From positions 1-63,812 of the forward strand of contig JAFULC010000052.1 in NCBI GenBank assembly GCA_017483305.1: DNA of 63,812 nucleotides, written 5' to 3'. The notes under the pieces are model-generated. The model ran no database searches. It saw only the letters and a program-made list of their open reading frames with translations, and had not been told where the DNA came from. The position numbers and the translations under genes were made by a program. How positions within the stretch are numbered: position 1 is the first letter of the stretch; every line of letters begins with the position of its first letter. Shown here in pieces: positions 1 to 63,812 of this stretch. Source of the DNA: Clostridia bacterium. Lineage in GTDB: Bacteria; Bacillota; Clostridia; Oscillospirales; CAG-272.

Positions 1-1111
1 CGTGACCGAGCTTTTCGTCGCCGTCGATTACCTGGATCATATCGATATTGTGCGCGATAGCGTACTCAAAGTCTCTCTGATCGTGAGAAGGAACCGCCAT
101 GACCGCACCCGTGCCGTAGCTTGCAAGCACGAAGTCACCGATAAACATTCTGACTTCCTTGCCGTTTACGGGGTTGATACAGGTCACGCCCTTAAGCTCA
201 CAGCCGGACTTGGTCTTGTTGAGCTCGGTTCTGTCCATATCGTTCTTTTTGAGCGTCTCGTTGATATATGCCTGAACCTCATCCTTGTTCTCGATTCTCG
301 GCATAAGCTGCTTTACGATCTCGCCGTCGGGAGCAAGGACCATAAACGTGATACCGTAAATAGTCTCGATACAGGTGGTGAATATGGAAAATTCTCCGCC
401 GCCGACAATGTTGAACTTGACCTCAACACCCGTCGACTTTCCTATCCAGTTCTTCTGCATAAGCTTGGTGGATTCGGGCCAATCGATCTCGTCAAGGCCC
501 TCAAGCAGCTCCTCTGCGAACGCAGGCTGATTGATGACCCACTGCTTCATGTTCTTTCTGACTACGGGATATCCGCCTCGCTCACTCTTGCCGTCGATGA
601 CCTCATCGTTCGAGAGCACCGTGCCAAGCTCCTCGCACCAGTTAACGGGCATGTCGATATACTGCGCGTAGCCGTCGAGATAAAGCTGCTTGAATATCCA
701 CTGAGTCCACTTGTAGAACTCGGGATCGCTGGTAGCTATCATCTTGCTCCAGTCGTAGTCAAAGCCAAGCTCACCCAGCTGCTTCGAGAAGGTCTTGATA
801 TTGTCCTGAGTAAATCCGTTGGGATGATTTCCCGTAGTGACCGCATACTGCTCCGCAGGAAGGCCGAACGAGTCGTAGCCCATCGGGTGCAGCACGTTGT
901 AGCCCTGCATTCTCTTCATTCTCGAAACGATGTCGGTCGCCGTGTAGCCCTCGGGATGTCCCGCGTGCAGACCTACTCCCGAAGGATAGGGGAACATGTC
1001 GAGCGCGTAAAATTTAGGCTTGGAAAAATCCCAAACGTCGGTCTTGAACGTCTCATTCTTCGCCCAATATTCCTGCCATTTCTTTTCAACTGACAAATGA
1101 TCGTATTTCAT
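1..1111 (-). CDS. leuS: leucyl-tRNA synthetase, N-terminal part
   Basis: Class I aminoacyl-tRNA synthetase that charges tRNA-Leu in the cytoplasm. The reverse strand reads 370 codons from an ATG at 1111 to the window edge, so the C-terminal half (rest of the editing domain, the KMSKS loop, the anticodon domain) is outside. The HIGH-type signature appears as HAGH at about residues 49-52, after the family motif DMFPYPSG. A good ribosome site (AGAAAGGA) lies just upstream. The gene is preceded by a T-box leader with a leucine specifier codon, which independently supports the name and indicates induction by uncharged tRNA-Leu. Confidence 0.96.
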   Translation of the reverse strand, partial: MKYDHLSVEKKWQEYWAKNETFKTDVWDFSKPKFYALDMFPYPSGVGLHAGHPEGYTATDIVSRMKRMQGYNVLHPMGYDSFGLPAEQYAVTTGNHPNGFTQDNIKTFSKQLGELGFDYDWSKMIATSDPEFYKWTQWIFKQLYLDGYAQYIDMPVNWCEELGTVLSNDEVIDGKSERGGYPVVRKNMKQWVINQPAFAEELLEGLDEIDWPESTKLMQKNWIGKSTGVEVKFNIVGGGEFSIFTTCIETIYGITFMVLAPDGEIVKQLMPRIENKDEVQAYINETLKKNDMDRTELNKTKSGCELKGVTCINPVNGKEVRMFIGDFVLASYGTGAVMAVPSHDQRDFEYAIAHNIDMIQVIDGDEKLGH

Positions 1112-1440
1112 TTATATTTCCTTTCTGCCGTGGTGTCGGCATGTAATTATGTATAAAAGTTAGTTTATGTGACGATGGGGAACGCGGTCGCTTTTTGAAA
1201 AAAGCTCCGCAAAAACTTCACCCCTTGGGTTCTAACCAAGGTGAATTGACGCTGAAATTTGCGAGCAAATTTCAGCCTGCTGTCCGTTTGTGTATCGTTA
1301 AGGTGGCGAGAATCACAGTTAAAGCTTTATTTTTCACAATTTTAAAACCTAAACCGTCTGTTTTTTATCTATCCTTGTGGAAGTTTTCGGGGGGTGCAGG
1401 GGGAGCCTTTTTCAAAAGGCTTCCCCTGCTCCATCCCAAT
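1112..1440 (-). repeat. intergenic repeat between the T-box and leuS
   Basis: About 330 transcribed but non-coding bases separate the T-box terminator from leuS. Read on the minus strand they hold a GC-rich hairpin near 1397-1432, then a tail at about 1341-1386 that also occurs near 28535-28580 (minus) and 15655-15700 (plus). The tail runs from an ACTTCC motif through GGATAG to ACGGTTTAGG. A second hairpin lies near 1185-1215. No protein is convincing here: the open frames have no ribosome site and no similarity I recognise. Confidence 0.6.
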
Positions 1441-1695
1441 AAAAAAGCTTTCGTCTCAAGAAATTGAGACGAAAGCATAGAAACCTCCGCGGTACCACTC
1501 AAATTGCGTCTAACGACGCCACTCTGACCAATAACGGCGGCTGACCGTTCCAACCTACTGTGAATTCGGAAGGACTGCTCCGAGGTGAGTAAGAAAGGGC
1601 TTGTCTGCCGCCTCGCACCACGGGAAACCCACGGCGGCTCTCTGTCAAGACAAAACGATTCTCTGTCCTCATCAACGCATTTAAAAACAACATTA
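1441..1695 (-). promoter_or_regulatory. T-box leader for leuS (leucine specifier CTC)
   Basis: A tRNA-sensing transcription attenuator on the minus strand. The T-box sequence TGGTACCGCGG is at 1487-1497. The specifier loop carries CTC (Leu) at 1587-1589, followed by ACCTCGGAG, which aligns base for base with the TTC-CCTTCGGAG of the phenylalanine T-box at 15438. An AGAGAG and GGTGCGA stem I signature lies upstream. The terminator is a 13-bp stem (1447-1459 with 1464-1476, loop of four) followed by a T-run. Uncharged tRNA-Leu should favour the antiterminator and leuS transcription. Confidence 0.93.
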
Positions 1696-1697
1696 AT

Positions 1698-1726
1698 ATT
1701 ATATTAGATAAAAGCACTTTTGTCAA
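1698..1726 (-). promoter_or_regulatory. sigma-A promoter of the leuS T-box
   Basis: On the minus strand TTGACA (1721-1726) and TATAAT (1698-1703) are separated by exactly 17 bases, a full consensus match just upstream of the T-box stem I. Confidence 0.9.
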
Positions 1727-1744
1727 TAGCTTTTTAAAAGATTT

Positions 1745-2692
1745 TCAAATATTGTCCTGCGCTTTGCGCGTAGCTTCGCACATAACTGCGGGAACGACGT
1801 CACGGGAGCGCGACGCGAGACGGTCAAGGCGAACGACCTCAACTCCGCTCTCGCGGATAAAATAGAGATCGGAGCGTGCGACCGAGGGCATATTAACGAG
1901 AAAGACCCAAAGGCACGCGCCCTCAAGGGCTCTTTTAGACTTCAGAAGCTCAAGTATCTCACCGATCTTTCCCTGCCAACCGTCCTCTGCGGGATCGACC
2001 TGAACGTATGTCGACGCGCCGAACCGACCGTCGAACTCATATCTTTTATAGCCGTACATAGCAAGCTCGCAGACGTTTTCCTCAAGAGAATTGAGGCAAA
2101 AGCCCGCCCGGATCAGCTCGTTTTCGTCAAGACCCAATCTGACAATGCTCTCCTTAAGCCACGGAAGATCGCTTTTAACAAATTTGGGCGCCAGGGTCGA
2201 CTGAGTGTCAAGATATACGCTGTAGATAGCAAGCTTCTCCATAAAATCGTCCGCCACACCGCAAGCCGCCGCCATATCGTAAACGATTCTGCCGCACGAG
2301 GATGCCTTCAGGACCAAATTAAAGGAAAAATCAGGCTCGGGCGGGGTCAGATGGTGGTCAACACAGGCGATAACGTCGGCTTTGTAAAAGCACTGATGAT
2401 GGTCGACAAGGACAAGAGCATCGTCCTCATCAAAGCCGTCAAAGGCTATCTCATCGAATATTCCAAGCCTTTTGGTATCTCTTTCGGTCAGCCGATCGGG
2501 GCGTGTGCCGAATTTAACAGCCGCCCTCACGCCGAGACGGGAAAGCAATATGCGAAGCATCACCGCCGCAATTATACTGTCGCAGTCGGGCATATCGTGA
2601 CCCGTCACCACGACCGAAAAGCCGCCCTCGATTGCCCCTTTGCAAATCTCGACCAGCTCCCCGACCTTATTCTTCAAAAATTCTCTTTCCAT
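1745..2692 (-). CDS. DHH family phosphoesterase, inorganic-pyrophosphatase-like
   Basis: A 315-residue protein with the metal-binding signatures of DHH phosphoesterases: GHDMPDCDS at residues 31-39, LVDHH at 95-99 and VDHH at 111-114. It lacks the glycine-rich GGGH motif expected in a DHHA1 (NrnA/RecJ type) C-terminus. The C-terminal half looks more like the DHHA2 arrangement of manganese-dependent family II pyrophosphatases, so phosphoanhydride hydrolysis is the better guess; the exact substrate is unknown. The ATG at 2692 was chosen because a perfect promoter ends just upstream and a longer reading would cross it. The gene diverges from the nucleotide pyrophosphatase at 2851. Confidence 0.8.
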   Translation of the reverse strand: MEREFLKNKVGELVEICKGAIEGGFSVVVTGHDMPDCDSIIAAVMLRILLSRLGVRAAVKFGTRPDRLTERDTKRLGIFDEIAFDGFDEDDALVLVDHHQCFYKADVIACVDHHLTPPEPDFSFNLVLKASSCGRIVYDMAAACGVADDFMEKLAIYSVYLDTQSTLAPKFVKSDLPWLKESIVRLGLDENELIRAGFCLNSLEENVCELAMYGYKRYEFDGRFGASTYVQVDPAEDGWQGKIGEILELLKSKRALEGACLWVFLVNMPSVARSDLYFIRESGVEVVRLDRLASRSRDVVPAVMCEATRKAQDNI

Positions 2693-2721
2693 AAAGCCAA
2701 ACCTCACAAATTCTATAAAAA

Positions 2722-2750
2722 TTATACAACCTTTTATAAATTTTGTCAAT
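2722..2750 (-). promoter_or_regulatory. sigma-A promoter of the DHH gene
   Basis: TTGACA (2745-2750) and TATAAT (2722-2727) on the minus strand with a 17-base spacer. It lies back to back with the promoter at 2790-2818. Confidence 0.9.
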
Positions 2751-2789
2751 GGGTAAACCTTTGGTTGATTCCCGAGACGCAAAAAACCG

Positions 2790-2818
2790 TTGACTTTCCG
2801 CCTCCGCGGTGGTATAAT
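2790..2818 (+). promoter_or_regulatory. sigma-A promoter of the NTPase-GNAT operon
   Basis: TTGACT (2790-2795) and TATAAT (2813-2818), spacer 17. The -35 elements of the two divergent promoters are only about 40 bases apart, so one bound regulator could affect both. Confidence 0.9.
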
Positions 2819-2850
2819 TTTTGTAAACAATTATGGAGACTCTAAAATCA

Positions 2851-4005
2851 ATGAAAGTACTTATAGGAACCACCAACCCCTCAAAGCTCCGCCGCTTTGA
2901 AGAGCTTTTATCGGGCCACGGCATAGAATTTTTCAGCCTGCGCGACCTTGGAATCGATACCGAGCCCGAGGAAACGGGCAAGACTCCCGAGGAAAACGCC
3001 GCCATCAAGGCAGCGTTTTACGGCAAATATTTTGATAAAGTCGTCTGCAACGACTCGGGGCTCTATTTCGATTCCCTGCCCCTCGACGACCATCGCCAGC
3101 CCGGGCTGAACGTAAGAGCCCCCGAGGGCAAGCGGCTTGACGACGAGGAAATGATCGAGTATTATTCAAAGCTCATCGCCTCGCTCGGTGGAAAAGTCCT
3201 CGCCAATTATCTCGACGGCATCGCAATATATAACTGCGGCAAAATATCCACCTATATGGAGAATAGCGAGGCAACGCGAGCAAGCGCGTTCTATATGGTA
3301 AGCGAGCCAACCTCTGAACGAAATCCCGGCTGGCCGCTTGACTCGATCTCGATAAACCGCAACACGATGAATTATTTTACCGACAAAAGCGACAATAAAT
3401 ACGACACCACGAGCGAAAATATCATGCTCGGAGAATACCGCCAAAGGCTTGTCGAGTTTATGACAAAAGCGCTTGGTATGGAAGAATTCATTTTAACACG
3501 CCCGACGGGCGAGTATGCATGTCAGATCGCAGAGTACAGACAAGAATTTCTCGATGCAGGCGACTCAATGGACGGAACCGGACCTCTCCGAAGAGTTGAA
3601 AATCCGGAGGAATACATAAAAATCTGCGCGGAATACGAAAATTCGCAAACTGTTCCCTCGCACTTGGTTCCTGCCACACAGCTCTTTTTCGTTCGCAAGA
3701 GTGACAATAGACTTGTCGGAATGCTTCAGGTAAGACATCGCTTCAACGACTATCTCGAAAAATATGCAGGGCATATCGGTTATTCCGTAAGACCGAGCGA
3801 AAGGCGCAAGGGATATGCCAAGGAAATGCTCAAAATGGCGCTTCCTTTCTGCCGCGAGCTCGGACTCGATAAAGTCCTGATCACTTGCATTGACGGCAAT
3901 ATCGGCAGCGAAAAAACCATCCTCGCCAACGGCGGCGTTTACGAATCCACGGTGCACGAACCTAACAGCGATAGAGATCTGAAAAGATTTTGGATAACAA
4001 TCTGA
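2851..4005 (+). CDS. non-canonical purine NTP pyrophosphatase (Ham1-like) fused to a GNAT acetyltransferase
   Basis: A 384-residue two-domain protein. Residues 1 to about 205 resemble Ham1/RdgB house-cleaning pyrophosphatases: TTNPSK near the start for nucleotide binding, ENAAIKA, and NDSGLYFDSLP. They hydrolyse abnormal purine NTPs to NMP and pyrophosphate. From about residue 212 (MEEFILTRPT) the protein is a GNAT N-acetyltransferase with the acetyl-CoA loop GYSVRPSERRKGYA and a terminal RFWITI. Each half is normally a separate protein. I start at ATG 2851 because GGAG at 2835-2838 precedes it; an in-frame ATG at 2833 would add six residues. A conventional rdgB is at 27811-28416, so this is a second, specialised copy. 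Confidence 0.85.
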   Translation: MKVLIGTTNPSKLRRFEELLSGHGIEFFSLRDLGIDTEPEETGKTPEENAAIKAAFYGKYFDKVVCNDSGLYFDSLPLDDHRQPGLNVRAPEGKRLDDEEMIEYYSKLIASLGGKVLANYLDGIAIYNCGKISTYMENSEATRASAFYMVSEPTSERNPGWPLDSISINRNTMNYFTDKSDNKYDTTSENIMLGEYRQRLVEFMTKALGMEEFILTRPTGEYACQIAEYRQEFLDAGDSMDGTGPLRRVENPEEYIKICAEYENSQTVPSHLVPATQLFFVRKSDNRLVGMLQVRHRFNDYLEKYAGHIGYSVRPSERRKGYAKEMLKMALPFCRELGLDKVLITCIDGNIGSEKTILANGGVYESTVHEPNSDRDLKRFWITI

Positions 4006-4019
4006 CGGAGGATCATACA

Positions 4020-4397
4020 ATGCTTGAAACCTATAACGAGAGCTTTTGGCAAGCGATAGATACACTCGTCTCCTCGGGCAAAATAATCATCGATCGCCCG
4101 AAAGGCAGCACCCACCCGAGATTTCCTGACGTTAAGTACGATATCGACTACGGCTATATAGAAAACACCTCGTCAATGGACGGTGGCGGCATCGACGTGT
4201 GGAGGGGCTCCCTGCAAAGCAACACCGTCGGCGCGATAATTTGCATCGTCGACCTTGTGAAAAAAGACTCCGAGATCAAGCTTCTCGTCGGCTGCACCGA
4301 GGAGGAAATGAACACCGTGTATGAGTTTCATAACAAAACCGAATTTATGAAAGGGATATTGATAAAAAGGCAGAAAAATCCAAATGAACTCAAGTGA
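4020..4397 (+). CDS. small inorganic pyrophosphatase-like protein
   Basis: A 125-residue protein of the short Firmicutes pyrophosphatase-like family. IDRPKGSTHPRFPDVKYDIDYGY, interrupted here only for length, leads into the hallmark SSMDGGGIDVWRGS. The acidic residues in GGGID and the CTEEE segment are candidate metal ligands. It is shorter than classical family I Ppa (about 175 residues). The start at 4020 is set by GGAGG ten bases upstream. It directly follows a pyrophosphate-producing nucleotide hydrolase, so removing the product is a plausible role. Confidence 0.8.
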   Translation: MLETYNESFWQAIDTLVSSGKIIIDRPKGSTHPRFPDVKYDIDYGYIENTSSMDGGGIDVWRGSLQSNTVGAIICIVDLVKKDSEIKLLVGCTEEEMNTVYEFHNKTEFMKGILIKRQKNPNELK

Positions 4398-4404
4398 GGT
4401 TGCT

Positions 4405-5283
4405 ATGATCATAGATTCTATTGTAAGTAAACAGATCGTCGACAAGGGTTGGTCAGGCGATAAAAAATACTGTATCACCACTCTCGACGGAATTAAATAC
4501 TTCCTCCGCACCTCTCCGTTAGACAAACAGGAGCGCAGAAGGAGCGCATTCAATAGAGTATGCGAATTATATAAACTTGGAATTCCAATGGCAAAACCTA
4601 TTGAAATCGGGACCTGTGACGAGGGTGTTTACACCGTTGAAAGCTTTATTGAGGGCGTTGATGCTGAAGAACTAATCGGTAAGCTGTCGAGAGAAAAACA
4701 ATACGCCTACGGAATAGACGCAGGAAAAATTTTAGCAAAATTACACACTATTCCTGCTCCTCTCAATGCACCAAGCTGGAAAACTCGCTTTAACCATAAG
4801 ATCGACCGAAAAATTGCGATGTATCAAGGCTGTGAGCTACAGTATGATAACGGTCAACTTTTTATAAATTATATTTTAGAAAACAGGCATCTGTTATCAG
4901 ATAGACCTCAGACATATCAACACGGGGATTATCATATTGGAAATATGATGGTCGACAAAAATGGCGTACTAACGATTATTGACTTTGACCGAGACGATTT
5001 TGGCGACCCGTGGGAAGAATTCAATCGCATCGTATGGTGCGCGCAATCCGCACCAACGTTTGCGGTCGGCATGTTAGACGGTTATTTCGACCACAATGTT
5101 CCTCTTGAATTTTGGAGGCTACTATCGCTATATATCTGTTCCAACACTCTCGGCTCGCTTCCGTGGGCTATCCCCTTCGGTGATAGGGAAATTCAAACTA
5201 TGAGAAAACAGGCAAATGAAATTTTACAATGGTATGATAATATGAAAAGCGTCATACCGACATGGTACAAACGTTATCACTAA
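4405..5283 (+). CDS. APH-family phosphotransferase
   Basis: A 292-residue kinase of the aminoglycoside/choline phosphotransferase fold. The catalytic loop is QHGDYHIGN, with the Asp base, and the metal site is IDFDRDDFGDPWEEF. The N-terminal lobe contains the FLR strand expected for ATP binding. The substrate is unknown; many such proteins act on small metabolites rather than antibiotics, and no resistance claim is made. I choose ATG 4405 because GAGG lies five bases upstream; ATG 4384 would overlap the previous gene. Base composition is visibly more AT-rich than its neighbours and codons are less biased, which suggests later acquisition. Confidence 0.75.
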   Translation: MIIDSIVSKQIVDKGWSGDKKYCITTLDGIKYFLRTSPLDKQERRRSAFNRVCELYKLGIPMAKPIEIGTCDEGVYTVESFIEGVDAEELIGKLSREKQYAYGIDAGKILAKLHTIPAPLNAPSWKTRFNHKIDRKIAMYQGCELQYDNGQLFINYILENRHLLSDRPQTYQHGDYHIGNMMVDKNGVLTIIDFDRDDFGDPWEEFNRIVWCAQSAPTFAVGMLDGYFDHNVPLEFWRLLSLYICSNTLGSLPWAIPFGDREIQTMRKQANEILQWYDNMKSVIPTWYKRYH

Positions 5284-5397
5284 AAAAACTCGCATATTGT
5301 CGCAAAAATCAACATGCGAGGATTTACGTATTAAGCAAGAAATCATACCAAATGTATAGAAACTACGCGACAACTTTCCGTTGTCGATTCTAACCAA

Positions 5398-5436
5398 AAC
5401 CCCACGAGAGCCGTTTTACAGGCACCCGCGGGGTTC
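5398..5436 (-). terminator. terminator of the HTH-S24 gene
   Basis: On the minus strand ACCCCGCGGGTGCC pairs with GGCTCTCGTGGGGT around an eight-base loop, followed by TTTTGG. It sits directly after the stop codon at 5444. Confidence 0.75.
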
Positions 5437-5443
5437 TTTCATA

Positions 5444-6235
5444 TTATTTTCTCTTAAGCTTACCAACTACCCTGCCACAGCAGATACTGTCCTCAAAATT
5501 CTTGAGGAGAATGGGCTCATAGTCGGGATTGAGCGAAATGAGTCGGTCGCCGCCAAACTTCTTGAAATATCCGTCGCCGTCGAGGATGAAAATTCCAAGC
5601 TCGCCGTATTCAACCGAATCGCACTCCTCAACGAGCAGAACATCGCCGTCGCGATATTTCGGCTCCATACTGTTACCCTTAATGCGAAGCGCAAAGTCTG
5701 CCGCCGCGGTCTCGTGATTGTCGGGAATGTTGATCTCAACCGACTCTGTATCGGTCAGATAAACCCCCGTTCCCGCAGACACGGGAAGATCGTAAAGCGA
5801 GATCTTTCTGCGCGAAAGCCCGACCGCGCTCTTCATCGCCGCACCGCGCACCGACGCGCCGCCCGCAATGATCTGTCCGCGGAAGCCTCTATCACTGCCT
5901 CCAACCTCCCTTTCGGACTCCTTGGAGATCACCATAGCCACAAGCTCGCGGCTGTGCGCATCAAGCTTGCGGTAATTTTCAATAAGAGTTATCTCCTTGT
6001 CGGAAAGCGTGTAGTTATTGGTGTTTTCGGGAATACCCGTCAGAATATAATCGACCGAGCACTCAAGCGCCGCGCAGATAGCCACGATGTTGGAAAGCTT
6101 GGGCGAGTCGCTGATGCCCGCCAATATTTTGGACAGAGTGCCGAGCGGTATGCCGGTCATTTCGGACAGCTGATCGTTGGTGATCCTTCTCTCGCTCTTT
6201 ATCTGTTTGAGTCTGTCAATGTAAGTGTATTCCAT
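5444..6235 (-). CDS. XRE-HTH/S24 peptidase transcriptional repressor
   Basis: A 263-residue CI/LexA-type regulator. Residues 1-70 form an XRE helix-turn-helix (LSEMTGIPLGTLSKILAG). The C-terminus is an S24 domain with the Ser nucleophile in GNSMEPKYRDGD and the Lys general base in GDGYFKKF. An Ala-Gly pair in LPVSAGTG, upstream of the serine, has the position and sequence of an autocleavage site, so RecA-stimulated self-cleavage is plausible. No phage genes are nearby. It is divergent from the small membrane protein at 6650, and the AT-rich inverted repeat between their promoters is a likely operator. Confidence 0.88.
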   Translation of the reverse strand: MEYTYIDRLKQIKSERRITNDQLSEMTGIPLGTLSKILAGISDSPKLSNIVAICAALECSVDYILTGIPENTNNYTLSDKEITLIENYRKLDAHSRELVAMVISKESEREVGGSDRGFRGQIIAGGASVRGAAMKSAVGLSRRKISLYDLPVSAGTGVYLTDTESVEINIPDNHETAAADFALRIKGNSMEPKYRDGDVLLVEECDSVEYGELGIFILDGDGYFKKFGGDRLISLNPDYEPILLKNFEDSICCGRVVGKLKRK

Positions 6236-6315
6236 ATTTCAACACCCTTCCTTTATTAATACGCGGCAAGATCTTAATCGGAATCAAACCGCGTCGTTTT
6301 TCTGTTTACGGAACT

Positions 6316-6344
6316 ATTATATCACAGAAAAATCGTTTTGTAAA
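6316..6344 (-). promoter_or_regulatory. sigma-A promoter of the HTH-S24 repressor
   Basis: TTTACA (6339-6344) and TATAAT (6316-6321) on the minus strand, spacer 17, about 80 bases before the repressor start. Confidence 0.85.
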
Positions 6345-6349
6345 GGGGG

Positions 6350-6402
6350 TTTTGAAAATATTTTTCCAAAATTCGAAAAATTTTTCCAAAAATATTTCAA
6401 AA
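6350..6402. promoter_or_regulatory. candidate operator between divergent promoters
   Basis: An AT-rich inverted repeat: TTTTGAAAATATTTTT at 6350-6365 and AAAAATATTTCAAAA at 6388-6402. Inside it TTTTTCCAAAA occurs twice, at 6361 and 6381, 20 bases apart (about two helical turns). It lies between the repressor -35 at 6339 and the membrane-protein -35 at 6408, where binding could control both. Assignment to the adjacent repressor is inference. Confidence 0.5.
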
Positions 6403-6407
6403 AGGTA

Positions 6408-6436
6408 TTGACAACTTCCGTTTTTGGTGTTATAAT
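6408..6436 (+). promoter_or_regulatory. sigma-A promoter of the small membrane protein transcript
   Basis: TTGACA (6408-6413) and TATAAT (6431-6436), spacer 17. Predicted transcription starts near 6443, giving a 5' UTR of about 200 nt that contains the structured leader. Confidence 0.9.
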
Positions 6437-6532
6437 AGCCTCACAAGAACAAAAATCCGACCAATTTCGAGTATTTTCATTCCATTTTAAGAAAAGCTCC
6501 ACCATATAAGATTTTTTGAAAGCGAGGCAACA

Positions 6533-6649
6533 GCGTGAAGGTTACTTTCATCTGAATATGAAATAAACTGTTTCACGCGCGAATTTTGCCGATGGCAAAA
6601 TTCATCAATTATTATTTGTGCCGCCGTTGGCGGCAGAACGGAGATTATT
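6533..6649 (+). ncRNA. structured 5' leader, copy A (before small membrane protein)
   Basis: Three helices in a row. Helix 1: GCGTGAAG 6533-6540 with TTTCACGC 6571-6578, outer span 46 nt, with an inner TTTCA/TGAAA pairing. Helix 2: GAATTTTGCC 6581-6590 with GGCAAAATTC 6594-6603. Helix 3: TGCCGCC 6619-6625 with GGCGGCA 6629-6635. Then comes ACGGAGATT and the ATG at 6650. The same layout precedes rnc (35338-35461, minus) and lon (44674-44824). I do not recognise the family. Confidence 0.75.
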
Positions 6650-6958
6650 ATGAACGCTTATTATCAGAATCCCAAGATCACAAGAGCAACAGATATACAT
6701 CCCTACCCCTCCACCTCGGCATTCGACAAGCTGATCTCCTTGATTTGCATGATCGTAGCCGCCCTCACAAGCAGCGTGGCGATCAAGGTTGAAAAGGCAG
6801 TGCTTTGCACGGTATGCTTCGTCGGATTCTTCGGCGTTATCGGCAGTATGGAAAGCGGCGCAATAGGAACCCTTGCAGGACTTTTCCTTTGCCTTGTATT
6901 CGCAGGTGTAGAGCTTCTTATCTTCAAGAGCCTTTTCGGCAAAAAAATCAACAAGTAA
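6650..6958 (+). CDS. small membrane protein of unknown function
   Basis: A 102-residue protein that I do not recognise. A hydrophilic, tyrosine- and proline-containing N-terminus of about 22 residues is followed by three likely membrane segments: roughly 28-45 (ISLICMIVAALTSSVAI), 50-66 and 70-92. It ends in the basic tail GKKINK. It has its own consensus promoter, a 200-nt leader with the three-helix element, and a CGGAGA ribosome site. The position opposite an S24 repressor hints at stress-regulated expression, but no function can be assigned. Confidence 0.7.
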   Translation: MNAYYQNPKITRATDIHPYPSTSAFDKLISLICMIVAALTSSVAIKVEKAVLCTVCFVGFFGVIGSMESGAIGTLAGLFLCLVFAGVELLIFKSLFGKKINK

Positions 6959-7022
6959 AATAGCGTGTAATCACATTTCTCCATTTTTGAAGCTGTGGCG
7001 CGGGTCATATCCATAGCTTCAT

Positions 7023-7054
7023 ATCGGGCTTGCTCTCAAGGGAGCAAGCCCGAT
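7023..7054 (+). terminator. strong hairpin between convergent genes
   Basis: A 13-bp perfect stem, ATCGGGCTTGCTC with GAGCAAGCCCGAT, loop of six. A short TTTT tract follows six bases later on the plus strand. It separates the small membrane protein gene from the end of spoIIP and probably ends the plus-strand transcript. Confidence 0.6.
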
Positions 7055-7061
7055 CTCCGTT

Positions 7062-8168
7062 TTATCCCACAATGATCTCCGCAAACGCCTCGGCAAACAA
7101 CACCGCCGCCGCGCGCGCCTCGTCACACGTATTTCCGAGCGACCCGATGTCAAGCTTCAGATAATACATCGATCCCGCCGCATTATATTCACTGTCGGTC
7201 AGAACGACAGGCATACACACCCTCGCACCGCCGCCGTTCAGCTCCTCGCGCAAGCACATAGCAAGCGACAAAGCTCCCTTAGTCAGAACACCCGCCGTGC
7301 TCACCGTCATCCGAAGCTGCGCGGTCTGCTTCGTCGAGCAGGTCCTCACAAGATTTCCCTGCGCGTCGGTCAGCTCCATGCGGTGCAGATCGATCACATA
7401 TTCGACCGTCGGGTATATCTTCAGCATCATCTCTATCGTCTCGGCGGCGTTTGCGTAAGGGTCACCGTCGCCGTCGTGTATGACCGTGCAATGCACCGTA
7501 GGTATCTTCGCCCGATTTAGCTCCGCTGCCAATGTTTCCCCGACTGCCACGACACTGCTCGTCAGCACTCCGATCGGATCGTTGGGATCAAGATCGGCAT
7601 ATCCCTCCGAGGTGTGCGTGTGAAGTATCAGCACGGTCGGCGCGGACGACCCGGGATAGTATTCGGCGTGGAATCCCATCTCCAGCAAGCCCTCGATATC
7701 GTAGGTCCTGCTTGAATAATTGACAATATAGCCCGCCCCAAGCTCTGCCTGTGAAAGATCAACCGAATGGCTTGCGGCAGTCTCATCCTTCGCCGTTGTC
7801 TCCTCGCTTGTTGTGCTCTCGCTCTCCGTATCCTGCTCCTCCGCGGTGCTTTCGTCAGCAATCGGCTCTGTCTCAACCGTAGTATCGTCCTCCCCGACCT
7901 GCTCCTCCGTGGTCTCCTCCGTCACACTCTGACCGCCGCCTTCGGAATCAGACCCGTCATTCGTAGCAAAGCCGAAAAGCCTCGAAAAAAATCCGTTTCC
8001 GCCGCCCCTGCCGAGCAATATTGCAACCGCCAAGCATACTGCAACACCTGCGACAAGCAGCCTTCCCCAAAATATCACGCGCCGTCTGCGCCTCGGAAAG
8101 CCCACCGCGTTTTTCTTTTCAAATTCAACAAATACTTCCAAATCCCGATCTTTTCTCATCTCGTCCAT
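7062..8168 (-). CDS. spoIIP: stage II sporulation protein P
   Basis: A peptidoglycan amidase/endopeptidase that acts with SpoIID and SpoIIM during engulfment of the forespore. The protein has a basic cytoplasmic N-terminus (FPRRRRRV), one membrane segment (LLVAGVAVCLAVAILL), a long Ser/Thr/Glu-rich linker and a C-terminal SpoIIP domain. The zinc-site motifs LILHTHTSEGY and DLHRMEL are visible. The start at 8168 is chosen because CGGAGA lies at the right distance; an upstream ATG six codons earlier overlaps that ribosome site. It stands alone, not next to gpr. Confidence 0.9.
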   Translation of the reverse strand: MDEMRKDRDLEVFVEFEKKNAVGFPRRRRRVIFWGRLLVAGVAVCLAVAILLGRGGGNGFFSRLFGFATNDGSDSEGGGQSVTEETTEEQVGEDDTTVETEPIADESTAEEQDTESESTTSEETTAKDETAASHSVDLSQAELGAGYIVNYSSRTYDIEGLLEMGFHAEYYPGSSAPTVLILHTHTSEGYADLDPNDPIGVLTSSVVAVGETLAAELNRAKIPTVHCTVIHDGDGDPYANAAETIEMMLKIYPTVEYVIDLHRMELTDAQGNLVRTCSTKQTAQLRMTVSTAGVLTKGALSLAMCLREELNGGGARVCMPVVLTDSEYNAAGSMYYLKLDIGSLGNTCDEARAAAVLFAEAFAEIIVG

Positions 8169-8543
8169 CTTTTTTCTCCGTTTCAATCAATATCTGCACC
8201 GATACGGTGACAGTACATTCTATTGCTCTCGCAGCAAAAATATGACGGAGCAAAATTTATTTGCAATTCATTTAAAATTTACAAAAAATCAAGGTAATTT
8301 GACAGTTTATTCAAAAATAAAATCTATAATTAGTTGTAGATAAAATCGCAAGAGCCTTGCCGTGTGCGAATTGCACAAAACGGCGGCGCTTCAACTGTGC
8401 ACAATCACGATTGTTGCTTTTATCGGCTTAATTCTATTGATTAATTCCAAGATTTATGATATAATAAAGAATAATCGATGTTTTATGAAGCAAATTAAAG
8501 TTTCGTTTGCGATTTTACACCAAAACCCAGGAGGAATCACACT
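8169..8543. other. intergenic region between spoIIP and the peptide-binding protein
   Basis: About 375 bases without a supported gene. It holds the divergent start regions. One clear sigma-A promoter faces the plus-strand gene. No consensus sigma-A promoter is obvious for spoIIP, as expected if a sporulation sigma factor is used; I could not fix a sigma-E site with confidence. Confidence 0.5.
8437..8465 (+). promoter_or_regulatory. sigma-A promoter of the peptide-binding protein
   Basis: TTGATT (8437-8442) and TATAAT (8460-8465), spacer 17, with AGGAGG before the ATG at 8544. Confidence 0.85.
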
Positions 8544-10679
8544 ATGAAAAAGCGCCTTATCGCTTTATTCCTTTGCCTTGCCGCAATCGTCACGCTTCTC
8601 CCCGGATGTGCCGGAAGTATAGCTGCCGATTCGGAATACAGGGGCGAGCAGCTCACTATGTACCTTACCGAGACCATCTACGATCTGGACCCGGCTCGCG
8701 CATATAAAAACGAGTCCACCAGAGCGGTAGTAAGCCTCCTTTTCGACACGCTTTTCGTTCTTGACGAAAACGGAAAGGTACAGCCCTCCCTTGCTAAGAG
8801 CTACACCGTAAAGGAAAACAAGGAAGAAAACGAATATTTCATGTACATAACCCTTGCAAATACGTGCTGGTCCGATAACACACCCATTTCGGCAGACGAC
8901 GTCGTATTTGCATGGAAGCGTCTCCTTAACCCCAATAAGTCCTACGAGGCTGCTGCTCTGCTCTTCGACATCAAGGGTGCGCGTGCATACAGCGAGGGCG
9001 AGGGCTCCAAGGACGACGTTCAGATAATCGCAGACCAGAAGCTCCTTACCATTCAGTTCGAGACCAAGATCGACTACGATCAGTTCCTTCTGAATCTCAC
9101 CAGCCTGGCGCTTGCTCCTCTGCGTGAGGACTACGTAGGAAGCTACAAGGATTCCGACTGGGCAAAGAAGCCCGGAACTATGGTCTGTAGCGGTCCCTTC
9201 AAGCTCTCCCGTGTCAGCTTCGCGGAGAACTCCTCGACAAGATACAGTGACATCAACTACAGCCAGAAGGTCAAGGATCAGAACGATAACACAATCTACA
9301 TCAACGCTACCGAGCCCTCCCGCTTCAGAGAAAACGTAGTAAGCGCATTCGTCATCGAGCGAAACAGCTACTACTACAGAAACAGCGCCAAGGAGGAAAG
9401 CCTTGACGTCTCCGTAACTCCTTACAAGATCTTCGTAGACTGCGCAATGTCCGACGAGGATATCAAGGAAGCTTACGACAGCGGCGTTATCACCTACGTA
9501 GGCGATATCCCGATGTCCCTCAGAGAGCACTACGCAAGCGAGGCGGTCGTTGAGGATTCCCTCTCCACCAACGTTATCTATCTCAATGAAAACGCAGAAA
9601 TAGACGGCGAAAAGCTTTTCGCAACAAAGGAAGTAAGACAGGCTCTGTCTATGGTCATCGACCGTGAGGCAATCGCTAAGGCGCTCGTATTCGCAGATGC
9701 CGCAAACGGACTCGTACCCACCGGTGTGTTTGATTCCAGCTCCGCAAAGAAGACCTTCCGCGATGCAGTAAACGCTCAGTATCAGTACCTGCAGCTCAAC
9801 GTCGATGCAGCGAAAAAGCTCCTCGACGACGCGGATATAGATCCCTCCGATTATTCCTTCTCTATCACCTACGCCGCATACGACGAGGTTCACACCTATG
9901 TTGCCGAGGCAGTAGCAGATGCTTGGAACGAGCTCGGCTTTGACGTAGAGCTCAACGCCCGCGGAACAGTAGCCAACAACGACTACTACAAGGGCACCAA
10001 GGAGGTTCCCGCCGACATCTGTGACGACGTATACTACGAGGATCTCGTATCCGGTAGCTTCGAGGTAATTATTCTCGACCTCGTCGCATTCTCCGCAGAT
10101 CCCTTCTCCGTGCTTGCTCCCTTCGCAACTCAGTTCTCGGGTCAGGCAATGGATATGTCCCAGGTTGGCAACTATCAGCTCTCCAACCACGTAACCGGCT
10201 ATTGCTCCGAGACCTACAACAACCTCATGGAAGAGATCTACGGCATCAAGAAGGCGGCTGACCGTACCGATAAGCTCCACGAGGCAGAGGCTATCCTTAT
10301 GGAAGATATGCCCGTTATCCCCGTTGTCTTCAACAAGTCCGCTTATCTTGTAAACGACAACATCGACCTCAATAACTCCAAGCTCTTCGGCAAGTCGAAG
10401 AACAGCTGCTACTATGCAACCGGCGCAACGCTCAGATACGTCACAGTAGATAACTACGACGCATATCTTACCGACTGCGCAGCGTTCCTTGAATCCAAGT
10501 ATGAGGAGTACAAGGAAAATCCCCTTTCCTACCTTGGCAACGACGCCTTCTACGATATCTCCTGGGAGGACTTCAAGGAGGAATCCTCGTACTACAAGTA
10601 CCTCTTTGAAATGATCACCCCCAAGACCGTCAAAGAGAAAGCAAAGCTTGAAAAAGAACAAGAGAAGAACAAAAAGTAA
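8544..10679 (+). CDS. peptide ABC transporter substrate-binding lipoprotein (SBP family 5)
   Basis: A 711-residue extracellular solute-binding protein of the OppA/DppA family. The signal peptide ends in the lipobox LPGC with Cys22, so the mature protein is lipid-anchored outside the membrane. Family traits include the N-terminal LYLTETIYDLDPA-type strand (here TMYLTETIYDLDPA), VKENKEENEYFMYITLAN, and the SADDVVFAWKRLL segment. At 711 residues it is longer than typical OppA (about 540), with extra sequence in the C-terminal part and a Lys/Glu-rich tail. No permease or ATPase gene is adjacent, so it is an orphan binding protein that must share a transporter encoded elsewhere. Confidence 0.9.
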   Translation: MKKRLIALFLCLAAIVTLLPGCAGSIAADSEYRGEQLTMYLTETIYDLDPARAYKNESTRAVVSLLFDTLFVLDENGKVQPSLAKSYTVKENKEENEYFMYITLANTCWSDNTPISADDVVFAWKRLLNPNKSYEAAALLFDIKGARAYSEGEGSKDDVQIIADQKLLTIQFETKIDYDQFLLNLTSLALAPLREDYVGSYKDSDWAKKPGTMVCSGPFKLSRVSFAENSSTRYSDINYSQKVKDQNDNTIYINATEPSRFRENVVSAFVIERNSYYYRNSAKEESLDVSVTPYKIFVDCAMSDEDIKEAYDSGVITYVGDIPMSLREHYASEAVVEDSLSTNVIYLNENAEIDGEKLFATKEVRQALSMVIDREAIAKALVFADAANGLVPTGVFDSSSAKKTFRDAVNAQYQYLQLNVDAAKKLLDDADIDPSDYSFSITYAAYDEVHTYVAEAVADAWNELGFDVELNARGTVANNDYYKGTKEVPADICDDVYYEDLVSGSFEVIILDLVAFSADPFSVLAPFATQFSGQAMDMSQVGNYQLSNHVTGYCSETYNNLMEEIYGIKKAADRTDKLHEAEAILMEDMPVIPVVFNKSAYLVNDNIDLNNSKLFGKSKNSCYYATGATLRYVTVDNYDAYLTDCAAFLESKYEEYKENPLSYLGNDAFYDISWEDFKEESSYYKYLFEMITPKTVKEKAKLEKEQEKNKK

Positions 10680-10685
10680 AACACC

Positions 10686-10719
10686 ATCCCTTGCGAGTCA
10701 TCTCGCAAGGGATTTTTTT
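10686..10719 (+). terminator. terminator after the peptide-binding protein
   Basis: ATCCCTTGCGAG (10686-10697) pairs with CTCGCAAGGGAT (10702-10713), four-base loop, followed by a run of seven T. Confidence 0.95.
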
Positions 10720-10762
10720 ATCCCAAAAGAGTAAGATTTTGAAAAAATATTAATAATAAATG

Positions 10763-10791
10763 TAGACAAACGGCGAGAAATATGGTATACT
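10763..10791 (+). promoter_or_regulatory. sigma-A promoter of the MBL-gltX-glnS operon
   Basis: TAGACA (10763-10768) and TATACT (10786-10791), spacer 17. Confidence 0.8.
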
Positions 10792-10827
10792 GTAAATTGG
10801 ATTATAATTTTCAAAGGGGTAACCGAT

Positions 10828-11454
10828 TTGGAGATATTTAACTTGTTTCCGGGCTCCTGGGGCTCAAACTGCTACGTCCTCATAAGCGAGAGTCAGGACG
10901 GTCAAAAGCACGCGGCGGTCGTTGACCCAAGTGCCTCTGCCAAGGGCATAGTCGATTTTTTGAATACCAAGGGCGCAACCCTTGAATATATCATCCTGAC
11001 CCACGGACATTTCGACCATATAACCTCGCTCGATACGCTCAGGGATGCAACAAACGCCCCCGCGCTTATTCACAAGGACGACGCCGAAATGCTCTCGGAC
11101 GGAGAGAAGAACGCCTTTTTGTTTTTCTTCGGTCAGGACAGAAAATGGCGGGATGCCGAAAAGCTCCTGTCTGACGGTGACAAAATAAACCTTGGAGACG
11201 AAGTGCTCGAGGTCATCTCAACGCCCGGTCACTCAAAGGGCTCGATCTGCCTTTTGACAAACGAATTCATCATAACCGGCGACACGCTTTTTGCCAACGG
11301 CTACGGCAGATACGACCTCCACGGAGGCGATGCCGCACAGCTTGCAGGCTCTCTGAGACTTTTGAGAAAATATGACCCCATGCTCACAGTGTATGCGGGT
11401 CACGGAGACAAAGGAAAGCTCGGACATGCCCTCGACAACGTAATGTTTTATTAA
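10828..11454 (+). CDS. MBL-fold metallo-hydrolase (glyoxalase II-like)
   Basis: A 208-residue metallo-beta-lactamase fold protein with the metal-binding motif THGHFDH, further ligands in TPGHSKGS and GDTLF, and a final GHGDKG. This pattern is typical of hydroxyacylglutathione hydrolase-like enzymes; in an anaerobe without glutathione the thioester substrate is unclear. The start is a TTG at 10828, supported by AAAGGGG nine bases upstream. It is the first gene of an operon with gltX 33 bases on. Confidence 0.85.
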   Translation: MEIFNLFPGSWGSNCYVLISESQDGQKHAAVVDPSASAKGIVDFLNTKGATLEYIILTHGHFDHITSLDTLRDATNAPALIHKDDAEMLSDGEKNAFLFFFGQDRKWRDAEKLLSDGDKINLGDEVLEVISTPGHSKGSICLLTNEFIITGDTLFANGYGRYDLHGGDAAQLAGSLRLLRKYDPMLTVYAGHGDKGKLGHALDNVMFY

Positions 11455-11487
11455 ATTTGATGCGATAATAGCGAAAGGATATAAATT

Positions 11488-13176
11488 ATGGACAACAATT
11501 ATCTTGCACAACTGCTCTTTCCTCATATAACGGAAACTCCTGCCGATATCGAGGCAAGATACCCCGCGCGCCAGCTTCCCGAGGGCGCGAAGGTCACAAG
11601 ATTTGCACCCAGCCCCACCGGATTTGTTCATTTCGGCGGACTCTTTCCCTCCACCGTCGGCGAGCGACTCGCTCATCAGTCTGGCGGCGTTTTCTACCTC
11701 AGAATAGAGGACACAGATGCCAAGCGCGAGGTCGAGGGTGCGGCAGAGGGACTTATAAAGACCCTTGCAAAGTACGGAATCAACTTCGACGAGGGCGCGA
11801 TCCTCGACGAAAACGGAAACATAGCCGACAAGGGCGCATACGGACCCTACAAGCAAAGTCAGCGCGGACAGATATATCAGACCTATGCAAAGCAGCTCGT
11901 TCGTGAGGGCAAGGCGTATCCCTGCTTCACCACCGAGGAGGAGCTCGACGAGCTTCAGGCAATAAATAAAAAGGAAGAGATCAAGAACACGGATTGGCAG
12001 GCAGAGGCAGAGGCAAAGAAAGCCGCTATGCTTGCAGGACGCAGCTTTACAATCGAGGAGGTCGAGGAGCATCTCAAGCAAAATCACCCCTTCGTGCTCC
12101 GTATACTTGCACTCGGCGACCCCGAGAAAAAGACCAAATTCACCGATCTTGTAAAGGGCAACCTTGAGATTCCCGAAAACGACGAGGACTTCGTCCTTCT
12201 CAAGTCCGACGGAATCCCCACCTATCACTTCGCCCACGCGGTCGACGATCACCTTATGGGCACGACCCATGTCATCAGAGGCGAGGAGTGGCTCCCCAGC
12301 CTTGCAAAGCATATTCAGCTCTTCTCCTATCTCGGCTTCAGGCTTCCCAAGTATATGCACATCGCGCAGATAATGAAGCTCGACGAAAACGGAAACAAGA
12401 AGAAGCTCTCGAAGCGCGATATGGGCGCAAATATGGACGATTACACAAGAATGGGCTACTGCCCCGAGGCAGTTTGCGAATATATCATGACCCTGCTCAA
12501 CTCCAACTACGAGGAGTGGCACATGCAGAACGCAGACAAGCCTTACACCGCATTCCCCTTCAATATCAAAAAGATGTCGGTATCGGGTTGCCTGTTCGAC
12601 TTCAATAAGCTGAACGACGTATCCAAAAATGTAATCTCCCGAATGACCGCAGAGGACGTGACCGAAAAGATCACCGAGTGGGCGCTCCAGTTCGACCCCG
12701 ATTTCGGCGCAGAGCTCGCAGCTGATAAGGCTTTCGCAGAAAAGATCTTCGCGATCGGTCGCGGCGGCAAGAAGCCGAGAAAGGACCTTTCAACCTGGGC
12801 GGACGCGAAGGACTATATGGGCTTCTTCTACGACAGATTCTTCGAGATCAAGGATCAGTACCCCGAGCACTTCGACAAGGCTGACATCGTCGCAACGCTT
12901 AAGAGCTTCACCGAGACCTATGATGAAGCAGACGATATGAACACCTGGTTCGATAAGGTCAAGGCGATCGCCGACAAGCTCGGCTTTGCATCCGACATGA
13001 AGGCGTATAAGGCAGACCCCTCCGCATTCAAGGGCAACGTCGCAGATATCAGTATGTTCATCCGCGTTGCCGTCACAGGCAAGCAGAACGCTCCCGACCT
13101 TTATACCGTAATGCAGATTCTCGGCAAGGAAAAGACACTTGCAAGAATTGAGAAAATGATAGGATCACTCAACTAA
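11488..13176 (+). CDS. gltX: glutamyl-tRNA synthetase
   Basis: Class I synthetase charging tRNA-Glu with glutamate. The ATP-binding motif is FAPSPTGFVHFGG, the HIGH equivalent, and the second signature is KKLSKRD. DTDAKREVEGA and TYHFAHAVDDHLM are typical GluRS core sequences. With 562 residues it is longer than the bacterial average (about 485), in line with the clostridial subgroup that often sits beside glnS. The ribosome site is GAAAGGA. It is cotranscribed with glnS (21-base gap). Confidence 0.95.
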   Translation: MDNNYLAQLLFPHITETPADIEARYPARQLPEGAKVTRFAPSPTGFVHFGGLFPSTVGERLAHQSGGVFYLRIEDTDAKREVEGAAEGLIKTLAKYGINFDEGAILDENGNIADKGAYGPYKQSQRGQIYQTYAKQLVREGKAYPCFTTEEELDELQAINKKEEIKNTDWQAEAEAKKAAMLAGRSFTIEEVEEHLKQNHPFVLRILALGDPEKKTKFTDLVKGNLEIPENDEDFVLLKSDGIPTYHFAHAVDDHLMGTTHVIRGEEWLPSLAKHIQLFSYLGFRLPKYMHIAQIMKLDENGNKKKLSKRDMGANMDDYTRMGYCPEAVCEYIMTLLNSNYEEWHMQNADKPYTAFPFNIKKMSVSGCLFDFNKLNDVSKNVISRMTAEDVTEKITEWALQFDPDFGAELAADKAFAEKIFAIGRGGKKPRKDLSTWADAKDYMGFFYDRFFEIKDQYPEHFDKADIVATLKSFTETYDEADDMNTWFDKVKAIADKLGFASDMKAYKADPSAFKGNVADISMFIRVAVTGKQNAPDLYTVMQILGKEKTLARIEKMIGSLN

Positions 13177-13197
13177 TCCCGAAAGGACAGAAACATC

Positions 13198-14853
13198 ATG
13201 GCAGAAATAAACAGCAATTTTATACATGAGATCATCGACGACGATCTCGCCAACAACCCCGGGCTCAAGATCCACACAAGATTTCCTCCCGAGCCCAACG
13301 GATATCTGCATATCGGCTCCGTAAAGGCGATCTGCATCAACACCGACGTTGCAAATAAGTACAGCGGTCTTTTCAATCTCCGCTATGACGATACCAATCC
13401 CGCAAAGGAGTCCGATGAGTTCGTCCGCTCGATCCGCGAGGACCTCGAGTGGCTCGGCGCAACCCCCACGGGCGGCGTTTTCTACGGCTCGGACTACTTC
13501 GGCAAGTGCTACGAGTACGCAGTTCAGCTCATAAAGCAGGGCGACGCGTACGTCTGCGATCTGTCAAAGGACGATCTTATCGATTATAAGGGCACCGACC
13601 GCGCGGTCGCATCCAAGGAATCTCCCTACCGTAACCGCTCGATTGAGGAAAACCTCGAGCTCTTCGAGCGTATGAAGAACGGCGAGTTCCCCGACGGCGC
13701 TCGCACTCTCCGCGCAAAGATCGACCCCTCGAGCGATAACCCCTACCTGCGCGATCCCGTTATCTACCGTATCAAGCACATCCATCATCACCGTCAGGGC
13801 GACGAGTGGTGCGTATATCCTATGTACGATTTCGCTCATCCCATTCAGGACGCGCTTGAGGGCATTACTCATTCCCTCTGCTCGAGCGAATTCCGTAACC
13901 ATAGACCCCTCTATGACTGGGTAGTCAACAAGATCGGCTTTGAAAAGAAGCCTCATCAGTGGGAATTCGGCCGTATGAATATCACCTACACGGTAATGTC
14001 GAAGCGTTATCTCCGTCAGCTCGTTGAGGAAAATCACGTGGACGGCTGGGACGATCCCCGTCTGCCCACCCTCTGCGGTCTTCGCCGCCGCGGCTACACC
14101 CCCGAGGCTCTCTTCACATTCGTAAGAGAGGCAGGCGTTACTAACACCGACCACACCGTAGACGTCCGTCAGCTCGAGGCTTGCGTGCGCGACGATCTCA
14201 ACGAAAACGCTCTGCGCCGCGTTGCAGTAGTAAATCCCATCAAGGTAATTATCGATAACTATCCCGAGGATAAGGAAGAGATGATCAGCCTTCCCAACCA
14301 TCCTCAGAAGGAGGAGCTCGGTCGCCGCGATGTTCCCATGACCCGTGAGATCTACATCGACGCCGACGATTTTGCCGAGGTTCCGCCTCCCAAGTTCTTC
14401 CGTCTCAAGCCCGACGGCGAGGTTCGCCTTATGGGTGGATATATCATCAAGTACGCGGGAATCGAAAAGAACGAGGACGGAAGCATCAAGTGCATCCACG
14501 CAACCGCAGACCTTGAAACAGGCAACGGCAACCCCGTCGACGGCAGAAAGATCAAGGGCACTATCCATTGGCTCTCAGCAAAGTACGCTAAGCCCGCAGC
14601 TCTTATGCTTTACGACCGTCTTTTCAACATCGAGAACACCGCCGACGTTCCCGAGGGCAAGACCTATCTTGATTTCCTCAACCCCGACTCTCTCACTCGC
14701 GTTGAATCGGCTATGGTCGAGCCCAGCCTCGCAGACGCGAAGGCAGGCGACAAGTTCCAGTTTGTCCGCGTAGGATACTTCTGCAAGGATACCAAGAACG
14801 AAAACACCTTCAACCGCGTTGTAAGCCTTAAGGATAGCTTCCCTAAGAAGTAA
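13198..14853 (+). CDS. glnS: glutaminyl-tRNA synthetase
   Basis: Class I synthetase that makes Gln-tRNA directly. It carries RFPPEPNGYLHIGSVKA (HIGH motif), RYDDTNPAKE, and VMSKRYL (KMSKS motif), with the GlnRS C-terminal beta-barrel domains. At 551 residues it matches bacterial GlnRS. Many Firmicutes instead use non-discriminating GluRS plus GatCAB, so GlnRS here is consistent with the acquired GlnRS known in some Clostridia. The tandem order gltX-glnS puts both charging enzymes under one promoter. Confidence 0.96.
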   Translation: MAEINSNFIHEIIDDDLANNPGLKIHTRFPPEPNGYLHIGSVKAICINTDVANKYSGLFNLRYDDTNPAKESDEFVRSIREDLEWLGATPTGGVFYGSDYFGKCYEYAVQLIKQGDAYVCDLSKDDLIDYKGTDRAVASKESPYRNRSIEENLELFERMKNGEFPDGARTLRAKIDPSSDNPYLRDPVIYRIKHIHHHRQGDEWCVYPMYDFAHPIQDALEGITHSLCSSEFRNHRPLYDWVVNKIGFEKKPHQWEFGRMNITYTVMSKRYLRQLVEENHVDGWDDPRLPTLCGLRRRGYTPEALFTFVREAGVTNTDHTVDVRQLEACVRDDLNENALRRVAVVNPIKVIIDNYPEDKEEMISLPNHPQKEELGRRDVPMTREIYIDADDFAEVPPPKFFRLKPDGEVRLMGGYIIKYAGIEKNEDGSIKCIHATADLETGNGNPVDGRKIKGTIHWLSAKYAKPAALMLYDRLFNIENTADVPEGKTYLDFLNPDSLTRVESAMVEPSLADAKAGDKFQFVRVGYFCKDTKNENTFNRVVSLKDSFPKK

Positions 14854-14865
14854 TGGCGTTTTGTG

Positions 14866-14905
14866 GGGAAGGAATCTTCTATTCAAAGAAGGTTCCTTCC
14901 CCTTC
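14866..14905 (+). repeat. GC-rich hairpin after glnS
   Basis: GGGGAAGGAA pairs with TTCCTTCCCC around a partly paired loop (TCTTC/GAAGG). It lies in the gap between glnS and the DUF1294 gene. It resembles the hairpin modules of the intergenic repeats at 1397-1432 and 56365-56405 and may attenuate read-through. Confidence 0.55.
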
Positions 14906-14935
14906 CAAGAAACTTTCAATAAAAGGAGAAATAAA

Positions 14936-15244
14936 ATGCCCGAATTTATCCAAAACAACCCGATTTTATCGGTACTTATCGTATATATCGCGGTAATTTC
15001 ACTGATTTCAATAATCGTCTGCATTTACGACAAGAAGATCTCCAAGAAGAACCGAGTCGAGCTCCGCACGCCCGAAAAAACGCTTCTTTTGCTCTCGGCA
15101 CTTGGCGGCAGTGCCGCTATGCTTATCACTATGCTGCTCATCCGTCACAAGACCAAGCACGTCAAATTCATGCTCGGAATTCCGCTCATAATGGTTATCC
15201 AAGCATGCGCGATCTACCTGCTTTTCCATTTTGGGGTTCTCTGA
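14936..15244 (+). CDS. DUF1294 family membrane protein
   Basis: A 102-residue membrane protein. The N-terminal segment NPILSVLIVYIAVISLISIIV is a transmembrane helix, followed by a basic loop and two further hydrophobic segments. The family pattern is present: a glutamate-containing loop RTPEKTLLLLSALGGSAA, then RHKTKHVKFMLGIPLIMV. The function of DUF1294 is not known. The start at 14936 is fixed by AAAGGAG; upstream codons run through the hairpin. Confidence 0.85.
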   Translation: MPEFIQNNPILSVLIVYIAVISLISIIVCIYDKKISKKNRVELRTPEKTLLLLSALGGSAAMLITMLLIRHKTKHVKFMLGIPLIMVIQACAIYLLFHFGVL

Positions 15245-15304
15245 TTTGTGCAAAAGCAACAAATTGTTGATCTGCAAGGCGCGTTATTTTTACAAATCGT
15301 ACAC

Positions 15305-15333
15305 TTGCGCAAATCCGCAAATAATGTTATAAT
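15305..15333 (+). promoter_or_regulatory. sigma-A promoter of the pheST T-box
   Basis: TTGCGC (15305-15310) and TATAAT (15328-15333), spacer 17, just upstream of the T-box. Confidence 0.75.
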
Positions 15334-15339
15334 ATAATG

Positions 15340-15608
15340 TAAATAAAACATAAGCCTTGATGAAGTCGGCGTGTTTTCAGGTCATATTTCAGAGAGTCCG
15401 TGGTCGGTGCGAGCGGATATATGCGAAAACAAGGCATTTCCCTTCGGAGCTTGCTCGGTGAATGATTATTCGATTAGCCGAGCACGGCAGACACCGTTAT
15501 CCGTCAACAAAGTGTTGGCTTTGATACTGCAAAAGTCAAAATGCGGGTGGTACCGCGGAAATTATGCTTTTCCGTCCCAATTCTCCTTCGAGAATTGGGA
15601 CTTTTTTT
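15340..15608 (+). promoter_or_regulatory. T-box leader for pheST (phenylalanine specifier TTC)
   Basis: A tRNA-Phe sensing attenuator. Stem I carries AGAGAG and GGTGCGA near 15390-15411. The specifier codon is TTC at 15438-15440, followed by CCTTCGGAG. The T-box bulge TGGTACCGCGG lies at 15548-15558. The terminator is a perfect 12-bp stem (15574-15585 with 15590-15601, loop CTTC) followed by TTTTTTT. Uncharged tRNA-Phe should switch on the downstream synthetase genes. Confidence 0.94.
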
Positions 15609-15614
15609 GTCTCC

Positions 15615-15835
15615 GACGGCTTAAGAAACTTTTTGAAAAAAGTTTCTTAAGAATCTTCAAAAACTTCCCCTGGGATAGTTTATAATACAACCGGTTTGTT
15701 TATCTAAATCGTTAAAAATTTAATTACAAATATATCCCCCAAAAAACCTTTTGTTGAAGGTTTTGAAAGTCAAGAAAGCTTTTCTCAAAAGTTTTCTTGT
15801 GGGGTTCGGGGCAAAGCCCCGAGAAAAAAGAAAGG
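15615..15835 (+). repeat. intergenic repeat between T-box and pheS
   Basis: A roughly 200-nt module. It holds a hairpin (TTAAGAAACTT with AAGTTTCTTAA), the conserved tail from ACTTCCCC through GGATAG to CGGTTTG (about 15663-15705), and a second hairpin near 15800-15825 (CGGGGC with GCCCCG). Related modules lie on the minus strand at 1185-1440 and 28435-28620. In all three places the module is read in the same direction as the flanking gene. Confidence 0.65.
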
Positions 15836-15843
15836 AAATCAAA

Positions 15844-16866
15844 ATGAAAGAAACTTTGAATCGAATCAAAGCGGAGGCGCTTGAAGCTATCGCCTCCCCC
15901 GAGACCGACGACGCGGCTCTTGAAGCGCTCAGAATCAAGTATCTTGGCAAAAAGGGCGAGCTTACCGCCGTTCTTCGCGGAATGGGACAGCTTTCCCCCG
16001 AGGAAAGACCCGTAGTCGGACAGATCGCAAACGAGGTCAGAGCCGAGATCGAATCGGCAATCACCGAAAAGAAGGCAACCCTCGCATCCGAGGCTCTCGA
16101 CGCCAAGCTTGTCGCAGAAAAGCTCGACGTAACCGTTCCCGGCAAAAAGACCAAGGTCGGTCACCGTCATCCACTCACTCTCGTTCAGAGAGATATGGAG
16201 GATATCTTTATCGGCATGGGCTTCTCTATCGCAGAGGGACCCGAGGTTGAGTACGATTACTACAACTTCCAGGCGCTCAACATCCCCGAAAATCACCCCG
16301 CGCGCGACACTCAGGACACCTTCTACATCACCGAAAAGATCCTGTTGCGCTCGCAGACCTCTCCCGTTCAGGCAAGAACCATGGAGGTACAGAAGCCTCC
16401 GATCCGCATAATCTCCCCCGGCCGCGTTTACCGTAGCGACGCTATGGATGCGACCCACTCTCCCCTCTTCCATCAGATGGAGGGACTCGTAGTCGACAAG
16501 GGCATCACCATGGGCGACCTCAAGGGCATGCTCGAGACCTTTGCAAAGACCGAATTCGGCGAGGACACAAAGGTCCGCTTCCGTCCCCACCACTTCCCCT
16601 TCACCGAGCCGAGCGCAGAGGTAGATATCTCCTGCTTTATGTGCGGCGGCAAGGGATGTAGACTTTGTAAGGGCGAGGGCTGGATTGAGATCCTCGGCGC
16701 AGGAATGGTCCACCCCAACGTGCTCCGCAACTGCGGCATCGATCCCGAGGAATACAGCGGCTTCGCGTTCGGAATGGGCGTTGAGCGTATCGCAATGCTC
16801 AAGTACCACGTGGGCGACATCCGTCATTTCTACGACAATGACGTAAGATTCATCGAGCAATTCTGA
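15844..16866 (+). CDS. pheS: phenylalanyl-tRNA synthetase alpha subunit
   Basis: Catalytic subunit of the (alpha-beta)2 class II enzyme that charges tRNA-Phe. Residues 1-90 form the coiled-coil tRNA-binding arm ([20 protein letters not shown]). The class II core follows, with [19 protein letters not shown] (motif 2) and [11 protein letters not shown] (motif 3). It has 340 residues, the usual size. The ATG at 15844 is preceded by GAAAGGA; upstream codons in frame lie in the repeat. It is 18 bases from pheT. Confidence 0.97.
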
Positions 16867-16884
16867 TAAAGGAGGTAACGAATA

Positions 16885-19284
16885 ATGAATCTTTCACTTA
16901 AATGGCTTCACGATTTTACAAATACAGACGGTATCTCCACAAAGGAATACTGCGACAGAATGACCGACACGGGCTCTAAGGTAGAGGGCTACGAGGTTCT
17001 CGGCGAGGATATCAGCAACGTGATTGTTGCAAAGGTTCTCAAAATGGAGCGCCACCCCGACTCCGACCACCTCTGGATCTGTCAGGTCGACATCGGAGAG
17101 ACGGTGACTCAGATCGTCACGGGCGAGCAGAACTTCCACGAGGGCGACATCGTCCCCGCGGCTATCCCCGTTGCGCATCTTCCGGGTGATGTTACCATCA
17201 AGGCAGGCAAGCTCCGCGGCGTTGAGTCGAACGGAATGCTCTGCTCTATCGCAGAATTGAATCTCACACTCCACGATATGCCCGAGGCGATCGAGGACGG
17301 CATCCTCATTCTCGGAAAGGACTTTGAGGACAAGGTCGGTATGGACATCAAGGAAGCGCTCCTGCTTGACGATACCGTCGTTGAGTTCGAGATAACCTCC
17401 AACCGCCCCGACTGTCTCTCTGTCATCGGTCTTGCTCGTGAGACTGCGATCAGCTTCGACAAGCCCCTGAATATCCCCACCCCCACCGTCAAGGAGCTTG
17501 GCGACGGAGATAAGATTGAAAATTATCTCTCGGTCAAGATAAGCGACCCCGACCTCTGCTACCGTTACGCCGCAAAGGTCGTCAAGAACGTAAAGATCGC
17601 ACCCTCGCCGCTCTGGCTCAGGATGAGACTCCGTGCGGCAGGTGTTCGTCCCATAAACAACATCGTCGACATAACCAACTACGTAATGCTCGAGTACGGT
17701 CAGCCCATGCACGCGTTTGACTACGCTATGCTCTCGGGCTCTGCTATCAACGTGCGCCGCGCTACCGACGGTGAGCTCTTCAAGTCACTCGACGACAAGG
17801 ATCACGTGCTCGACAGCACAATGCTCGCTATCTGCGACGAAAAGAAGCCCTGCGCTCTCGCGGGCGTTATGGGCGGCGCAAACAGTGAGATCAAGGATAG
17901 CACAACCACCGTCGTCTTCGAGTCGGCTTGCTTCTCGGGTCCCTCTGTGCGCGTGACCGCAAAGAAAAACGGCATGAGAACCGAATCAAGCGCCCGCTTC
18001 GAGAAGGGTCTCGACCCCGAAAACTGTATGGCAGGTCTGCTCCGCGCTTGTGAGATGGTTCAGCTTCTCGGCGCAGGCGACGTGGTCGACGGCACGATCG
18101 ACGTGTACCCCACTAAGCCCGAGCCTACGGTCCTCCCTCTCGACGTGGATAAGATCAACAAGTTCCTCGGAACCGACATCTCCTACGACTATATGAAGAG
18201 CGTTCTCGAGCGTCTTGAGTGCAAGGTAGAGGGCGATAAGATAACCGTTCCCTCCTTCCGCGCAGACCTCACCTGCATGAACGATATCGCAGAGGAAATA
18301 ATCCGTATTTACGGCTATAATAACATCAAGTCCACCTGCATCTATGCAGAGACCACCCAGGGCGGCAGAACCCCCAAGCAGCAGTTTGAGGTCGACACCG
18401 AGCACCTGCTCTACGGAATGGGCTTCGATCAGATACAGACCTTCTCCTTTATCAGCCCCAAGTACTACGATAAGATCAGAATGGATAGCGACAGTGCGCT
18501 CCGCAAGTCGATCGTGATCAGCAATCCTCTCGGCGAGGACACCAGCGTTATGCGTACCACCGCGCTCCCCTCTATGATGGAGGTAGTTGCAAGAAATATC
18601 AACTTCTCCAACGAGGACGTCCGTCTGTTCGAAATGGCGACCGTATATATTCCCAACGAGGAGTACAACGCACTTCCCGATGAAAACAAGGTTCTTACTC
18701 TCGCCGCATACGGCAAGGGAGAGGACTTCTACGCGCTCAAGGGCGTTATCGAAAACCTGCTCGAGTCCGCAGGCATCGAAAAGGCAAAGTTCGAGTCCTA
18801 CTCAAGCGATAAGGCATACCACCCCGGCAGATGCGCGAAAATTGTTGACAAAAACGGAAATTGCCTCGGCGTATTCGGTCAGATCCACCCCCTCACCGCA
18901 CAGAATTACGATATTAACATTCCCGTTTACGCCGCAGAGCTCTCGTTCGACAAGATCTTCGACGCGGCTGATATGACCATCGACTATAAGCCCCTGCCCA
19001 AGTTCCCCGCAGTTTCCCGCGACTTCTCCTTCGTTTGCGACGAGGAGGTCGAGGTCGGAACTATCGAGGAGGTCATGGCAAAGGCGGCAGGCAAGCTTCT
19101 TGAGGACATCAAGCTCTTTGACATCTTCCGCGGCGAAAAGCTCGGAGAGGGCAAGAAGAGCGTCGCGTTCCGCGTTATCCTCCGCGCTCCCGACCGCACG
19201 CTGACCGTTGAAGAGGCAGATAAGGTCTCGAACAAGATCATCAAGGATCTTTCCTTCAAGCTTGGCATTAATATTCGAGGTTGA
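16885..19284 (+). CDS. pheT: phenylalanyl-tRNA synthetase beta subunit
   Basis: The 799-residue partner of PheS. In order: an OB-fold tRNA-binding domain near residues 40-150 (KHPDSDHL-type sequence, here RHPDSDHLWICQV), the B3/B4 editing domain (GVRPINNIVDITNYV), the B5 domain, the class II-like core, and a C-terminal ferredoxin-like anticodon-binding domain (FPAVSRDFSFV). Its AAAGGAGG ribosome site is one of the strongest in the window. It is translated together with pheS under the T-box. Confidence 0.97.
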   Translation: MNLSLKWLHDFTNTDGISTKEYCDRMTDTGSKVEGYEVLGEDISNVIVAKVLKMERHPDSDHLWICQVDIGETVTQIVTGEQNFHEGDIVPAAIPVAHLPGDVTIKAGKLRGVESNGMLCSIAELNLTLHDMPEAIEDGILILGKDFEDKVGMDIKEALLLDDTVVEFEITSNRPDCLSVIGLARETAISFDKPLNIPTPTVKELGDGDKIENYLSVKISDPDLCYRYAAKVVKNVKIAPSPLWLRMRLRAAGVRPINNIVDITNYVMLEYGQPMHAFDYAMLSGSAINVRRATDGELFKSLDDKDHVLDSTMLAICDEKKPCALAGVMGGANSEIKDSTTTVVFESACFSGPSVRVTAKKNGMRTESSARFEKGLDPENCMAGLLRACEMVQLLGAGDVVDGTIDVYPTKPEPTVLPLDVDKINKFLGTDISYDYMKSVLERLECKVEGDKITVPSFRADLTCMNDIAEEIIRIYGYNNIKSTCIYAETTQGGRTPKQQFEVDTEHLLYGMGFDQIQTFSFISPKYYDKIRMDSDSALRKSIVISNPLGEDTSVMRTTALPSMMEVVARNINFSNEDVRLFEMATVYIPNEEYNALPDENKVLTLAAYGKGEDFYALKGVIENLLESAGIEKAKFESYSSDKAYHPGRCAKIVDKNGNCLGVFGQIHPLTAQNYDINIPVYAAELSFDKIFDAADMTIDYKPLPKFPAVSRDFSFVCDEEVEVGTIEEVMAKAAGKLLEDIKLFDIFRGEKLGEGKKSVAFRVILRAPDRTLTVEEADKVSNKIIKDLSFKLGINIRG

Positions 19285-19291
19285 TAACGAT

Positions 19292-19498
19292 ATGGCAGAA
19301 AAATCAAGAATAGAAAAGCTGAACGAATACGCGGCAAGAGTCAAGGCGGGTGAGGTGCTCACCCCCGAGGAGATCGCCGACCGTGACCGTCTCCGTCAGG
19401 AGTTTTTGGCAGCATTCCGCAAGAATTTTCGAGCCCAGCTCGACAACACCGTGGTTCAGTATCCCGACGGAACTAAGAAGTCACTGAAAAAGGATTAA
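19292..19498 (+). CDS. DUF896 domain protein (YnzC family)
   Basis: A 68-residue, highly charged protein of the YnzC/DUF896 family, seen in the helical hairpin IEKLNEYAARVKAGE-LTPEEIADRDRLRQEFL and the motif FRAQLDNTVV. B. subtilis YnzC is a small helical protein from an SOS-linked operon; its role is unknown. It follows pheT by seven bases and is likely cotranscribed. Confidence 0.85.
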   Translation: MAEKSRIEKLNEYAARVKAGEVLTPEEIADRDRLRQEFLAAFRKNFRAQLDNTVVQYPDGTKKSLKKD

Positions 19499-19525
19499 TT
19501 TCATTAAATCCGCAAATCATTTTCA

Positions 19526-19564
19526 CTATACTCTATCGATGGCACTCCTGTCGATAGAGTATAG
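19526..19564 (+). promoter_or_regulatory. 14-bp perfect hairpin before the beta-mannosidase
   Basis: CTATACTCTATCGA (19526-19539) pairs perfectly with TCGATAGAGTATAG (19551-19564) around an 11-base loop. There is no proper T-run after it (CTTTAC), and the ribosome site ACGGAGG follows within about ten bases. It may be a weak terminator, an operator palindrome or an RNA element controlling the glycosidase gene. Confidence 0.6.
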
Positions 19565-19584
19565 CTTTACGGAGGAAAAAACCA

Positions 19585-21990
19585 ATGCAAAAATACCTTC
19601 TTGACGGAAAATGGAGAATGACAGGCAATGGCTACGACGTCGAGGGCAAAATCCCCGGCTCCGTATACTCGTTTTTATATCTCGATAACAAGCTTCTCCC
19701 CGATCCGCACTACCGCGACAACGAAAAGCTCTATATAGCGCTCGCCGAGCACGAATATACCTTTGAAAGATCGTTCGAGCACACTCTGACCGAGAACAAA
19801 ACAAACCTCGTGTTCGAGGGCTTGGACACACTCTGCACGGTCTATCTCAACGAAAAAAAGGTTGCCGACACCTCAAATATGCACCTCAAGTATTCGTTTG
19901 ACGTCACCGATATTCTCAAGGATGGCGAAAACTTAATAAAGGTCGTATGCCACTCGGCAACAACGTGGATGCGTGAGAAAAATGATGCCGCAAGGCTCTT
20001 CGGTGCGACCGACTGTATGCAGGGCTACCCCTATCTGCGAAAGGCGCACTGTATGATGGGCTGGGATTGGGGTCCCCGTCTTCCCGACGCGGGAATTTGG
20101 CGCAGTGTATATCTTCTTGAGAAAAACAGCGCGGAAATTACCGACGTCCATATTCTGCAAAGACACGATAGCGGCAAGGTATACCTCACTCCAGGCGTTG
20201 AAGTAAACGGAAACGCCGAGATCGAGATAATGCTGACCTCCCCCGAGGGAGAAAAGATCACCCTCGCTCCAAATCAGGAGACCGAGATCAAAAACGCGCG
20301 CCTCTGGTGGCCAAACCGACTCGGAGCGCAGGATATGTACAATATCCTGATCTCCTTAAAGGAAAACGGAGCCACGGTCGACGAAAGATCGATGAAGATT
20401 GGTCTGCGCGAGCTGAAGCTCGTGCGAAAGCAGGATGAATACGGTGAAAGCTTTTATCACGAGATCAACGGAGTCGATATGTTCGCGATGGGCGCGGACT
20501 ATATCCCCGAGGACAATATCTTCAGCCGAATAACCCCCGAGCGCACAAAAAAGCTACTCACGCATTGTAAAAATTGCAATTTCAACGCTATCAGAGTCTG
20601 GGGCGGCGGCTATTACCCCGACGACTTCTTCTTTGAGATGTGCGACGAGCTCGGACTTGTCGTATTCTTTGATCTGATGTTCGCCTGCTCGGTCTACGAT
20701 CCCGACGATGAGATGAAGAAAAGCATTGTAGAGGAGGTCTCGCAGAATCTGAAGCGCATCAGACATCACGCCTGCCTCGGACTTATCTGCGGCAATAACG
20801 AGATCGAATGGCACTTCCACGAATACGTCGCAATTTCGGGCAGAACAGACCGCGAGCATCTTGAATCGGTTTACCTCGAGCTTTTCGAGGACCTCCTTCC
20901 CAAGACCGTAAGTGAGGTCGCGCCTTATATCGCATACATTCCCTCCTCCCCCACGTCGACCGGTCACTTTGTTGACCCGAACGGAGAAGGCTCGGGCGAC
21001 TGTCACGATTGGGAGCCCGATTATCTCACCTGCCGCGGCAAATTCTATCGCTACGTAAGCGAATTCGGCTTCGAGTCGCTTCCCTGTCTTAAAACCGTCG
21101 AAAGCTTCACCGAGGAAAAGGACAGAAACCTCAATAGCGCAATAATGGAAAGGCATCAGAGAAGCTATGGCGGAAACGAGCTCATCCTCACTTATCTCTC
21201 AAGAAATTATCTCTATCCGAGCAGCTTTGAGACTCTGATATACGCCTCCCAGCTTTTGCAGGCAGAGGCGATCAGATACCGCGTCGAACACTGGAGAAGA
21301 AACCGCGGTCGTTGCATGGGTGCGCTTTATTGGCAGCTCAACGACATCTGGCCCGTCACGTCTTGGGCAAGCATCGACTGTTTTGGCAGATACAAGGCCC
21401 TGCAATACGCCGCCAAGCGCTTTTTCTCCCCCGTTCTTCTCTCCTGCGAGGAGATCGGCGAGAAGCAGACAAAACGCTCTGTCAACGCTGAGGACGGTAC
21501 GTACAGCCAAGAAAAATCGGCTCGCCTTTGCGTAACCAACGATACAAGAAGCTCGGTTTCGGGCAAGGTGAAGTGGGAGACTCGCGACAGATACAGTAAT
21601 ATTCTGTCATCAGGCGAGAGCGAAATAACAGTAGCCCCTATGAGCGTTGCTTGGTTGCCCAAATTGGATTTCAACACACTTGATCCCGCGTCCGAGCATA
21701 TACATTTCTCGTTTGAGACCGACGGCAAGATCATCTCCGAGGGCAGCGTGCTCTTCACCGCACCGAAGCATCACGAATTTGCCGATCCCGCTCTCAGCTA
21801 CAAGGTCATCGGCGACGAGATAACCGTATACTCGACCGCTTACGCTTCAAGCGTCCAGATAGAGTCCGAGGACGGAGACCTCTTGCTTGACGACAACTTT
21901 TTCGATATGGAAAAGGGCGAGAAAACGGTACGTATCCTCTCGGGCAATGCCGACAAGCTGAAGCTTCGATCCGTATTTGATATCAAATAA
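19585..21990 (+). CDS. beta-mannosidase (glycoside hydrolase family 2)
   Basis: An 801-residue cytoplasmic enzyme with no signal peptide that releases mannose from the non-reducing ends of beta-mannosides. The N-terminal sugar-binding and immunoglobulin-like domains carry WDWGPRLPDAGIW, typical of GH2 mannosidases. The TIM barrel has the acid/base Glu in GNNEIEW (near residue 405) and the nucleophile Glu in VSEFGFES (near 491). The beta-mannosidase signature ALYWQLNDIWPVTSW is clear. With the alpha-galactosidase next door it suggests use of galactomannan oligosaccharides. Confidence 0.92.
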   Translation: MQKYLLDGKWRMTGNGYDVEGKIPGSVYSFLYLDNKLLPDPHYRDNEKLYIALAEHEYTFERSFEHTLTENKTNLVFEGLDTLCTVYLNEKKVADTSNMHLKYSFDVTDILKDGENLIKVVCHSATTWMREKNDAARLFGATDCMQGYPYLRKAHCMMGWDWGPRLPDAGIWRSVYLLEKNSAEITDVHILQRHDSGKVYLTPGVEVNGNAEIEIMLTSPEGEKITLAPNQETEIKNARLWWPNRLGAQDMYNILISLKENGATVDERSMKIGLRELKLVRKQDEYGESFYHEINGVDMFAMGADYIPEDNIFSRITPERTKKLLTHCKNCNFNAIRVWGGGYYPDDFFFEMCDELGLVVFFDLMFACSVYDPDDEMKKSIVEEVSQNLKRIRHHACLGLICGNNEIEWHFHEYVAISGRTDREHLESVYLELFEDLLPKTVSEVAPYIAYIPSSPTSTGHFVDPNGEGSGDCHDWEPDYLTCRGKFYRYVSEFGFESLPCLKTVESFTEEKDRNLNSAIMERHQRSYGGNELILTYLSRNYLYPSSFETLIYASQLLQAEAIRYRVEHWRRNRGRCMGALYWQLNDIWPVTSWASIDCFGRYKALQYAAKRFFSPVLLSCEEIGEKQTKRSVNAEDGTYSQEKSARLCVTNDTRSSVSGKVKWETRDRYSNILSSGESEITVAPMSVAWLPKLDFNTLDPASEHIHFSFETDGKIISEGSVLFTAPKHHEFADPALSYKVIGDEITVYSTAYASSVQIESEDGDLLLDDNFFDMEKGEKTVRILSGNADKLKLRSVFDIK

Positions 21991-21993
21991 CCC

Positions 21994-22032
21994 TATCCGC
22001 CCGTCAAGGTTTTTGACGGGCGGATATTTTTT
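21994..22032 (+). terminator. terminator after the beta-mannosidase
   Basis: TATCCGCCCGTCAA (21994-22007) pairs with TTGACGGGCGGATA (22013-22026) and is followed by TTTTTT. Confidence 0.95.
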
Positions 22033-22066
22033 GTCTGAAAAAAGTGTGAAACTCCCTCTCTGTTTA

Positions 22067-22095
22067 TTGACAAATCGGCAAATTTATAGTATCAT
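22067..22095 (+). promoter_or_regulatory. sigma-A promoter of the alpha-galactosidase
   Basis: TTGACA (22067-22072) and TATCAT (22090-22095), spacer 17. Confidence 0.8.
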
Positions 22096-22136
22096 ATAAT
22101 TGTATATGCCCAAATCTCCCACGGAGGATCAAAGCT

Positions 22137-24215
22137 ATGGAAATACGCTTTTCACAACTGAAATTTGAAATAATAGACAACAAGATCTTTCTTTCAGAGG
22201 TCGGTGCCTTTGCACAGTCCGAGGGACGCGGCTTTTGTGAGCTGCAGATAGCAGGAGAAAACAAATGCTCGCATCTCGGAGTAAAAATGGTAAACTCCTC
22301 CGAGGCGGACAAGCTTTGCTACGTTAGTCACACTCTCACCGATAATAAGCTTGTAATAGTACAGCGCTCCGAGCTTGCAGAGGTAGAAACTACGTTTGTT
22401 TCTTATGGCGATTGCAAAGCAGTTCAGATCAGCTCCCGAGTAACTAATATCGTTGATCACCCCATCGTGCTTGAGGGTGTTTCGTCCTTAGTTTTCTCGG
22501 GCATTGGATCATATGAAACTACCGAGGACATCAACTTCACACGCTTTATTCAGAGCCACCACGGTGAATGTCAGCCCGAGACCTTCTCCTTCTCTCACCT
22601 CGGTCTCTATCGCGCCAACGTGCAGAGTCAGAAGCGCATAGCCTTCGCCAACACGGGAAGCTGGTCGACCAAGGAGGAGCTTCCTCAGGGTATAATCGAG
22701 GATAAAACAAAGGGTCAGATGCTGATGTTCCAGATCGAGTCCAACAACTCCTGGTACTACGAGATAGGTGACTATCCGCATAATCAGAAATATTATCTCT
22801 ATCTTGGCGGCGCTAACTCTACTCACGGCAACTGGAGCAAAAAGCTCGATCCGAGCGAATCCTACTCTACCGTATCAGTATCCATTGCCCTCGGCAAAAA
22901 TCTCAACGAGCTGCTTGGCGAGATGACAAAGCACCGCCGTCACATTGCAGGCAAATGCGCTCCTGACGAAAGCCTTCCCTCTATCTTCAACGAATATATG
23001 CACCTTTCGTGGGATAGCCCCTCCGAGGCAACAACGGCGATCTACGCTCCCGTTGTCGCAAGCACAGGTGTAGAATACTACGTTATAGATTGCGGCTGGC
23101 ACGACGAGGAGGACGCCAACATACTTTATCACTACGTTGGCAAGTGGAGAGAAAGCAACGCTCGCTTCCCGAACGGCGTCCGCAAAACCATGGACTATAT
23201 ACGCTCGCTCGGCATGAAGCCCGGTCTTTGGATTGAGCCTGAGGTAGTCGGTTGGAAATGCACAGAAATGATCGGATATTACGATAACGACTGCTTCATT
23301 TGTCGCTACGGCAAGCCGGTCTGCGTCAACAACCGACTTTTCCTCGACTACCGCAATGCAAAGGTGGTTGATTATATGAGCGAAACTATTCGCTATATGG
23401 TCGAGGATCTCGGCGCGGAATATATTAAGCTTGACTACAACCAGGACTGCGGAATCGGTACCGAGATCGATTCTCTGACCTTTGGCGAGGGTCTGGAAAG
23501 CGCCTCTCGCGCATATCTTTCGTGGATCGATGACATAAGAGCAAGATTCCCGAGCATCCTTTTCGAGACCTGCTCGTCGGGCGGCATGAGAATGGACTAC
23601 GGCACACTCTCTCACTTCTCTATCATTTCGACCTCCGACCAGACGAATTATCAAAAGTACCCCTATATCGCGGGCAACATTCTCTCTGCGGTCATACCCG
23701 AGCAGGCGGCAGTCTGGAGTTACCCGATCGATTCGTGGGTCGACGGATTTGTCGCGACGAAGGAGTGGGTGGCTGCCAACGTCTCGGACGAGCAGGTCAT
23801 TATGAATATGATCAACAGCTTCCTTGGACGAATGCACCTCGCAAGTCACCTCGAGCTTTTCGACGATCACAAGCTCGCGCTTGTCCGCGAAGGTGTGGAC
23901 TACTACAACTCGATGGTCGCAGATAAGAAGAATGCTCTTCCCTATCTTCCCATCGGCTTCACAAAATTCGGCAAAAAGCTCGTTGCATCTGGACTTCTCT
24001 GTGACAAAAAGCTCTATCTTGCCGTATGGAATCTCGGCGGGGAGCGCGACGTTGAAATTCCCCTTACAGATATCGTTCCCAAGTCGGCAAGGATAGCATA
24101 TCCCGCCGGCAACACGAAAAATGAATATTCACTGAAATATTCGCTTTATGCAGACAAGCTCTCGATAAAATTCACCGAGGATATTCAGGCGAGAATGTTC
24201 GAGATTGAATTTTGA
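22137..24215 (+). CDS. alpha-galactosidase (glycoside hydrolase family 36)
   Basis: A 692-residue cytoplasmic enzyme. The GH36 barrel shows GLWIEPEVV, the nucleophile Asp in YIKLDYNQDCG (near residue 432) and the acid/base Asp region FETCSSGGMRMDYG to STSDQTN (near 500). An N-terminal beta-sandwich of about 270 residues precedes the barrel. It should cleave alpha-1,6-galactose from raffinose-type sugars or galactomannan fragments, complementing the beta-mannosidase upstream. It has its own promoter, so the two genes can be expressed separately. Confidence 0.93.
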   Translation: MEIRFSQLKFEIIDNKIFLSEVGAFAQSEGRGFCELQIAGENKCSHLGVKMVNSSEADKLCYVSHTLTDNKLVIVQRSELAEVETTFVSYGDCKAVQISSRVTNIVDHPIVLEGVSSLVFSGIGSYETTEDINFTRFIQSHHGECQPETFSFSHLGLYRANVQSQKRIAFANTGSWSTKEELPQGIIEDKTKGQMLMFQIESNNSWYYEIGDYPHNQKYYLYLGGANSTHGNWSKKLDPSESYSTVSVSIALGKNLNELLGEMTKHRRHIAGKCAPDESLPSIFNEYMHLSWDSPSEATTAIYAPVVASTGVEYYVIDCGWHDEEDANILYHYVGKWRESNARFPNGVRKTMDYIRSLGMKPGLWIEPEVVGWKCTEMIGYYDNDCFICRYGKPVCVNNRLFLDYRNAKVVDYMSETIRYMVEDLGAEYIKLDYNQDCGIGTEIDSLTFGEGLESASRAYLSWIDDIRARFPSILFETCSSGGMRMDYGTLSHFSIISTSDQTNYQKYPYIAGNILSAVIPEQAAVWSYPIDSWVDGFVATKEWVAANVSDEQVIMNMINSFLGRMHLASHLELFDDHKLALVREGVDYYNSMVADKKNALPYLPIGFTKFGKKLVASGLLCDKKLYLAVWNLGGERDVEIPLTDIVPKSARIAYPAGNTKNEYSLKYSLYADKLSIKFTEDIQARMFEIEF

Positions 24216-24238
24216 CAGTCTTTTATAAAAAGGAAAAT

Positions 24239-24568
24239 ATGGAACAAAAAAGATTTACAAAGAACGACAACGGATTTATATGTGCGCACTGCGGCAAAGA
24301 GGTTGAGCCTCTCGGCTACACCTCGCGCAACCACTGCCCCTTTTGTCTGTGGTCACTCCACGTTGACATCAATCCCGGAGACCGCGCCTGCGAGTGCAGA
24401 GCTCCGATGGAGCCCGTCAAGGTAGTCACCGACCCGCGCAAGGGCTATATAATACTGCACAAATGCACAGGCTGTGGCGAGATACACAGAAACAAGGCGG
24501 CGCACGAGGCAAAGGTCCAGCCTGATAATCTTAAGCTTCTGATCAAGCTGACCTCAGTAGAATTATAA
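24239..24568 (+). CDS. RNHCP domain zinc-ribbon protein
   Basis: A 109-residue protein with the RNHCP signature: CAHCGKEV, then SRNHCPFCLWSLHVD and PGDRACEC, and a closing KCTGCGEIHRNK. The four Cys pairs suggest two zinc sites. The domain's function is not established. The ATG at 24239 follows AAAAGGAAA; an earlier in-frame start would overlap the end of the alpha-galactosidase. The next gene, ruvX, starts 14 bases on. Confidence 0.88.
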   Translation: MEQKRFTKNDNGFICAHCGKEVEPLGYTSRNHCPFCLWSLHVDINPGDRACECRAPMEPVKVVTDPRKGYIILHKCTGCGEIHRNKAAHEAKVQPDNLKLLIKLTSVEL

Positions 24569-24582
24569 AAAGGAAATTAATA

Positions 24583-25056
24583 ATGCAAAGACTTCTTAAT
24601 ACACAAGGCAAGCTGCTCGGCATCGACTTTGGCGACAAAAGAACCGGACTTGCGGTATGCGATAAAAACCGAATAATCGCCTCGGGTATCGGTCAGATAA
24701 GCGTGGGCGGAATGCAAAGGACCGCGGCTCACATCTGCGGACTTATCAAGCAGGAGGGCATCACGGGCGGTATAGTGGTCGGGCTCCCGATCAATATGGA
24801 CGGCTCACACGGACCGCGCGCCGAGCACGCTGAAAAGTTCGCGAGAATACTCGGTGAGATGCTTGCCGAGGACGAAAGCACCGCCAAGCTGCCGATAGTT
24901 ATGCTCGACGAGCGCATGACGACGATGGTAGCGGCAAGATATCTCAACGAGACCGACACCAGAGGTAGTAAGCGCAAGCAGGTCATCGACACACTTTCGG
25001 CACAGATAATCCTGCAAAACGCGCTAGACAGACTGAAAAATATGGCGCAAGCCTGA
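24583..25056 (+). CDS. ruvX: Holliday junction resolvase-like protein RuvX/YqgF
   Basis: A 157-residue RNase H-fold nuclease, implicated in Holliday junction resolution and in pre-16S rRNA 5' processing. Family motifs: LGIDFGDKRTGLAVCD with the first catalytic Asp, GGIVVGLPINMDGSHG, and VMLDERMTT, ending in IDTLSAQIILQN. Length is standard (about 140-160). Confidence 0.93.
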   Translation: MQRLLNTQGKLLGIDFGDKRTGLAVCDKNRIIASGIGQISVGGMQRTAAHICGLIKQEGITGGIVVGLPINMDGSHGPRAEHAEKFARILGEMLAEDESTAKLPIVMLDERMTTMVAARYLNETDTRGSKRKQVIDTLSAQIILQNALDRLKNMAQA

Positions 25057-25085
25057 GAGAATATTGATAAAATTGGAGATCCATT

Positions 25086-25808
25086 ATGGTAAAAGGAAGA
25101 TACGGATGGCGTATAGCGGGCTTTGTTTTCAAGGCAATATGCGCTCTTATGATAGCGGCGGTCATCGGCATCCTCGCTTGGCGAATAATTGACCGAAGCA
25201 TTACACCAAAGCAGGTCAAGACTATCATACCCAACGAAAAGCTTTGTGAGGTATACGAAAAGAAAAACGGTAAGCTTACACTCTACACTCAAAAGCAGAA
25301 CGAATATACTCAAGAGGACCACAACTACGGCTATTTTGCAAACGGCGGTACACTGTTTATCGACGAAGCCGATCAAGTGCAGTTCATTCTGCGATATAAC
25401 AAAAGCACGCTTGAGCACGTAGCCAACGACTTTGAGCTTTCAGAGATTCCCTCAAGAGAGGAAAACATTTTCGACGTAAGTCTGGTCATTATGTACGATC
25501 TGACTCCCGAAAACGATAAGGACAATGACGGCAAGACTCCCGAGGCGGTAGAATACGTGAGAATATCTCCCTCGGGCGAGGCGCTTTCCTATCAAAAAAC
25601 GCTTTACAACTATCACAAATACGTGTTTGACGGTGTGGAGGTGGATAAGAGCGTTCTCGCCATATACGTTGACATATACTACGTCGGCGAGATCGATTAC
25701 AACGAAAGATCGCTCGGCACTCTGCTGATCTACGACTGCACTTATCCCACAAAGGAATATAAGCTTACGAAGAATGATATAAAGGCGATCAAGGAATATA
25801 TTGACTAA
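25086..25808 (+). CDS. membrane-anchored protein of unknown function
   Basis: I do not recognise this 240-residue protein. Residues 1-10 are basic, residues 11-33 are one transmembrane helix (AGFVFKAICALMIAAVIGILAW), and the rest is an acidic outer domain rich in Tyr and Asp. NDKDNDGKTPEA inside it looks like a calcium-binding-type loop but is not diagnostic. It follows ruvX by 29 bases and ends at a strong bidirectional terminator, so it is probably the last gene of that operon. Confidence 0.65.
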   Translation: MVKGRYGWRIAGFVFKAICALMIAAVIGILAWRIIDRSITPKQVKTIIPNEKLCEVYEKKNGKLTLYTQKQNEYTQEDHNYGYFANGGTLFIDEADQVQFILRYNKSTLEHVANDFELSEIPSREENIFDVSLVIMYDLTPENDKDNDGKTPEAVEYVRISPSGEALSYQKTLYNYHKYVFDGVEVDKSVLAIYVDIYYVGEIDYNERSLGTLLIYDCTYPTKEYKLTKNDIKAIKEYID

Positions 25809-25810
25809 TC

Positions 25811-25852
25811 AAAAAACCGCAGGATTGGAGATCCCAATCCTGCGGTTTTTTT
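25811..25852. terminator. bidirectional terminator
   Basis: AAAAAACCGCAGGATTGG pairs with CCAATCCTGCGGTTTTTT around a short loop, with A- and T-runs on both sides. It serves the plus-strand unknown gene and the minus-strand rsfS. Confidence 0.95.
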
Positions 25853-25880
25853 GGCGTAAACGCCGCTAAAATATGAATAA

Positions 25881-26246
25881 TTATTCGAAATCGGTGTAGA
25901 GCTTGTCAAGGTTATAAAACTCGCGCGCTTCTCTGTCAAACACGTGGACGATAACGCTCGCATAGTCAAGCACTCTCCAGTTGCCGCCCTTGCCCTCTGC
26001 TCTTATGGGCTGAACTCCCGCAAGACCGAGCTTGTACTCTACCTCGTCGGCAAGCGAGCGCACGTGAGTGCTCGTGTTACCGTTTGCAAGCACGAAGTAG
26101 TCGGCGATGATTGTCTTGTCGCCAACCTTGATTACCTTTACGTCCTTTGCCTTTTTGTTGTCAAGGACCTCGGCGATGGCAGCCGCCAGCTCCTCGGGCT
26201 CGGCTCCAACCAAGGACTTTATTTCTTCATTTCTGATCTCTTCCAT
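25881..26246 (-). CDS. rsfS: ribosome silencing factor RsfS
   Basis: A 121-residue protein of the Iojap/RsfS family. It binds ribosomal protein L14 on the 50S subunit, blocks subunit joining and so lowers translation in poor nutrient conditions. Characteristic sequences: IIADYFVLANGNTSTHVRSLADEV, EGKGGNWRVLDYASVIVHVF and AREFYNLDKLY. It is the last gene of a minus-strand run after yqeK and nadD, a standard Firmicutes order. Confidence 0.95.
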   Translation of the reverse strand: MEEIRNEEIKSLVGAEPEELAAAIAEVLDNKKAKDVKVIKVGDKTIIADYFVLANGNTSTHVRSLADEVEYKLGLAGVQPIRAEGKGGNWRVLDYASVIVHVFDREAREFYNLDKLYTDFE

Positions 26247-26264
26247 ATCTGTTCCTTTCTTTTT

Positions 26265-26897
26265 TTAGCTGTTTTTCAGCTCGGAAATTATCGAATTTTT
26301 TGCTTTTAGAGTACAAGAGCTGATGACCTTTCCTCTTTTGGTCAGATCTGCGATCGTTATCTCAAACGAATGCAGAATAACGCGGTTTAAGTGGTCTATC
26401 TGCTCCTTTTTAGACATTTTTTCGGGTCGTGCCAAGAAAAATTCGTTTCGCAACGCTACGCAATCTTCATAAGTTCTCGTTTCGTCGATATAGTCGGCAA
26501 GATAGATTATCTTTTCGGCAAGAGTCATATTTTCCCTGCCCATCGTGTGATATTTCACCGCGTTTATAAGCATTTCGTCGGCAAACTCGGGGTATCTCTC
26601 GGGAATGACGAGCGCCGCAGTCACCGAATGAAGCGTTGCGGGACAATCGAGCTCCTCCTTTGTTGGCTTGATGCCGTGGAGGCGGAATATCTCTATCTGC
26701 TCGCCCGTGGAAAGCTCCTTTGTCACGTCGTGCAGCAAAGCTGCCGCGCGCAGAATGCTCTCGCTTTCAGGACAATATATCGCGGCGATCCTCGCCGCCA
26801 TTTTCTCAACTCCGAGAGTGTGCTCGAATCGACGGGCTGACATAGCCGTCCCGATCTTCGATCTCAAAAGGTCTATCTGCTCATCCGTATATCTCAT
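26265..26897 (-). CDS. yqeK: YqeK-type HD phosphohydrolase (Ap4A hydrolase)
   Basis: A 210-residue HD-domain enzyme; YqeK proteins hydrolyse diadenosine tetraphosphate symmetrically. Metal ligands are in RRFEHTLGVEKMA, the HD pair in ALLHDVTKEL, and further ligands in HSVTAALV and KYHTMGRENM. It is a little longer than usual because of a C-terminal extension after ITIADLTKRGK. It overlaps nadD by four bases (ATGA), so translational coupling is likely. Confidence 0.9.
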   Translation of the reverse strand: MRYTDEQIDLLRSKIGTAMSARRFEHTLGVEKMAARIAAIYCPESESILRAAALLHDVTKELSTGEQIEIFRLHGIKPTKEELDCPATLHSVTAALVIPERYPEFADEMLINAVKYHTMGRENMTLAEKIIYLADYIDETRTYEDCVALRNEFFLARPEKMSKKEQIDHLNRVILHSFEITIADLTKRGKVISSCTLKAKNSIISELKNS

Positions 26898-27499
26898 TTT
26901 GCGTACAGTCCCTTTTCTTTAATGTATTCGGCTACCGCGGGAGGCACAAGTCCCGTGATATCCTCTCCGTTTCCTATTTTTGCTCTTACCTCGCTTGACG
27001 ATACGACAACTGCGGGGGCGTTTATTCTGACCACGTTTTTGCCGTATTTGTTGCGATATTCGGTGATCTTTGCAACCAGCTTCTCGTCAACCTCGGCATC
27101 CTCCTCACGACGAATATACGTGGGATAGGCAAGCCTGAATATCTCGTCGGGATCCCTCCACTGATCGAGCGTGAGGATCATATCCGTGCCGCAGAGCAAG
27201 AAAAGTCTGCGGTCAGAGTCCGAAAGATGCCTTAAGGTATCCACCGTATAGCTTTTTCCCTCGCGGCGCATTTCGAGATCGCTGACTATGACGCCCTCCA
27301 CACCCTCAAAGGCAAGCTCGCACATTCTGAGTCTGTCGGCGTTGCTCGCGCCCACACTCATTTCCTTGTGCGGACTGACACCCGTCGGGATAACGAAGAG
27401 CACGTCAAGCCACATCTGGCTCATAAACGCCTTCGCCGCCTCGACGTGTCCTATGTGTATCGGTGAAAACGTGCCGCCGTAAATTCCTACTCTCAGCAT
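26894..27499 (-). CDS. nadD: nicotinate-nucleotide adenylyltransferase
   Basis: A 201-residue enzyme that adenylates nicotinate mononucleotide in NAD synthesis. The nucleotidyltransferase motif GIYGGTFSPIHIGHV lies at the N-terminus and the second signature SSSEVRAKI near the C-terminus. PTGVSPHKE and FLLCGTDMILTLDQWRD are typical. It starts one base after the stop of yhbY. Confidence 0.95.
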   Translation of the reverse strand: MLRVGIYGGTFSPIHIGHVEAAKAFMSQMWLDVLFVIPTGVSPHKEMSVGASNADRLRMCELAFEGVEGVIVSDLEMRREGKSYTVDTLRHLSDSDRRLFLLCGTDMILTLDQWRDPDEIFRLAYPTYIRREEDAEVDEKLVAKITEYRNKYGKNVVRINAPAVVVSSSEVRAKIGNGEDITGLVPPAVAEYIKEKGLYAK

Positions 27500-27500
27500 A

Positions 27501-27794
27501 TTATCTCGGAAGCTCTATCGTCTTTTTGTCCTTCGACTCACGGTAGAGCACTATTTTTCTACCAATCGCGGAAACTCCCTCTGCTCCGAGCGCTTCGCAA
27601 AGCTTATCGAGCGCCTCACGGGGAATTTCGCCGCTATTCTCAAGCACGGTCAGCTTAACAAGCTCGCGCGCTTCAAGGGCATCGGATACCGTTTTGATAA
27701 GATTTTCGGTGATTCCGCCCTTGCCTATCTGCATTATCGCGGGACAGGACTGACCAAGTCCGCGAAGATATGCTCTCTGTTTTGACGTTATCAT
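27501..27794 (-). CDS. yhbY: YhbY/CRS1 RNA-binding protein
   Basis: A 97-residue single-domain CRM RNA-binding protein associated with pre-50S ribosomal particles. Motifs: LTSKQRAYLRGLGQ-type start (here ITSKQRAYLRGLGQS), IGKGGITENLI, and IGRKIVLYRES. The start at 27794 is supported by CAGGAG; a longer frame would overlap rdgB. Confidence 0.93.
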   Translation of the reverse strand: MITSKQRAYLRGLGQSCPAIMQIGKGGITENLIKTVSDALEARELVKLTVLENSGEIPREALDKLCEALGAEGVSAIGRKIVLYRESKDKKTIELPR

Positions 27795-27810
27795 ATTTTT
27801 TCTCCTGTGA

Positions 27811-28416
27811 TCATTCGGCAAGCTCAAGTGCTTTAAGCTTCTCGGCAAACGCCGCGATGGCGTTTCCTCTGTGGCTTACCTTGTTCTTTTCTTCGGGTGT
27901 GACCTCTGCGAGAGTTTTGTTGAACTCTGGGAAATAGAACAGCGGATCGTATCCAAATCCACCCTCTCCGTGTCTTTCCTTGAGTATCTCGCCCTCAACG
28001 TATCCTCGGACTACTATCGGCTCATAGCCGTATTTCTCGGGGAAAACGCAGGCTATGCAGCAAACGAATCTCGCGCTACGGTCGGTCTTGTCCTCAAGAT
28101 TTTTGAGGAGAAGATCGTTATTTGCCTCGTCATCGCCGTGCTCTCCCGCATATCTTGCGCTGTAAACCCCGGGCGCGCCGCCAAGTGCGTCGACCTCAAG
28201 TCCCGAGTCGTCGCCGACACCGATATATCCCGATCCTGCCGCCACTCTTGCCTTGATAAGTGCGTTTTCCTCGAAGGTCACTCCGTCCTCCTCTATCTCG
28301 CCGTAGATCCCTACGTCGTCAAGAGAAAGTATTTCGATCCCCTCAATATATTGCGAGAGCAGAATTTGCAGCTCGGCTTTTTTCTTTTTGTTTCTTGATG
28401 CTAATACTATTTTCAT
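27811..28416 (-). CDS. rdgB: XTP/dITP diphosphatase RdgB
   Basis: A 201-residue house-cleaning nucleotide pyrophosphatase that removes XTP and dITP. Motifs: LASRNKKKKAEL, FEENALIKAR, VGDDSGLEVDALGGAPGVYSARYAG and the late segment FGYDPLFYFPEF with VSHRGNA. It is the canonical copy in this window; the fusion protein at 2851 is a divergent relative. The ATG at 28416 follows GGA; an ATG four codons earlier is possible. Confidence 0.95.
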   Translation of the reverse strand: MKIVLASRNKKKKAELQILLSQYIEGIEILSLDDVGIYGEIEEDGVTFEENALIKARVAAGSGYIGVGDDSGLEVDALGGAPGVYSARYAGEHGDDEANNDLLLKNLEDKTDRSARFVCCIACVFPEKYGYEPIVVRGYVEGEILKERHGEGGFGYDPLFYFPEFNKTLAEVTPEEKNKVSHRGNAIAAFAEKLKALELAE

Positions 28417-28434
28417 ATTGAATTCCATTTGGGG

Positions 28435-28620
28435 CTCTGCCCCAAGCCCTGCTTAGAAACTTTTTGGAAAAAAGTTTCTAAGAACTTCAAAAACTTTCGA
28501 TAAGTAATAGGTAAAAGAGCTATTTGCTCTCACCGTTTTAAAGCCTAAACCGTCTGTATTTTAATCTATCCTTCGGGAAGTTCTTTGGAGAGCGCGAGAA
28601 CAATTCTCGCTCGCCTCCCC
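28435..28620 (-). repeat. intergenic repeat between ftsY and rdgB
   Basis: Read on the minus strand: a GCGAGAATTGTTCTCGC hairpin, the conserved tail from ACTTCC through GGATAG to ACGGTTTAGG (28580-28535), a TTAGAAACTT/AAGTTTCTAA hairpin, and GGGGCAGAGCCCC next to rdgB. This is the fullest relative of the pheS copy at 15615-15835. No coding frame here is credible. Confidence 0.65.
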
Positions 28621-28621
28621 C

Positions 28622-29920
28622 TCACTCAAAAAGCGCGTCGACAAACTGCTTTGCATCGAACTGTTGCATATCGTCGATCTTCTCGCCGACGCCGATAAAC
28701 TTGACGGGAATACCGAGCTCGCGCTTGATCGAGATCACGATACCGCCCTTGGCGGTTCCGTCGAGCTTATTGAGGGTAATACCCGTGATGTTTGCCGCCT
28801 TGCTGAACTCCTTTGCCTGAATGATCGCGTTCTGACCCGTAGTCGCATCGAGAACGAGCAAATTCTCGCGAGACGCATCGGGCAGCTCGCGGTCGATAAC
28901 GCGGTTGATCTTCGCAAGCTCGTTCATAAGATTGGTCTTATTGTGAAGTCTGCCTGCGGTGTCGATAATGAGCACGTCGGCTTCCTTCTTCTTGGCGTAA
29001 TTGATCGCGTCGAATACGACTGCCGCGGGGTCACTTCCCTCGCTTTGCTTCACGATGTCGACCTTGGCTCTGTTACACCAGACCTCAAGCTGATCTATTG
29101 CCGCCGCTCTGAAGGTATCTGCCGCAGCAACTACGACCTTTTTACCTGCGAGACGAAGTCTCTTGGAGATTTTACCGATGCTTGTGGTCTTTCCCGCGCC
29201 GTTGACTCCGATAACGAGCACGACCGAGGGGGTAGTCTCGAGCTTCAAGGGCTGATGCTCGCCGATCATATCGCCGAGTATTTCCTTGAGGGTGTCGAGC
29301 ACCTGATCCTTTTCCTTGAGTCTGCCGTCCTTGATCCTGTCGCGAAGCTCCTCGATGATCTCCTCGGTCGCACCAACTCCTACGTCTGCCATGATCAAGA
29401 GCTCCTCGAGCTCCTCAAGCAGATCCTCGTCGACTCTGACGAAGTTCTTGAGCAGATCGTTGACCGATCCGAAAAGTGCTTTTTTTGTTTTGGAGAGTCC
29501 GTTTTTGAGCTTTTCCCAGAAGGATATCTTTTCCTCGGGCTCTTCCTCATCATCTGCTTCTGCTTCGGACTCCTCTGCGATTTCCTCGGTGGGCTCATCT
29601 ACAGCTTCTTCGGATTCTTCCTCGGGGTTCGCTTCAGTCTCCCCGATTTCCTCGGGATCCTCGCCTGCGAGGCTTTCAAAGTCGATGAAGTCGCCGTCAT
29701 AGTCGAGCGGAGTGACGTTTTCGTACTCCTCTTTGTGCTCTTCCTCGAATTTTTCAGCCGCCGCGATCTCCTCCTCGGTCAGCTCGTCTTCACCGTCCAT
29801 AAGCGAATCGAGATCTATCGGCTCGCCGTCCTCGGTATCGACCGCCCCGTTTTCGCGAAGCTCCTCGTCTTCCTTTTTGTTCTTATCCTTTTTGCCAAAA
29901 AGCTTATTCAAAAATGCCAT
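28622..29920 (-). CDS. ftsY: signal recognition particle receptor FtsY
   Basis: The SRP receptor GTPase that docks SRP-ribosome complexes at the membrane. Residues 1 to about 150 form a very acidic A domain, and the NG domain follows: P-loop GVNGAGKTTSIGK, DTFRAAAIDQL, DTAGRLHNK, and the guanine-specificity motif NKLDGTAKGG. The protein has 432 residues. Its start overlaps the 3' end of smc by 17 bases. The smc-ftsY order is standard in Firmicutes. Confidence 0.97.
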   Translation of the reverse strand: MAFLNKLFGKKDKNKKEDEELRENGAVDTEDGEPIDLDSLMDGEDELTEEEIAAAEKFEEEHKEEYENVTPLDYDGDFIDFESLAGEDPEEIGETEANPEEESEEAVDEPTEEIAEESEAEADDEEEPEEKISFWEKLKNGLSKTKKALFGSVNDLLKNFVRVDEDLLEELEELLIMADVGVGATEEIIEELRDRIKDGRLKEKDQVLDTLKEILGDMIGEHQPLKLETTPSVVLVIGVNGAGKTTSIGKISKRLRLAGKKVVVAAADTFRAAAIDQLEVWCNRAKVDIVKQSEGSDPAAVVFDAINYAKKKEADVLIIDTAGRLHNKTNLMNELAKINRVIDRELPDASRENLLVLDATTGQNAIIQAKEFSKAANITGITLNKLDGTAKGGIVISIKRELGIPVKFIGVGEKIDDMQQFDAKQFVDALFE

Positions 29921-32900
29921 TCCATTCACCGTCCTTCTTCTTCTCGACGTCCTTGACGTCAAGCGTGAGTATCTTGGATATACCGCGCTCGGGCATGGTT
30001 ACGCCGTACAGTCTGGTCGCCGCTGCCATAGTGCCTCGGCGGTGTGTGATCATGATAAACTGTGTGCCGTCGGAATATCTCTTTATGTATTGTGCAAGTC
30101 GCTCTACGTTGACCTCATCAAGCGCCGCCTCGATTTCGTCGAGGATACAGAAGGGCGTGGGGTTGACCTTGAGCGTTGCAAAGAAGAGCGCGACTCCGAT
30201 AAACGCCTGCTCTCCACCCGAAAGCTGCATCAGATTCTTGATGATCTTTCCGGGAGGTGCCGCCTTGATCTCGATTCCGCTCTCGAGCACGTTTTCGGGA
30301 TCGGTGAGGTATATCTCGGCAGATCCGCCTCCGAAGAGCTCGGAGAAGGTCTTACCGAAGTTCTCGTTGATCTGGTCAAACGCGGTGACAAAGGCGGTCT
30401 TCATTTCCTTTTCGAGCTTGGTGATGATACCTATAAGCTCTTCCTTGGATTTCTCGAGATCCTTTATCTGCTCGTTCATATAGTCGTAACGCGCCTTGAG
30501 CTCCTTATACTTATTGACAGCATCGAGGTCCACACTACCGATATGACGGAGCTTGTTCTGGCACTCGATCTGCGTCTTGGCGTATTCGGGGCGGTTTTCC
30601 GCGGTTACTGCGGGATAGTTAAGCGCGACCGCGTCGGCTCTCGTCAGCTCGTAGTCGTCCCAGAGCTTGCCTGCGACCTTATCGTATTTGTCCTGAAGTC
30701 CCTCGAGCTTCGCCTGATTGGTCGTATGAACGCGGAAGATGAGCTCCTTTTCCGCCATCTTATCGCGCATCATAGTGTTGATCTCGTTGAGCTTCTTTTC
30801 AAATTCGAGATTGCCCTCCTCGACCTCGGCACGCTTTGCGTTAAGCATATCGAGCTCGGACTGGCACTCGGTATATTTCTTGCGGTTTTCGGTCTGCGCG
30901 ACCGTGAGGTTATCGATCTGTGCGCGGTAGCTTCCGATTCGGTCGTTTGCCGCTCTCATATCCTCCTCGCACACGCGTATTCTCTCGAGGGATACCTCGA
31001 GCAGTGCCTTCGCCGTTTCGATATCCTTCTGAATTTCGCTTGTGCGGATCACGTTTGCAGTCTTTTCGTCCTCGAGCGCCTTGAGTCTGTCCTCAGCATC
31101 GACCTTTTCGTTATGCTTTGCCAGGCGGACTGCGGTGAACTCCTCGACTCGCTTGTTCTGCGACTCCTCTTCTCTCTTAAGCGCGGCGAGGTCGTCCTCG
31201 TACCGCTCGCTCATTCTGACTATCTGCTCGTAATCGGCGTTGAGCTTTTCAAGCAGAGATTTATTCGATTCATACTGACCCGTAAGCTTTTCAAGTCCCT
31301 GCATCTCTGTGTTTTTGAGCACGTTGATGAGGTCCTTGCGGTCGGCGAGATCGGTGCGACGGTCGGTGAGATCGGTGAGTCTTTCTTTAAGCTCTGCCGC
31401 CTCGCTCTGAAGCTTTTTGAGCTTCTTTTCAAGCTCCTCGGACTCGCTCTTAAGCCTCTTGATCTCGTCGGCTCTCGACAGAATGCCTCCGCCCTGCTTT
31501 ACAGAACCGCCCGTAAACGAGCCGCCCGCGTTGATCTGCTGACCGTCGAGGGTGACGACTCTGACCTTATAGTTAAGTCGTTTTGCCATTACGGTGGCGT
31601 TGTCTATGCTATCGAATACCAGCGTTCTGCCGAGCAGAGAGCTGATAACGCTTCTGAATTTTTCTTCTCCACCGCAAAGCTCGTCGGCTCTGCCGATATA
31701 GCCCGCAAAGCCGCGCGCATCGCGCATTTCGGGGGTCTCGGTCTGAGGTCTCATAGAGGTCAGAGGAAAAAAGGTTGCTCTTCCCGCTTCTCCGCGCTTG
31801 AGGGCGAACATTGCCGCCTTTGCCGTCTCCTCGTCCTCAACGACGATATTCTGGAGATTCATTCCGAGCGCGGTCTCAACTGCGGTGACGTACTTTGTGT
31901 CAACGGTGATGACCTTGGAGAGAGGTCCGTAGATCTTGCCGCAGGGCGCGCCGTTTCGGTCTGTGATCTTGCCCGCGCTGTAGCTGTTCATTACGAATCG
32001 GACCGAATTATTATATCCTTCAAACTGCTCCTCCATCGCCTTCATGGTCTTTATTCTCTGAAGGATCGACTCAAGGCGGAGCGTTTTGTTATTTATCTCA
32101 TCGTATTTTTCACCGAGATCGGAATTGAGGTCGGTGAGCTGACGGTCGAGTGCATCATTTTCCCCGTCGATCTCTGTGATCGCGTCGGAATACTCGTCTA
32201 CGGTCTTTTGCTTGGAGGCGATAGCCTTCTCGAGCCTTGCAGACTCCTCTCCGTAACGCTCTATATCACCGAGTATGTCGGCGTTTCGGTCGCTTCCGCT
32301 CTCGCGTGAGTTTTCAAGGACGGATATACGGACCTTGATGTCGACTGCTGCCTCCTCGGCGCTCTTGATGTCTGCAAATGCGGTGTCTATCGCCTTGTCC
32401 AAGCGGTCGATATTGCACTTTTCGTCGAAGATGCTGTCCTCGATGCTCTCGGCTCTCTCATGCGCCTCAGACAAGGTCGTCTCAAGCGCCGCGATCTTCT
32501 CGCGGTGGGCGTCCGACTTTATCTTTTCTTCCGCTAGATTGTTTTTAGCAGAGGTGACCGACTGCTTTGCGGTCTCGATGAGCTCGTCCGTGTGCTTTAT
32601 CGTAGTGTCATTGACTCTGAATTCGCTATCGAGTCTGAACACCTCGCTTGTCTGCTCTTTTATAAGATTGAGAAGCTGGGAGTGCGCGATCTTACCGTTC
32701 TGAGAAGCCTCGTAGAGCTTGGCGTTTCTCGCGTCGAGCGACTGCATAGAGTCCTCTGCGTTCTTAAGATCAAACTCGGAGCGGCGGAGCGCCTCCTCTG
32801 CCGCGCTTATATCGGCGCGGTATTTTTCGGTGTCGAAAAGCCAAAGGCTGACGTCGACCTTCTTCTTGATCTCCATAAGCTCAAGCGCCTTTTTCGCCTT

Positions 32901-33554
32901 CTCGGATTCCTTTTCGAGCGGTCCGACCTGCGCGGCGACCTCGGCAAACACGTCGTTGATTCTGACCATATTATCCTCGGTCTGCTTGAGCTTGCGCTCT
33001 GCCTCGGTCTTTTTATGCCTGAACTTCGCGATTCCCGACGCGTCCTCGAAAATGTCTCTCCTCTCCTCGCTCTTTTTTGACACCATATCGGCAATTCTGC
33101 CCTGTCCGATGATCGAATAGCCGTCTCGACCGATACCCGTATTCAAAAAGAGCTCGTAAATGTCACGCAGTCTTACTGCGCGGCGGTTTATGTAATATTC
33201 ACTTTCTCCTGCACGGAAATAACGTCTGGTGACGGTCACCTCGTCGTAGGGGCACTCAAGCCTTGTTCCTACGGTGTTATCGAAGGTAACCGATACCTCG
33301 GCATAGCCCATCGGCTTACGGCTGTCCGCTCCGCCGAAGATGACGTCCTCCATCTTGGTGCCTCGGAGAGTTTTTGAGGATATCTCACCGAGAACCCAAC
33401 GCATAGCGTCGGCTATATTTGATTTTCCGCTTCCGTTAGGTCCTACGATGACCGTAACGCCTGTTCCCGAGTCCTCGCTAGACGAATCGAAGACGAGCTT
33501 TGTCTTATCGGGAAAGGATTTGAATCCTTGCATTTCTATTGACTTAAGATACAA
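29904..33554 (-). CDS. smc: chromosome segregation protein SMC
   Basis: A 1216-residue condensin ATPase that loops and compacts the chromosome with ScpA and ScpB (encoded at 48720-50191). In order: Walker A GPNGSGKSN near residue 38, long coiled coil, hinge near 500-680 (CGKIYGPLSKVI, FTGGSV), second coiled coil, ABC signature MQLSGGEQAF, and Walker B FCILDEIEAALDE. Length is slightly above the usual 1190. The downstream ftsY overlaps it. Confidence 0.98.
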   Translation of the reverse strand: MYLKSIEMQGFKSFPDKTKLVFDSSSEDSGTGVTVIVGPNGSGKSNIADAMRWVLGEISSKTLRGTKMEDVIFGGADSRKPMGYAEVSVTFDNTVGTRLECPYDEVTVTRRYFRAGESEYYINRRAVRLRDIYELFLNTGIGRDGYSIIGQGRIADMVSKKSEERRDIFEDASGIAKFRHKKTEAERKLKQTEDNMVRINDVFAEVAAQVGPLEKESEKAKKALELMEIKKKVDVSLWLFDTEKYRADISAAEEALRRSEFDLKNAEDSMQSLDARNAKLYEASQNGKIAHSQLLNLIKEQTSEVFRLDSEFRVNDTTIKHTDELIETAKQSVTSAKNNLAEEKIKSDAHREKIAALETTLSEAHERAESIEDSIFDEKCNIDRLDKAIDTAFADIKSAEEAAVDIKVRISVLENSRESGSDRNADILGDIERYGEESARLEKAIASKQKTVDEYSDAITEIDGENDALDRQLTDLNSDLGEKYDEINNKTLRLESILQRIKTMKAMEEQFEGYNNSVRFVMNSYSAGKITDRNGAPCGKIYGPLSKVITVDTKYVTAVETALGMNLQNIVVEDEETAKAAMFALKRGEAGRATFFPLTSMRPQTETPEMRDARGFAGYIGRADELCGGEEKFRSVISSLLGRTLVFDSIDNATVMAKRLNYKVRVVTLDGQQINAGGSFTGGSVKQGGGILSRADEIKRLKSESEELEKKLKKLQSEAAELKERLTDLTDRRTDLADRKDLINVLKNTEMQGLEKLTGQYESNKSLLEKLNADYEQIVRMSERYEDDLAALKREEESQNKRVEEFTAVRLAKHNEKVDAEDRLKALEDEKTANVIRTSEIQKDIETAKALLEVSLERIRVCEEDMRAANDRIGSYRAQIDNLTVAQTENRKKYTECQSELDMLNAKRAEVEEGNLEFEKKLNEINTMMRDKMAEKELIFRVHTTNQAKLEGLQDKYDKVAGKLWDDYELTRADAVALNYPAVTAENRPEYAKTQIECQNKLRHIGSVDLDAVNKYKELKARYDYMNEQIKDLEKSKEELIGIITKLEKEMKTAFVTAFDQINENFGKTFSELFGGGSAEIYLTDPENVLESGIEIKAAPPGKIIKNLMQLSGGEQAFIGVALFFATLKVNPTPFCILDEIEAALDEVNVERLAQYIKRYSDGTQFIMITHRRGTMAAATRLYGVTMPERGISKILTLDVKDVEKKKDGEWNGIFE

Positions 33555-33572
33555 AATATACCTCCGTCTGTT

Positions 33573-34610
33573 TTATTCTGTCAGTGCCAAGGTAATGCTT
33601 GGCACGTTTTTTTCTATGATAGTGATTTTTTTGGGCTTAAACTCCTCAAAAAGTCGCTTTTTGTTTCGGCTGTTCTGACCGATTGATTTTGAAAGCTCGC
33701 CTATCGGGACGGAAAACTCAAGCGTTTTTCCCGAGAGGTCCTTGCCGTTTGTCAACGTCTGCACAAGCTCCCGCATAATATCGTAGCAAAGCTCGCCCTC
33801 GACGAGCTCGCCGAGAGCCGCGTGATTTGCTCCACCCTTGACCTGCGATCCGTTGCTGAGGTTGTCTGATGCGCATAGCCCGATGCGGATGCACTCTACT
33901 CCTCTCTCTCTGAAGATCTTTAAGACCTCCTTTGAGCGAAATATGGCATCGTTCAGCTCGAGCATACTATACTCGCCCCGATCCGTCATATTGGCAAGCT
34001 CGGTGCCGAAAAACGTGACCGTGGGGTAAATTCTTGCTCCGACAGCGCCAAGATCGCATATTTTTTTCGCGGTCGCTATCTCTTTTTCGAGAGTTGAGCC
34101 CGGCAGACCTATCATCATCTGACCGATGAGCTCGTAGCCTGCGCCCGTGATCATTCTGCACGCGTCCTCGGCTTGCTTTGCCGTATGTCCTCGGTTTGAG
34201 AGCTCCAAGACCCCGTCGTCCATGCTTTGCAATCCGAGCTCGACGGTTTTGACCGAATAGCCCTGCAAAATGCTCATTATCTCGCCGTTTATATAGTCGG
34301 GGCGGGTCGACATACGTATCCCGCTGATCTTCGCTCTGCCGTCGTCCGCTCTTTTGACGTATTTCTCGGCAACATCGAGCAGATATATCATCAATTCACG
34401 GTCGATGCCCGTGAACGAGCCACCGAAATACGCGATCTCGACCTCGGCGGTCGGGTCCAGCGTATCAAGCGCAGCTTCGATCTCCCCTATCACGTCCTCG
34501 CGGTCGAATCTTTGCTTTCCCGAGATAGAGCGTTGATTGCAAAACACGCACATATTCGGGCATCCGAGGTGGGGGATGAAAATAGGGATATTTTTACGCT
34601 TAGTCTTCAT
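33573..34610 (-). CDS. radical SAM protein (Elp3-like)
   Basis: A 345-residue radical S-adenosylmethionine protein. The iron-sulfur cluster motif is CPNMCVFCNQ near residues 15-24, followed by EIAYFGGSFTGI, MSTRPDYI and ELGLQSMDDGVL. These match the Elp3/MiaB-like radical SAM core but the acetyltransferase domain of Elp3 is absent. The exact reaction is unknown. The gene overlaps rnc by 11 bases and lies before smc, a common clostridial arrangement. Confidence 0.85.
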   Translation of the reverse strand: MKTKRKNIPIFIPHLGCPNMCVFCNQRSISGKQRFDREDVIGEIEAALDTLDPTAEVEIAYFGGSFTGIDRELMIYLLDVAEKYVKRADDGRAKISGIRMSTRPDYINGEIMSILQGYSVKTVELGLQSMDDGVLELSNRGHTAKQAEDACRMITGAGYELIGQMMIGLPGSTLEKEIATAKKICDLGAVGARIYPTVTFFGTELANMTDRGEYSMLELNDAIFRSKEVLKIFRERGVECIRIGLCASDNLSNGSQVKGGANHAALGELVEGELCYDIMRELVQTLTNGKDLSGKTLEFSVPIGELSKSIGQNSRNKKRLFEEFKPKKITIIEKNVPSITLALTE

Positions 34611-35337
34611 TGCCGTTCGGGATAACGCTGAAGAGCTTTAACGCCTCCATAGCCGCGTTCTGCTCTGCCTCGCGCTTGCTTCTGCCCTCTCCGCGACCGA
34701 TCACGTTCGAATTGAGTCTCGCTTCAACGCGGAAGGTCTTCATGTGGTCGGGGCCGCTCTGACCGACGACGATATACTCGAGGAAATCGCCCTCTGCCTG
34801 CTGAACGAACTGCTGAAGCAGGCTCTTGGGGTCTCCTCCAAAGCCCTTGCTTTTACCGATGCTTTCGATCTCAACGCTGATGAACGGAAGCAGAAATTCT
34901 CTGACGGTCTCCATTCCACGCTCGCCCGCGTCCATATATATCGCCGCAAGCAGAGCCTCGAACGCATCTGCAAGTATGCTCTTGCGGCTTCTTCCGTTGT
35001 TTTTTTCTTCTCCTATTCCGAGAAGCAGATATTTTCCAAGCTCTATCTTCTCCGAATATCCTGCAAGTGCTCTTTCGCAGACCACCTCGGCTCTCATTCT
35101 GGTCAGCTCGCCCTCGGGGCAATCCTCAAACTTTGCGAACAGGTAATTGCTCGTTATAAGTGAGAGCACGCTATCGCCGAGGAATTCAAGTCTCTCGTTG
35201 CAATGCAGGTGATGATTTTTCAAGCCCGACTCGTTGGAATACGACGAGTGGGTCAGTGCGCGCTCGAGCAGGCTTCGGTTTTTAAATTTGTAGCCTATCC
35301 TCGCTTCGAGGTGGGCGCGATCGGGACGGTCGTTCAT
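34600..35337 (-). CDS. rnc: ribonuclease III
   Basis: A 245-residue double-strand-specific endoribonuclease that processes rRNA and regulates mRNAs. The signature NERLEFLGDSVLSLI and the second metal site in FEALLAAIYMDAG belong to the catalytic domain. The dsRNA-binding domain follows from about residue 165 (DPKSLLQQFVQ to GEGRSKREAEQNAAMEAL). The start at 35337 follows GGAGATTACG, the ribosome site at the end of leader copy C; an in-frame ATG four codons earlier would cover that site. Confidence 0.96.
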   Translation of the reverse strand: MNDRPDRAHLEARIGYKFKNRSLLERALTHSSYSNESGLKNHHLHCNERLEFLGDSVLSLITSNYLFAKFEDCPEGELTRMRAEVVCERALAGYSEKIELGKYLLLGIGEEKNNGRSRKSILADAFEALLAAIYMDAGERGMETVREFLLPFISVEIESIGKSKGFGGDPKSLLQQFVQQAEGDFLEYIVVGQSGPDHMKTFRVEARLNSNVIGRGEGRSKREAEQNAAMEALKLFSVIPNGNED

Positions 35338-35461
35338 CGTAATCTCCATTCCGCCGCTTACGGCGACATAACATAAATAGTAATCTATGAATTCTGCCGT
35401 AAAGGCAAAATCCTCGCGTGAAACTGTTTATTTCTCGTTCAGAAGGGAAAAGATTTCACGC
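35338..35461 (-). ncRNA. structured 5' leader, copy C (before rnc)
   Basis: Minus-strand copy. Helix 1 pairs GCGTGAAA (35461-35454) with TTTCACGC (35423-35416), outer span 46 nt as in the other copies. Helix 2 is GGATTTTGCC with GGCAGAATTC; the A-to-G change facing T keeps pairing. Helix 3 is TCGCC-GTAA-GCGGCGG, then AATGGAGATTACG and the rnc start. It fills most of the gap between plsX and rnc. Confidence 0.75.
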
Positions 35462-35503
35462 TATTCCTGAATTTTTCTTGCTTTTTTGGTTAAAATAAAG
35501 CGT

Positions 35504-36559
35504 TTACTTTGCCACGGAGGTGTCCTCTGCCGCCTTTTTCTCGGCCTCGAGCTTCTCCTCGGCGTATTTTGCCGCATCTGCGGCTATTATATCGACAACA
35601 TTCTTATTTACACAGCTTATTGCCTGACGGATAGCGCTTGCAAACGCCTTTGCATTCGATGAGCCGTGTGCCTTGATGACGGTCTTGGAAAGTCCGAGAA
35701 TGGGTGCGCCACCGTGCTCACTGACGTCAAACTTTTTCTTGAAGCGCTTGAGCTTTTTCTTAACGAACAGATATGCAAGCACACCGCCAAGACCGCTTCC
35801 GAAGATGCTCTTGAGCTCCCCCGACATAAGCTTGCCCATTCCCTCCATAGCCTTGAGGGTCACGTTGCCTGTAAATCCGTCGGTCACTGCAACGTCACAT
35901 TCGCCTGTCGCAAGACCGTTGCCCTCGACGTTGCCTATAAAATTGATCCTCTTATTTTCCTTGAGCTTTACATAGGTGCTCTGCTGGAGCTCGGTGCCCT
36001 TATGCTCCTCAGCTCCGTTATTCAGAAGCGCAACGCGGGGCTCGTCTATACCGTATATTGCCTTCATATACGCGCTTCCCATCATTGCGAAGCCGACCAT
36101 ATAGTCCTCGTTGGGCTTGACGCTCGCGCCCGAATCGATGAGCATAAAGGGAGCGCTGAGCGGCATTATCGCGCCGATTCCCGCTCTTTGTATGCCCTTG
36201 ACTCGCTTGACGATAAGGGTCGCACCCGTAAAGAGCGCTCCCGTGTTTCCGCAGCTGACCAGAGCATCTCCCTCGCCTGCCGCAAGCATCTGAAGCGAAA
36301 GTCCCAAAGAAGATCCCTTCTTCTCCTTCATGACCGCCATAGGCTCGTCCTCCATCGTAAGAACGAGGTCGGTATGTCTGATCTGGCAGCCCGAGATATC
36401 TATCTTATGCTCTGCCGCGGTCTTGCCGATCACGGTCTCGTCGCCGACAAGGATATATTCAACTCCCCTGGAATAGGGCTGCTTTAGCGCCTGATCTATA
36501 CCAAGCAGGGTCTCCACGGGGGCGTTATCCCCGCTCATTACGTCAATTATGATCTTCAT
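35504..36559 (-). CDS. plsX: phosphate acyltransferase PlsX
   Basis: A 351-residue enzyme that makes acyl-phosphate from acyl-ACP for phospholipid synthesis. Motifs: [12 protein letters not shown] at the start, [29 protein letters not shown], and [24 protein letters not shown] and [11 protein letters not shown] in the C-terminal half are typical. It overlaps trmFO by 17 bases. In many bacteria acpP follows plsX before rnc; here it is absent. Confidence 0.96.
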
Positions 36560-37934
36560 TGTTGCTTTCCTTTTCGGTTTGTTTTTTGCACCCCTCGGTG
36601 CCAAGCCGCGCGCAATATTCCTCAAGCGCCTCGAGCGCTCTCGCGGCAACGACCTCGTACTTGGCGATCTTTCCGCCCTTTACTCGCTTTTCAAGCGGCT
36701 CGACTATGCCGAAGTTTGCATTCATCGGAACGAAGCTTCCGCTGACGTTTCCGGTGCTGATATAATGCGACATCGCGCCTATCATAGTCGTTCTCGGGAA
36801 GACTGTGCTCTCCTCGCCAAGTGCTCTTGCCACCGCGTTGACTCCCGCGACGAAGCCCGAGCCGGTCGATTCTATATATCCCTCAACTCCGGTCATCTGA
36901 CCTGCGAAAAATATGTTTTTATTGCTTCGCATCGAATAGTCGGCATCGAGATATTTCGGTGAATCGATATAAGTATTTCTATGCATAATGCCGTAGCGCA
37001 GAAATTCGGCGTTTTCAAGTCCGGGGATCATTCCGAATACGCGCTTTTGCTCGGGGAATGCGAGGTGAGTCTGAAAGCCGACGAGATTATACATTGTGCC
37101 CTCGGCGTTCTCCTTGCGGAGCTGAACCACCGCGTACGCCTCCTCGCCCGTTCTCTTATCCACAAGTCCGACCGGCTTGAGAGGTCCGTAGCGCAGCGTA
37201 TCGTATCCGCGCTTTGCCATTACTTCTACGGGCATACAGCCCTCAAACACCTTGAGCTCATTCTGCATCTCGCGGTCAAAATCCTTGATCTCGGCTTCTC
37301 TCGCGGTGATGAGCTCGGTATAAAACGCATCGTACTGCTCGCGTGTCATAGGACAGTTGAGGTAGTCGGCATCTCCCTTATCGTAGCGCGAAGCCGCATA
37401 GACTATATCCATATTCAAGCTTGAGGCGTCGACTATCGGTGCGGCGGCATCGAAAAAGTGAAGTCCCTCAAGACCGAGCGTTTTCTCTATATATTCTGCC
37501 ATCGGCTCGCTTGTGAGCGGTCCCGTTGCGATAACGGTGATGACACCGTCCTCGACCTCGGTGACCTCCTTTTCAACGATCTCAATATTGGGGTGATTCT
37601 TTATTTTATCGGTCACGTATTTTGAAAAAAGCTCTCTGTCCACCGCGAGCGCCGAGCCTGCGGGAACTCTCGTTGCATACGCTGCCTCCATAATGAGCGA
37701 ATCAAGGCGATATAGCTCCTCCTTGAGAAGTCCTACGGCGTTGGTCACTCTGTCCGAGCGGAAGGAGTTTGAGCAAACGAGCTCCGCAAAGCCCTCGTTA
37801 TGATGCGCGGGGGTATATTTTTGGGGCTTCATTTCAAAAAGTCTTACGTGCAGTCCTCTTTTGGCGATCTGCCAAGCCGCCTCGCAGCCTGCAAGTCCCG
37901 CGCCGTAGACGTTTATCGTTTTTGTGTTTTCCAT
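36543..37934 (-). CDS. trmFO: methylenetetrahydrofolate-tRNA-(uracil-5-)-methyltransferase
   Basis: A 463-residue folate- and FAD-dependent enzyme that makes ribothymidine at position 54 of tRNA. The N-terminal FAD-binding motif is [31 protein letters not shown] and [24 protein letters not shown] are family signatures, as is [17 protein letters not shown]. It follows topA in the Firmicutes order dprA-topA-trmFO. Confidence 0.96.
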
Positions 37935-37958
37935 TATTTATCCTGAATCAAGATTTAA

Positions 37959-40268
37959 TTAATTTTCTTCTCCGTCTGCCTTTTCGGTCTCGACGTAGGG
38001 CTCGCTGTATCCGCACTTCTCATCGTGGCAGATAAGCAACGCTTTTCCCTTTTTGCGGAAAAGGGTCTTGCCGCACTGAGGACAGCTCTTGGCTACCGGC
38101 ATATCCCAGGACGAGAAGTTACACTCGGGATATCTTTCGCATCCGTAGAACACGGTTCTGCTTCTGCTGTATCTGGTAACTATCTTCGCGCCGCATTCGG
38201 GACAGGGCACGCCGACCTCCTTGGTTCTCTGCTTGGTGTTCTTACAAGCGGGGTAATTAGCGCAAGCGTAGAACGAGCCGAATTTACCCGTTCTGAGCAC
38301 CATATCCGCACCGCACTTGTCGCACTTGAAGTCAGCCACGACGGTCTTCTTCTCTGCCGCCTTCTTTTCCTCTGCCTCAGCCGCCTCCTCGGGATTAGCT
38401 GCGGTAAGGGGCTTGGTATTGCGGCATTTGGGGTAGTTGGGGCAAGCGGCAAATTTTCCGAATCTGCCGTTCTTGACGATCATTTTGCTTCCGCACTTAT
38501 CACATACGATGTCGGTCTCCTCAACGGGAATCTGGATGCTCTCGTTACCAAGCTTTTCGGTTGCCCTTTCAAGCTGTACCGAGAAATCCTTCCAGAAGTC
38601 TGCAAGCACCTCGTTTAAGGTCAGCTCCGACTTTTCGATCGCGTCGAGCTTATTTTCCATCTCCGCGGTGAACTCGTAGTCGACTATGCTATCGAAGTTC
38701 TCGCGCATAAGCTTGGTGGTTATCTCGCCCAGAGGGGTGGGCACGAGCGACTTGTTCTTGCCCTCTCTCTTGACGTAGTTTCTCGAAATTATGGTAGTAA
38801 TGGTCGACTCAAAGGTACTGGGACGTCCGATTCCCTTTTCCTTGAGGAACTGAACGAGCGAGCCCTCGTTGAAACGGGCAGGCGGCTCGGTAAAATGCTT
38901 TGCGGGATCGATTTTGTCGGAGGCAAGCTTCTCGCCCTCGGAAAGCGCGGGGATCTTGGCGTTCTTCTGCTCGTCTCCCTCCTGAGTGCTCTCCTCTACG
39001 CTCTCCTCATACACTGCCATATATCCGGGGAACGTAACGGTATATCCGCCCGTGCGGAAGATATAGCCTGCCGATTCTACCTCGACGTTAAGGGTTGCAA
39101 GGGTCGCCGCCTCCATCTGACTTGCGACGAATCTGTCCCAGATAAGCTTATAGAGCTTATACTGATCTGCCGACAGATAGGACTTTATCTTCTTGGGCTC
39201 GAGGGTGACGTTGGAGGGACGGATCGCCTCGTGCGCATCCTGGATGCCCGATTCGGATTTAAAGGTTCTGGGCTCGGCGGTGTTATACTTGTCGCCGAAT
39301 TTTTCTGCGATATACGCTCTGGTAGCGTCCTGAGCCTCGGCGGAAACACGGAGAGAGTCGGTACGCATATAGGTGATAAGACCCTGAACGCCGCCGTTCT
39401 CGCTTCCGATGTTGATACCCTCGTAAAGCTCCTGAGCGACTCTCATCGTTCTCTGAAGCTGGAAGCCGAGCTTTCTGTATCCCTCCTGCTGAAGCGTGGA
39501 GGTGTTAAAGGGAGGACGGGGTGCTTTATGACGGGTCGAGCGCTTGACCGACTTAACGGTAAACTGACCGCCCTCGATCGCGTTTACGACCTTCATTGCG
39601 TCTGCCTCGTTGCAAAGCTCGATCTTGCCGTGCTCATCGCCGAAGAAGCGCACCGTGAAGGGTACTCCCTCGCCCGAGACGAGCGTGACCTCGATGGTCC
39701 AATACTCAACGGGAACGAAGCTCTTGATCTCCTCCTCGCGCTCGACGATGATCTTTGTCGCTACCGACTGAACTCTTCCTGCGCTGAGTCCGCTCTTGAC
39801 GTTCTTCCAAAGCAGAGGCGAGATCTTATATCCTACGATTCGGTCAAGGATTCTTCTTGCCTGCTGGGCGTCTACAAGGCTCATATCGATGTTGCGGGGC
39901 TTTTTGATCGCCGCCTTGACCACGCTCTTGGTGATCTCGTTGAAGGTGACTCTCTGCGTCTTTTCGATCGGTATTCCGAGTGCTGTCGCAAGATGCCACG
40001 AGATAGCCTCTCCCTCACGGTCAGGGTCGGTTGCGAGATATATTTTGGTTGCGTGCTTTGCTTCCTTCTTGATCTCCTTGATTATATCGCCTTTGCCGCG
40101 GATGTTGATATAATGAGCCTCGAAATTATTGTCAATATCAACGCCGAGGGTGGATTTGGGCAGGTCACGGACGTGTCCTACCGATGCGATGACCTTATAG
40201 TTTGAGCCAAGATAGCTCTTTACGGTATTTGCTTTGGAGGGTGACTCCATTATTACAAGGTTTGCCAT
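37959..40268 (-). CDS. topA: DNA topoisomerase I
   Basis: A 769-residue type IA topoisomerase that relaxes negative supercoils. The Toprim domain shows VIMESPSKANTVKSYLG and ATDPDREGEAISWH. The active-site Tyr is in GLITYMRTDSLRVS. Four cysteine modules of the topoisomerase zinc-ribbon type end the protein: CDKCGSKM, CDKCGADM, CPECGAKI and CPQCGKTL, the last two more degenerate. It starts 23 bases after dprA. Confidence 0.97.
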   Translation of the reverse strand: MANLVIMESPSKANTVKSYLGSNYKVIASVGHVRDLPKSTLGVDIDNNFEAHYINIRGKGDIIKEIKKEAKHATKIYLATDPDREGEAISWHLATALGIPIEKTQRVTFNEITKSVVKAAIKKPRNIDMSLVDAQQARRILDRIVGYKISPLLWKNVKSGLSAGRVQSVATKIIVEREEEIKSFVPVEYWTIEVTLVSGEGVPFTVRFFGDEHGKIELCNEADAMKVVNAIEGGQFTVKSVKRSTRHKAPRPPFNTSTLQQEGYRKLGFQLQRTMRVAQELYEGINIGSENGGVQGLITYMRTDSLRVSAEAQDATRAYIAEKFGDKYNTAEPRTFKSESGIQDAHEAIRPSNVTLEPKKIKSYLSADQYKLYKLIWDRFVASQMEAATLATLNVEVESAGYIFRTGGYTVTFPGYMAVYEESVEESTQEGDEQKNAKIPALSEGEKLASDKIDPAKHFTEPPARFNEGSLVQFLKEKGIGRPSTFESTITTIISRNYVKREGKNKSLVPTPLGEITTKLMRENFDSIVDYEFTAEMENKLDAIEKSELTLNEVLADFWKDFSVQLERATEKLGNESIQIPVEETDIVCDKCGSKMIVKNGRFGKFAACPNYPKCRNTKPLTAANPEEAAEAEEKKAAEKKTVVADFKCDKCGADMVLRTGKFGSFYACANYPACKNTKQRTKEVGVPCPECGAKIVTRYSRSRTVFYGCERYPECNFSSWDMPVAKSCPQCGKTLFRKKGKALLICHDEKCGYSEPYVETEKADGEEN

Positions 40269-40291
40269 TAAAAAATATATATCCTTTCAAA

Positions 40292-41641
40292 TTATCTTCG
40301 TATGTAAAGTGCTCCGGGGAGGGAGGAAACGAGTCCCTTGATCTCCAGCACGGTGAGTGCCGAGATGACCTCTCCGAGTGCGAAGCCTGTTTTGGTCAGG
40401 TAATCGACGGTGACCGCTCTGTCAAGTGGCATTTCGTCAAATACGCGCCTTTGCTTTTCGCTGAGCTTTTCAAGCGCCTTTTTCGAGTTATCTCCGCCGC
40501 CCCTTTCGGGTGTGGGGGGAGCATCGTGGTGCTTTATCTGTATTGTACTTTCTTTTTTCTCCGTTTCTTTGTGCTCATCACGCTTCGTATCCTTGCGGGC
40601 AAACGGAGTTTTCTTTTTGCCCCCAACCTTGTGAAGACTGTCAAAGCCGTCCTGCTTTTTTGGCGTGGGGGTATAGACTCTGACCGCAACGCCCATGCTT
40701 TGCACAATCTTGCCGTCAAATTCCGAGCGAGCCTCGGAGCTTATCATTTTCTGGACGTCGAGAAGGTCGCGGTAGATAAACATATAGTTTCGTATGATAT
40801 CGTTTCCGCACATGACCGCTTGCGCGCCGTCTCTGATGAGCATATTCGTGCCCGACGAGTTATCCGCGTCGATATTGGCAGGAACGGCGTATATATCCTT
40901 GCCCTGCAATATCGCGTTTTTGGCGGTTATCAAGGCTCCGCTTCCCTTGTCGGCGTCGACGACGACAGTTCCCTGACTAAGCCCGCTTATTATACGGTTT
41001 CTCATCGGGAAATTCGAGCCTCTCGGCTCGGTGGAGGGAGGATATTCGGTAATTACCGCTCCGTTTTCCTTGATTATCGATTCAAGCTTTTCGTGCTCCT
41101 TGGGATACACGACGTCGATGCCACAGCCAAGCACCGCAACGGTCTTTCCGCCCGCGGCAACTGCCGCACAGGATGCGATACCGTCTATTCCGAGCGCCAT
41201 TCCGCTCACGACGATCGCGCCCGACGAGGCGACCTCATAGGCTATTTTATACGCGGCTCTCATTCCGTATTCACTCATTTTGCGCGTGCCGACTATCGAT
41301 ATACAAAGGCTACGGTTGAAATTCGGGAGAGTGCCCGCGTAATAGAGCACGACCGGAGGATTTTTCAGACTGCGCAGGCTTGCGGGATAGTCGTATCCGT
41401 CGTAGGTGAGCAGACCGACGCTTGCGCTCTGGCAATAGTTGATTATCTTCTTAGCGCCCTCAAGGTCTTTATTTGAAAGCTTTTCAGCGAGGTGCTCGCT
41501 GACTCCGAGCGCGCAGTATTTGTCGTAATCGGCGTCGTAGATCTCGTCGATAGAGGCGAATTTCTCCACAAGCGTGAGCACCTCGGAGCTTCCCTGACCG
41601 CAGATCTCGCTGAGCCATATCCATTTTAAAGCGTTACTCAT
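40292..41641 (-). CDS. dprA: DNA processing protein DprA
   Basis: A 449-residue single-strand DNA-binding protein that loads RecA during transformation. The Rossmann core shows ISIVGTRKMSEYGMRAA, VSGMALGIDGIA and VAVLGCGIDVVYP. A Lys/Glu-rich linker of roughly 60 residues leads to a C-terminal winged-helix domain. The linker makes it longer than typical DprA (about 360). It overlaps the methyltransferase gene by eight bases. Confidence 0.94.
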   Translation of the reverse strand: MSNALKWIWLSEICGQGSSEVLTLVEKFASIDEIYDADYDKYCALGVSEHLAEKLSNKDLEGAKKIINYCQSASVGLLTYDGYDYPASLRSLKNPPVVLYYAGTLPNFNRSLCISIVGTRKMSEYGMRAAYKIAYEVASSGAIVVSGMALGIDGIASCAAVAAGGKTVAVLGCGIDVVYPKEHEKLESIIKENGAVITEYPPSTEPRGSNFPMRNRIISGLSQGTVVVDADKGSGALITAKNAILQGKDIYAVPANIDADNSSGTNMLIRDGAQAVMCGNDIIRNYMFIYRDLLDVQKMISSEARSEFDGKIVQSMGVAVRVYTPTPKKQDGFDSLHKVGGKKKTPFARKDTKRDEHKETEKKESTIQIKHHDAPPTPERGGGDNSKKALEKLSEKQRRVFDEMPLDRAVTVDYLTKTGFALGEVISALTVLEIKGLVSSLPGALYIRR

Positions 41642-42494
41642 AATGCTTACCTCCGCTCTTTTGCGAGCCGAAAAATTCCCAGACGAGAACTGCCGCGGCA
41701 GTTGCCGCGTTCAGTGACTCCACGCGGTCTGACATAGGAATGAACACGGTCCTGCCGCACGCGGCTATCGCCTCACAGCTAAGTCCGTGACCCTCGTTGC
41801 CTATGACGACACAGTCGCCCTCTGCGACCGCAAATTCGCCGAGCCTCTGCGCTTCTCTGTTGAGCGCGGCGGCAAAAACACGTCTGCCCGAAACAGACAG
41901 ATTCCTTATAGCACAAGGAAGATCCGCAACCTTATCCACCTTCGTCGAAAAGAGCGTACCCATCGATGCGCGGACGGTTTTGGAGCTATATATATCGGCG
42001 CAGTCCTTGCTCATAACGATGCGGTCGACTCCAAAGGCGGCGGCGACTCTTATGATCGCGCCTACGTTTTGTGGGTCTCGTACCGACTCTAAAAGCAAGA
42101 TCTTTTCACTTTTACCGATGCTTTTGAAGAACTCTGCATCACGCTCACAATGCGTATCTTCGGCATATTTCGCCACGCAGATAACTCCCTCGGGAGCTTG
42201 CTCCTCCGAAAGCTTATCAAAGACCGACGACTCTACCCTTATCACCTTACAGTTTATATCTGTTTCCTTTACTCCGTAAAGCTTTTCCGCCTTTTCGAGC
42301 ACTGCTCTCTCTTCGCTTTCGTCCATCAGCAAAAAGTCGAGCTCAAGTCCCTTTTTGACCGCCTCACAAAGAAGCTTCACACCGTCAAAGCGGAACTTTT
42401 TTTCATTTTCTCTGTTCTTTTTACTCGCCAGACCCCGAGCGAGACTGACGTATTTATTCTGCGAAGATGTTACAGTTTCCCTGATCATTTCCAT
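41634..42494 (-). CDS. SpoU/TrmH family RNA 2'-O-methyltransferase
   Basis: A 286-residue SPOUT enzyme. The N-terminal substrate-binding domain (RFDGVKLLCEAV) is followed by the knotted catalytic domain: LESVRDPQNVGAIIRVAAAFG (shortened in reading to its core NVGAIIR), VIGNEGHGL and IPMSDRVESLNAATAAAVL. It probably methylates ribose in 23S rRNA or tRNA; RlmB and TrmH-like assignments cannot be told apart here. The ribosome site is AAGGAGG. Confidence 0.9.
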   Translation of the reverse strand: MEMIRETVTSSQNKYVSLARGLASKKNRENEKKFRFDGVKLLCEAVKKGLELDFLLMDESEERAVLEKAEKLYGVKETDINCKVIRVESSVFDKLSEEQAPEGVICVAKYAEDTHCERDAEFFKSIGKSEKILLLESVRDPQNVGAIIRVAAAFGVDRIVMSKDCADIYSSKTVRASMGTLFSTKVDKVADLPCAIRNLSVSGRRVFAAALNREAQRLGEFAVAEGDCVVIGNEGHGLSCEAIAACGRTVFIPMSDRVESLNAATAAAVLVWEFFGSQKSGGKHYE

Positions 42495-42611
42495 ATTTAA
42501 TCAGCCTCCTTTTCGGGTAATTTCATGCCATTTTTTGCCTTGAATGGCAGTTTTTAGGTCGCAAAAAATCAAATAAGCGAGCTTTTCGACCAAAAATATT
42601 TATCCCTATCT

Positions 42612-42650
42612 ATGACAAAAACCCAGTAATATCCATTACCGGGTTTTGTA
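42612..42650 (-). terminator. terminator of the infC-rpmI-rplT operon
   Basis: On the minus strand AAAACCCGGTAAT pairs with ATTACTGGGTTTT around GGAT, with Ts after it, directly behind the rplT stop. Confidence 0.9.
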
Positions 42651-42661
42651 TTGGGTTAAGA

Positions 42662-43015
42662 TCAGAGAGCTGCCTTTGCCTGCTCTGCGAGAGCTGCGAA
42701 AGCTGCCTTGTCGGATACTGCAAGCTCTGCGAGCATCTTTCTGTTAAGAGTGATGCCTGCCTTCTTGAGTCCGTTCATAAAGGTAGAGTAGTTCATACCG
42801 CATACCTTTGCCTGTGCGGAGATTCTGGTGATCCAGAGTCTTCTCATATCTCTCTTCTTGAGCTTACGGCCTGCAAATGCATAGTTGCCGCTCTTCATTA
42901 CGGCTTGCTTAGCCATCTTGAAGTGCTTGGATTTTGCACCCCAGTAGCCCTTCGCTGCCTTCAATACTTTATTTCTTCTCTTGCGCGTCATCATCGCGCC
43001 CTTAACTCTTGCCAT
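42662..43015 (-). CDS. rplT: 50S ribosomal protein L20
   Basis: A 117-residue ribosomal protein needed for early 50S assembly and for autorepression of its own operon. Typical features: [23 protein letters not shown], here split for length, then [16 protein letters not shown] and the C-terminal domain [16 protein letters not shown]. It is third in the infC-rpmI-rplT operon. Confidence 0.98.
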
Positions 43016-43047
43016 TTTTTCTCTTTCCTTTCTCGATTACACTAAAA

Positions 43048-43242
43048 TTACTTCTGGATCAGAATTCTGATGTTGGGTGCCATTGCTTCGCTCATGATCG
43101 CTCCGCTGCGAAGGTGTCTCTTTCTCTTCTGTGTCTTAAGACCCAGGTTGTGACGGTGGTGGCAGTGGTTCATTTTTACCTTTCCTGTGCCGGTAACCGA
43201 AAATCTCTTGGCAGAAGCCTTATGTGTCTTGACTTTTCCCAT
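43048..43242 (-). CDS. rpmI: 50S ribosomal protein L35
   Basis: A 64-residue basic ribosomal protein: KVKTHKASAKRFSVTGTGK, then HNLGLKTQKRKRHLR. The length and order between infC and rplT are standard. Confidence 0.98.
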   Translation of the reverse strand: MGKVKTHKASAKRFSVTGTGKVKMNHCHHRHNLGLKTQKRKRHLRSGAIMSEAMAPNIRILIQK

Positions 43243-43278
43243 TTTTATATACTCCTTATACTAAAAAATTTACAAATA

Positions 43279-43815
43279 TTATTTGGATGATTTGGTGTTG
43301 ATGGGGGTAACTACCATACTCATGATACGTCCGTCAACCGCGGGCTTTTTATCAACCGTTCCCACCTCAGAGCAGAAATCTGCAAATCTGTCGATGATCT
43401 CGCGTCCGATCGCCATGTGGCTCATTTCTCTTCCGCGGAATCTCATAACCACGCGAACCTTGTTGCCTGCCTCGAGGAACTTACGTGCCTGCTTTGCCTT
43501 GGTTTCAAAGTCGTGCGTGTCGATACGGGGAGAAAGCTGGATCTCCTTGAGCTCGACTGTCTGCTGCTTCTTCTTTGCTTCCTTCTCACGCTTTTCGCGC
43601 TCGAAACGGAACTTTCCGAAGTCCATGATCTTACACACGGGGGGATTTGCCTGTGCGGACATAAGACAAAGGTCGAGACCCTTATCGTACGCCATTTTGA
43701 GTGCGCTGTCGGAACTCATGATTCCAAGCTGCTCGCCGTCGGAGCCGATCACTCTGACCTGGGGGAAGTTTATCGCCTCGTTGATAAGAGTGTCTTTTGA
43801 GTTGTTTGCTGCTAT
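43279..43815 (-). CDS. infC: translation initiation factor IF-3, ATA start
   Basis: A 178-residue factor that keeps ribosomal subunits apart and proofreads the start codon. The N-domain starts DTLINEAINFPQVRVIG, the linker is KKKQQTVELKEIQLSP, and the C-domain has KVRVVMRFRGREMSH. No ATG, GTG or TTG fits: GGAGGTG lies nine bases before an ATA at 43813-43815, exactly where family members begin. IF-3 genes are known to use AUU, AUA or AUC starts, through which IF-3 represses its own synthesis. Longer frames upstream cross the promoter and leader. Confidence 0.95.
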   Translation of the reverse strand: MAANNSKDTLINEAINFPQVRVIGSDGEQLGIMSSDSALKMAYDKGLDLCLMSAQANPPVCKIMDFGKFRFEREKREKEAKKKQQTVELKEIQLSPRIDTHDFETKAKQARKFLEAGNKVRVVMRFRGREMSHMAIGREIIDRFADFCSEVGTVDKKPAVDGRIMSMVVTPINTKSSK

Positions 43816-43999
43816 GGGTACACACCTCCATTTAATTTGAATATGTATGGTTTTATAATATTTGTCGCTTTGAAGGCGAAAAAAATCGCCGGACGAAAAG
43901 TCCCGCGAGCATAGTTTTCCGACAGTCAGGAGTCGGATCTGAAAACTATTGACCGAGCGCGCTCTTGCGGCTGGGTGGAAGCGGTACTTCTCTTTGTTC
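43816..43999 (-). promoter_or_regulatory. infC operon leader (possible L20-type leader)
   Basis: About 180 nt of 5' UTR between promoter and infC. ATAGTTTTC and GAAAACTAT form a stem with an inner CCGAC/GTCGG pairing. A GGCGA-T7-TCGCC hairpin follows, then GGAGGTG. Firmicutes infC-rpmI-rplT operons are commonly controlled by L20 binding or attenuation in this place; which applies here is inference. Confidence 0.55.
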
Positions 44000-44005
44000 C
44001 CGAGT

Positions 44006-44034
44006 ATTATAGCACAAAAGATCGGGGTTGTCAA
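44006..44034 (-). promoter_or_regulatory. sigma-A promoter of infC-rpmI-rplT
   Basis: TTGACA (44029-44034) and TATAAT (44006-44011) on the minus strand, spacer 17. Confidence 0.93.
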
Positions 44035-44098
44035 TAGGGTTTTGAAAAATTTTTCGTTTTTTTTGAAAAAGCCTACAAAAATTGTTTGTAGAAAAGAG

Positions 44099-44140
44099 GT
44101 GTTCATTTTCTGCCAACAGCGGCAGAAAAGAAATGAACAC
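44099..44140 (-). terminator. long hairpin upstream of the infC promoter
   Basis: GTGTTCATTT and TTCTGCC pair with GGCAGAA and AATGAACAC, with a small bulge. On the minus strand CTCTTTTCT follows. It could end transcripts coming from the promoter at 44322-44350. Confidence 0.6.
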
Positions 44141-44188
44141 TTTCTCCGCATCAGCCGCCTTCTAAAACATTTCTTTCAACTTTCTTTA

Positions 44189-44315
44189 GAAAAAAGAAAG
44201 CACAACCTGCGTTTTCATTGCGGCAAGGATATCATAAGATTGATATTTCGCAGAAAACATGCACGGTTGTGCAGGATAAATAAAGCGTCGGCGCGGATCC
44301 GACACTTCATTCGGG
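44189..44315 (-). ncRNA. candidate small RNA with own promoter and terminator
   Basis: On the minus strand a consensus promoter (44322-44350) would start an RNA of about 125 nt. It begins with a GTGTCGG/CCGACGC hairpin. A long rod follows: GCACAACC (44272-44265) with GGTTGTGC (44207-44200), then GTTTTC/GAAAAC, TGCG/CGCA and ATATCA/TGATAT. A TTTCTTTTTTC run ends it. No protein fits. It does not match the 6S, SRP, tmRNA or RNase P features I know. Confidence 0.6.
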
Positions 44316-44321
44316 AGTTTT

Positions 44322-44350
44322 ATTATACACCCTTTTGCGCGATTTGTAAA
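44322..44350 (-). promoter_or_regulatory. sigma-A promoter of the candidate small RNA
   Basis: TTTACA (44345-44350) and TATAAT (44322-44327) on the minus strand, spacer 17. Confidence 0.85.
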
Positions 44351-44475
44351 TAGCCATTTTGTACGATTTTTCGTCAAAAAATTCGTTAAAAAGCATAATG
44401 GTGAAAATTTCGGGCGTTTTGTCGTAGTCCTTTTTGGTTATTTTTACATATCGCCCATGTCGTAGTGGGGAGCGT

Positions 44476-44516
44476 CTATAAAGCGGATTTGAGAGCTCTC
44501 GAATACCGCTTTTTGT
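44476..44516 (+). terminator. terminator-like hairpin between infC and lon
   Basis: AAGCGG pairs with CCGCTT across the palindrome GAGAGCTCTC, followed by TTTTTG. No gene upstream on this strand is evident, so it may end a small transcript starting near 44406. Confidence 0.5.
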
Positions 44517-44575
44517 TAAACATATAATTAAATTGTAAAAATTCTTTGAAACGTATGGCTTTTTTGAAATTTTTA

Positions 44576-44584
44576 TGTTATAAT
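44576..44584 (+). promoter_or_regulatory. extended -10 promoter of lon
   Basis: TGTTATAAT is an extended -10 element; the -35 region is poor. It would give a 5' UTR of roughly 235 nt that includes leader copy B. No CIRCE or CtsR operator is visible. Confidence 0.55.
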
Positions 44585-44673
44585 AAGGGATATAATGAGA
44601 TAATTATACCATTGCCGCTGTCTTTTGCTCACAAGCGAGGATTTCGGCAGTTAAAAAATATATACGAGGTCTA

Positions 44674-44824
44674 GCGTGAAAGTTGCTTCCATCTAACAGT
44701 GAACTAATCTTTTTCACGCAGGAATTTTGCCTCGCCGGCAAAATTCATCGATTACTATTTGTGCCGCCACTGGGTTACCCGAAGAACTTTTGGGGTTCCC
44801 GTACGCGGCGGAATGGAGATTAAA
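44674..44824 (+). ncRNA. structured 5' leader, copy B (before lon)
   Basis: Helix 1: GCGTGAAA 44674-44681 with TTTCACGC 44712-44719, again 46 nt across. Helix 2: GAATTTTGCC 44722-44731 with GGCAAAATTC 44737-44746. Helix 3 begins TGCCGCC and closes with GCGGCGG but carries about 34 extra bases folding into an added hairpin (CCCGAA-GAAC-TTTTGGG). AATGGAGATT and the lon ATG follow. Confidence 0.75.
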
Positions 44825-47269
44825 ATGTCACAATATACAGTCAAAGCACAAAATCTTTCTCTTCCCCTGGTCGCACTGACCTCTACGGTCGCGTTCCCGG
44901 GAGAGATCATAAATCTTGAGGTCAGTGATAACAGCTTTGATTCCTGCGAGGCGCTCCGCGAGGCCTTCGAGGGATCGAAATACGCGCTGGCTATCCCGAT
45001 CGTGTCCGAGGAGGGCGAGGAGCCCAGACTTTTTGAGGTCGGCACGGTAATCAAGATCAAGCAGCTCATAAACGCAGGCGAAAAGACCCTGCGCTGTATC
45101 GCCGAGGGAATGTCGCGCGCGACCCTCACCTCATACCGTCGCACCGGCAGCTTCAACACCGCAGAGGTCATCTGCAAAACCATAGCTCTGCCCGACGGCC
45201 CCGGCATCAAGAACCAGGCGTATATGCGCCGTCTTACCGACGCGGCATCCAAGATCGCAAAGCTGCTCCCTCCCCCTGCGGAGAACATTCTTCCCTCCTT
45301 CAAGGGAATCAAAAACCCCGCCCTTTTAGCCGACGTTATCGCATCCAATCTTTTTATTAAGTTTGAGGATAAGCTCGAGGTGCTCGGCGTATTCGAGCCC
45401 TACCGCCGTATCGAGACCGTTCTCGCCATCGCAGAGGACGAGCTTGACGTGCTTTTGCTTGAGTCCGAGCTTCATAAGAAAACTCGCGAGAGGATAAATC
45501 GCGGTCAGCGCGAATACTATCTGCGCGAGGAGATGAAGTCGATCCAGGAGGAGCTTGGCGACGGAGCATCCGACACGGAGGAATATCACAATAAAATAAT
45601 GTCCGCGGGTCTGCCCGAGGAGGTTCAGAAAAAGCTTCTTAAGGAGAACGACAGGCTGGCTCGCTCGCCCTTTGGCTCTGCCGAGGCGACGGTCATTTCC
45701 AACTATCTCGACGTATGTCTTGAACTCCCCTGGAAAAAGGTTACCAAGGACAGAACCGACGTCAAGGCGGCAAGAAAAATACTCGACGCCGACCACGAGG
45801 GTCTTGAGGACGTCAAGGAACGACTCCTGGAATACCTTGCGGTCAAGCAGCTCAATCCCGAGCTCAAGGGTCAGATAATCTGTCTTTACGGCCCTCCCGG
45901 AGTCGGAAAGACCTCTATCGCGTCCTCGCTGGCAAGGGCTATGAAGCGTGAGTACGTGCGCGTTTCTCTCGGAGGAGTACGCGACGAAGCCGACATTCGC
46001 GGTCACAGGAAGACCTACGTTGGAGCTATGCCCGGACGTATCATATCCGCTCTCTCGCAGGTCGGAGTCAGAAATCCTCTGATCTTGCTTGACGAGATAG
46101 ATAAAATGGCAAACGACGGCAGGGGCGACCCTGCGAGCGCGATGCTCGAGGTGCTCGATCCCGAGCAAAACAAGTTCTTCAGAGATCATTTCGTGGAGCT
46201 TCCCTTCGATCTCTCGGACTGCATATTCATCGCGACCGCCAACACTCTTGACACCGTGCCGCGCCCGCTTATCGACCGTATGGAGATAATCGAGCTGCAC
46301 ACCTACACCAAGAGCCAGAAGATCGGCATTGCAAAAAATCACCTGATCCCCAAGCAGATAAAGCGTCACGGTCTGACCAAGCGCACGCTCAAGATAACCG
46401 ATGCGGCACTCTCCGATATCATCGATTGCTACACTCGCGAGTCGGGTGTACGTAATCTCGAGCGCGAGCTTGCATCGGTCTGCAGAAAGGCGGCAAAGCT
46501 TATCGTTGAGGGCGGAGTATCGAGAGTCGTCGTCGACTCTGACGATCTCAAGTCCTTCCTTGGACCGAAGAAGATAATTCCCGAGACCATCAGCGCGCTC
46601 GACGAGGTCGGCGTGGTCAACGGAATGGCATACACACAGTCGGGCGGCGATCTGCTTAAGGTCGAGGCTGCGGTCATGGACGGCAGCGGCAAGCTTGAGC
46701 TTACGGGCTCACTTGGCGACGTTATGAAGGAATCGGCTCACGCCGCGATCACATATACACGTCAGATAGCTGAAAAATACGGAATTTCCCCTGATTTCTA
46801 CTCCAAAAAGGATATACATATCCACTTCCCCGAGGGTGCGGTCCCCAAGGACGGTCCCTCGGCAGGTATCACCACGCTCACCGCTCTTGTCAGTGCGCTT
46901 TCGGGCATTCCCGTGCGCCGCGACATCTCGATGACGGGCGAGATCACGATCCGCGGAAACGTGCTTGCGATAGGCGGTCTTCGTGAGAAGACTATGGCGG
47001 CTTACAGCGCGGGCGTTCGCACGATAATCATTCCTGCGGATAATCTTAAGGATCTTGGGGAGCTTGATCCTCTCGTGCGCGAAAACGTTACCTTTATTCC
47101 CTGTCGCAGAGCCTGCGAGGTCCTCGCAAACGCATTGGTCGACGTTGGCGTTGACTGCCAGAAGGTCGACAAGACCGTGACCGAGGAGGTCTCAAAGATC
47201 GTTCTCGCACCGACAGAGGTTACCGTGCCCAAGACCCCCTCGCGCAAGCGTGCAAGCTCGACCAAGTAA
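44825..47269 (+). CDS. lon: ATP-dependent protease Lon
   Basis: An 814-residue cytoplasmic AAA+ protease that degrades damaged and regulatory proteins. Domains: N-terminal LON domain (about 1-200), AAA module with Walker A GPPGVGKT near residue 356 and Walker B LLDEIDK, and the S16 protease domain with catalytic Ser in [10 protein letters not shown] (near 679) and Lys in LREKTMAA (near 722). The start at 44825 follows TGGAGATT; an in-frame ATG 22 codons earlier lies inside the structured leader and would encode an unrelated extension. Confidence 0.97.
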
Positions 47270-47328
47270 AGCAATTACACCGATTAAGCAATTTTGCTTG
47301 TTTGTCTCTTTTAACGAAAGGCTAAATT

Positions 47329-47937
47329 ATGGGACTTAACACTCAAAACGTAAATCTCAGAATGACCGCGGGCTTTGCGTCGCAATTCCCGACCGATCCC
47401 ATTCCCCAGGTCGCGCTCTCGGGCAGATCGAACGTGGGAAAAAGCTCGCTTATCAACACTCTGCTCGGCAGAAAGAGCCTTGCGCGCGTTTCCTCTACCC
47501 CCGGCAAAACCATTACGGTCAACTTCTACGAGGTCGACAAAAAGCTGTTTTTGGTTGACCTGCCCGGCTACGGCTTCGCGGCGCGCAAGCCCGAGGACCG
47601 AGACAAGTGGGCGGCTCTTACCGACGGTTATTTTACCAAAAATAAAAACATCGATCTTGTCAAGGGCGTGGTGCAGCTCATCGACTGCCGCGCCGGCATC
47701 ACCAAGGACGACGCGATGATGCTTGACTGGATGAATCAATCCGGGATATACTATATCGTGGTTATCACAAAGATCGACAAGCTCAACAAGACCGAGCGCG
47801 CCGCGAGCATCGAAAAGATCTCGGGCAACTCGCTCATTGCAGAGAATACGCCCATAATCCCCTTCTCCTCACTCAAGGGCGAGGGCAAGCAGGAGCTCTG
47901 GCGTGCTATCTCCGACTGCGCTGACATCAGGCTTTGA
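47329..47937 (+). CDS. engB: ribosome biogenesis GTPase YsxC/EngB
   Basis: A 202-residue essential GTPase in 50S assembly. G1 SGRSNVGKSSLIN, G3 DLPGYGFA, G4 VITKIDKL are visible, with the family-typical SSTPGKTITVNFY between them. It follows lon by 59 bases, the common lon-engB pairing. Confidence 0.97.
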   Translation: MGLNTQNVNLRMTAGFASQFPTDPIPQVALSGRSNVGKSSLINTLLGRKSLARVSSTPGKTITVNFYEVDKKLFLVDLPGYGFAARKPEDRDKWAALTDGYFTKNKNIDLVKGVVQLIDCRAGITKDDAMMLDWMNQSGIYYIVVITKIDKLNKTERAASIEKISGNSLIAENTPIIPFSSLKGEGKQELWRAISDCADIRL

Positions 47938-47964
47938 TCGAAAAATACGATCCGGAGGCATATT

Positions 47965-48681
47965 ATGCTTTTATCCTTACTTTCGGGCGGCAATCCAAGA
48001 GAGATACTGATATCGCTCTTGCTTTCGCTTCCCGTCATAATTCTCGCGCTTTCCATACATGAGGCGGCTCACGGCTACGTTGCCTACAAGATGGGCGACC
48101 GCACCGCTTACAATCTCGGCCGCGTTACTCTCAACCCGATAAAGCATCTCGACCTTATGGGTACGATTTGGATGCTTGTTTTCGGATACGGCTGGGCAAA
48201 GCCCGTTCCGATCAATGCGAGAAACTTTAAAAATCCCAAATACGGTATGGCTTTCACCGCAATCGCGGGGCCCCTGGCAAATCTTGTGCTCGGTATTTTC
48301 GGCGCGGTTTGCTATGCGGTGACATCGTTCTTCTTCGCGGTCAATCTTGCAGAGATCTCGCAAAACGAGACCCTATTCAATCTGATGTTCATACTGCTCA
48401 ATTTCTTCTATCTTTTCGGAATGATGAACCTTATATTTATGGTCTTCAACCTCATTCCCGTGCCTCCGTTCGACGGATCGCGCTTTTTCGGAATGTTTTT
48501 GCCGACGAGAGTCTATTTCGGGATCATGAAATACGAGCGGTACATTCTTATCGGCGTGCTGGTAATCACCTTCCTGTGCTCGAGATTCTTCGGCTTCTCC
48601 CCCGCGGCGTGGCTTGCAGAGGGGCTGTTCGGTCTGATCACAAAGCCGATATACTCCCTGCTTAATTCTATCTATTTTTAA
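47965..48681 (+). CDS. M50 site-2 protease family membrane protein
   Basis: A 238-residue polytopic membrane protein of the rhomboid-independent site-2 protease family. The zinc motif ALSIHEAAHGYVAYKMGD sits in the first membrane segment and the third ligand motif NLIPVPPFDGSRFF near residue 170. Five to six hydrophobic segments are seen. Substrates are unknown. It lies 27 bases after engB, and scpA starts 38 bases after it, an arrangement typical of Clostridia. Confidence 0.92.
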   Translation: MLLSLLSGGNPREILISLLLSLPVIILALSIHEAAHGYVAYKMGDRTAYNLGRVTLNPIKHLDLMGTIWMLVFGYGWAKPVPINARNFKNPKYGMAFTAIAGPLANLVLGIFGAVCYAVTSFFFAVNLAEISQNETLFNLMFILLNFFYLFGMMNLIFMVFNLIPVPPFDGSRFFGMFLPTRVYFGIMKYERYILIGVLVITFLCSRFFGFSPAAWLAEGLFGLITKPIYSLLNSIYF

Positions 48682-48719
48682 TCTTCGGTATTGACAAGAT
48701 CCGAGAAAGGAGGTCCTTT

Positions 48720-49550
48720 ATGGACGCTATAAGCTACCGTCTTGAAACCTTTGAGGGTCCCTTGGACCTCTTGCTCTCGCTTATACAGAAAAACAAGATG
48801 TCCATCGAGGACATTCAGATCAACGTCATTTGCGAGCAATACATCGGCTACATTGAGGAGGCGCAGAGCCTTGATATGGAGCTTGCCAGCGAATTTATCG
48901 TTATGGCGAGCGAGCTGATGCTTATCAAATCCAAGCTTCTTCTTCCCAAGCCCGAGGCCGAGGAGGAGGACCCGAGAGCCGCTCTCGCCGACGCCCTGCT
49001 TAAATATCAGCAGGCAAAGGAGGCGGCAAAGAGTATGGCTTTGCTCTATCCTAGATTCAGCGGTCGTCTTGAAAAGGACACCGACGAGATCTCGATCGAC
49101 CGCTCCTTCGTGCTCGATCAGGAGGTCGAGTCGCTTTGCGCGGCGGTCAGACGGATCATCACCTACAACGAAAACCGTCCGAAGCTGGAGCGATCGGTAT
49201 TCACGCCTATGATAAGCTCGCCTATCGTTCCCGTTGAGGTCAAGATAACCGGTATTCTCAACCGCATGGCGAAGAAGGAGAGGACAAGCCTTCGCGAGTT
49301 GCTTGCCGATTCGGTCTCTCTTCCCGATATGATCGCTATCTTTCTTGGCGTGCTCGAGCTGATAAAGATCAGAAAGATCCTGATCTGCGACACCGAAAGC
49401 ACCCTTTTGTCCGACGAGGCGCTTTTCTCTATCAATACGAACACCGACGATATTGAAAAGGACGCCAACGGAAATGAGCTTTACTCTAGCGACTTTGATG
49501 AGTCGGTTGAGGATATAAAAATGAATTTTGATAACACAGGAGACGACTGA
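48720..49550 (+). CDS. scpA: segregation and condensation protein A
   Basis: A 276-residue kleisin that bridges the SMC heads. Family sequences: YRLETFEGPLDLLLSLIQKNK and ELASEFIVMASELMLIKSKLLLP, each typical of the N-terminal domain. A winged-helix C-terminal part (FLGVLELIKIRK) binds the SMC cap. An acidic tail ends the protein. The stop codon overlaps the scpB start. Confidence 0.96.
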   Translation: MDAISYRLETFEGPLDLLLSLIQKNKMSIEDIQINVICEQYIGYIEEAQSLDMELASEFIVMASELMLIKSKLLLPKPEAEEEDPRAALADALLKYQQAKEAAKSMALLYPRFSGRLEKDTDEISIDRSFVLDQEVESLCAAVRRIITYNENRPKLERSVFTPMISSPIVPVEVKITGILNRMAKKERTSLRELLADSVSLPDMIAIFLGVLELIKIRKILICDTESTLLSDEALFSINTNTDDIEKDANGNELYSSDFDESVEDIKMNFDNTGDD

Positions 49551-50191
49551 TGAGCACTGAAATTCAAAATCAAGCCGAGAGCATTTCACTCGAAAAGGTC
49601 ACCGCCGCTATCGAGGCGATACTGTACGCCGCGGGACATCCCGTTGAATATTCCAAGCTCTCCGAGGTGCTCGGTCTTTCGGTTCACGACGTGAAAAATA
49701 TTATCGAGGCGATGAGCACCGAATACAATTCTGAAAAATCGAAGCGTGGCATCATGCTTCTCTCATACCCCGAGTCCTGCCAATTCGCGACCAAGGAGGA
49801 GTTTCTTCCCTACATACGCGAGGCGCTTGGCATTAAGCGCGGCGGAAACCTTTCGGCATCGACGATGGAGGCGCTTGCCGTCGTTGCTTACAATCAGCCC
49901 GTGACCCGCGCGTACGTTGACGCGGTGCGCGGCGTTGACTCCTCTTACGCGATGACCTCACTTATCGACAAGGGGCTTATCGAGTCGCTTGCCCGTCTTG
50001 ACGCGCCCGGTCGCCCGATGCTTTATACTACGACCGAGAAGTTTTTGCGCGTCTTTGGCTTGAGGTCGCTTGAGGATCTTCCCAAGACCGAGCTTTCTCC
50101 CAGCGATGCTTCCGCCCCCGAGGCTATGGCGGTCGAGGAGGTCGGATTCACCGCGGGGCTTGCGGCAATCGCCGAGGACTCTGAGGAATAA
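49550..50191 (+). CDS. scpB: segregation and condensation protein B
   Basis: A 213-residue tandem winged-helix protein that dimerises and binds ScpA. Motifs: AAIEAILYAAGHPVEYSKL, and ALAVVAYNQPVTRAYVDAVRGV. It starts at the scpA stop (ATGA overlap), showing coupled translation. Confidence 0.96.
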   Translation: MSTEIQNQAESISLEKVTAAIEAILYAAGHPVEYSKLSEVLGLSVHDVKNIIEAMSTEYNSEKSKRGIMLLSYPESCQFATKEEFLPYIREALGIKRGGNLSASTMEALAVVAYNQPVTRAYVDAVRGVDSSYAMTSLIDKGLIESLARLDAPGRPMLYTTTEKFLRVFGLRSLEDLPKTELSPSDASAPEAMAVEEVGFTAGLAAIAEDSEE

Positions 50192-50206
50192 TTATAAATT
50201 TGAATT

Positions 50207-51025
50207 TTGCAGAAAGGAGTGATAGGTACGGATATTTTCTGGATTGTTTTTGCCGCGATCGTCGCGTTATTCGTGGCATTATTCACCATACGCGTAAGGG
50301 TCGATCTTGAGATGGCGGATGAGCTGAAGCTCTCGGTTCTGGCGTTTGGCGTAAGGATAGGAATTTTGCCCAAGAAGCCTAAAAAATACAATATCCGCGA
50401 CTATTCGCTCAAAAAGATCGCAAAACGCGATCGAAAGGCCGAAAAGAAGGCCGCTAAAAAGGCTGAGGCGGCAAAAAAGAAGGCTGAGGCCAAGAAGCAA
50501 AAGAAGGAGCAGGAGGCAAAGCTGACCAAAGCCGAAAAGAAGGCGATCAAGGCGCAAAAGCGCGCAAAGATGCCGCCCGTTCCCGATATGATACCCCTGT
50601 TTTTGCAGGTTTTAAAGACATTCTTCTCGGGATTCCTCGGAAAATTTCATTTCCGAGTTATGCGGATCAAGATCGGAGTCGGATCTGCCGACGCCGCTAC
50701 CACCGCTATGATATACAGCGGTATCTGCACGGCGATGAAGCCTGTATTCAAGTTTTTGGACAAGCATTCAAATCTGCACGGAATGAAGACCGCGGAGATC
50801 GACGTATATCCCGACTTTCTTTCGGATTCGATCACAGCCGACGTAAAGATGAGCTTTTCAATGAGCATCGGCGGACTTTTGGGCGTGGTATTTAAGACTG
50901 CGTTCAAGTTCTTATTCGGTTGGATCAAGATAACGCCGAAATCGACGTCAAATCTGCCTTCAAAAGCATCCGAGACAAGCAACAAGACCTCGGGCAGTAC
51001 AACCAACGAGCCAAAAAAGGCTTGA
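50207..51025 (+). CDS. DUF2953 domain protein, uncertain start
   Basis: About 265-272 residues: one N-terminal transmembrane helix (FWIVFAAIVALFVALFTI), a Lys/Ala/Glu-rich coiled coil near 60-120, then the conserved DUF2953 region (FHFRVMRIKIGVGSADAATTAMIYS). DUF2953 proteins occur beside ytfJ in spore formers; their function is not known. TTG 50207 is the only usual start that keeps the helix, but it has no ribosome site. AAAGGAG at 50213-50219 points instead to an ACG at 50228. I keep 50207 as the outer limit. Confidence 0.8.
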   Translation: MQKGVIGTDIFWIVFAAIVALFVALFTIRVRVDLEMADELKLSVLAFGVRIGILPKKPKKYNIRDYSLKKIAKRDRKAEKKAAKKAEAAKKKAEAKKQKKEQEAKLTKAEKKAIKAQKRAKMPPVPDMIPLFLQVLKTFFSGFLGKFHFRVMRIKIGVGSADAATTAMIYSGICTAMKPVFKFLDKHSNLHGMKTAEIDVYPDFLSDSITADVKMSFSMSIGGLLGVVFKTAFKFLFGWIKITPKSTSNLPSKASETSNKTSGSTTNEPKKA

Positions 51026-51100
51026 TGATCAAGGACTTTTCCGCGAGATATCGCGGTAAATATAAAACAATTAACAACATATATACGAAAGGATCTTATC

Positions 51101-51538
51101 ATGGCATCTGAAAACAAACTTCAAGGCGTAGTACAGACAACTCTTTCTGAAATCCGCAATCTTATCGACGCTGATACCGTAATGGGTACTCCCGTTGAGA
51201 CCTCCTCGGGCACAACTCTTATCCCGATCTCCAAGGTTACTGTCGGATACGCTACCGGCGGCATGGATTTCAACGACAAGAACGGCGCGCAGGGCAAGCC
51301 CCAGAACTTCGGAGCAGGTGGCGGCACGGGTATTTCCGTACAGCCTATCGGTATTCTCTGCATCTCCAAGGATGGCGCAGTCGAGCTCATTAACATAGGC
51401 GTCAAGAACCCCTCCGATCCCGTTGAGCAGCTTTCCGATATTATCGATCGCGCCCCCGAGATCATCGCAAAGATCAAGGCGCTCTTCGCGAAGGACAACG
51501 CTGCGGAGACCGAGGACGAGGAGCAAGCCGAGGCATAA
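51101..51538 (+). CDS. ytfJ: GerW family sporulation protein
   Basis: A 145-residue protein of the YtfJ/GerW family, needed for normal spore germination in Bacillus. Signature sequences: TVMGTPVETSSGTTLIPISK, VTVGYATGG and GGGTGISVQPIGIL. The tail is acidic. The ribosome site is GAAAGGA. It sits between DUF2953 and dacF, the usual clostridial order. Confidence 0.95.
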   Translation: MASENKLQGVVQTTLSEIRNLIDADTVMGTPVETSSGTTLIPISKVTVGYATGGMDFNDKNGAQGKPQNFGAGGGTGISVQPIGILCISKDGAVELINIGVKNPSDPVEQLSDIIDRAPEIIAKIKALFAKDNAAETEDEEQAEA

Positions 51539-51585
51539 TGCTCCCACAGAGCTGAATTTGCGCTCAATTTCAGAATAAATATTTT

Positions 51586-51629
51586 TCCGGACAAATATAA
51601 TGCTTGTAAGTAAGCTTGGTTTGTCCGGA
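51586..51629 (+). promoter_or_regulatory. hairpin overlapping the dacF ribosome site
   Basis: TCCGGACAAA (51586-51595) pairs perfectly with TTTGTCCGGA (51620-51629), with an inner GCTT/AAGC pairing. The 3' arm ends inside the Shine-Dalgarno GGAGGG before the ATG at 51639, so folding would hide part of it. Confidence 0.6.
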
Positions 51630-51638
51630 GGGATATTT

Positions 51639-52853
51639 ATGTCTTTTTTCAAAATAAAGAAGCTTTTATCGAACGCCGCCCGTACCGTGACGGCGATATT
51701 GTTATGTTTGACGGCGCTTACAGGGTGCTCCCTGCCCGTCTCACAGCCTGACCGTATCGACTCTCCGTCCGGCGTGGTTTTCGAGGGCTTTGAGCCTGTC
51801 AGCCTTCCCGATGGGATATCTGCTCGCGCGGCAGTGCTTATCGAGGCATCTACGGGCAGGGTCATTTGCTCAAAAAATGCCGATCAGCGTTTACCGATGG
51901 CGTCGACGACCAAAATAATGACCGCGCTTGTGGCGATCGAGAGCTGCGATATTGACACGGTGATCACCGTATCGCCCGAGGCGGTGGGCGTTGAGGGCTC
52001 GTCGATATATCTCTTTGCGGGTGAAAGGCTCTCTCTTGAGGATCTGCTTTACGCGATGCTGCTTGAGTCGGCAAACGACGCCGCCGCTGCGATCGCGATC
52101 GCGGTGGGAGGAAGCATCGACGGCTTTGCCGAGATGATGAATGCTAAAGCGTGCGAGCTGGGGCTTACGGATACACATTTTACAAATCCTCACGGTCTTG
52201 ATTCGACCGAGCACTACACTACCGCATCGGAGCTTGCAAGGATCGCGTCTGCCGCGATGAAAAACGAGATCTTTCGGACTATCGTTTCGACTCGCAAGAG
52301 AACGATACCGCAAGGCAACGGAGAGGGCGCGCGCGTGCTTTTCAATCACAACAAGCTACTTAGCGGCTACGAGGGTGCTATCGGCATCAAAACGGGCTAC
52401 ACGAAGCTGAGCGGTCGGTGTCTTGTCAGCGCGGCGAAGCGCGACGGGGTCGAGCTTATTGCGGTCACTCTCTCTGCGCCAAACGATTGGAACGATCACA
52501 AGACCATGCTTGACTTCGGCTTTTCGCTCTACGAATCGCGGACTCTTTGCCTCGAGGGCGAATTCCTACACGTTATGCCCGTGATGAGCGGCAATGCGGA
52601 CTACGTTATCCTGAAAAACGTGGAAGCGGTTACTCTGACGTTGCCGAAAGGGGCTTCGCAAATCGAGTGCGTGGTTGAGCTTCCTTCATTTATATATGCA
52701 CCTGTTGCCGAGAGCGAGCAGGTTGGCAGTCTCGTTTACTCGATCGACGGTAAAACGATTGCCGAGGTGCCGATAGTAGCCGCCTATTCGGTGGATAAAG
52801 CTACTTACAAAAAAAGCATTTTCGAGAGATTGGCTTCTCTCTTTGACCGATGA
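51639..52853 (+). CDS. D-alanyl-D-alanine carboxypeptidase (DacF-like, lipoprotein)
   Basis: A 404-residue low-molecular-weight penicillin-binding protein that trims the terminal D-Ala of peptidoglycan stems. Active-site motifs: Ser-x-x-Lys in MASTTKIM, Ser-x-Asn in ESANDAAA, and KTG in GIKTGYT. The N-terminus ends in LTGC (Cys30), a lipobox, so it may be a lipoprotein; the C-terminal amphipathic segment could add an anchor. ATG 51639 is used because GGAGGG precedes it; an ATG at 51600 lies in the hairpin loop. Confidence 0.92.
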   Translation: MSFFKIKKLLSNAARTVTAILLCLTALTGCSLPVSQPDRIDSPSGVVFEGFEPVSLPDGISARAAVLIEASTGRVICSKNADQRLPMASTTKIMTALVAIESCDIDTVITVSPEAVGVEGSSIYLFAGERLSLEDLLYAMLLESANDAAAAIAIAVGGSIDGFAEMMNAKACELGLTDTHFTNPHGLDSTEHYTTASELARIASAAMKNEIFRTIVSTRKRTIPQGNGEGARVLFNHNKLLSGYEGAIGIKTGYTKLSGRCLVSAAKRDGVELIAVTLSAPNDWNDHKTMLDFGFSLYESRTLCLEGEFLHVMPVMSGNADYVILKNVEAVTLTLPKGASQIECVVELPSFIYAPVAESEQVGSLVYSIDGKTIAEVPIVAAYSVDKATYKKSIFERLASLFDR

Positions 52854-52878
52854 CGGTCACTACAAAAAGGGTACGGAT

Positions 52879-53616
52879 ATGGAAAAAATCAGGCTTTCTA
52901 AATATTTTACCGATTGCGGTGTGATGTCTCGCCGCGCCGCCGAGGAGGAGATCAGAGGTGGCAAGGTTACGGTCAACGGGCATATTGCCGAGCTTGGCGA
53001 AAAGATCGATCCCGAGGTCGACGAGGTGATCTACAAGGGAAAAAAAATCGTCGCTCCTTCCGGAGAGAAGATCTGCATTATGCTCAACAAGCCGCGCGGT
53101 ATCGTCTGCACTGCGGCTGACGAAAAAGGCAGGAGGAACGTGACCGAGCTCTGCCGCGATGTCAAGGATGTCGAGGGCAAGCGCGTGAGACTCTACCCTA
53201 TCGGACGACTTGACATGGATTCGGACGGACTTTTGCTCCTCACCAACGATGGCGAGCTTGCCAACAAGCTAACTCATCCGCGGCACTCGGTGCCCAAAAT
53301 TTATCACGTTACGCTAAAGGGCGCTTTTGACGGCGACGCGCTCAGGGTGCTCGGCGAGCCGATAGATCTTGACGGTCGGCTTACGATGAGAGTCAAGGTG
53401 CGTAAGGTCGGCGGAGATGAAACCGTGACTGTGGCGGAATTTGAGCTTTTCGAAGGACGAAACCGTCAGATAAGACGGATGTGCGAGGCGCACGGGGTCA
53501 AGATCGAGCGACTGCAAAGGGTTGCTATTGGAAAGCTGAAGCTTGGCACACTTGAGGTCGGCAAATGGCGAAGGCTTGATAAAAACGAGATAGAATATCT
53601 GAAAGCGATACCGTGA
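52879..53616 (+). CDS. RsuA/RluB family pseudouridine synthase
   Basis: A 245-residue enzyme that converts uridine to pseudouridine in rRNA. An S4 RNA-binding domain comes first (IRLSKYFTDCGVMSRRAAEE), then the catalytic domain with Asp in GRLDMDSDGLLLLTNDG and the family motifs LNKPRGIV and EGRNRQIRRM. RluB is the likely type in this cluster, but RsuA cannot be excluded. The stop codon lies inside the first of a series of hairpins. Confidence 0.92.
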   Translation: MEKIRLSKYFTDCGVMSRRAAEEEIRGGKVTVNGHIAELGEKIDPEVDEVIYKGKKIVAPSGEKICIMLNKPRGIVCTAADEKGRRNVTELCRDVKDVEGKRVRLYPIGRLDMDSDGLLLLTNDGELANKLTHPRHSVPKIYHVTLKGAFDGDALRVLGEPIDLDGRLTMRVKVRKVGGDETVTVAEFELFEGRNRQIRRMCEAHGVKIERLQRVAIGKLKLGTLEVGKWRRLDKNEIEYLKAIP

Positions 53617-53900
53617 GGTGTCGCTTTTGAGACTCTTGAAAAAGCTGTTCTACCGCAAGCGGAGAAAAAGCAGAGGCAGAAAGCGGAATAAAAAAGCTCA
53701 GAAAAAAGATAAGCACAAGAATTTCATCGAGAAATTCTTGTGCTTGCTTGCTTTTTCCGTTCTTACACTCTGGCGTACCCTCGTACGCCGACGAATGTAA
53801 GAACGAAAAATATACCTACCTTTTTCGAGGTCTCCCAGCGTGTCGAGAAAATCTCGACACGCTGAAAGCGATACCGTGAGGTGTCGCTTTTTCTTTTTTC
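53599..53900 (+). repeat. array of five hairpins bounded by a 30-bp direct repeat
   Basis: An exact 30-base repeat lies at 53599-53628 and 53862-53891; each copy is itself a hairpin (AAAGCGATACC with GGTGTCGCTTT). Between them are three more stems: AAGCACAAGAATTTC perfect 15 bp (53711-53745), CGTTCTTACA with an inner GGCGTAC (53758-53805), and AGCGTGTCGAGA perfect 12 bp (53837-53863). The second repeat copy is followed by a T-rich run and works as a terminator. No gene here is supported. Confidence 0.8.
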
Positions 53901-53969
53901 GCTGATTGTCGGGAAATGACGTTTTTTATGTTATTTTGCGGTCGGTTTTTTCGGCTTTTTTCTTGCTTT

Positions 53970-54048
53970 TTCGACACGGTTTTAGCTTTTGCTCTCTTTT
54001 TTCGTTACAAAAGACAATTTTGGTTGGAAAATTTTGGTAATTTCGACC
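53970..54048. promoter_or_regulatory. candidate Spo0A boxes upstream of spo0A
   Basis: TTCGACA at 53970-53976 is the exact reverse of the Spo0A box TGTCGAA, and TTCGACC at 54042-54048 differs by one base. They lie 170 and 100 bases before the spo0A start, which fits autoregulation. Seven-base matches can arise by chance. Confidence 0.45.
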
Positions 54049-54070
54049 ATTGGAAATTTTTGGGAATATA

Positions 54071-54099
54071 TTGCATTTTCTCCTAATTTATGGTAAAAT
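54071..54099 (+). promoter_or_regulatory. sigma-A-type promoter of spo0A
   Basis: TTGCAT (54071-54076) and TAAAAT (54094-54099), spacer 17. Confidence 0.7.
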
Positions 54100-54143
54100 T
54101 ATACTGTAATCAATAACTTAATTTTATCGGAGGATACAGAAAA

Positions 54144-54929
54144 ATGGAATACACAACAAAAATACTGATCGCTGACGAAAATGCGTCACAACGCGCGCTC
54201 TTAAAGGACTGTTTTTTGCACGCAGGCTGCCGATATATAGAGGAGGCTGTCAACGGAGAGGATGCCTTGACGAAGATAGGGCGGATCCATCCCGATCTTG
54301 TCGTGATCGACATCTGGATGTCAAAGGTCGACGGGCTCAGCGTGGTCCGCAGCGCGAAGGCGCTTTCCTACGGACAAGACAAGCCGCCCGTTATTATCAT
54401 GACCTCGCCGATCTCGAATCAAAATATTTTCGTGCAGGCGCTTCAGTCGGGCGCGGAGCTGTGTCTGATCAAGCCGATCAATCAGTCAAATCTCATTGAA
54501 TACGCCGAGAATATGCTCAAAAATCGCAATTCAAAGGGCGAGGGCGCGGACAGTCAGTCCCACGACGACAGCACGCCCGATATTGAAGCACAGGTCACGC
54601 GCATTATTCATCAGATCGGTGTGCCCGCGCACATCAAGGGCTATCAGTATCTTCGCACGGCTATTCTGCTGACGGTCAAGGACTCCGATATTATCAACTC
54701 GGTAACGAAGGTTCTCTACCCTTCCGTCGCAAAGAAATACCAGACTACCACCTCTCGTGTCGAGCGCGCCATCAGACACGCCATCGAGGTCGCGTGGGAC
54801 AGAGGTGACGTGGATACGTTGAATAGTTATTTTGGGTATACTATTCAGAACAACCGCGGAAAGCCCACGAATAGCGAATTTATTGCGATGATTGCGGATA
54901 ATCTCAGACTTAAATACAAATTGTATTAA
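54144..54929 (+). CDS. spo0A: sporulation master regulator Spo0A
   Basis: A 261-residue response regulator that starts sporulation. The receiver domain has the acidic pocket in LIADEN and the phosphoacceptor Asp in LVVIDIWM, with Lys in CLIKPIN. The C-terminal Spo0A DNA-binding domain is nearly canonical: [36 protein letters not shown] and [18 protein letters not shown]. The ribosome site is CGGAGGA. A diverged copy of the last codons lies 180 bases downstream. Confidence 0.98.
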
Positions 54930-54934
54930 AAAAG

Positions 54935-54998
54935 AGGGTGTAACACCGTCAGCTAAAAAATAGCCGTAGTGGGGTCAAAGCCCCTTGGTGTACACCTT
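54935..54998. repeat. branched palindromic element after spo0A
   Basis: AGGGTGT and ACACC (54935-54947) pair with GGTGT and ACACCTT (54987-54998). Two small hairpins fit inside: GCTA-TAGC and GGGG-CCCC, giving a three-way junction. On the minus strand it is followed by CTCTTTTTT, so it could terminate minus-strand transcription. Confidence 0.55.
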
Positions 54999-55040
54999 CT
55001 AATAGCATTATACAACAAAAGAAAGAAAATGTCAACCCTC

Positions 55041-55109
55041 ATGACGACCAATACCGAGTTTATTGCGATGATTGCGGATAATCTGAGGCTGAAGTATAAG
55101 TTGTACTGA
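55041..55109 (+). pseudogene. remnant of a second spo0A 3' end
   Basis: The 23 codons ending at TGA 55107-55109 repeat the last codons of spo0A ([19 protein letters not shown] against [19 protein letters not shown]). A run of 26 bases is identical. Eight of the differing codons are synonymous third-position changes (for example CTC/CTG, AAA/AAG), and the stop is TGA instead of TAA. This is the tail of a diverged spo0A allele, not a fresh local duplication. Confidence 0.85.
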
Positions 55110-55124
55110 TAAAATCAATAGTTA

Positions 55125-55228
55125 CGGGGCATCGAGGACGTCGCCCCCTACGATAAAGAGCAACGTTGATCTGATAGAGACTGGCTCTGCTAAAGTAGGG
55201 GGCGACGTCCTCGGCGCCCCGCTGTTTT
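55125..55228 (+). repeat. 27-bp inverted repeat with terminator-like T-run
   Basis: The arms 55125-55151 and 55195-55221 are complementary at 25 of 27 positions (core GAGGACGTCGCCCCCTAC). A 43-base spacer separates them and CTGTTTTTTT follows. It looks like a palindromic, MITE-like intergenic element and may terminate spo0A transcription. Confidence 0.75.
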
Positions 55229-55258
55229 TTTATTTCTTGCCAAAAATTATCTTTCATA

Positions 55259-55287
55259 TTGATTTTCGTTGATTTTTGTGTTACAAT
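55259..55287 (+). promoter_or_regulatory. sigma-A promoter of the HAD hydrolase
   Basis: TTGATT (55259-55264) and TACAAT (55282-55287), spacer 17. Confidence 0.75.
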
Positions 55288-55340
55288 AATTATGATGAGG
55301 CAGAAATTCATCGAATTCAGCCTATATGGGAGGATTTGCT

Positions 55341-56201
55341 ATGGCACAGACCACTATCGGAATTCTTTACGATTTTGACAAGACCCTTTGCACTACCGAT
55401 ATGCAGGAATATGATTTTATCAAAAATCTCGGCATGACGTCGGACGAATTTTGGGGCGAGGCCGCCGAGATAACGTCCAAATACGAGGTTGAAAAGATAC
55501 TTTCGTATATGCTCGTTATGATCAAGCAGTGCAAAAAGCGCGGTATCCCCTTGACCGAGGAATATCTCAAGCAGTGCGGCGAGCACGTTGAGCTTTTTGA
55601 CGGAGTACTTACCTGGTTTGACAGAATCAACTCCTACGGAGAGTCCTTGGGAGTCAAGATCGAGCATTATATCATTTCGTCGGGTACTTACGAGATAATT
55701 CAGGGTACTCCTATCGCGAAGTATTTCAAGCGTATTTACGCCTGCAAATATATGTATGACGAGAACGGCGAGGCGGCATGGCCTGCGCTTGCAATCAACT
55801 ACACACTTAAAACCCAGTACATTTACCGAATCTCCAAAGGTATTTTGGACGTTACCGACGACTACAATCTCAACCGTCTGCAAGACGAGAGTCTGCGCCG
55901 CATAGCGTATCACAATATGATATACATCGGCGACGGAATGACCGATATTCCCTGCATGAAGCTGGTCAAGGAGCGCGGCGGCAAGTCGATCGCGCTTTAT
56001 CCCTACGGTCACGACGAAAACGTCAAGCCGCTCGTCGAGGATGCACGAATCAACTACGTTTGCGCGGCTGACTACTCCCCCGATTCCCCGCTTGAGAAGA
56101 TCGTTAAGCTTATGATCGAAAAGATGGCGGTGCTTGAGCGCCTTAAGGCTCAGGAGATCGCTCAGCTTTCGCAGTATAAGCAGGTCATTGAGGAGAAATA
56201 A
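55341..56201 (+). CDS. HAD superfamily hydrolase
   Basis: A 286-residue haloacid dehalogenase-type phosphatase. Motif I is LYDFDKTL with both Asp residues, motif II IISSGTYE, and motif IV IGDGMTDIPCM. The roughly 150-residue cap domain is of the phosphoserine phosphatase-like helical kind. The substrate is unknown. GGGAGGA seven bases upstream sets the start at 55341. It is a single-gene unit with its own promoter and terminator. Confidence 0.88.
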   Translation: MAQTTIGILYDFDKTLCTTDMQEYDFIKNLGMTSDEFWGEAAEITSKYEVEKILSYMLVMIKQCKKRGIPLTEEYLKQCGEHVELFDGVLTWFDRINSYGESLGVKIEHYIISSGTYEIIQGTPIAKYFKRIYACKYMYDENGEAAWPALAINYTLKTQYIYRISKGILDVTDDYNLNRLQDESLRRIAYHNMIYIGDGMTDIPCMKLVKERGGKSIALYPYGHDENVKPLVEDARINYVCAADYSPDSPLEKIVKLMIEKMAVLERLKAQEIAQLSQYKQVIEEK

Positions 56202-56287
56202 GTCATTTTCGAAGCATTCCGCGATATTGCGAGAATAACAAAAGGCTACTTATCAAAGGCCCTGTCGACTGTTATCTAAATATAATC

Positions 56288-56322
56288 ACACCGCCGCGTT
56301 CTAATGAGCGCGGCGGTGTTTG
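56288..56322 (+). terminator. terminator after the HAD gene
   Basis: ACACCGCCGCG (56288-56298) pairs perfectly with CGCGGCGGTGT (56309-56319). The T-tract is short (TT then GC). Confidence 0.75.
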
Positions 56323-56359
56323 CATTAACTATTTCCTGTTCCCTTTTTGAAAGGTTTTG

Positions 56360-56415
56360 AAAAGGAGGGGGCGCGGGGGAGGAGAAATTTTTCCCTTGAA
56401 AAGTTTCTCCTCCCC
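56360..56415. repeat. GC-rich hairpin between convergent genes
   Basis: GGGGGAGGAGAAA pairs with TTTCTCCTCCCCC around a partly paired A/T loop. It resembles the hairpin module of the intergenic repeats near leuS and pheS and separates the HAD gene from the glycosidase-like gene. Confidence 0.6.
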
Positions 56416-56434
56416 CACATATTATATTATCTAA

Positions 56435-59173
56435 TTAAATCAATCCCGTATTTACGAAGCTATACTTATCGGTATAGTAGCCTGTCTGGAAGTTGTTCCA
56501 GATGCAACGCTCCTTATAGAAGTGCGCGGGAGCGACCGCGAGGAGCTCGCCTGCGGCGTGGTGGTGCGGGCCGAGGAGGTTGCGCAGGTTATTGACCAGC
56601 GTCAGCTCGACGGTGTTCTCGCCGACCGTGAGGTATTCGGAGAGGTCGACCTCATAGGGTGCCCACATTACAGTATCAAGCTTCTTGCCGTTCACCTTGA
56701 TACGAACCGCATTTACTCCGTTCTTGACGAACGCGAGCTTATAGTCGGTGCTATCGAGGTTGAACCTGCGGCTGACGGTCAGCTCGCCCGAGAAGAAGGT
56801 ATAGCCGTTCTGCTCGAGGTTCTTAAGAGTGACCTCTGCTTCAGGTTTAACTACTGTAAAGCCGCCGTCGCAGAAGTAGGCGTTGTTGGGGATAGGCTCG
56901 AATGCGCTCTCGCACTTGACTGCAAAGTCTCCGACGAGATACATCGACTCGATCTCCATATCGTAGGTCAGCTTATTCTTTTCGGACTCGAAGATCTTGG
57001 CGTTTTCGATATTCTTGTAGGTCTGCTCGGACTGAACTATGGTTGCTTCAAGCTCGATGGTGTTCTCGCCTACCTTGGCATATTTCTGAATGTCGAGCAT
57101 TCTGAACGCCTGATCGCGGAAGCTGCCGCAATCGGTCTTGTCGATCTCGACACCGTTGACCTTGATCTTAAAGATCTCGGGGGTCTCGCAAGCGAGGTAG
57201 AGCTTATCCGAGATGTATTCCATATTCACCGTGAACCTGCAAAGGACGTCGACTGCGCGCTTAAGATCGGTGGTTCTCGGGAGAATGTTGAGGACGTAGC
57301 CGTTCTCCTCCTGAAGCTCGCCGTCGAACCAATAGTCGCACTTATCAAGCGTGAGGGAGTTGTAGGTGCAATTCTCTACCGTCCACTTGCCGCTGATATC
57401 GAGAGCCTTCAGCTCTTTCTCTGCCTTTTTGGGCGAGCAGGGCGTGCCGTCGTCGATAACGAGCAGGCTTCCGTAGGGTGCGAAGGTATATTCGCCGCAG
57501 AAGTCGATCTTCTCGCCCGTCGCGATGTCGATCGCGTAGCTTCCGCGAGAGATGGTTGCCTTTTCTTCGGTATCGTTGGAGTTGACGAAGTAATGCGCGG
57601 TGCAGTCACCGAGGTCACGCCAGGTGTACGTGATCTTTTCGTTATCAATTACCGTGTTGGGCGCGAGCTGATCCACAGTGGTTATGATACCGCCGTTTGC
57701 CTTGAACTCTGCAAGCAGCTTTTCGGTGTTCTCCATAAACGCGATATGCTCGGGGATAACTACGGTCGTATACGCCATATTGCCGATGATGAGCTTGTTG
57801 CCCTCGACTCTGCCGTGTCTTTCCATCATGATCTCGTCGCCGAGGTGGAAAGGAATGTGCTTTGCCTCAAGCGCAAGGGTCGTGCCGACGAGAGCGCCGT
57901 TGTAATATTCGATATCCTTGCCGTTGGTGTAGAGGTTGTTGCCGCAGTTGAAGCATACCCAGGCCGACGTCATATTGTGAAGCACGAGGGTGTCAAACTT
58001 GATCTCGCCCTCGGCAAGTATCATACCAACGCGCGACATAGCGTCATTGAAGACCTTGTAGTCTGCCCACCAGGGCTGCTGTATGTACATTGCGGGGGGA
58101 TAGTCTCTCTTACGGATTCCTCTGTTGGAGTATCCCTCGAGGTGCTGACACATAAGGTTTATGCCGCGGACCATCATCCACTCGTAGTTTCTCTTGAGCT
58201 CGTCGTGGCCTACGTTATGTCCGCAGAGCGCGAAGGTCTCGGAGAGGATCTGCTTCTTGCCCGTCTGTGCCGCCGCGCTGGCAAGCTGATGATGGGTAAG
58301 GCAGGGGTAGATAGGTCTGCAGAGCCAGTCCATGCCGGGAATGTGGAAATACTCGTAGTGAGGCATGCAGGCACCGTTGGAAACAAGCTGATAGAACAAG
58401 GTTTCCTCAAGAACGAGGTGGCCTGTGAGCTTGAGTCCGTGATCCTCACACCAGTCGTAGATCTGCTTCATAAAGTTCTTCGAGAAGAGCTCGGTTACCA
58501 TCCTCCAGAACTTGATACGGACGGTCTCAAAGCCTTCTTCCTCGTAGAAAAGCTTGGCAAGAACGGCACAAAGATCCTCGCCGTAGGCAAGCTTATACTG
58601 CTCGGGCATGGTCAGGCTCCACGGAATTCCGTTACGCGAGATCTGAGGCTCGTCGGTGAAAAATCCGTCAAAGCTCTTGCCGTACTTTTCGTAGTAGGGG
58701 ACGTAGATTTCATTTATAAAATCCGCGATGACCTCGCCGTCAAGCGTGTCAACGTAGAAGGGATTGACCTCGTAGAAGAAGCAATATTTGTCGTTCTCGG
58801 CGATGATACGGTGCTCGGGTATCGCGCTTCTGTCGGCATCTGCGGGCTGTACGCGCAGATACTTCTGCCAGAATTTCTCTCCCTTGCCGTTGACACGTCC
58901 GCCGCCGAAGCCCGAGGGCCAGCCGTTTTCGTCGTATGCCCAGGCGTGCATTCCGCGCTTGTTGCACTCGTCGATGCAAGCACCGACGTTTTCAAACCAT
59001 TCCTCGCCCATATACTCGGTCTGCAGACCTCCGCGGGCGTGCATAAAATATCCTCCCATTCCCGCTTCGTCCATAAGGGCGGTCTGGCGGAGGGATTCCG
59101 CGACGTTAAGCTTTTCGTTCCATGACCAGAACGGCACGGGACGGTATTTTTTGTCAATGTTTTTGAAATCCAT
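56435..59173 (-). CDS. large glycoside hydrolase-like protein (GH106/rhamnosidase-like)
   Basis: A 912-residue cytoplasmic protein with no signal peptide. The N-terminal barrel begins PVPFWSWNEKL and carries GGYFMHARGGLQTEYMG, AWAYDENGWPSGFGGG and GFFTDEPQIS; the conserved acidic residues DEN and DEP are catalytic candidates. The C-terminal third holds two beta-sandwich domains of the GH2 sugar-binding type (KVGENTIELEATI, TVGENTVELTLV). The pattern fits glycosidases related to GH106 alpha-L-rhamnosidases, but the substrate is not certain. It has its own promoter. Confidence 0.72.
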   Translation of the reverse strand: MDFKNIDKKYRPVPFWSWNEKLNVAESLRQTALMDEAGMGGYFMHARGGLQTEYMGEEWFENVGACIDECNKRGMHAWAYDENGWPSGFGGGRVNGKGEKFWQKYLRVQPADADRSAIPEHRIIAENDKYCFFYEVNPFYVDTLDGEVIADFINEIYVPYYEKYGKSFDGFFTDEPQISRNGIPWSLTMPEQYKLAYGEDLCAVLAKLFYEEEGFETVRIKFWRMVTELFSKNFMKQIYDWCEDHGLKLTGHLVLEETLFYQLVSNGACMPHYEYFHIPGMDWLCRPIYPCLTHHQLASAAAQTGKKQILSETFALCGHNVGHDELKRNYEWMMVRGINLMCQHLEGYSNRGIRKRDYPPAMYIQQPWWADYKVFNDAMSRVGMILAEGEIKFDTLVLHNMTSAWVCFNCGNNLYTNGKDIEYYNGALVGTTLALEAKHIPFHLGDEIMMERHGRVEGNKLIIGNMAYTTVVIPEHIAFMENTEKLLAEFKANGGIITTVDQLAPNTVIDNEKITYTWRDLGDCTAHYFVNSNDTEEKATISRGSYAIDIATGEKIDFCGEYTFAPYGSLLVIDDGTPCSPKKAEKELKALDISGKWTVENCTYNSLTLDKCDYWFDGELQEENGYVLNILPRTTDLKRAVDVLCRFTVNMEYISDKLYLACETPEIFKIKVNGVEIDKTDCGSFRDQAFRMLDIQKYAKVGENTIELEATIVQSEQTYKNIENAKIFESEKNKLTYDMEIESMYLVGDFAVKCESAFEPIPNNAYFCDGGFTVVKPEAEVTLKNLEQNGYTFFSGELTVSRRFNLDSTDYKLAFVKNGVNAVRIKVNGKKLDTVMWAPYEVDLSEYLTVGENTVELTLVNNLRNLLGPHHHAAGELLAVAPAHFYKERCIWNNFQTGYYTDKYSFVNTGLI

Positions 59174-59255
59174 GATTTGCTCCTTTATTCGAGGTTAGAT
59201 TTTCTTTTTTGTGAGCGAAAATGCGGTAAAATTACATCTCCGCACTTCCTCTTTA

Positions 59256-59284
59256 ATTATAAAATGAAAAGCGGCTTTTGTCAA
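59256..59284 (-). promoter_or_regulatory. sigma-A promoter of the GH106-like gene
   Basis: TTGACA (59279-59284) and TATAAT (59256-59261) on the minus strand, spacer 17. The promoter spacer also forms the 3' arm of a hairpin (AAAGCGGC with GCCGCTTT, 59332-59267) that probably ends ddl transcription. Confidence 0.88.
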
Positions 59285-59337
59285 TGACTTTAAGGCAAAT
59301 TATACCTAAAATTTCATCGCACAGCCGCTTTTTTTAT

Positions 59338-60369
59338 TTATTTTTTCAGTGCTAAGTCAACTATTTTGCAGCAGAGCTTTCCGTAGCTGATCCCGACCGC
59401 CGCCGCCATCTGCGGAAGCAGGCTTGTTGGGGTCATTCCCGGGAGTGTGTTTGCCTCGAGACACCAGGGTCTGCCGTCCTTGTCAACTATGTAGTCGAAG
59501 CGCGAATATCCCGACAGTCTGAGCGCGTCAAACGCAAGTCTTGTTTGCTCGGCAAGGACCGACATAAGACTGTCGTCGATAGGTGCGGGGCAAAGCTCGA
59601 CCGTTTTGCCCGCCTGATATTTGTTTGTGTAGTCGTAAAAGCCCTCGGTGGGGATTATTTCAACGGCGGGAAGCACCTCTCCGTCGAGGATTCCGACTGT
59701 AAATTCCCTTCCGTTGATCTTTTTCTCGATAAGTATACTATCCTCGTATTTTTCGGCTTCCTTAAGCGCATTTTCGAGCTCTGCTCGGGTTTCGGGGATA
59801 GAAATACCGACACTTGAGCCGCAACAGCAGGGCTTGACGACACAGGGGTATCCGATCCTCTGCTCGATCTCGTCAATATCGGCCTGCTTTGCCGAAACAT
59901 GCATCCATTCGGGCGTATTCACACCTGCGCCGACGAACATTTTTTTGGAAATGTCCTTATCCATCGCCAAAAGGCTTCCGACGTAGCACGAGCCCGTATA
60001 TTTGATGCCGTAGCTGTCGAGCGTTGCCTGAAGCTGACCGTTCTCTCCCATAGCTCCGTGGAGTGCCATAAAGACCACGTCCGCCGCGCGACAGAGGTCG
60101 ATAATCCCCTTGCCTATCAAGGCATCTCCGTTGCCGCTGCTCGCCTTGAGCGCATCAAGATCGGGAACGCTGTGTGTGACCTTATGTATCGGCTTTTTTT
60201 CTTTATTGAAAAGGCTTTTTGTGTCATTCGCGCCATCTATTCCGAGGTAGACGTCGGCAAGGCAGACATTATGCCCCTCGCCGATGAGCGCGTTTGCTAT
60301 GAGGCTGCCCGACGTGAGCGACACGTCTCTTTCGGGCGAATAACCGCCCGCCAAAACTGCTATATTCAT
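59338..60369 (-). CDS. ddl: D-alanine-D-alanine ligase
   Basis: A 343-residue ATP-grasp enzyme that makes the D-Ala-D-Ala dipeptide of peptidoglycan. Motifs: LAGGYSPERDVSLTSG, ALHGAMGENGQLQ, VVKPCCCGSSVGIS for ATP binding, and EANTLPGMTPTSLLPQ. The loop before NKYQAGKT is of the usual ligase kind; I see no sign of vancomycin-type specificity. It follows prmC by 29 bases. Confidence 0.94.
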   Translation of the reverse strand: MNIAVLAGGYSPERDVSLTSGSLIANALIGEGHNVCLADVYLGIDGANDTKSLFNKEKKPIHKVTHSVPDLDALKASSGNGDALIGKGIIDLCRAADVVFMALHGAMGENGQLQATLDSYGIKYTGSCYVGSLLAMDKDISKKMFVGAGVNTPEWMHVSAKQADIDEIEQRIGYPCVVKPCCCGSSVGISIPETRAELENALKEAEKYEDSILIEKKINGREFTVGILDGEVLPAVEIIPTEGFYDYTNKYQAGKTVELCPAPIDDSLMSVLAEQTRLAFDALRLSGYSRFDYIVDKDGRPWCLEANTLPGMTPTSLLPQMAAAVGISYGKLCCKIVDLALKK

Positions 60370-60398
60370 ACTTATGCTCCGTTTTTACTTTTTAAAAT

Positions 60399-61202
60399 TC
60401 ACGTTATTCTGCGCAGGATGGCCACGCGGTCGCATCCGCCGAGGTCCTTTTTGATCTCGCAGGAGAATCCTGCCGCGTCGGCGATTTTCTTCAGGTCATC
60501 TGCCTGATCGTAACCGATCTCAAAGATAAAAATGCCGTTTTTGTCGAGATTTTTCGCAAAATTATTCACTATCGCGCGATAGAAGATAAGACCGTCCTCA
60601 CCGCCGTCAAGCGCGGCGCGCGGCTCTTGTCTGACCTCGGCTTCAAGAGTGTCGATGACCTCTGTTCTGATATACGGGGGATTGGAGATTATCGCGGCGT
60701 ATTTTTTGTCTCCGAGCAGGTCTGGAGAGAGCACGTCGCCAAGAATTCCCGAAAATCGCTCCGAGACCTTGTTCCTCGCGGCGTTTTTCTTTGCGATCTC
60801 AAGAGTTTTCGGGTAGAGCTCGTAGGCATCCGCCCTTGTGTCTGCCCTCAGATCGAGGACCGATACCGCTATGCACCCACTTCCCGTGCAGAGATCGGCA
60901 AAGCTTGCGTTTTGGGGCAGTTGCTTTACTGCGGTCTCGACCGTAAGCTCGGTGTCGGGTCTTGGAACGAGGCAATTTTCATTGACCTCAAACTCGCATC
61001 GGCAAAACCACCATTTCCCGATAAGATATTGCAGAGGATAGCGGGCGCATCTTTTTTCGACCGCCTCGGCAAGACAGGGGGAATCGTAGCTCTTATCCTC
61101 GGAATATTCTCCGCAGAGCTCCTCGATGAGCAGCTTGGTCTCGACGTAGTCGTTCTCTATTCCGCTCTCTCTGAGTCTGGCTCTTATTTCGTTTGCCTTC
61201 AT
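60399..61202 (-). CDS. prmC: release factor glutamine methyltransferase PrmC
   Basis: A 267-residue methyltransferase that modifies the GGQ glutamine of release factors. It has the N-terminal helical domain (YPLQYLIGKWWF), the SAM site FADLCTGSGCIAVSV and the catalytic motif IISNPPYI. The C-terminal segment EPRAALDGGEDGLIFYR is typical. prfA is not adjacent, unlike in many genomes. A likely promoter lies just upstream. Confidence 0.95.
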   Translation of the reverse strand: MKANEIRARLRESGIENDYVETKLLIEELCGEYSEDKSYDSPCLAEAVEKRCARYPLQYLIGKWWFCRCEFEVNENCLVPRPDTELTVETAVKQLPQNASFADLCTGSGCIAVSVLDLRADTRADAYELYPKTLEIAKKNAARNKVSERFSGILGDVLSPDLLGDKKYAAIISNPPYIRTEVIDTLEAEVRQEPRAALDGGEDGLIFYRAIVNNFAKNLDKNGIFIFEIGYDQADDLKKIADAAGFSCEIKKDLGGCDRVAILRRIT

Positions 61203-61234
61203 TCTCTATCCTCCCTTCTCTAACACTACTATAT

Positions 61235-61263
61235 AGTATAGCAGATATTTAAGTTTTTGGAAA
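61235..61263 (-). promoter_or_regulatory. likely promoter of prmC-ddl
   Basis: TTTCCA (61258-61263) and TATACT (61235-61240) on the minus strand, spacer 17, with GGGAGGA before the prmC start. Confidence 0.6.
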
Positions 61264-61295
61264 GGGGTTTTGCAAATTTTTTCGGTGAGTTTCAG

Positions 61296-61327
61296 GAAAA
61301 AAAGTGCGAACGCGGTTGCGTTCGCAC
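61296..61327 (-). terminator. terminator of the DAHP synthase gene
   Basis: GTGCGAACGC pairs with GCGTTCGCAC around a four-base loop, followed on the minus strand by a run of T. Confidence 0.95.
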
Positions 61328-61335
61328 TTTCTCTA

Positions 61336-62358
61336 TTAAAGTCTTTCTGCCATATAGTATATGAATCTTTCGGTATCGTCCCAGCCAAGACAAGCATCGG
61401 TAATCGACTTGCCGTAGATGCCTTCGCCGATCTTCTGGTTGCCCTCCTCGATATAGCTCTCGATCATAAAGCCCTTGAAGATCCCCGCAATCTCGGGATT
61501 GAGCGCACAGGAATGAAGGACCTCCTTCGCTATTCTCACCTGCTCCTTATACTTCTTGCCCGAATTTGCATGGTTACAGTCGACGATGAGCGCGGGATTG
61601 ACGAGCGCTCTCTTATCATATTCCTTGCACAAATGCTCGATGTCCTCGTAATGATAGTTTGGCAGAGATTCGCCGTGCTTATTTACGTATCCGCGCAATA
61701 TTGCGTGGGCGTAGGGGTTGCCCGACGACTTGACCTCCCAGCCGCGATAGAGGAAGGTGTGTGGATGCTGTGCCGCCATTATCGAGTTGAGCATGACCGA
61801 AATGTCACCGCCGGTGGGATTTTTCATTCCAACGGGGATCTCGATTCCGCTCGACACGAGTCTGTGCTGCTGATTTTCAACCGAGCGCGCGCCGATGGCG
61901 ACGTAGGAAAGCAGATCGTAAAGGTACTGGTAGTTCTCGGGATATAGCATCTCGTCGGCGGTGAACATTCCCGTCTGCTCGATAACTCTCTTGTGGAGAT
62001 GTCTGATCGCGATAATGCCCGCGAGCATATCCGAATCCTTATTGGGATCGGGCTGGTGGAGCATTCCCTTATATCCGTCGCCCGTGGTTCTCGGCTTATT
62101 GGTATAGACTCGGGGGATAACTACTATCTTATCCGACACCTTTTCGCTGACGCGCGCGAGTCGGGTAACGTAGTCCATTACCGAATCCTCGTTGTCTGCC
62201 GAGCAAGGACCGATAACGAGCAGCTTTTTGCTTGATTCTCCACTGAAGATCTTGGCGACCTCGCGGTCAAATTCTGTTTTTTTATTTACACACTCGGCGC
62301 TGAGGGGATATTGCTCTCTTATCTCCTTGGGCAGAGGTAGCTTTCTTACGAATTCCAT
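61336..62358 (-). CDS. 3-deoxy-7-phosphoheptulonate synthase (AroFGH type)
   Basis: A 340-residue DAHP synthase, the first enzyme of aromatic amino acid synthesis, joining erythrose 4-phosphate and phosphoenolpyruvate. Motifs: LLVIGPCSADNEDSVMDY, MLHQPDPNKD, GMKNPTGGD and IVDCNHANSGK. The type I-alpha N-terminal extension is present. The start is ATG 62358 with GGAG before it. It is a single gene; no T-box or trp-type leader is visible, so feedback inhibition may be the main control. Confidence 0.93.
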   Translation of the reverse strand: MEFVRKLPLPKEIREQYPLSAECVNKKTEFDREVAKIFSGESSKKLLVIGPCSADNEDSVMDYVTRLARVSEKVSDKIVVIPRVYTNKPRTTGDGYKGMLHQPDPNKDSDMLAGIIAIRHLHKRVIEQTGMFTADEMLYPENYQYLYDLLSYVAIGARSVENQQHRLVSSGIEIPVGMKNPTGGDISVMLNSIMAAQHPHTFLYRGWEVKSSGNPYAHAILRGYVNKHGESLPNYHYEDIEHLCKEYDKRALVNPALIVDCNHANSGKKYKEQVRIAKEVLHSCALNPEIAGIFKGFMIESYIEEGNQKIGEGIYGKSITDACLGWDDTERFIYYMAERL

Positions 62359-62536
62359 ATTTTTCTCCAAAAATGTGGCGTTTTTGTCAAACGCGACGTA
62401 CTTATGATCCCGTATTTTAACACCAATATATGAACTGCATATTAATGTGAGCGGTTAAATTGCAAAAAACATCAAAAATCGCAGTCAAGCAAGGAAAATT
62501 CGTCGTGATATTTAAAAAAAGCGGTGCTTATACGTA

Positions 62537-62565
62537 TTGACATCGATTGGATTTTGTGATAGAAT
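62537..62565 (+). promoter_or_regulatory. sigma-A promoter of the alpha/beta hydrolase
   Basis: TTGACA (62537-62542) and TAGAAT (62560-62565), spacer 17. Confidence 0.85.
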
Positions 62566-62598
62566 TTATCTGTAGATCTTACGAAAGGAAGTCCCAAA

Positions 62599-63474
62599 AT
62601 GATATACAAGCACATAAGTCACGCTGAGCAATTTCCCGATTCGAGAATTGAGGCGTACATTCACGATTATCACGACGAGCTTACCATTGGAAAAAGAAAG
62701 GCAATAGTCGTCTGTCCCGGAGGCGGATACGGATTTTTGTCGGAAAGAGAGGCTGAGCCGATAGCCCTGCAGTATTTTGCGGCGGGACTTAACGTTTTCG
62801 TGCTCCGCTATTCTATCCTTCAGAATGCGGCAAACAACTATTCTCCTCTCATCGAGGCTTGTCTTGCAATCAAATACATCCGCGAGCACTGCGACGAGCT
62901 TTACGTCGATCCCGATCACGTTTCTATAATCGGTTTTTCAGCAGGAGGTCATCTTGCCGCATGGACGGGCTGTGCGTGGCACTCCCCCGAGGTCGTGGCG
63001 CATCTTGGCGGCGTAGATCCGATCATCTGTAAGCCTACCTCAACCATTCTTTGCTACGCCGTACTGACCAGCGATCCCCGATACAGACACACCGGCTCCA
63101 TTTGGGTGCTTAACGGTATGCCTGTCGAGTCCGACGTCTTCCCCAAGGACGAGAACGGAATGGTGCTTGACGAGGAGGGCATGTCCCGTTTTTCGCCCGA
63201 AAGCATGGTGGACGAAAGGACCTCCCCCGCGTTTCTCTGGCACACTGTACAGGATGATTGCGTAAACGTTCAGAATTCCCTGATCTATTCAAGCAAGCTT
63301 CACCAATACAAGATACCTTTTGAAATGCATATTTACAACAATGGTCCTCACGGCATGTCCCTTTGCAACAAGGAGACCTGGTCTCAAAGAGACGATCTTG
63401 TCGATCCCTATGCAGCAGATTGGCTTCGTATGTCGATCCACTGGCTGCTTGAATGCCCCTTTGAAAAGAAATAA
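62599..63474 (+). CDS. alpha/beta hydrolase (esterase-like)
   Basis: A 291-residue alpha/beta-hydrolase with the oxyanion segment VVCPGGGYGFLS, nucleophile Ser in GFSAGGHLA, Asp in HTVQDDCV and His in NGPHGMSL. These match the endo-1,4-beta-xylanase-linked acetyl-esterase group often found in polysaccharide clusters. Cytoplasmic, without a signal peptide. Removal of acetyl groups from plant oligosaccharides is a reasonable guess given the glycosidases on both sides. Confidence 0.85.
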   Translation: MIYKHISHAEQFPDSRIEAYIHDYHDELTIGKRKAIVVCPGGGYGFLSEREAEPIALQYFAAGLNVFVLRYSILQNAANNYSPLIEACLAIKYIREHCDELYVDPDHVSIIGFSAGGHLAAWTGCAWHSPEVVAHLGGVDPIICKPTSTILCYAVLTSDPRYRHTGSIWVLNGMPVESDVFPKDENGMVLDEEGMSRFSPESMVDERTSPAFLWHTVQDDCVNVQNSLIYSSKLHQYKIPFEMHIYNNGPHGMSLCNKETWSQRDDLVDPYAADWLRMSIHWLLECPFEKK

Positions 63475-63479
63475 AACAG

Positions 63480-63511
63480 AGCACCGCGCGAAAAAACGCG
63501 CGGTGCTTTTT
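63480..63511. terminator. terminator between convergent genes
   Basis: AGCACCGCGCG (63480-63490) pairs perfectly with CGCGCGGTGCT (63497-63507), six-base A loop, T-run on the plus strand. Confidence 0.93.
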
Positions 63512-63512
63512 G

Positions 63513-63812
63513 TTATTCTTCGATTTTTGCCTTTTGTGTCAGGACAGAGCGGAAGAATTCGCAATCAAATTTTGCCTTTCGGTCGTATGCATAGAAGCCG
63601 TTCTGCTCCTGCTCGACATCGGTCAGCTGAGTGTAGCAAAGTCCACCCATCTTCGAATTAAAGAGCAAAGCCTCGGTAAGACCCTTGAAGCGAGCCTTGA
63701 ACTCCTCCTCGGTTTCGGGCGGTAGACCGTAGCCCCAACCGTCCGACACGCCGTTTTCAAACCAGAAGATGCCTCCGTATTCGCTGACGAAGGTAGGAGT
63801 CGACCAATAATC
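63513..63812 (-). CDS. GH2 family glycosidase, C-terminal part
   Basis: The reverse strand is open for 100 codons from the window edge to the stop at 63513, so only the C-terminus is present. PTFVSEYGGIFW contains the likely nucleophile Glu, and CYTQLTDVEQEQNG with YDRKAKFD is the end typical of GH2 TIM-barrel enzymes (beta-galactosidase/glucuronidase-like). A GTG inside (63749) is not the start, since the conserved nucleophile motif lies before it. Confidence 0.85.
   Translation of the reverse strand, partial: DYWSTPTFVSEYGGIFWFENGVSDGWGYGLPPETEEEFKARFKGLTEALLFNSKMGGLCYTQLTDVEQEQNGFYAYDRKAKFDCEFFRSVLTQKAKIEE

Follow-up and report, generated by a model that had tools for sequence, protein, structure and literature searches.

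Why do three unrelated genes on one clostridial contig carry the same structured leader directly before their start codons? An earlier note on this DNA, made from the letters alone, had described a three-helix layout right before the starts at 6650, 35337 (minus strand) and 44825, and had taken it for a shared cis-regulatory RNA (a riboswitch, a protein-binding leader or a thermosensor) of no described class. In the window, i.e., the whole stretch of 63,812 nt that was analyzed, the three leaders were found to be homologous: they align end to end with 74% mean column identity over 167 columns and have a common layout, consisting of an 8-bp outer helix 1, a 10-bp helix 2, a linker, a GC-rich helix 3, a Shine-Dalgarno (SD) sequence and an immediate start codon. 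Judged from comparative sequence data, they are very probably copies of a small non-autonomous directional mobile repeat of Clostridia, which targets translation start sites. The features of the three sites are as follows.

6408-6436, plus strand: promoter-like site TTGACA-17-TATAAT upstream of copy 1, a 12/12 consensus match only
6522-6527, plus strand: host SD-like run gcgagg immediately 5′ of copy 1, read from the sequence
6531-6646, plus strand: element copy 1 (YAGCGTG...GGAGATT), preceding the gene for a small membrane protein; NNN at 6647-6649, then ATG at 6650
6533-6578, plus strand: helix 1 of copy 1, 46 nt, with variable inner sequence
6581-6603, plus strand: helix 2 of copy 1, GAATTTTGCC/GGCAAAATTC; a branched domain in other genera
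6604-6619, plus strand: conserved linker of copy 1, ATnnATTAnTATTTGT
6620-6634, plus strand: helix 3 of copy 1, GCCGCC/GGCGGC
6640-6643, plus strand: element-borne SD GGAG of copy 1, with ATG 6 nt downstream
35341-35463, minus strand: element copy 2 before rnc; start codon at 35337; 112 bits; RNase III domains in the gene product
44666-44669, plus strand: host SD gagg of lon, retained 5′ of copy 3; in G104 and G149 it serves lon directly
44672-44821, plus strand: element copy 3 before lon; ATG at 44825; 130.4 bits; Lon domains in the gene product

Details of the layout given in the earlier note were reproduced. Helix 1 (GCGTGAA...TTCACGC) is 46 nt long and variable inside in all three copies, helix 2 has loops of 3, 5 and 5 nt, the rnc copy shows the A-to-G change opposite T, the conserved linker reads ATnnATTAnTATTT, and the ribosome site lies ~5 nt after helix 3, with the start codon at once thereafter. 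That description lacked 32 extra nt within the helix-3 loop of the lon copy. An extra hairpin of ~30-45 nt was seen as a nested module in this loop (44768-44812 region) as well as in L013, L014, L018 and L029. The helix-1 loop (e.g., 6540-6554), being rich in pyrimidines, might pair with the SD region of the element; this was seen in copies of the genus and not in the other groups examined. A Pfam domain search identified the products downstream of copies 2 and 3 as RNase III and Lon and gave no match for the 102-aa protein after copy 1; no common function is apparent among the genes. Since copy 1 lies ~95 nt 3′ of the promoter-like site in the own genome (G000), it is probably transcribed as a leader.

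All three copies fold better than dinucleotide shuffles (z of -4.65, -4.66 and -4.37), with none of 200 shuffles as good. In the minimum-energy fold of the rnc copy, the arms of helix 2 and helix 3 pair with each other instead of forming two hairpins. A search of Rfam with the whole window and 17 related loci gave no match over the element at the gathering threshold, in agreement with the view that it belongs to no known class; the best scores, 19.7 and 18.6 bits, were weak compared to the required 48.7 and 60. The only gathering-level matches in the window were two T-box leaders, at 15348-15582 (plus strand, upstream of the pheT region) and 1462-1684 (minus strand), both away from the three copies.

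The earlier note had suggested a covariance-model search of related genomes, and this search revealed many further copies before other genes. A model, R1, was built from 25 copies; copy 1 scored 135.9 bits with it, being among its own training sequences. In the own genome (2.0 Mb), 47 copies were detected at E<=1e-3 and 52 below E 0.01; 50 (35 + 15) were read in context, and 30 of the 82 matches, weaker than E 0.01, were left out. A single-copy BLAST query yielded 60 alignments in the same genome, some of them reverse-strand matches of the palindromic helix 2. Across 12 genomes of the genus, copy counts were 47, 46, 46, 40, 14, 14, 10, 10, 4, 2, 0 and 0. We tabulated 99 genus copies (35 in G000, 23 in G104, 21 in G150 and 20 in G149), 89 of which have ATG at the end and four GTG; in three of these four, the GTG opens the following tandem unit, and in the fourth it starts a gene. 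The other six are the tandem unit L028, the degenerate L340 and four copies whose ATG overlaps the match end, namely L330 and three at a single thyX-like gene (L049, L155 and L325). Among the fifteen weaker own-genome matches, 13 end at ATG, and L416 and L419 have ATG across or inside the match end. L425 is a right-end-only copy, and the frame that follows it runs for 15 codons to an in-frame stop.

Orientation was sense in every copy read. Besides lon and rnc, which were identified by domain search, copies precede genes that were recognized by reading of their N-termini by eye as groEL, recA, deoB, cysS, thyX, yidC, rplI and serC, and as genes for a copper-type ATPase and for regulators resembling PadR and Fur. 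Copies in tandem, with a common junction, were present in G000, G104, G150 and G149, at cysS and at a gene whose product begins MKYINQ, and their number varies between species.

Orthologous sites were compared between species. At nine of them, one species has the element and another lacks it: those of Cu-ATPase, Gfo/Idh, creatininase, SerC, a sigma-like gene, rplI, DUF896, lon and pheT. The listing contained 36 empty rows, from which 25 tandem-copy differences (cysS and one other gene) were dropped; the remaining 11 correspond to seven independent sites, to which lon and pheT were added. The species compared are sisters and not parents, and each of the nine differences may be a gain or a loss. 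G146 was too divergent and was kept outside the alignment of DNA flanks. At lon, the element is present in two of 12 congeners (G000 and G150) and a plain leader in ten, among them G104 and G149 (95% protein identity). The window itself contains two of the empty sites.

16871-16887, plus strand: empty site of pheT, native GGAGGTAACGAATAATG, ATG at 16885; filled in G147 by an element of ~90 nt without helix 3
19277-19294, plus strand: empty site of the DUF896 gene, native GAGGTTGATAACGATATG, ATG at 19292; filled in G149, with flanks 99.7% and 98.3% identical

Thus, dispersed homologous copies show presence/absence polymorphism at orthologous sites, as for a non-autonomous mobile repeat. The copy number of 0 to 47, the empty sister orthologs and the tandem stacking are together the behavior of such a repeat.

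Other sites are filled in sister species as well, amounting to 105 copy-by-genome pairs. Copies can therefore be old; many appear to predate the species and may be kept for a use. Some copies of the mobile repeat, such as those at the shared sites read as groEL, recA, cysS, deoB and thyX, might now tune translation. This domestication would extend the mobile-repeat explanation and its probability overlaps with that of the latter; we regard it as possible and somewhat unlikely. Many filled sites are common to G000, G104, G150 and G149, and stable structures adjoin the SD; however, common descent of close species also predicts shared sites.

Regardless of such later use, the mobile repeat has a characteristic position relative to the translation start. 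The order at filled sites is host SD, ~2 nt, the element (YAGCGTGAA...GGAATGGAGATT), 3 nt and start codon. Because R1 contains final ATG columns and its matches are biased to end at ATG, an ATG-free right-end pattern (GCCGCC-N2..14-GGCGGCGGAATGGAGATT, 26-38 nt, with no start codon within) was used as an unbiased test of position, scanning one genome per species and viral contigs. Of the 123 matches listed, 121 had an ATG no more than 14 nt away, which in 111 stood exactly at +3, and the other two had GTG or TTG there. Judging by this pattern, the right junction is at a fixed distance from the start codon. On the left side, 71 of the 79 tabulated genus copies examined have a left end, and in 68 of these an SD-like word (3-6 letters of AGGAGG, sought leniently) was found within 16 nt 5′ of the element GTG, the three others lacking an SD. 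The host SD, in the GGAG frame, lies 6 nt before this GTG in 47 of 68 scorable genus copies.

The SD carried by the element is rigidly placed. Of the 79 genus copies examined, 68 could be scored, and in 59 of these its GGAG precedes the start by 6 nt; in the collection, it stands 6 nt before ATG in 111 of the 123 matches listed. Among 406 ORFs of G104, 133 native genes have GGAG at a distance of 3-12 nt from the start, with a broad spread and 21 of the 133 at 6 nt, and native spacer length was equal in 77 of 86 ortholog comparisons. The nine empty alleles have spacings of 6, 10, 7, 6, 7, 8, 12, 8 and 10 nt (10 in pheT), the value for Cu-ATPase being uncertain with its weak native SD (AGG only), whereas the filled alleles have 6 nt in eight and 7 in pheT. 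The empty-allele spacer exceeds 6 nt in seven of the nine pairs. The 3 nt before ATG are identical in filled and empty alleles at five of nine sites (Gfo/Idh, creatininase, SerC, sigma-like and rplI); two of three letters are alike in Cu-ATPase and lon, and there is no agreement in DUF896 and pheT. Part of the host spacer seems to have been lost at seven of the nine sites, as we infer from empty alleles that are of sister species and not parental. No terminal inverted repeats were seen in the alignment, the left YAGCGTGAA and the right GGAATGGAGATT not being inverted copies, and no target-site duplication was recognized in the nine filled/empty pairs. The SerC pair has GGAGG on both sides, one of which could be the element's own GGAG.

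These observations are consistent with a simple scheme. The element, ~85-170 nt long and sometimes shorter, would insert after the host SD, ~3 nt before the start codon and in the sense direction, and would supply a replacement SD, so that the gene remains translatable. This replacement could explain why copies persist even at likely essential genes. Bacterial mobile repeats are usually tolerated through intergenic landing; here, the repeat occupies the short stretch of a gene where changes matter most, and a substitute ribosome-binding site is apparently what lets it survive. A more specific and rather tentative proposal, under which the element would represent a new class, is double anchoring: one junction would lie ~2 nt past the host SD and the other 3 nt ahead of the start codon, irrespective of native spacing, with the spacer removed and the new SD placed at 6 nt; target recognition would then read both SD and start codon, possibly at the level of RNA or of the initiation complex. 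If so, there would be either a recombination system that recognizes translation starts or strong selection fixing the geometry. Selection for spacing could contribute to the 6-nt geometry, although native genes show no such strictness.

The repeat is not restricted to the genus. In a draw of genomes from the family, a match was present in 39 of 146 genomes and 27 of 71 genera. The 29 family loci (L056-L084) have one orientation and 28 end at ATG, while L072 is a tandem unit. In the class draw, exact right ends occurred in six of 291 genomes, the own genome included, and a control pattern in none. The scan of one genome per species with the right-end pattern yielded at least 120 stretches, with two further loci in viral contigs. 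Among the 80 of the 120 stretches whose record titles were listed, those naming a family were mostly from Lachnospiraceae or Oscillospiraceae, and others were given just as Clostridia, Eubacteriales or Firmicutes. Isolates among the matches listed include Anaerostipes butyraticus JCM 17466, Petralouisia muris and [Clostridium] citroniae WAL-17108. Eight genomes or MAGs with the right end contain 1-4 exact right ends apiece.

The core form consists of a left hairpin, a linker, a right hairpin and the SD. Copies without the 5′ part were found (L012, L022, L023 and L030), and in L207, L217 and L223 the right hairpin and SD alone (32 nt) precede the start codon, a form that is either minimal or truncated. 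In the genus of the window, helix 2 is a simple hairpin; it is missing in L075 and in short Lachnospiraceae forms. A third type of body (AACGTGAAAAATAAGC..., ...CTTGCTTCTTTT) was observed ahead of the same right end in L203, L273, L308, L310, L228 and L274. In the family copies L058, L059, L065, L067, L068, L070, L071, L076 and L084, a hairpin near AAAATGGG-NCCCAA-CCCATTTT recurs inside helix 2. Since this hairpin recurs over several genera while neighboring helices covary, it is a possible candidate for a protein-binding site.

Covariation, whose analysis the earlier note had also suggested, was strong across genera. From one of 18 family copies of different genera, a structure of 36 pairs was drawn by hand, comprising helices 1 and 3 and a branched helix 2 that bears two hairpins. 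In these copies 83.6% of cells pair, compared to 71.9 +/- 0.9 in shuffles, and 72 cells are double-changed, compared to 22.2 +/- 4.1. The covariation score is 0.287 versus 0.113 +/- 0.012 in shuffles and at most 0.129 in slid versions; the structure was drawn on one copy, and part of the excess over slid versions is therefore expected, which does not account for the double changes relative to shuffles. None of 500 shuffles reached the pairing, double-change or covariation values. RNAalifold recovered 9 pairs only from the same alignment, and the genus copies alone showed modest covariation (5 double-changed pairs versus 1.9). For helix 3 alone (MAFFT alignment of 34 right ends), 68 of 500 shuffles reached the paired percentage, and GCC repeats permit a second register (0.115 with a +3 slide versus 0.096). 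A stem search found stems in all 27 family copies; shuffled ends give 5-pair stems (G-T allowed) in 68%, and the stem count is therefore no proof of helix 3. The strong covariation of the inner helices points to structural selection that extends past the ends, for which a purely parasitic element would have no need. The helices probably either serve recognition by a mobilizing enzyme or keep the new SD usable.

Which enzyme could move the repeat? A directional recombinase or a hairpin-recognizing (HUH-like) transposase, acting in trans or since lost, would fit the ends best, although neither explains the apparent trimming of the host spacer. No match to Y1_Tnp (PF01797), IS110 transposase (PF01548) or RVT_1 (PF00078) was detected at E<=0.001 in G000, G104 and G150; in G149 (74% complete), the only Y1_Tnp and IS110 matches were below the curated cut-off and RVT_1 gave none. 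The mobilizing enzyme might belong to another family, act from another element or have been lost.

Several known systems share part of these properties. MITEs of DDE transposases are short, non-autonomous and present in high copy number, as is this element; it differs from them in the lack of terminal inverted repeats and of a clear target duplication and in its strict orientation. IS200/IS605-type elements transpose as single strands by HUH enzymes, have subterminal hairpins and insert directionally by a short target without clear duplication. Similarly, the element described here has subterminal hairpins and directional insertion 3′ of a short fixed target with no clear duplication, but start-codon anchoring and the apparent spacer trimming would be unexpected for that type, and no TnpA was found in G000, G104 and G150. 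IS110/IS1111 elements (bridge or seek RNA) resemble it in being directional and target-specific and in having a structured non-coding RNA; however, the element of the window has no recombinase, and IS110 is instead nested in the repeat. REP/BIME repeats with RAYT (Y1 HUH) are likewise short structured extragenic repeats of tens of copies and, according to two reports (PMC1525189, PMC11208160), targets of insertion sequences, IS110 types among them. Compared to them, this element has two unlike terminal hairpins, one orientation, a start-codon site and its own SD, and a RAYT-type Y1 transposase had no match in the three high-copy genomes (G000, G104 and G150). No description of such an element was found in the open-access literature, which does not by itself establish its absence from print.

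In several Lachnospiraceae loci, the left-hairpin loop holds an insertion with an IS110 transposase on the opposite strand; a frame or fragment was seen by eye in six of seven loci. The repeat's left end is visible in three of the seven, and three others have <800 nt upstream. L316 is the sole IS110 locus with domain confirmation (PF01548 and PF02371). In L316, L317, L234, L309, L277 and L292 (Lachnospiraceae and viral contigs), IS110 frames or fragments are antisense and lie beside or inside the loop. A different insert of ~200-230 nt occupies the same loop in L200, L222, L293 and L303 (Lachnospiraceae), and Rfam gave no match on this insert of L222 and L303. These loci raise the possibility that the repeat is a non-autonomous passenger of IS110-type (bridge-RNA-guided) elements, with the Lachnospiraceae IS110 copies as the autonomous form with the same ends. 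The IS110 frame does lie between the left and right ends of the repeat, antisense to the gene, and insertion is directional without clear duplication. However, IS110 sits in the helix-1 loop, short repeats without IS110 exist (L213, L225 and L286), the same loop also accepts the other insert, and no IS110 was found in G000, G104 and G150; we therefore consider the passenger relationship improbable. Nesting in a REP-like repeat explains the arrangement better: according to PMC1525189 and PMC11208160, insertion sequences, including those of the IS110 family, target REP repeats, and the repeat described here therefore probably serves as such a target. It would be one more repeat that IS110 elements appear to use in this way.

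A second possibility, as improbable as the passenger, is that the element moves at the RNA level, resembling an intron or a retro-element that enters the mRNA or spreads by target-primed copying. The fixed right junction with a more variable left junction and spacer, the copies without the 5′ part (L012, L022, L023 and L030) and the RNA-like covariation are compatible with this idea. On the other hand, selection to retain the SD also removes 5′ parts preferentially, and the site of L023 is full length in G149 (L331), so that its truncation may be decay. In addition, no reverse transcriptase was found in G000, G104, G149 and G150, and no group I/II intron match in Rfam in the window and the 17 loci scanned.

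The mobile repeat must also be weighed against the proposal with which this analysis started, a cis-regulatory leader (riboswitch, protein-binding leader or thermosensor) of a regulon. The claim of a real structured leader was borne out; that of a shared cis-regulatory RNA was not. Sense copies right before start codons with the SD within the motif, a strongly covarying structure, the presence of the element at lon, rnc and genes read as groEL and recA in the own genome, and the potential pairing of the helix-1 loop with the SD in genus copies are all features that a regulatory leader would have. However, the preceded genes look functionally unrelated, copy number ranges from 0 to 47 in one genus with tandem copies, orthologs in sister species have a plain leader only at nine sites (other sites being shared), and helix 2 and the loops differ or are absent in other groups. 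T-box and other Rfam leaders are also structured 5′ leaders before a start codon, but this element has no Rfam match, no gene-set specificity and a polymorphic presence. Given the unrelated genes, patchy presence and empty sites, a riboswitch or regulon was rejected as the main explanation, and we consider a cis-regulatory leader of a regulon quite unlikely, slightly more so than the two preceding possibilities.

An effect of the mobile repeat on translation of the downstream gene is nevertheless likely, and regulation would be compatible with it; the effect on expression may be mild or nil. The mobile-repeat explanation would account for odd 5′ leaders in gut Clostridia, which could be mistaken for riboswitches; in these bacteria, both the annotation of leaders and the calling of start codons would be affected.

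Ribosomes at the old SD could initiate at the element GTG and produce a short peptide, and nothing points to selection on it; a leader peptide or uORF that couples or attenuates translation, which would be in keeping with the host SD 6 nt before GTG in 47 of 68 scored copies and with stops within 12 codons in 80 of 90 frames, is very unlikely and was rejected for absence of a coding signal, given that in 87 of 90 cases another frame also ends within 12 codons, that the three codon positions are equally variable, that the Lachnospiraceae short forms L213, L225 and L286 run on without a stop (by eye), and that the two groEL copies have GCG in place of GTG, the one in G000 with a compensating change.

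Apart from the mobile repeat, the window contains a 67-nt direct repeat with 82% identity (54867-54933 and 55047-55113), the two units of which are 180 nt apart.
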